Origin: a bacterium
Lineage (GTDB): Bacteria; DYJV01; JALVYZ01
Assembly: GCA_027037705.1 (NCBI GenBank)
Contig: JALVYZ010000454.1
Coordinates: 1 to 6,001, forward strand
Length of the DNA stretch: 6,001 nt
Reading direction: 5' to 3'
In this document: in pieces, positions 1 to 6,001 of the stretch
Numbering within the stretch: position 1 is the stretch's first letter
Layout of the letters: each line of letters opens with the position of its first letter
Program-made: the position numbers and the translations under genes
Notes under the pieces: model-generated
Seen by the model: only the letters and a program-made list of their open reading frames with translations
Databases searched by the model: none
Told to the model about the DNA's origin: nothing

Positions 1-470
1 AACATGCAGGTGAAACACTTGCAGAAGTTTGTGAAGCTGTTGGTATTCCACCAGTATTACATGTTGGTTCTTGTGTTGACAACTCAAGAATTTTAATTGC
101 ATGTGCTGAAATGGTTAAAACTGGTGGATTAGGTGAGAAATTATCTGACTTACCAGTTGCTGGTGCTGCTCCAGAATGGATGAGTGAAAAAGCTATATCA
201 ATTGGCCACTACTTTGTATCTTCAGGAGTTTACACAGTATTTGGTGTTCACTTCCCAACAATTGAAGGAACAAAATTCCATGAATTATTATTTGATAAAT
301 TAGAATCTGAATGGGGATTAGGAAAATGGGATTTTGCAAAAGATCCTCATGAAATGGCTCAAAAGATGATAGCTCACATCCAGAAAAAGAGAGAAGAGCT
401 TGGTATTGCTGGTGAAAGAGAAAGAAAACTCTTTGATATGGAAGATAGAAGACAATTATCAATTGAATAA
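1..470 (+). CDS. cooS: Anaerobic carbon monoxide dehydrogenase, catalytic subunit (C-terminal part)
   Basis: The gene enters from the left edge; the first complete codon is at 3, and 155 residues are visible before TAA at 468-470. CooS oxidises CO to CO2 at a Ni-Fe-S C-cluster and passes electrons to ferredoxin or to a partner enzyme in the cytoplasm. The segment HVGSCVDNSR (codons 60-89) is the family signature; its Cys (codon 72-74) matches a C-cluster ligand. PEWMSEKAISIG follows, and its Lys (codon 189-191) lies 39 residues after that Cys. This matches the conserved active-site Lys of the clostridial-type enzymes (family knowledge). The tail continues colinearly to a charged end (RERKLFDMEDRRQLSIE) without a break. 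Full CooS proteins are about 620-640 residues, so roughly three quarters lie outside the window. A terminator follows immediately, so no cooC or cooF partner is co-transcribed downstream. The identification is firm; whether it serves energy metabolism or the acetyl-CoA pathway cannot be seen. Confidence 0.95.
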   Translation, partial: HAGETLAEVCEAVGIPPVLHVGSCVDNSRILIACAEMVKTGGLGEKLSDLPVAGAAPEWMSEKAISIGHYFVSSGVYTVFGVHFPTIEGTKFHELLFDKLESEWGLGKWDFAKDPHEMAQKMIAHIQKKREELGIAGERERKLFDMEDRRQLSIE

Positions 471-497
471 AAAAGCGGGCTTCTGCCCGCTTTTTTT
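471..497 (+). terminator. Rho-independent terminator of cooS (probably bidirectional)
   Basis: GCGGGC (475-480) and GCCCGC (485-490) form a perfect stem around the four-base loop TTCT. The stem is extended by AAAA/TTTT to 10 bp and followed by a seven-T tract at 491-497. It starts on the base after the cooS stop codon. The A-tract on the left also gives a U-tract on the minus-strand transcript, so it can stop transcription in both directions. Confidence 0.94.
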
Positions 498-667
498 ATA
501 TTAATTTTTTTAACCCATTCATCATATACTTCTTTTCTTAATAATTTTCTAACCTTTGATTTTATTGACATTTATTAAATTCTGTTTGTTAGGTATTTCA
601 AATCTAATTTTTTTCAATTTTTGACTCAGGAATATCTATTACACATAATCTAAAAATTAAAAATTAC

Positions 668-696
668 TTGACTTTTTATTTTTTATTAGTTATACT
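668..696 (+). promoter_or_regulatory. Sigma-70 promoter of the broken metY-like gene
   Basis: TTGACT (668-673) and TATACT (691-696) are separated by exactly 17 bases. Each box differs from consensus at one position. The expected transcription start is near 703, about 30 bases before the homologous reading frame. No SAM-I (S-box) leader fits between this promoter and the coding region, so SAM control is not evident. Confidence 0.7.
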
Positions 697-735
697 ATAA
701 AATTGATAGAAAAAATAAAATAAATTGGAGAAAAA

Positions 736-1089
736 ATTAAAAAAGAAACTATTTTATTACATACATGGTTTGATAGAACTCAGAATTTTAATCCAGCACA
801 GATTCCTATATATCAAACAACTTCATATCTCTTTAATTCTTCAGAGCATGCTGCAAATCTGTTTGATTTAAAAGAAACAGGTTTTATATATACGAGAATT
901 GGCAATCCAACACAGGATATTCTTGAAAAAAGATTAGCAGCTTTACATAATGGGACATCTGCATTAGCTCTTTCATCAGGTCAGGCAGCAAATAGCTTTA
1001 GCATATTAAATATTGCAAAACCTGAAGATAATGTAATATCATCAAAATTTATTTATGGTGGCACATATAACCTCTTTAATATACATTAA
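736..1089 (+). pseudogene. metY: Remnant of O-acetylhomoserine sulfhydrylase (N-terminal quarter, no normal start)
   Basis: The open frame encodes about 117 residues that read like the N-terminus of the PLP-dependent Cys/Met-metabolism enzymes, closest to O-acetylhomoserine sulfhydrylase (O-acetylhomoserine + sulfide to homocysteine). Visible signatures are KKETILLHTWFD, IPIYQTTSY, SSEHAANLFDLKETG, IYTRIGNPTQDILEKRLAAL, SSGQAA and YGGTYNLF, in the family order. After YGGTYNLFN the homology stops and the frame ends at TAA 1087-1089. Family members are about 420-430 residues, so the catalytic Lys and the C-terminal domain are absent. The frame has no ATG, GTG or TTG between the stop at 721-723 and the conserved region. 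The only candidate is ATT at 736, five bases after GGAG (727-730), which looks like a mutated ATG. Promoter and ribosome site are retained, so the decay is probably recent. MetB-type relatives are the alternative family, but EHAANLFDLKE favours MetY. Confidence 0.85.
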
Positions 1090-1295
1090 AAAATTTTGTC
1101 ATAAAAATTTTTTAAAAAAGTTATTGAAAAAACATTATAAAAAGTATATGTTTAAAAAATGAAAAATAAAAGAAGGTTTTAAAATAATTTCCTTCCTTAG
1201 TATCGCGATATTTTGATAATATTGCTCAATTAGTAACAATAAATGAACTTTTAGGGAAGGAATATATAAATATTCATATTTCAAGGAGGGGTATT
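1090..1295 (+). other. Intergenic region with inverted repeats ahead of the hydrolase gene
   Basis: The left half (1090-1185) is almost pure A/T and shows no coding signal. The right half holds a perfect 10-base palindrome TATCGCGATA (1201-1210), overlapping ATATT-N5-AATAT (1208-1222). It also holds a longer inverted repeat: 1189-1200 (TTCCTTCCTTAG) can pair with 1251-1262 (TTAGGGAAGGAA) over 12 pairs, two of them G-U, enclosing 50 bases. A weak promoter-like pair (TTGAAA 1124-1129, TATATG 1145-1150, 15-base spacer) is present but not convincing. The palindromes could be an operator or a leader structure for the downstream gene. No known regulator is assigned. Confidence 0.35.
1284..1289 (+). 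promoter_or_regulatory. Ribosome binding site that fixes a TTG start
   Basis: AGGAGG, continuing into GG, is a full Shine-Dalgarno sequence placed six bases before TTG 1296. No ATG lies in frame nearby upstream. It decides the start of the hydrolase gene. Confidence 0.85.
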
Positions 1296-2867
1296 TTGAA
1301 TATAATTTTCATCAAGACACAGAAAGTATTTAGTACATTTTTATTAATATTGTCCATAACAATGATAAGTTTTTTCATTCTAAAAGTATCTTTGTTATCA
1401 GCGGAAGATATCTTTTTCAGTTCTCATTATAGTTGTTATGCTCCTGGAGAAACAATCGTTCTTGACTTCAGAGGTTTGCCAGGGAACCAAAATGATTGGA
1501 TTGGCATCTATCCTAAAGCCTCTTCCAACGATTGGAGTAATGTTCTTGAATGGTCATTTACTAATGGTTCCCAAGCACTAAATTATGCTCCTGGTCTCAC
1601 AGAGGGAAGCCTTAGTTTACCTGGCTTGTCAGAAGGCTACTATGAAGCCAGGTTATTTTATGACAATTCCTTTGAGCTACAAGCAATGGACGCGATAAGG
1701 GTGTCTTATTCCTGTGCTTCTATCCAGCCTAACAAAGATGTATATGCACCTTATGAGCCAATTGTCGTTAATTTTTTCCATTTACCTGGGAATAGCAACG
1801 ACTGGATAGGCATCTATCCTAAAGATGCCTCTAATGATTGGGGAAATGTCATTACATGGTCGTTTACTAACGGGTCACATGCTCTGAATGCTATGCCAGG
1901 TCCTGTAAATGGAAGTGTTACACTAAATGGGTTGCCAGTCGGGAGGTATGATATTCGTTTGTTCTTTAACAACAGTTTTGATCTTAGGACAGAGGCAGAA
2001 ATTAATGTGGAAGGGCATCGTATCTATGGACAATCATTGGGAAAAGCTGTATCAGTGGAGACTTATCCGGATGGAGCACTTTATTATCCTTCTGATATTT
2101 CTATAGAACATCCAACACCAGTGGTACTTTTTGTACCTGGGTGGGGATCGCAGAATGCCTCAGACTATGAAAGTTTGCTTCGTTTCATAGCAAGTCAAGG
2201 GTATACCGCTGTTTATGTAAGGGATCCAGCGCAATATAGCGCTGATACATTGATTGAACGTTTTGAAAATCTTGTTTTTCAGGATGATGTTTTGCCATAT
2301 TTGGATACTACTCGATTTGGAGTAGTAGGACATTCATCTGGTGGAGGAATGGCTTTCGCTGTATCTTATCACTTTCTCCAAAAAGGATGGGGGAGCAATG
2401 GAAAATTTGTATTTGCTATGGCTCCATGGTTTTCATTTGATATGACTGAAAATGCTTTTGGAAATTTGCCGGACAGCCTCAATGTGGTGATTTTACAATT
2501 TGGTAATGACATGACTACTGACCCAAGGATTCCACTAACTATCTACAGGCTGCTTTCAAGAGTGCCTGCAGAAAACAGAGATTATGTTGTGCTTCCAAAT
2601 GAAGGGCATTATTATCCAACTGGTAATAAACCTTTTGAACAGATTCAAGGTGTGCTCAGGCCTCTTGATGCCTTAATGGATTGGGTGTTCAACGGAAATG
2701 AGCAAGCATATAGCGTTGCTCTGGAGAATGGAAATGATGATCCTGTGGGAACTGGCATTCAAGAAATGTTACCTTCATCATCATACGAATATAAATGTTA
2801 TGCTGAGGACAATGATGCATTAGCTGGTGCTTTAAACCGTGATGGAATAGATTATTGTCATCCGTAA
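1296..2867 (+). CDS. Secreted alpha/beta hydrolase with two N-terminal Ig-like DWIGIY repeats
   Basis: This 523-residue protein starts with TTG, chosen because AGGAGG (1284-1289) lies six bases upstream and a signal peptide follows (hydrophobic residues about 12-33, likely cleavage after LLSA at 36). Two repeats follow at residues 39-137 and 143-239, in register at a 102-residue period: DWIGIYPK at 67-74 and 169-176, NDW at 78 and 180, WSFTNGS at 86 and 188, then xARLFxxNSF or xIRLFxxNSF. They resemble beta-sandwich SKICH-like modules (inference). Residues 245-468 form an alpha/beta hydrolase: oxyanion loop VPGWG (280-284), nucleophile elbow GHSSG with Ser347, acid Asp405 in QFGNDMTTDP, and His438 in NEGHYYP. 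The elbow and fold order recall dienelactone hydrolase and polyester-hydrolase relatives, where GHSMGG is usual. Cys501 and Cys521 could form a disulfide, in line with export. The substrate is unknown; an ester is likely. The gene is visibly richer in G+C than its flanks and sits between two gene remnants, which suggests transfer. No terminator is seen after it. Confidence 0.88.
   Translation: MNIIFIKTQKVFSTFLLILSITMISFFILKVSLLSAEDIFFSSHYSCYAPGETIVLDFRGLPGNQNDWIGIYPKASSNDWSNVLEWSFTNGSQALNYAPGLTEGSLSLPGLSEGYYEARLFYDNSFELQAMDAIRVSYSCASIQPNKDVYAPYEPIVVNFFHLPGNSNDWIGIYPKDASNDWGNVITWSFTNGSHALNAMPGPVNGSVTLNGLPVGRYDIRLFFNNSFDLRTEAEINVEGHRIYGQSLGKAVSVETYPDGALYYPSDISIEHPTPVVLFVPGWGSQNASDYESLLRFIASQGYTAVYVRDPAQYSADTLIERFENLVFQDDVLPYLDTTRFGVVGHSSGGGMAFAVSYHFLQKGWGSNGKFVFAMAPWFSFDMTENAFGNLPDSLNVVILQFGNDMTTDPRIPLTIYRLLSRVPAENRDYVVLPNEGHYYPTGNKPFEQIQGVLRPLDALMDWVFNGNEQAYSVALENGNDDPVGTGIQEMLPSSSYEYKCYAEDNDALAGALNRDGIDYCHP
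1410..2012 (+). repeat. Tandem coding repeat (two Ig-like modules of the hydrolase)
   Basis: The two halves (about 1410-1706 and 1722-2012) encode the paralogous modules described in the hydrolase entry. Similarity is also visible in the DNA, for example GGCATCTATCCTAAAG in both copies at a 306-base offset. Synonymous differences are common, so the duplication is old rather than recent. Confidence 0.8.
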
Positions 2868-2910
2868 AAAAGTAATTAGGTGTAATTCTGATAAATCTAA
2901 ACTAATAGTT

Positions 2911-3553
2911 AGTCCATATGATCAAGGGTATTGTGAAATAAAGGATATAAAATAAATCTTAAAAAGGTTTATATAATCTATAAAGAGCTTAATTTGCAAA
3001 AGGTTAAATTTAAAAAGCATAAAAAGATTGTTGTTTCTTCCTTCCTATAATTTTCTTATAGAAGCAAAACATTCTAATCATGTATGGAGTATAGATTTTG
3101 CATTTGATGAAATTGAAAATGGAAAAAAGATAAAAATAATGCCAATATGTGATGTTTTCAGCAGATTCTGTATTGGAATTAAAATTGATAATTCTATTTG
3201 TGCTAATTCTATAATTGAAATTCTTGAAAGCTATTTCTTTAAATATGACAAACCAGAAATAATAAGAACAGATAATGGACCAGAATTCAGAAGTAGAAAA
3301 TTTAGAATGTTTCTTGAGAGAAATAGAATAAAGCAAGAATTTATACCAAAAGGGAGTCCATGGGAAAATGGAAATATTGAGAGTTTCATAGGCAAATTGA
3401 GGGAAAAATGTCTTAATATGCATGAATTTAGTAGCATCAATGAAGCAAGGGAAATTATAGAAAATTACAGTAAATTTTATAAAAACCAAGGGCCTTATAG
3501 TTCTCTTGGAGGAAAATTCCCCTTATGAATGTTACATTGTTAATAAAAGATAA
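2911..3553 (+). mobile_element. Decayed IS3-family insertion sequence, 5' truncated
   Basis: Only the OrfB part of an IS3-type element can be followed. Nothing resembling OrfA is present between the hydrolase stop (2867) and here. The earliest hint is a degenerate stretch reading SPYDQGYCEIKD at 2911-2946, similar to the PYYGYRRIxxIL region before the catalytic domain in this family. I could not find terminal inverted repeats or a target-site duplication, so the outer borders are not defined. Confidence 0.7.
2943..3553 (+). pseudogene. IS3-family transposase OrfB, frameshifted twice
   Basis: The element's DDE transposase (rve integrase fold) would cut and join DNA strands. Three frames must be joined. 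Positions 2943-3029 read GYKINLKKVYIIYKELNL, the helical region before the core. The core runs from about 3028 to 3522, with Asp in HVWSIDFAFD (residue 23 counting from TTG 3028), Asp82 in RTDNGPEF and Glu118 in NGNIES; 35 residues separate the last two, the classic DD(35)E spacing. The tail after SSLGGKFP continues one base later as PYECYIVNKR to TAA 3551-3553. The first shift lies at about 3027-3048. The second is best explained by an extra C in CCCC (3519-3522), which creates the premature TGA at 3526-3528. Both shifts are +1, not the -1 shift IS3 elements use between OrfA and OrfB, so they mark decay. The catalytic residues survive, but a functional protein is unlikely. Confidence 0.85.
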
Positions 3554-3573
3554 ATTTAACTTTAACATTTTAA

Positions 3574-3602
3574 TTGACATTTTTAATATTCGTATTTATA
3601 AC
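3574..3602 (+). promoter_or_regulatory. Near-consensus sigma-70 promoter without an evident gene
   Basis: TTGACA (3574-3579, perfect) and TATAAC (3597-3602, five of six) are separated by 17 bases. Transcription would start near 3609. The next plus-strand gene is about 365 bases further on and has its own promoter. A transcript from here would run antisense through the minus-strand mini-ORF at 3604-3681. Confidence 0.6.
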
Positions 3603-3603
3603 T

Positions 3604-3681
3604 TTACAAATTTTGGGAGCATATCACTTTTATATTTGCATAATTGTTATTTTCTATATTAGCATTAATAGTTTTTTTCAT
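3604..3681 (-). CDS. Possible 25-residue mini-ORF or 5' gene remnant with strong Shine-Dalgarno site
   Basis: On the minus strand, GGAGGT (3694 down to 3689) lies seven bases before ATG at 3681, the best ribosome site in this intergenic region. The frame begins MKKTINANIENNNYANIKV and stops at TAA (3606-3604) after 25 codons. The peptide is polar and Asn/Lys-rich with one Cys; it has no membrane segment or signal peptide. I do not recognise it. It may be the surviving 5' end of a gene whose remainder was lost, or a leader or small peptide. A minus-strand -10-like TATTAT lies upstream, but I see no good -35 box. An intergenic accident is the alternative. Confidence 0.3.
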   Translation of the reverse strand: MKKTINANIENNNYANIKVICSQNL

Positions 3682-3864
3682 TGACCTTACCTCCAATAGT
3701 ATTAATTTAAATAATATAAAAGAGATAAAATTCGTATTTTTAATTTTACATTTTTGGAATGAAATATGAGAGTCAAGAAAACTTCAATATTCATAATCCT
3801 TGATGGATATCTTTGGATAGAATATAAAAAATTAACGAAAAATACAAAAAAGTGAAAAAGAAAA

Positions 3865-3893
3865 TTGACATTAATTTTTTTTTAAAATATGAT
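3865..3893 (+). promoter_or_regulatory. Sigma-70 promoter of the TolC-like gene
   Basis: TTGACA (3865-3870, perfect) and TATGAT (3888-3893, five of six) have a 17-base spacer. The predicted start near 3900 leaves a leader of about 70 bases before ATG 3973. The leader contains no obvious hairpin, and the Shine-Dalgarno match before the ATG is poor. Confidence 0.7.
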
Positions 3894-3972
3894 TATTTTT
3901 GATTTAAACTGAATAATTCGGAATATTAATGACTTTTATGAAAAAAATTTAATTTTTAGTAATGGTTAAAAT

Positions 3973-5895
3973 ATGAATATTTGTAATAAGTTTATATTGT
4001 TTTGTTTGTTGGCATTTTTTCTATTTTTCTATCCAATGCAATTATTCTGTAAATATAACTCTAATTTGAATAATAGAAAATCTGAAGTGGATATAAAAAT
4101 AAAGATTGAAGAATATAAGATTGAAAAGGCTTTGAGCTTTTTCGATAGGCTTATGGCAGAGCCTTTACAGTTGTCAGCAAGGAAAGATTTGATGTTTAAT
4201 ATAAAACAAATATGTTCGATCAATGATACTGAGGAGTTAGAAAAGCTTATTGAGACTAAAAAAATAGCATTGAGAAACGATATAGGTATTAAGCTTAGAG
4301 CGGGTATTAGACGGTCAACGGGAAATTTAAATTTATATAACAACTCTGCCTATGGAGGAGTGAGCTGGAATATTATCAAAGGTGGTTTTCTTGAAAATAG
4401 GCTAAAATTGAACGAACTCTCCATTGAACAGTCGATTGCGTCTAAAAAAAATAATCTTTATAAAAGAAAATTGCTTTCTTTGTGTCGGCAGAACTTTGTT
4501 AGTTATTATTTTGCTAAGCTTAAAATTCCTATATTGAAAAATAAGCTCAAGATACTGAAAAGACTGATGAAGGTAAAAAGACAAGGGTACTTTTATGGAA
4601 TAGAGCTTGCTGATTCCCTTATTAAGATAGAAAGAGAGATTGAAAAAACCAAGGCCGAGTTGAGGCAATATAAACAGCTTATTTACACCTACTGCACCAT
4701 TGAGAAAATGAATTTTTGTAAATACAGTGGGGATGCACTTCCGCCACTACTTTCCGTTAGATTTCAAAGGGTTATGAAAGAGTTAAAGAAAAATGAAGCT
4801 ATAGGAGAGGAAGAGAGTTTGAATAAGGGTGAAAAACTTTTAGCTCTCAAACATAACTGGAAGCACAATGTTAAGTTAGAAGCCTATCTCTATTACAACA
4901 CAAAAGGGGATAGCTCCTTCTTTTCTAAACAGGGTTTTGTTGCAGGAGTTAACCTCTCTATGCCTTTAGGTAAGAGCTATTATAAAGATGCCGATAGGCT
5001 AAAATTGCTGCAGGAGCGAGATAATCTGAAAAGGGAGGGTAGCTATCTTGAAAATTATGCCAATCTTTTGTTTAGAGAGGAAGAGGAGAAGGTGAGCGAT
5101 GCAGTAAATAATTGGTATGGAATAGATATTGCTTTTGAGAGAATAAGGAGAGAAAGCTATAAACTAAAGGGGGAAATGAAAAGCGGGAGCGTTTTTTATA
5201 GGGATTATGTGGCTCTCCTTGAAAACTTGAAAAACTATCTGGACAGTGAACTTGAATTTGTTTCGAGCGAAGGTTTGCTTTACAGAAGGATTGTAAATCT
5301 TTTGACTATTACCGGTGTAAAGTGGAAAGATAAATTATATGAAGTAAGATTGGCTCCATTAGGCAACCGTTTCAGGGTAGGGAGGAGATATGTAATTTTA
5401 AAAAAAAGTGAGGTTGAGCTTCTATCACCAGATTTTATTACAGAGTTTCTTTATACCAAAGGGATCCGGGCCGTTATAATGGGAAAAAACCTGTTTGACT
5501 CCAAAAAAGGGAAGGACTTAGCTAAGGCGTTGAGTAATATGGGGATAAGGAGCTATGTTCTGGATTCGGGGAGAAGAAAGGGTGAAGATATACCAATATG
5601 TTTGAATGTTAACGATTTTAGTGGAGTTGTGGGCAGTTGGCAGTGTGTGATTTTTAAGGGAAAGATAGATAAAACTGGCTTAAAGGAACTGTTGAAAAGA
5701 GCCGATATACTATTTGTACCGCAGCAGGATGCGTTTTTTCATTCTGAAAAGTTGGGTGTTGTAGTAAACTTAAAACATACAACCTCGGAGCTTCAGCTTG
5801 AAAACAGACTCGATGAGCTTTATCGGTCTGGAATTAAAAACTTTCTTTTCGATTTTGGCAAGTTGATGGATGTGTACAGTGGAGGGTCTAATTGA
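3973..5895 (+). CDS. TolC-like outer-membrane export protein with a long C-terminal extension
   Basis: The 640-residue product begins with a signal sequence (hydrophobic about 8-25; FCK at 25-27 is not a good lipobox). The start is ATG 3973: an ATG at 3962 hits a stop at once, and one at 4036 would remove the signal. Residues about 35-455 show the two-fold layout of TolC-family channels. A beta-strand pair (IGIKLRAGIRR, then YGGVSWNIIKGG, 104-138) leads into long charged helices (140-240). A second pair (VKLEAYLYYNT, then FVAGVNLSMPLG, 300-333) leads into helices at 337-440. WNIIKGGFLENRLK corresponds to the WxLFDGG...R turn of the family. Residues about 456-640 are extra: alternating strands and helices (RAVIMG, GIRSYVLD, ADILFVP, IKNFLFDFG) that suggest a Rossmann-like domain of unknown role. 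Usual TolC proteins are about 420-490 residues. The role is probably export of a small molecule, protein or polysaccharide with the coupled downstream gene. The cargo cannot be read from the sequence. Low sequence conservation leaves the family call moderate. Confidence 0.68.
   Translation: MNICNKFILFCLLAFFLFFYPMQLFCKYNSNLNNRKSEVDIKIKIEEYKIEKALSFFDRLMAEPLQLSARKDLMFNIKQICSINDTEELEKLIETKKIALRNDIGIKLRAGIRRSTGNLNLYNNSAYGGVSWNIIKGGFLENRLKLNELSIEQSIASKKNNLYKRKLLSLCRQNFVSYYFAKLKIPILKNKLKILKRLMKVKRQGYFYGIELADSLIKIEREIEKTKAELRQYKQLIYTYCTIEKMNFCKYSGDALPPLLSVRFQRVMKELKKNEAIGEEESLNKGEKLLALKHNWKHNVKLEAYLYYNTKGDSSFFSKQGFVAGVNLSMPLGKSYYKDADRLKLLQERDNLKREGSYLENYANLLFREEEEKVSDAVNNWYGIDIAFERIRRESYKLKGEMKSGSVFYRDYVALLENLKNYLDSELEFVSSEGLLYRRIVNLLTITGVKWKDKLYEVRLAPLGNRFRVGRRYVILKKSEVELLSPDFITEFLYTKGIRAVIMGKNLFDSKKGKDLAKALSNMGIRSYVLDSGRRKGEDIPICLNVNDFSGVVGSWQCVIFKGKIDKTGLKELLKRADILFVPQQDAFFHSEKLGVVVNLKHTTSELQLENRLDELYRSGIKNFLFDFGKLMDVYSGGSN
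5881..5886 (+). promoter_or_regulatory. Ribosome binding site for the overlapping downstream gene
   Basis: GGAGGG, inside the 3' end of the TolC-like gene, lies five bases before TTG 5892. The TAA at 5889-5891 in the same frame rules out any earlier start, so TTG is the first possible codon. Confidence 0.75.
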
Positions 5896-6001
5896 GGCTT
5901 CACAGCAGAAAAACAGTAATAAACTATGTCCCTGAAGGGAGTCCACCAAAGGCTGAGAGAACGAGGATAAACATTGCTCTTTATCTCTACATAACCGCAC
6001 T
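5892..6001 (+). CDS. Start of a coupled downstream gene, possibly an inner-membrane or adaptor component (partial)
   Basis: Thirty-six codons are visible before the window ends. The TTG start overlaps the preceding stop (TTGA at 5892-5895), the arrangement typical of translational coupling, so the two genes form one operon. The sequence begins MRLHSRKTVINYVPEGSPPK, a basic, Pro-containing segment that would face the cytoplasm. It goes on through AERTRINIALYLYITA, where a transmembrane helix appears to begin. A short cytoplasmic N-terminus followed by one helix is the layout of HlyD/Alg44-type membrane fusion proteins, the natural partner of a TolC-like channel. That is inference from context; the diagnostic parts lie outside the window. 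Reading frame and start are well supported, the function is not. Confidence 0.72.
   Translation, partial: MRLHSRKTVINYVPEGSPPKAERTRINIALYLYITA

Follow-up and report, generated by a model that had tools for sequence, protein, structure and literature searches.

The locus examined here raises the question of why a TolC-like protein continues well past its last long helix, and what this extension might do. The window, a stretch of 6,001 nucleotides that is the whole of contig C454 from a 2.05 Mb genome, encodes a 640-residue protein in which an earlier note, made from the sequence alone, had recognized a TolC-like channel with an unexplained C-terminal alpha/beta domain. The open reading frame and the segments quoted in that note (RRYVIL, RAVIMG, RSYVLD, ADILFVP and IKNFLFDFG) are all present. 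The features of the gene and its downstream neighbour are as follows.

3973..5895, + strand: TolC/OEP protein with a C-terminal domain assigned as a degenerate glycosidase-like barrel (open reading frame of 640 residues; Pfam OEP; orthologue)
3973..4050, + strand: predicted signal segment, residues 1–26 (hydropathy)
4051..5340, + strand: OEP/TolC core, residues 27–456 (Pfam, hydropathy and multiple alignment with TolC relatives)
Within the core, + strand: strand-pair segments at residues ~103–134 and 298–332, each followed by long helices (same basis as the core)
5341..5892, + strand: putative degenerate GH18-like barrel, residues 457–640 (alignment to intact fusions, hhalign and shuffle tests)
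5563..5640, + strand: candidate former active-site region, residues 531–556 (alignments and conservation scan)
5593–5616, + strand: PICLNVND, in which ICLNVN replaces the LDxE of the relatives (alignments)
5881..5886, + strand: GGAGGG, probable ribosome-binding site of the adaptor gene (sequence inspection)
5892..6001, + strand: HlyD-family adaptor gene, first 36 codons, then the contig end (translation; full-length orthologue in locus L076)

Other genes on the contig lie upstream of this operon, all on the + strand. The contig start cuts a prismane/CO-dehydrogenase-family protein, leaving its C-terminal part (3–470; PF03063, E = 5e-28). A secreted alpha/beta hydrolase, kin of PET-hydrolase-like proteins, follows at 1296–2867 (PF12740, E = 2e-7) and is preceded by two similar repeats, one of them with a weak SKICH match. 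A truncated IS3-type transposase (rve core, N terminus missing) occupies 3028–3528 (NCBIfam transpos_IS3, E = 2e-41).

The channel core and its C-terminal tail

The assignment of the protein to the TolC family was borne out by Pfam, which returned an OEP (PF02321) match in two stretches at 35.1 bits, over the cut-off of 22 (E = 1.5e-8), and by hydropathy, which placed a hydrophobic signal segment at the N terminus. Visual comparison puts the two halves of the core in register, with a hairpin-like strand pair and then a long helix in each; the self-alignment score does not rise above that of shuffled sequences and is not significant taken alone. An HlyD_3 adaptor protein is encoded directly downstream of the TolC gene in the L076 locus described below and in the fusion relatives. 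Residues ~1–455 are confidently predicted to adopt the TolC/OEP fold. In G001, the only same-order genome searched, the 640-residue protein had no match, and the OEP protein of that genome that was inspected (L012, 493 residues) is an ordinary TolC without an extension.

Residues 457–640 (~184 residues) lie past the OEP repeat and the last long helix, on the periplasmic side, where TolC C-termini lie, as the note had placed them. This tail is conserved in the L076 orthologue (68% identity, dN/dS of 0.19), and it is therefore a genuine extra domain and not chance read-through. The alternating beta and alpha segments read from the sequence reappeared in both single-sequence AlphaFold2 models, although the mean pLDDT values of 42.6 and 39.4 are too low to prove a fold. 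Structural searches with these low-confidence models gave a TIM-barrel-rich list in Foldseek and a mixture of common beta-alpha-beta folds in VIA, which serve as leads only. When used alone, the tail retrieved nothing usable from Pfam, NCBIfam, PHROGs or PDB sequences. The checks pointed neither to a normal channel barrel, nor to disorder, nor to a first part other than TolC, the three outcomes that the note had set against its own proposal.

Relatives of the channel protein and the ancestry of the tail

Single-protein homologue scans of the genome and viral collections and a plasmid tblastn search were empty. A tblastn-style search of 386 genomes gave matches of which the best-looking proved on checking to be noise (FtsK-like, MutS-neighbour, ABC and xanthine-dehydrogenase-like open reading frames). 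The probe that succeeded consisted of the real sequence aligned with artificial, randomly varied rows, which yielded degenerate search patterns; the artificial rows only widened these patterns and are not evidence themselves. Three loci were retrieved: L076 (MAG Desulfurellaceae bacterium S013_74), which encodes an orthologue with 76% identity over residues 1–640, and L077 (uncultured Crocinitomix MAG) and L078 (MAG bacterium FK4.bin61), which encode TolC relatives with 24% (E = 5e-9) and 26% (E = 4e-8) identity, respectively. Close to the 5′ end of the L076 TolC gene the reading frame changes, either genuinely or through an assembly error.

The search for homologues with the same two-domain layout uncovered TolC–barrel fusions in at least eight other lineages. 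An intact barrel of ~230 residues, homologous to a secreted protein of the operon, follows the TolC-like part of the protein in L077, L078, G100, G159, G259, G113, G235 and G064. Pfam confirms OEP in G159, G259, G113, G235 and G064; the TolC parts of L077 and L078 are below the reach of Pfam and match the window TolC by tblastn, and the N-terminal part of the G100 protein has no Pfam match. A profile of the intact barrels matched PDB entry 10yv (E = 1.5e-8), the GH18 chitinase 5xwf (E = 2e-4) and then chitotriosidases. LDxE is invariant in ten intact members from the operons and in a plasmid homologue from Bacillus badius, and the only invariant residues in these 11 sequences are W14, L97, D98, E100, M162 and Y164 (L078 domain numbering). 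The intact relatives thus resemble GH18 chitinases and 10yv in profile and in having LDxE at the fourth-strand position; because they do not keep the full DxxDxDxE motif of GH18, we describe them as GH18-like with LDxE and not as formal GH18 members.

Two database names deserve mention here. The B. badius plasmid protein (WP_120036611.1; L112:4890-5792), which counts among the GH18-like barrels (10yv, E = 8e-10), is annotated as an 'amidase', yet Pfam shows no amidase domain in it. Entry 10yv itself, from Cellulomonas fimi, was deposited as 'Putative GH97', a name that looks doubtful beside its profile kinship to the GH18-like family.

In a full-length alignment, residues 457–640 fall exactly at the position that the intact barrel occupies in the TolC relatives. 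The window barrel is ~45–55 residues shorter than the intact form, and the missing segments follow strand 3 and strand 4. Comparison of the tail with the intact barrel by hhalign gave E = 7e-4 over 154 columns. The N-terminal part of the tail scored 27.3 against the barrel profile, compared with 13.1 ± 2.0 for column shuffles (0 of 200 as high), and the C-terminal part scored 26.3, compared with 11.4 ± 2.1 (0 of 150 as high). Likewise, a barrel HMM scored 9.9 bits on the tail, and the best of 2,000 shuffles reached 6.7. Extending the profile with remote members weakened the match (58 columns, E = 0.01), and with a 10-member profile one of 150 shuffles scored as high as the C-terminal half. The sequence similarity between tail and barrel is weak, yet it exceeds all shuffles against the nearer profiles.

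These comparisons bear on whether an unrelated alpha/beta domain, of Rossmann or GT-B-like type, has replaced the barrel. A weak Pfam match to Glycos_transf_1 (E = 0.046, residues 109–148 of the fragment) and the mixed beta-alpha-beta folds that VIA ranks highest for the poor model fit such a replacement. However, both halves of the tail match the barrel profile in the correct order, at z ~7 over shuffles, and the tail sits where the barrel sits in orthologous TolC proteins, so that we regard replacement as improbable. Descent of the tail from a GH18-like barrel is, by contrast, strongly favoured by the sequence comparisons. Of the fold proposed in the earlier note, the alpha/beta module stands and the Rossmann type does not, as a shortened GH18-like (beta/alpha)-barrel explains the tail best. 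Among intact relatives, the window tail comes closest by local score to the secreted protein of the window genome (z of 4.3). A lineage-specific duplication would suit this finding without being proved by it, and the finding does not extend to the L076 tail.

Motif loss and selection on the tail

At the position of LDxE, the window protein has PICLNVND and the L076 orthologue has PLCLSAKS, where the intact form reads HLDIEPH. The acid pair is absent from these two window-type proteins in either alignment register. Thus, the window domain, which lacks even the LDxE that its intact relatives retain of the GH18 motif, is a homologue of the GH18-like family and not one of its enzymes. An unguided scan identified residues 531–556, the former active site, as the least conserved 26-residue stretch of the tail, with 8 of 26 positions identical between the orthologues (31%; 34 of 20,000 shuffles were as low). 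Intact secreted copies show the reverse, being 77% conserved around the motif and 60% overall.

Comparison of the window with L076 gives a dN/dS of 0.05 for the TolC core and 0.19 for the tail. In the tail, the flanks of the former active site have values of 0.12 and 0.15, with 70–77% identity between orthologues, and residues 531–556 have a value of 0.54, a contrast that counts as supporting evidence only, because dS approaches saturation and just 26 codons are involved. These values indicate that the tail fold is under purifying selection.

Could the fused barrel still be active through other residues, as a working channel–hydrolase fusion? The purifying selection on the fold fits this idea, as does the near invariance of ADILFVPQQ and IKNFLFDFGKL between the two orthologues. 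However, the motif that is invariant in intact members is missing from both window-type proteins in either register, conservation within the tail is lowest around the former active site, and each of the two genomes has a separate intact copy. An active fusion is therefore unlikely, and the tail is, in all likelihood, now non-catalytic. A second possibility is that it is a functionless, decaying leftover, its task having been taken over by the secreted copy; the shortening, the lost motif and the weak similarity could be read in this way. The constraint on the flanks speaks against decay, as do the intact frame and the overlap of the stop codon with the next start in both genomes (in the window, a TTG start of the adaptor gene). 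Decay thus has a low probability, and we consider it somewhat more probable that the non-catalytic tail has a guiding or scaffold role than that it has none.

Operon partners and a model for polysaccharide export

In L076, the gene order is TolC, the HlyD-family adaptor (L076:5371-6540; HlyD_3, E = 1.6e-10), a TackOD1 + GGDEF-like protein, a GT2 glycosyltransferase and a secreted barrel protein of 247 residues that contains HLDIEPH. On contig C482 of the window genome, a TackOD1–GGDEF protein, a GT2 and a secreted intact paralogue carrying VHLDLEPH, encoded after the GT2, follow one another as in L076. This shared order suggests that the operon is most likely divided between the two contigs, C454 and C482, and that the bulk of the adaptor gene has most likely been lost from the assembly at the gap. 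The four-part set of TolC fusion, HlyD adaptor, TackOD1–GGDEF protein and GT2 recurs in varied order in L077, L078, G159, G259, G113, G235 and G064. TackOD1 and GT2 precede the TolC–barrel fusion and then HlyD in G113 (L125), G235 (L126) and G064 (L128), an arrangement in which gene order is rearranged and content kept. In G014 and G263, the HlyD, TackOD1 and GT2 genes are present and a TolC fusion is not nearby. G014 also encodes a UDP-glucose/GDP-mannose dehydrogenase alongside its TackOD1/GT2/HlyD genes (L127:5765-7081 and 2362-5758), which suggests that its set is a uronate polymer variant.

The GT2 proteins bear the processive-type signature of QxxRW and DxD in nine of nine operons (QxxRW kept in 9/9), and that of L076 is nearest to PgaC/IcaA. 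The regulators match TackOD1 (PF18551) at E ~1e-54, contain 5–6 CxxC matches per protein and keep RxxD in all ten cases and the GGDEF signature in none. On the basis of these motifs, the TackOD1–degenerate GGDEF protein is probably a c-di-GMP receptor. The usual tasks of TolC and HlyD proteins are type I secretion and efflux, which would be consistent with export of proteins or small molecules by this tripartite set. However, no ABC or RND transporter was recognized in any of these operons, and a GT2 of processive type, bearing QxxRW, is a constant partner, as is a glycosidase-like barrel. Export of proteins or small molecules is accordingly very improbable, and the cargo is highly likely to be a polysaccharide, on which the tail plausibly acts.

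HlyD-type adaptors link to the inner membrane, and GT2 synthases push polymer into the periplasm, where several exopolysaccharide systems require a hydrolase or lyase; with the C terminus of TolC in the periplasm, an intact fusion would therefore position an enzyme for chain trimming at the mouth of the channel. We consider it likely that the operon specifies a synthase-dependent polysaccharide exporter in which a channel-tethered glycosidase became a non-catalytic guiding or scaffold domain, with the secreted paralogue as the catalytic form. In this model, which combines elements supported by the sequences (the operon, the TolC identity, the tail homology, the motif loss and the purifying selection) with a putative hydrolase activity of the relatives, the GT2 synthase would make the polymer, the HlyD-type adaptor would bridge the periplasm and the TolC-type channel would provide the exit through the outer membrane. 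The cytoplasmic TackOD1 + degenerate-GGDEF protein would probably be a c-di-GMP receptor that gates synthesis. Across the family as a whole, the GH18-like barrel on the periplasmic C terminus would shorten polymer, or clear it, at the channel entry. In the window lineage, the barrel would have been shortened and have lost its LDxE acids while selection retained the fold, so that the tail would now most likely be a polymer-guiding, docking or assembly domain, and cutting would be left to the secreted intact paralogue. The broader proposal, a lineage-spanning class in which the channel carries its own GH18-like glycosidase and the window form is a polymer-guiding pseudo-glycosidase that has passed catalysis to a secreted duplicate, seems to us about evenly balanced.

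In the synthase-dependent Pel, PNAG, alginate and cellulose systems, c-di-GMP controls the synthase, a hydrolase or lyase modifies the polymer in the periplasm, and the outer membrane has an exit of its own for it. The window system has a synthase, a putative polymer-modifying enzyme and an outer-membrane exit in common with them, c-di-GMP control would be a further likeness, and its degenerate GGDEF domain with RxxD is reminiscent of PelD. However, its exit is a TolC-type channel with an HlyD adaptor in place of a beta-barrel porin with a TPR scaffold, and the putative enzyme is fused to the channel.

No description of a TolC fused to a glycosidase was found in the literature searched, an absence that is no proof of novelty. 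Closest among published arrangements is the cellulose system XcsA/XcsB/TolC of cyanobacteria, which includes the endoglucanase XcsC and is a proposed tripartite polysaccharide exporter; its model is stated to lack experimental validation (PMC12430437). Both systems contain a GT2 synthase, an HlyD-like adaptor, a TolC-like channel and a hydrolase; in Xcs, TolC lies outside the operon, the endoglucanase is separate and the regulator is PilZ (PMC12430437), whereas in the window family the channel protein itself includes the GH18-like barrel, and TackOD1 + degenerate GGDEF takes the place of PilZ. TolC is usually viewed as a passive exit duct; here, a polymer-processing enzyme would be built into it in several unrelated lineages, at the point where the polymer chain would enter. 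The one lineage with a non-enzymatic form and an intact secreted copy would offer a natural experiment on the role of the hydrolase in polysaccharide export, by which cutting, guiding and assembly could be distinguished.

TackOD1 (PF18551) was described from archaeal response regulators as a zinc-ribbon-rich domain of obscure function, with mention only of 'some bacteria' (PMC5847659). Unlike in those response regulators (PMC5847659), the domain is here joined to a degenerate GGDEF within a probable polysaccharide operon, which gives this poorly understood domain a bacterial functional context.
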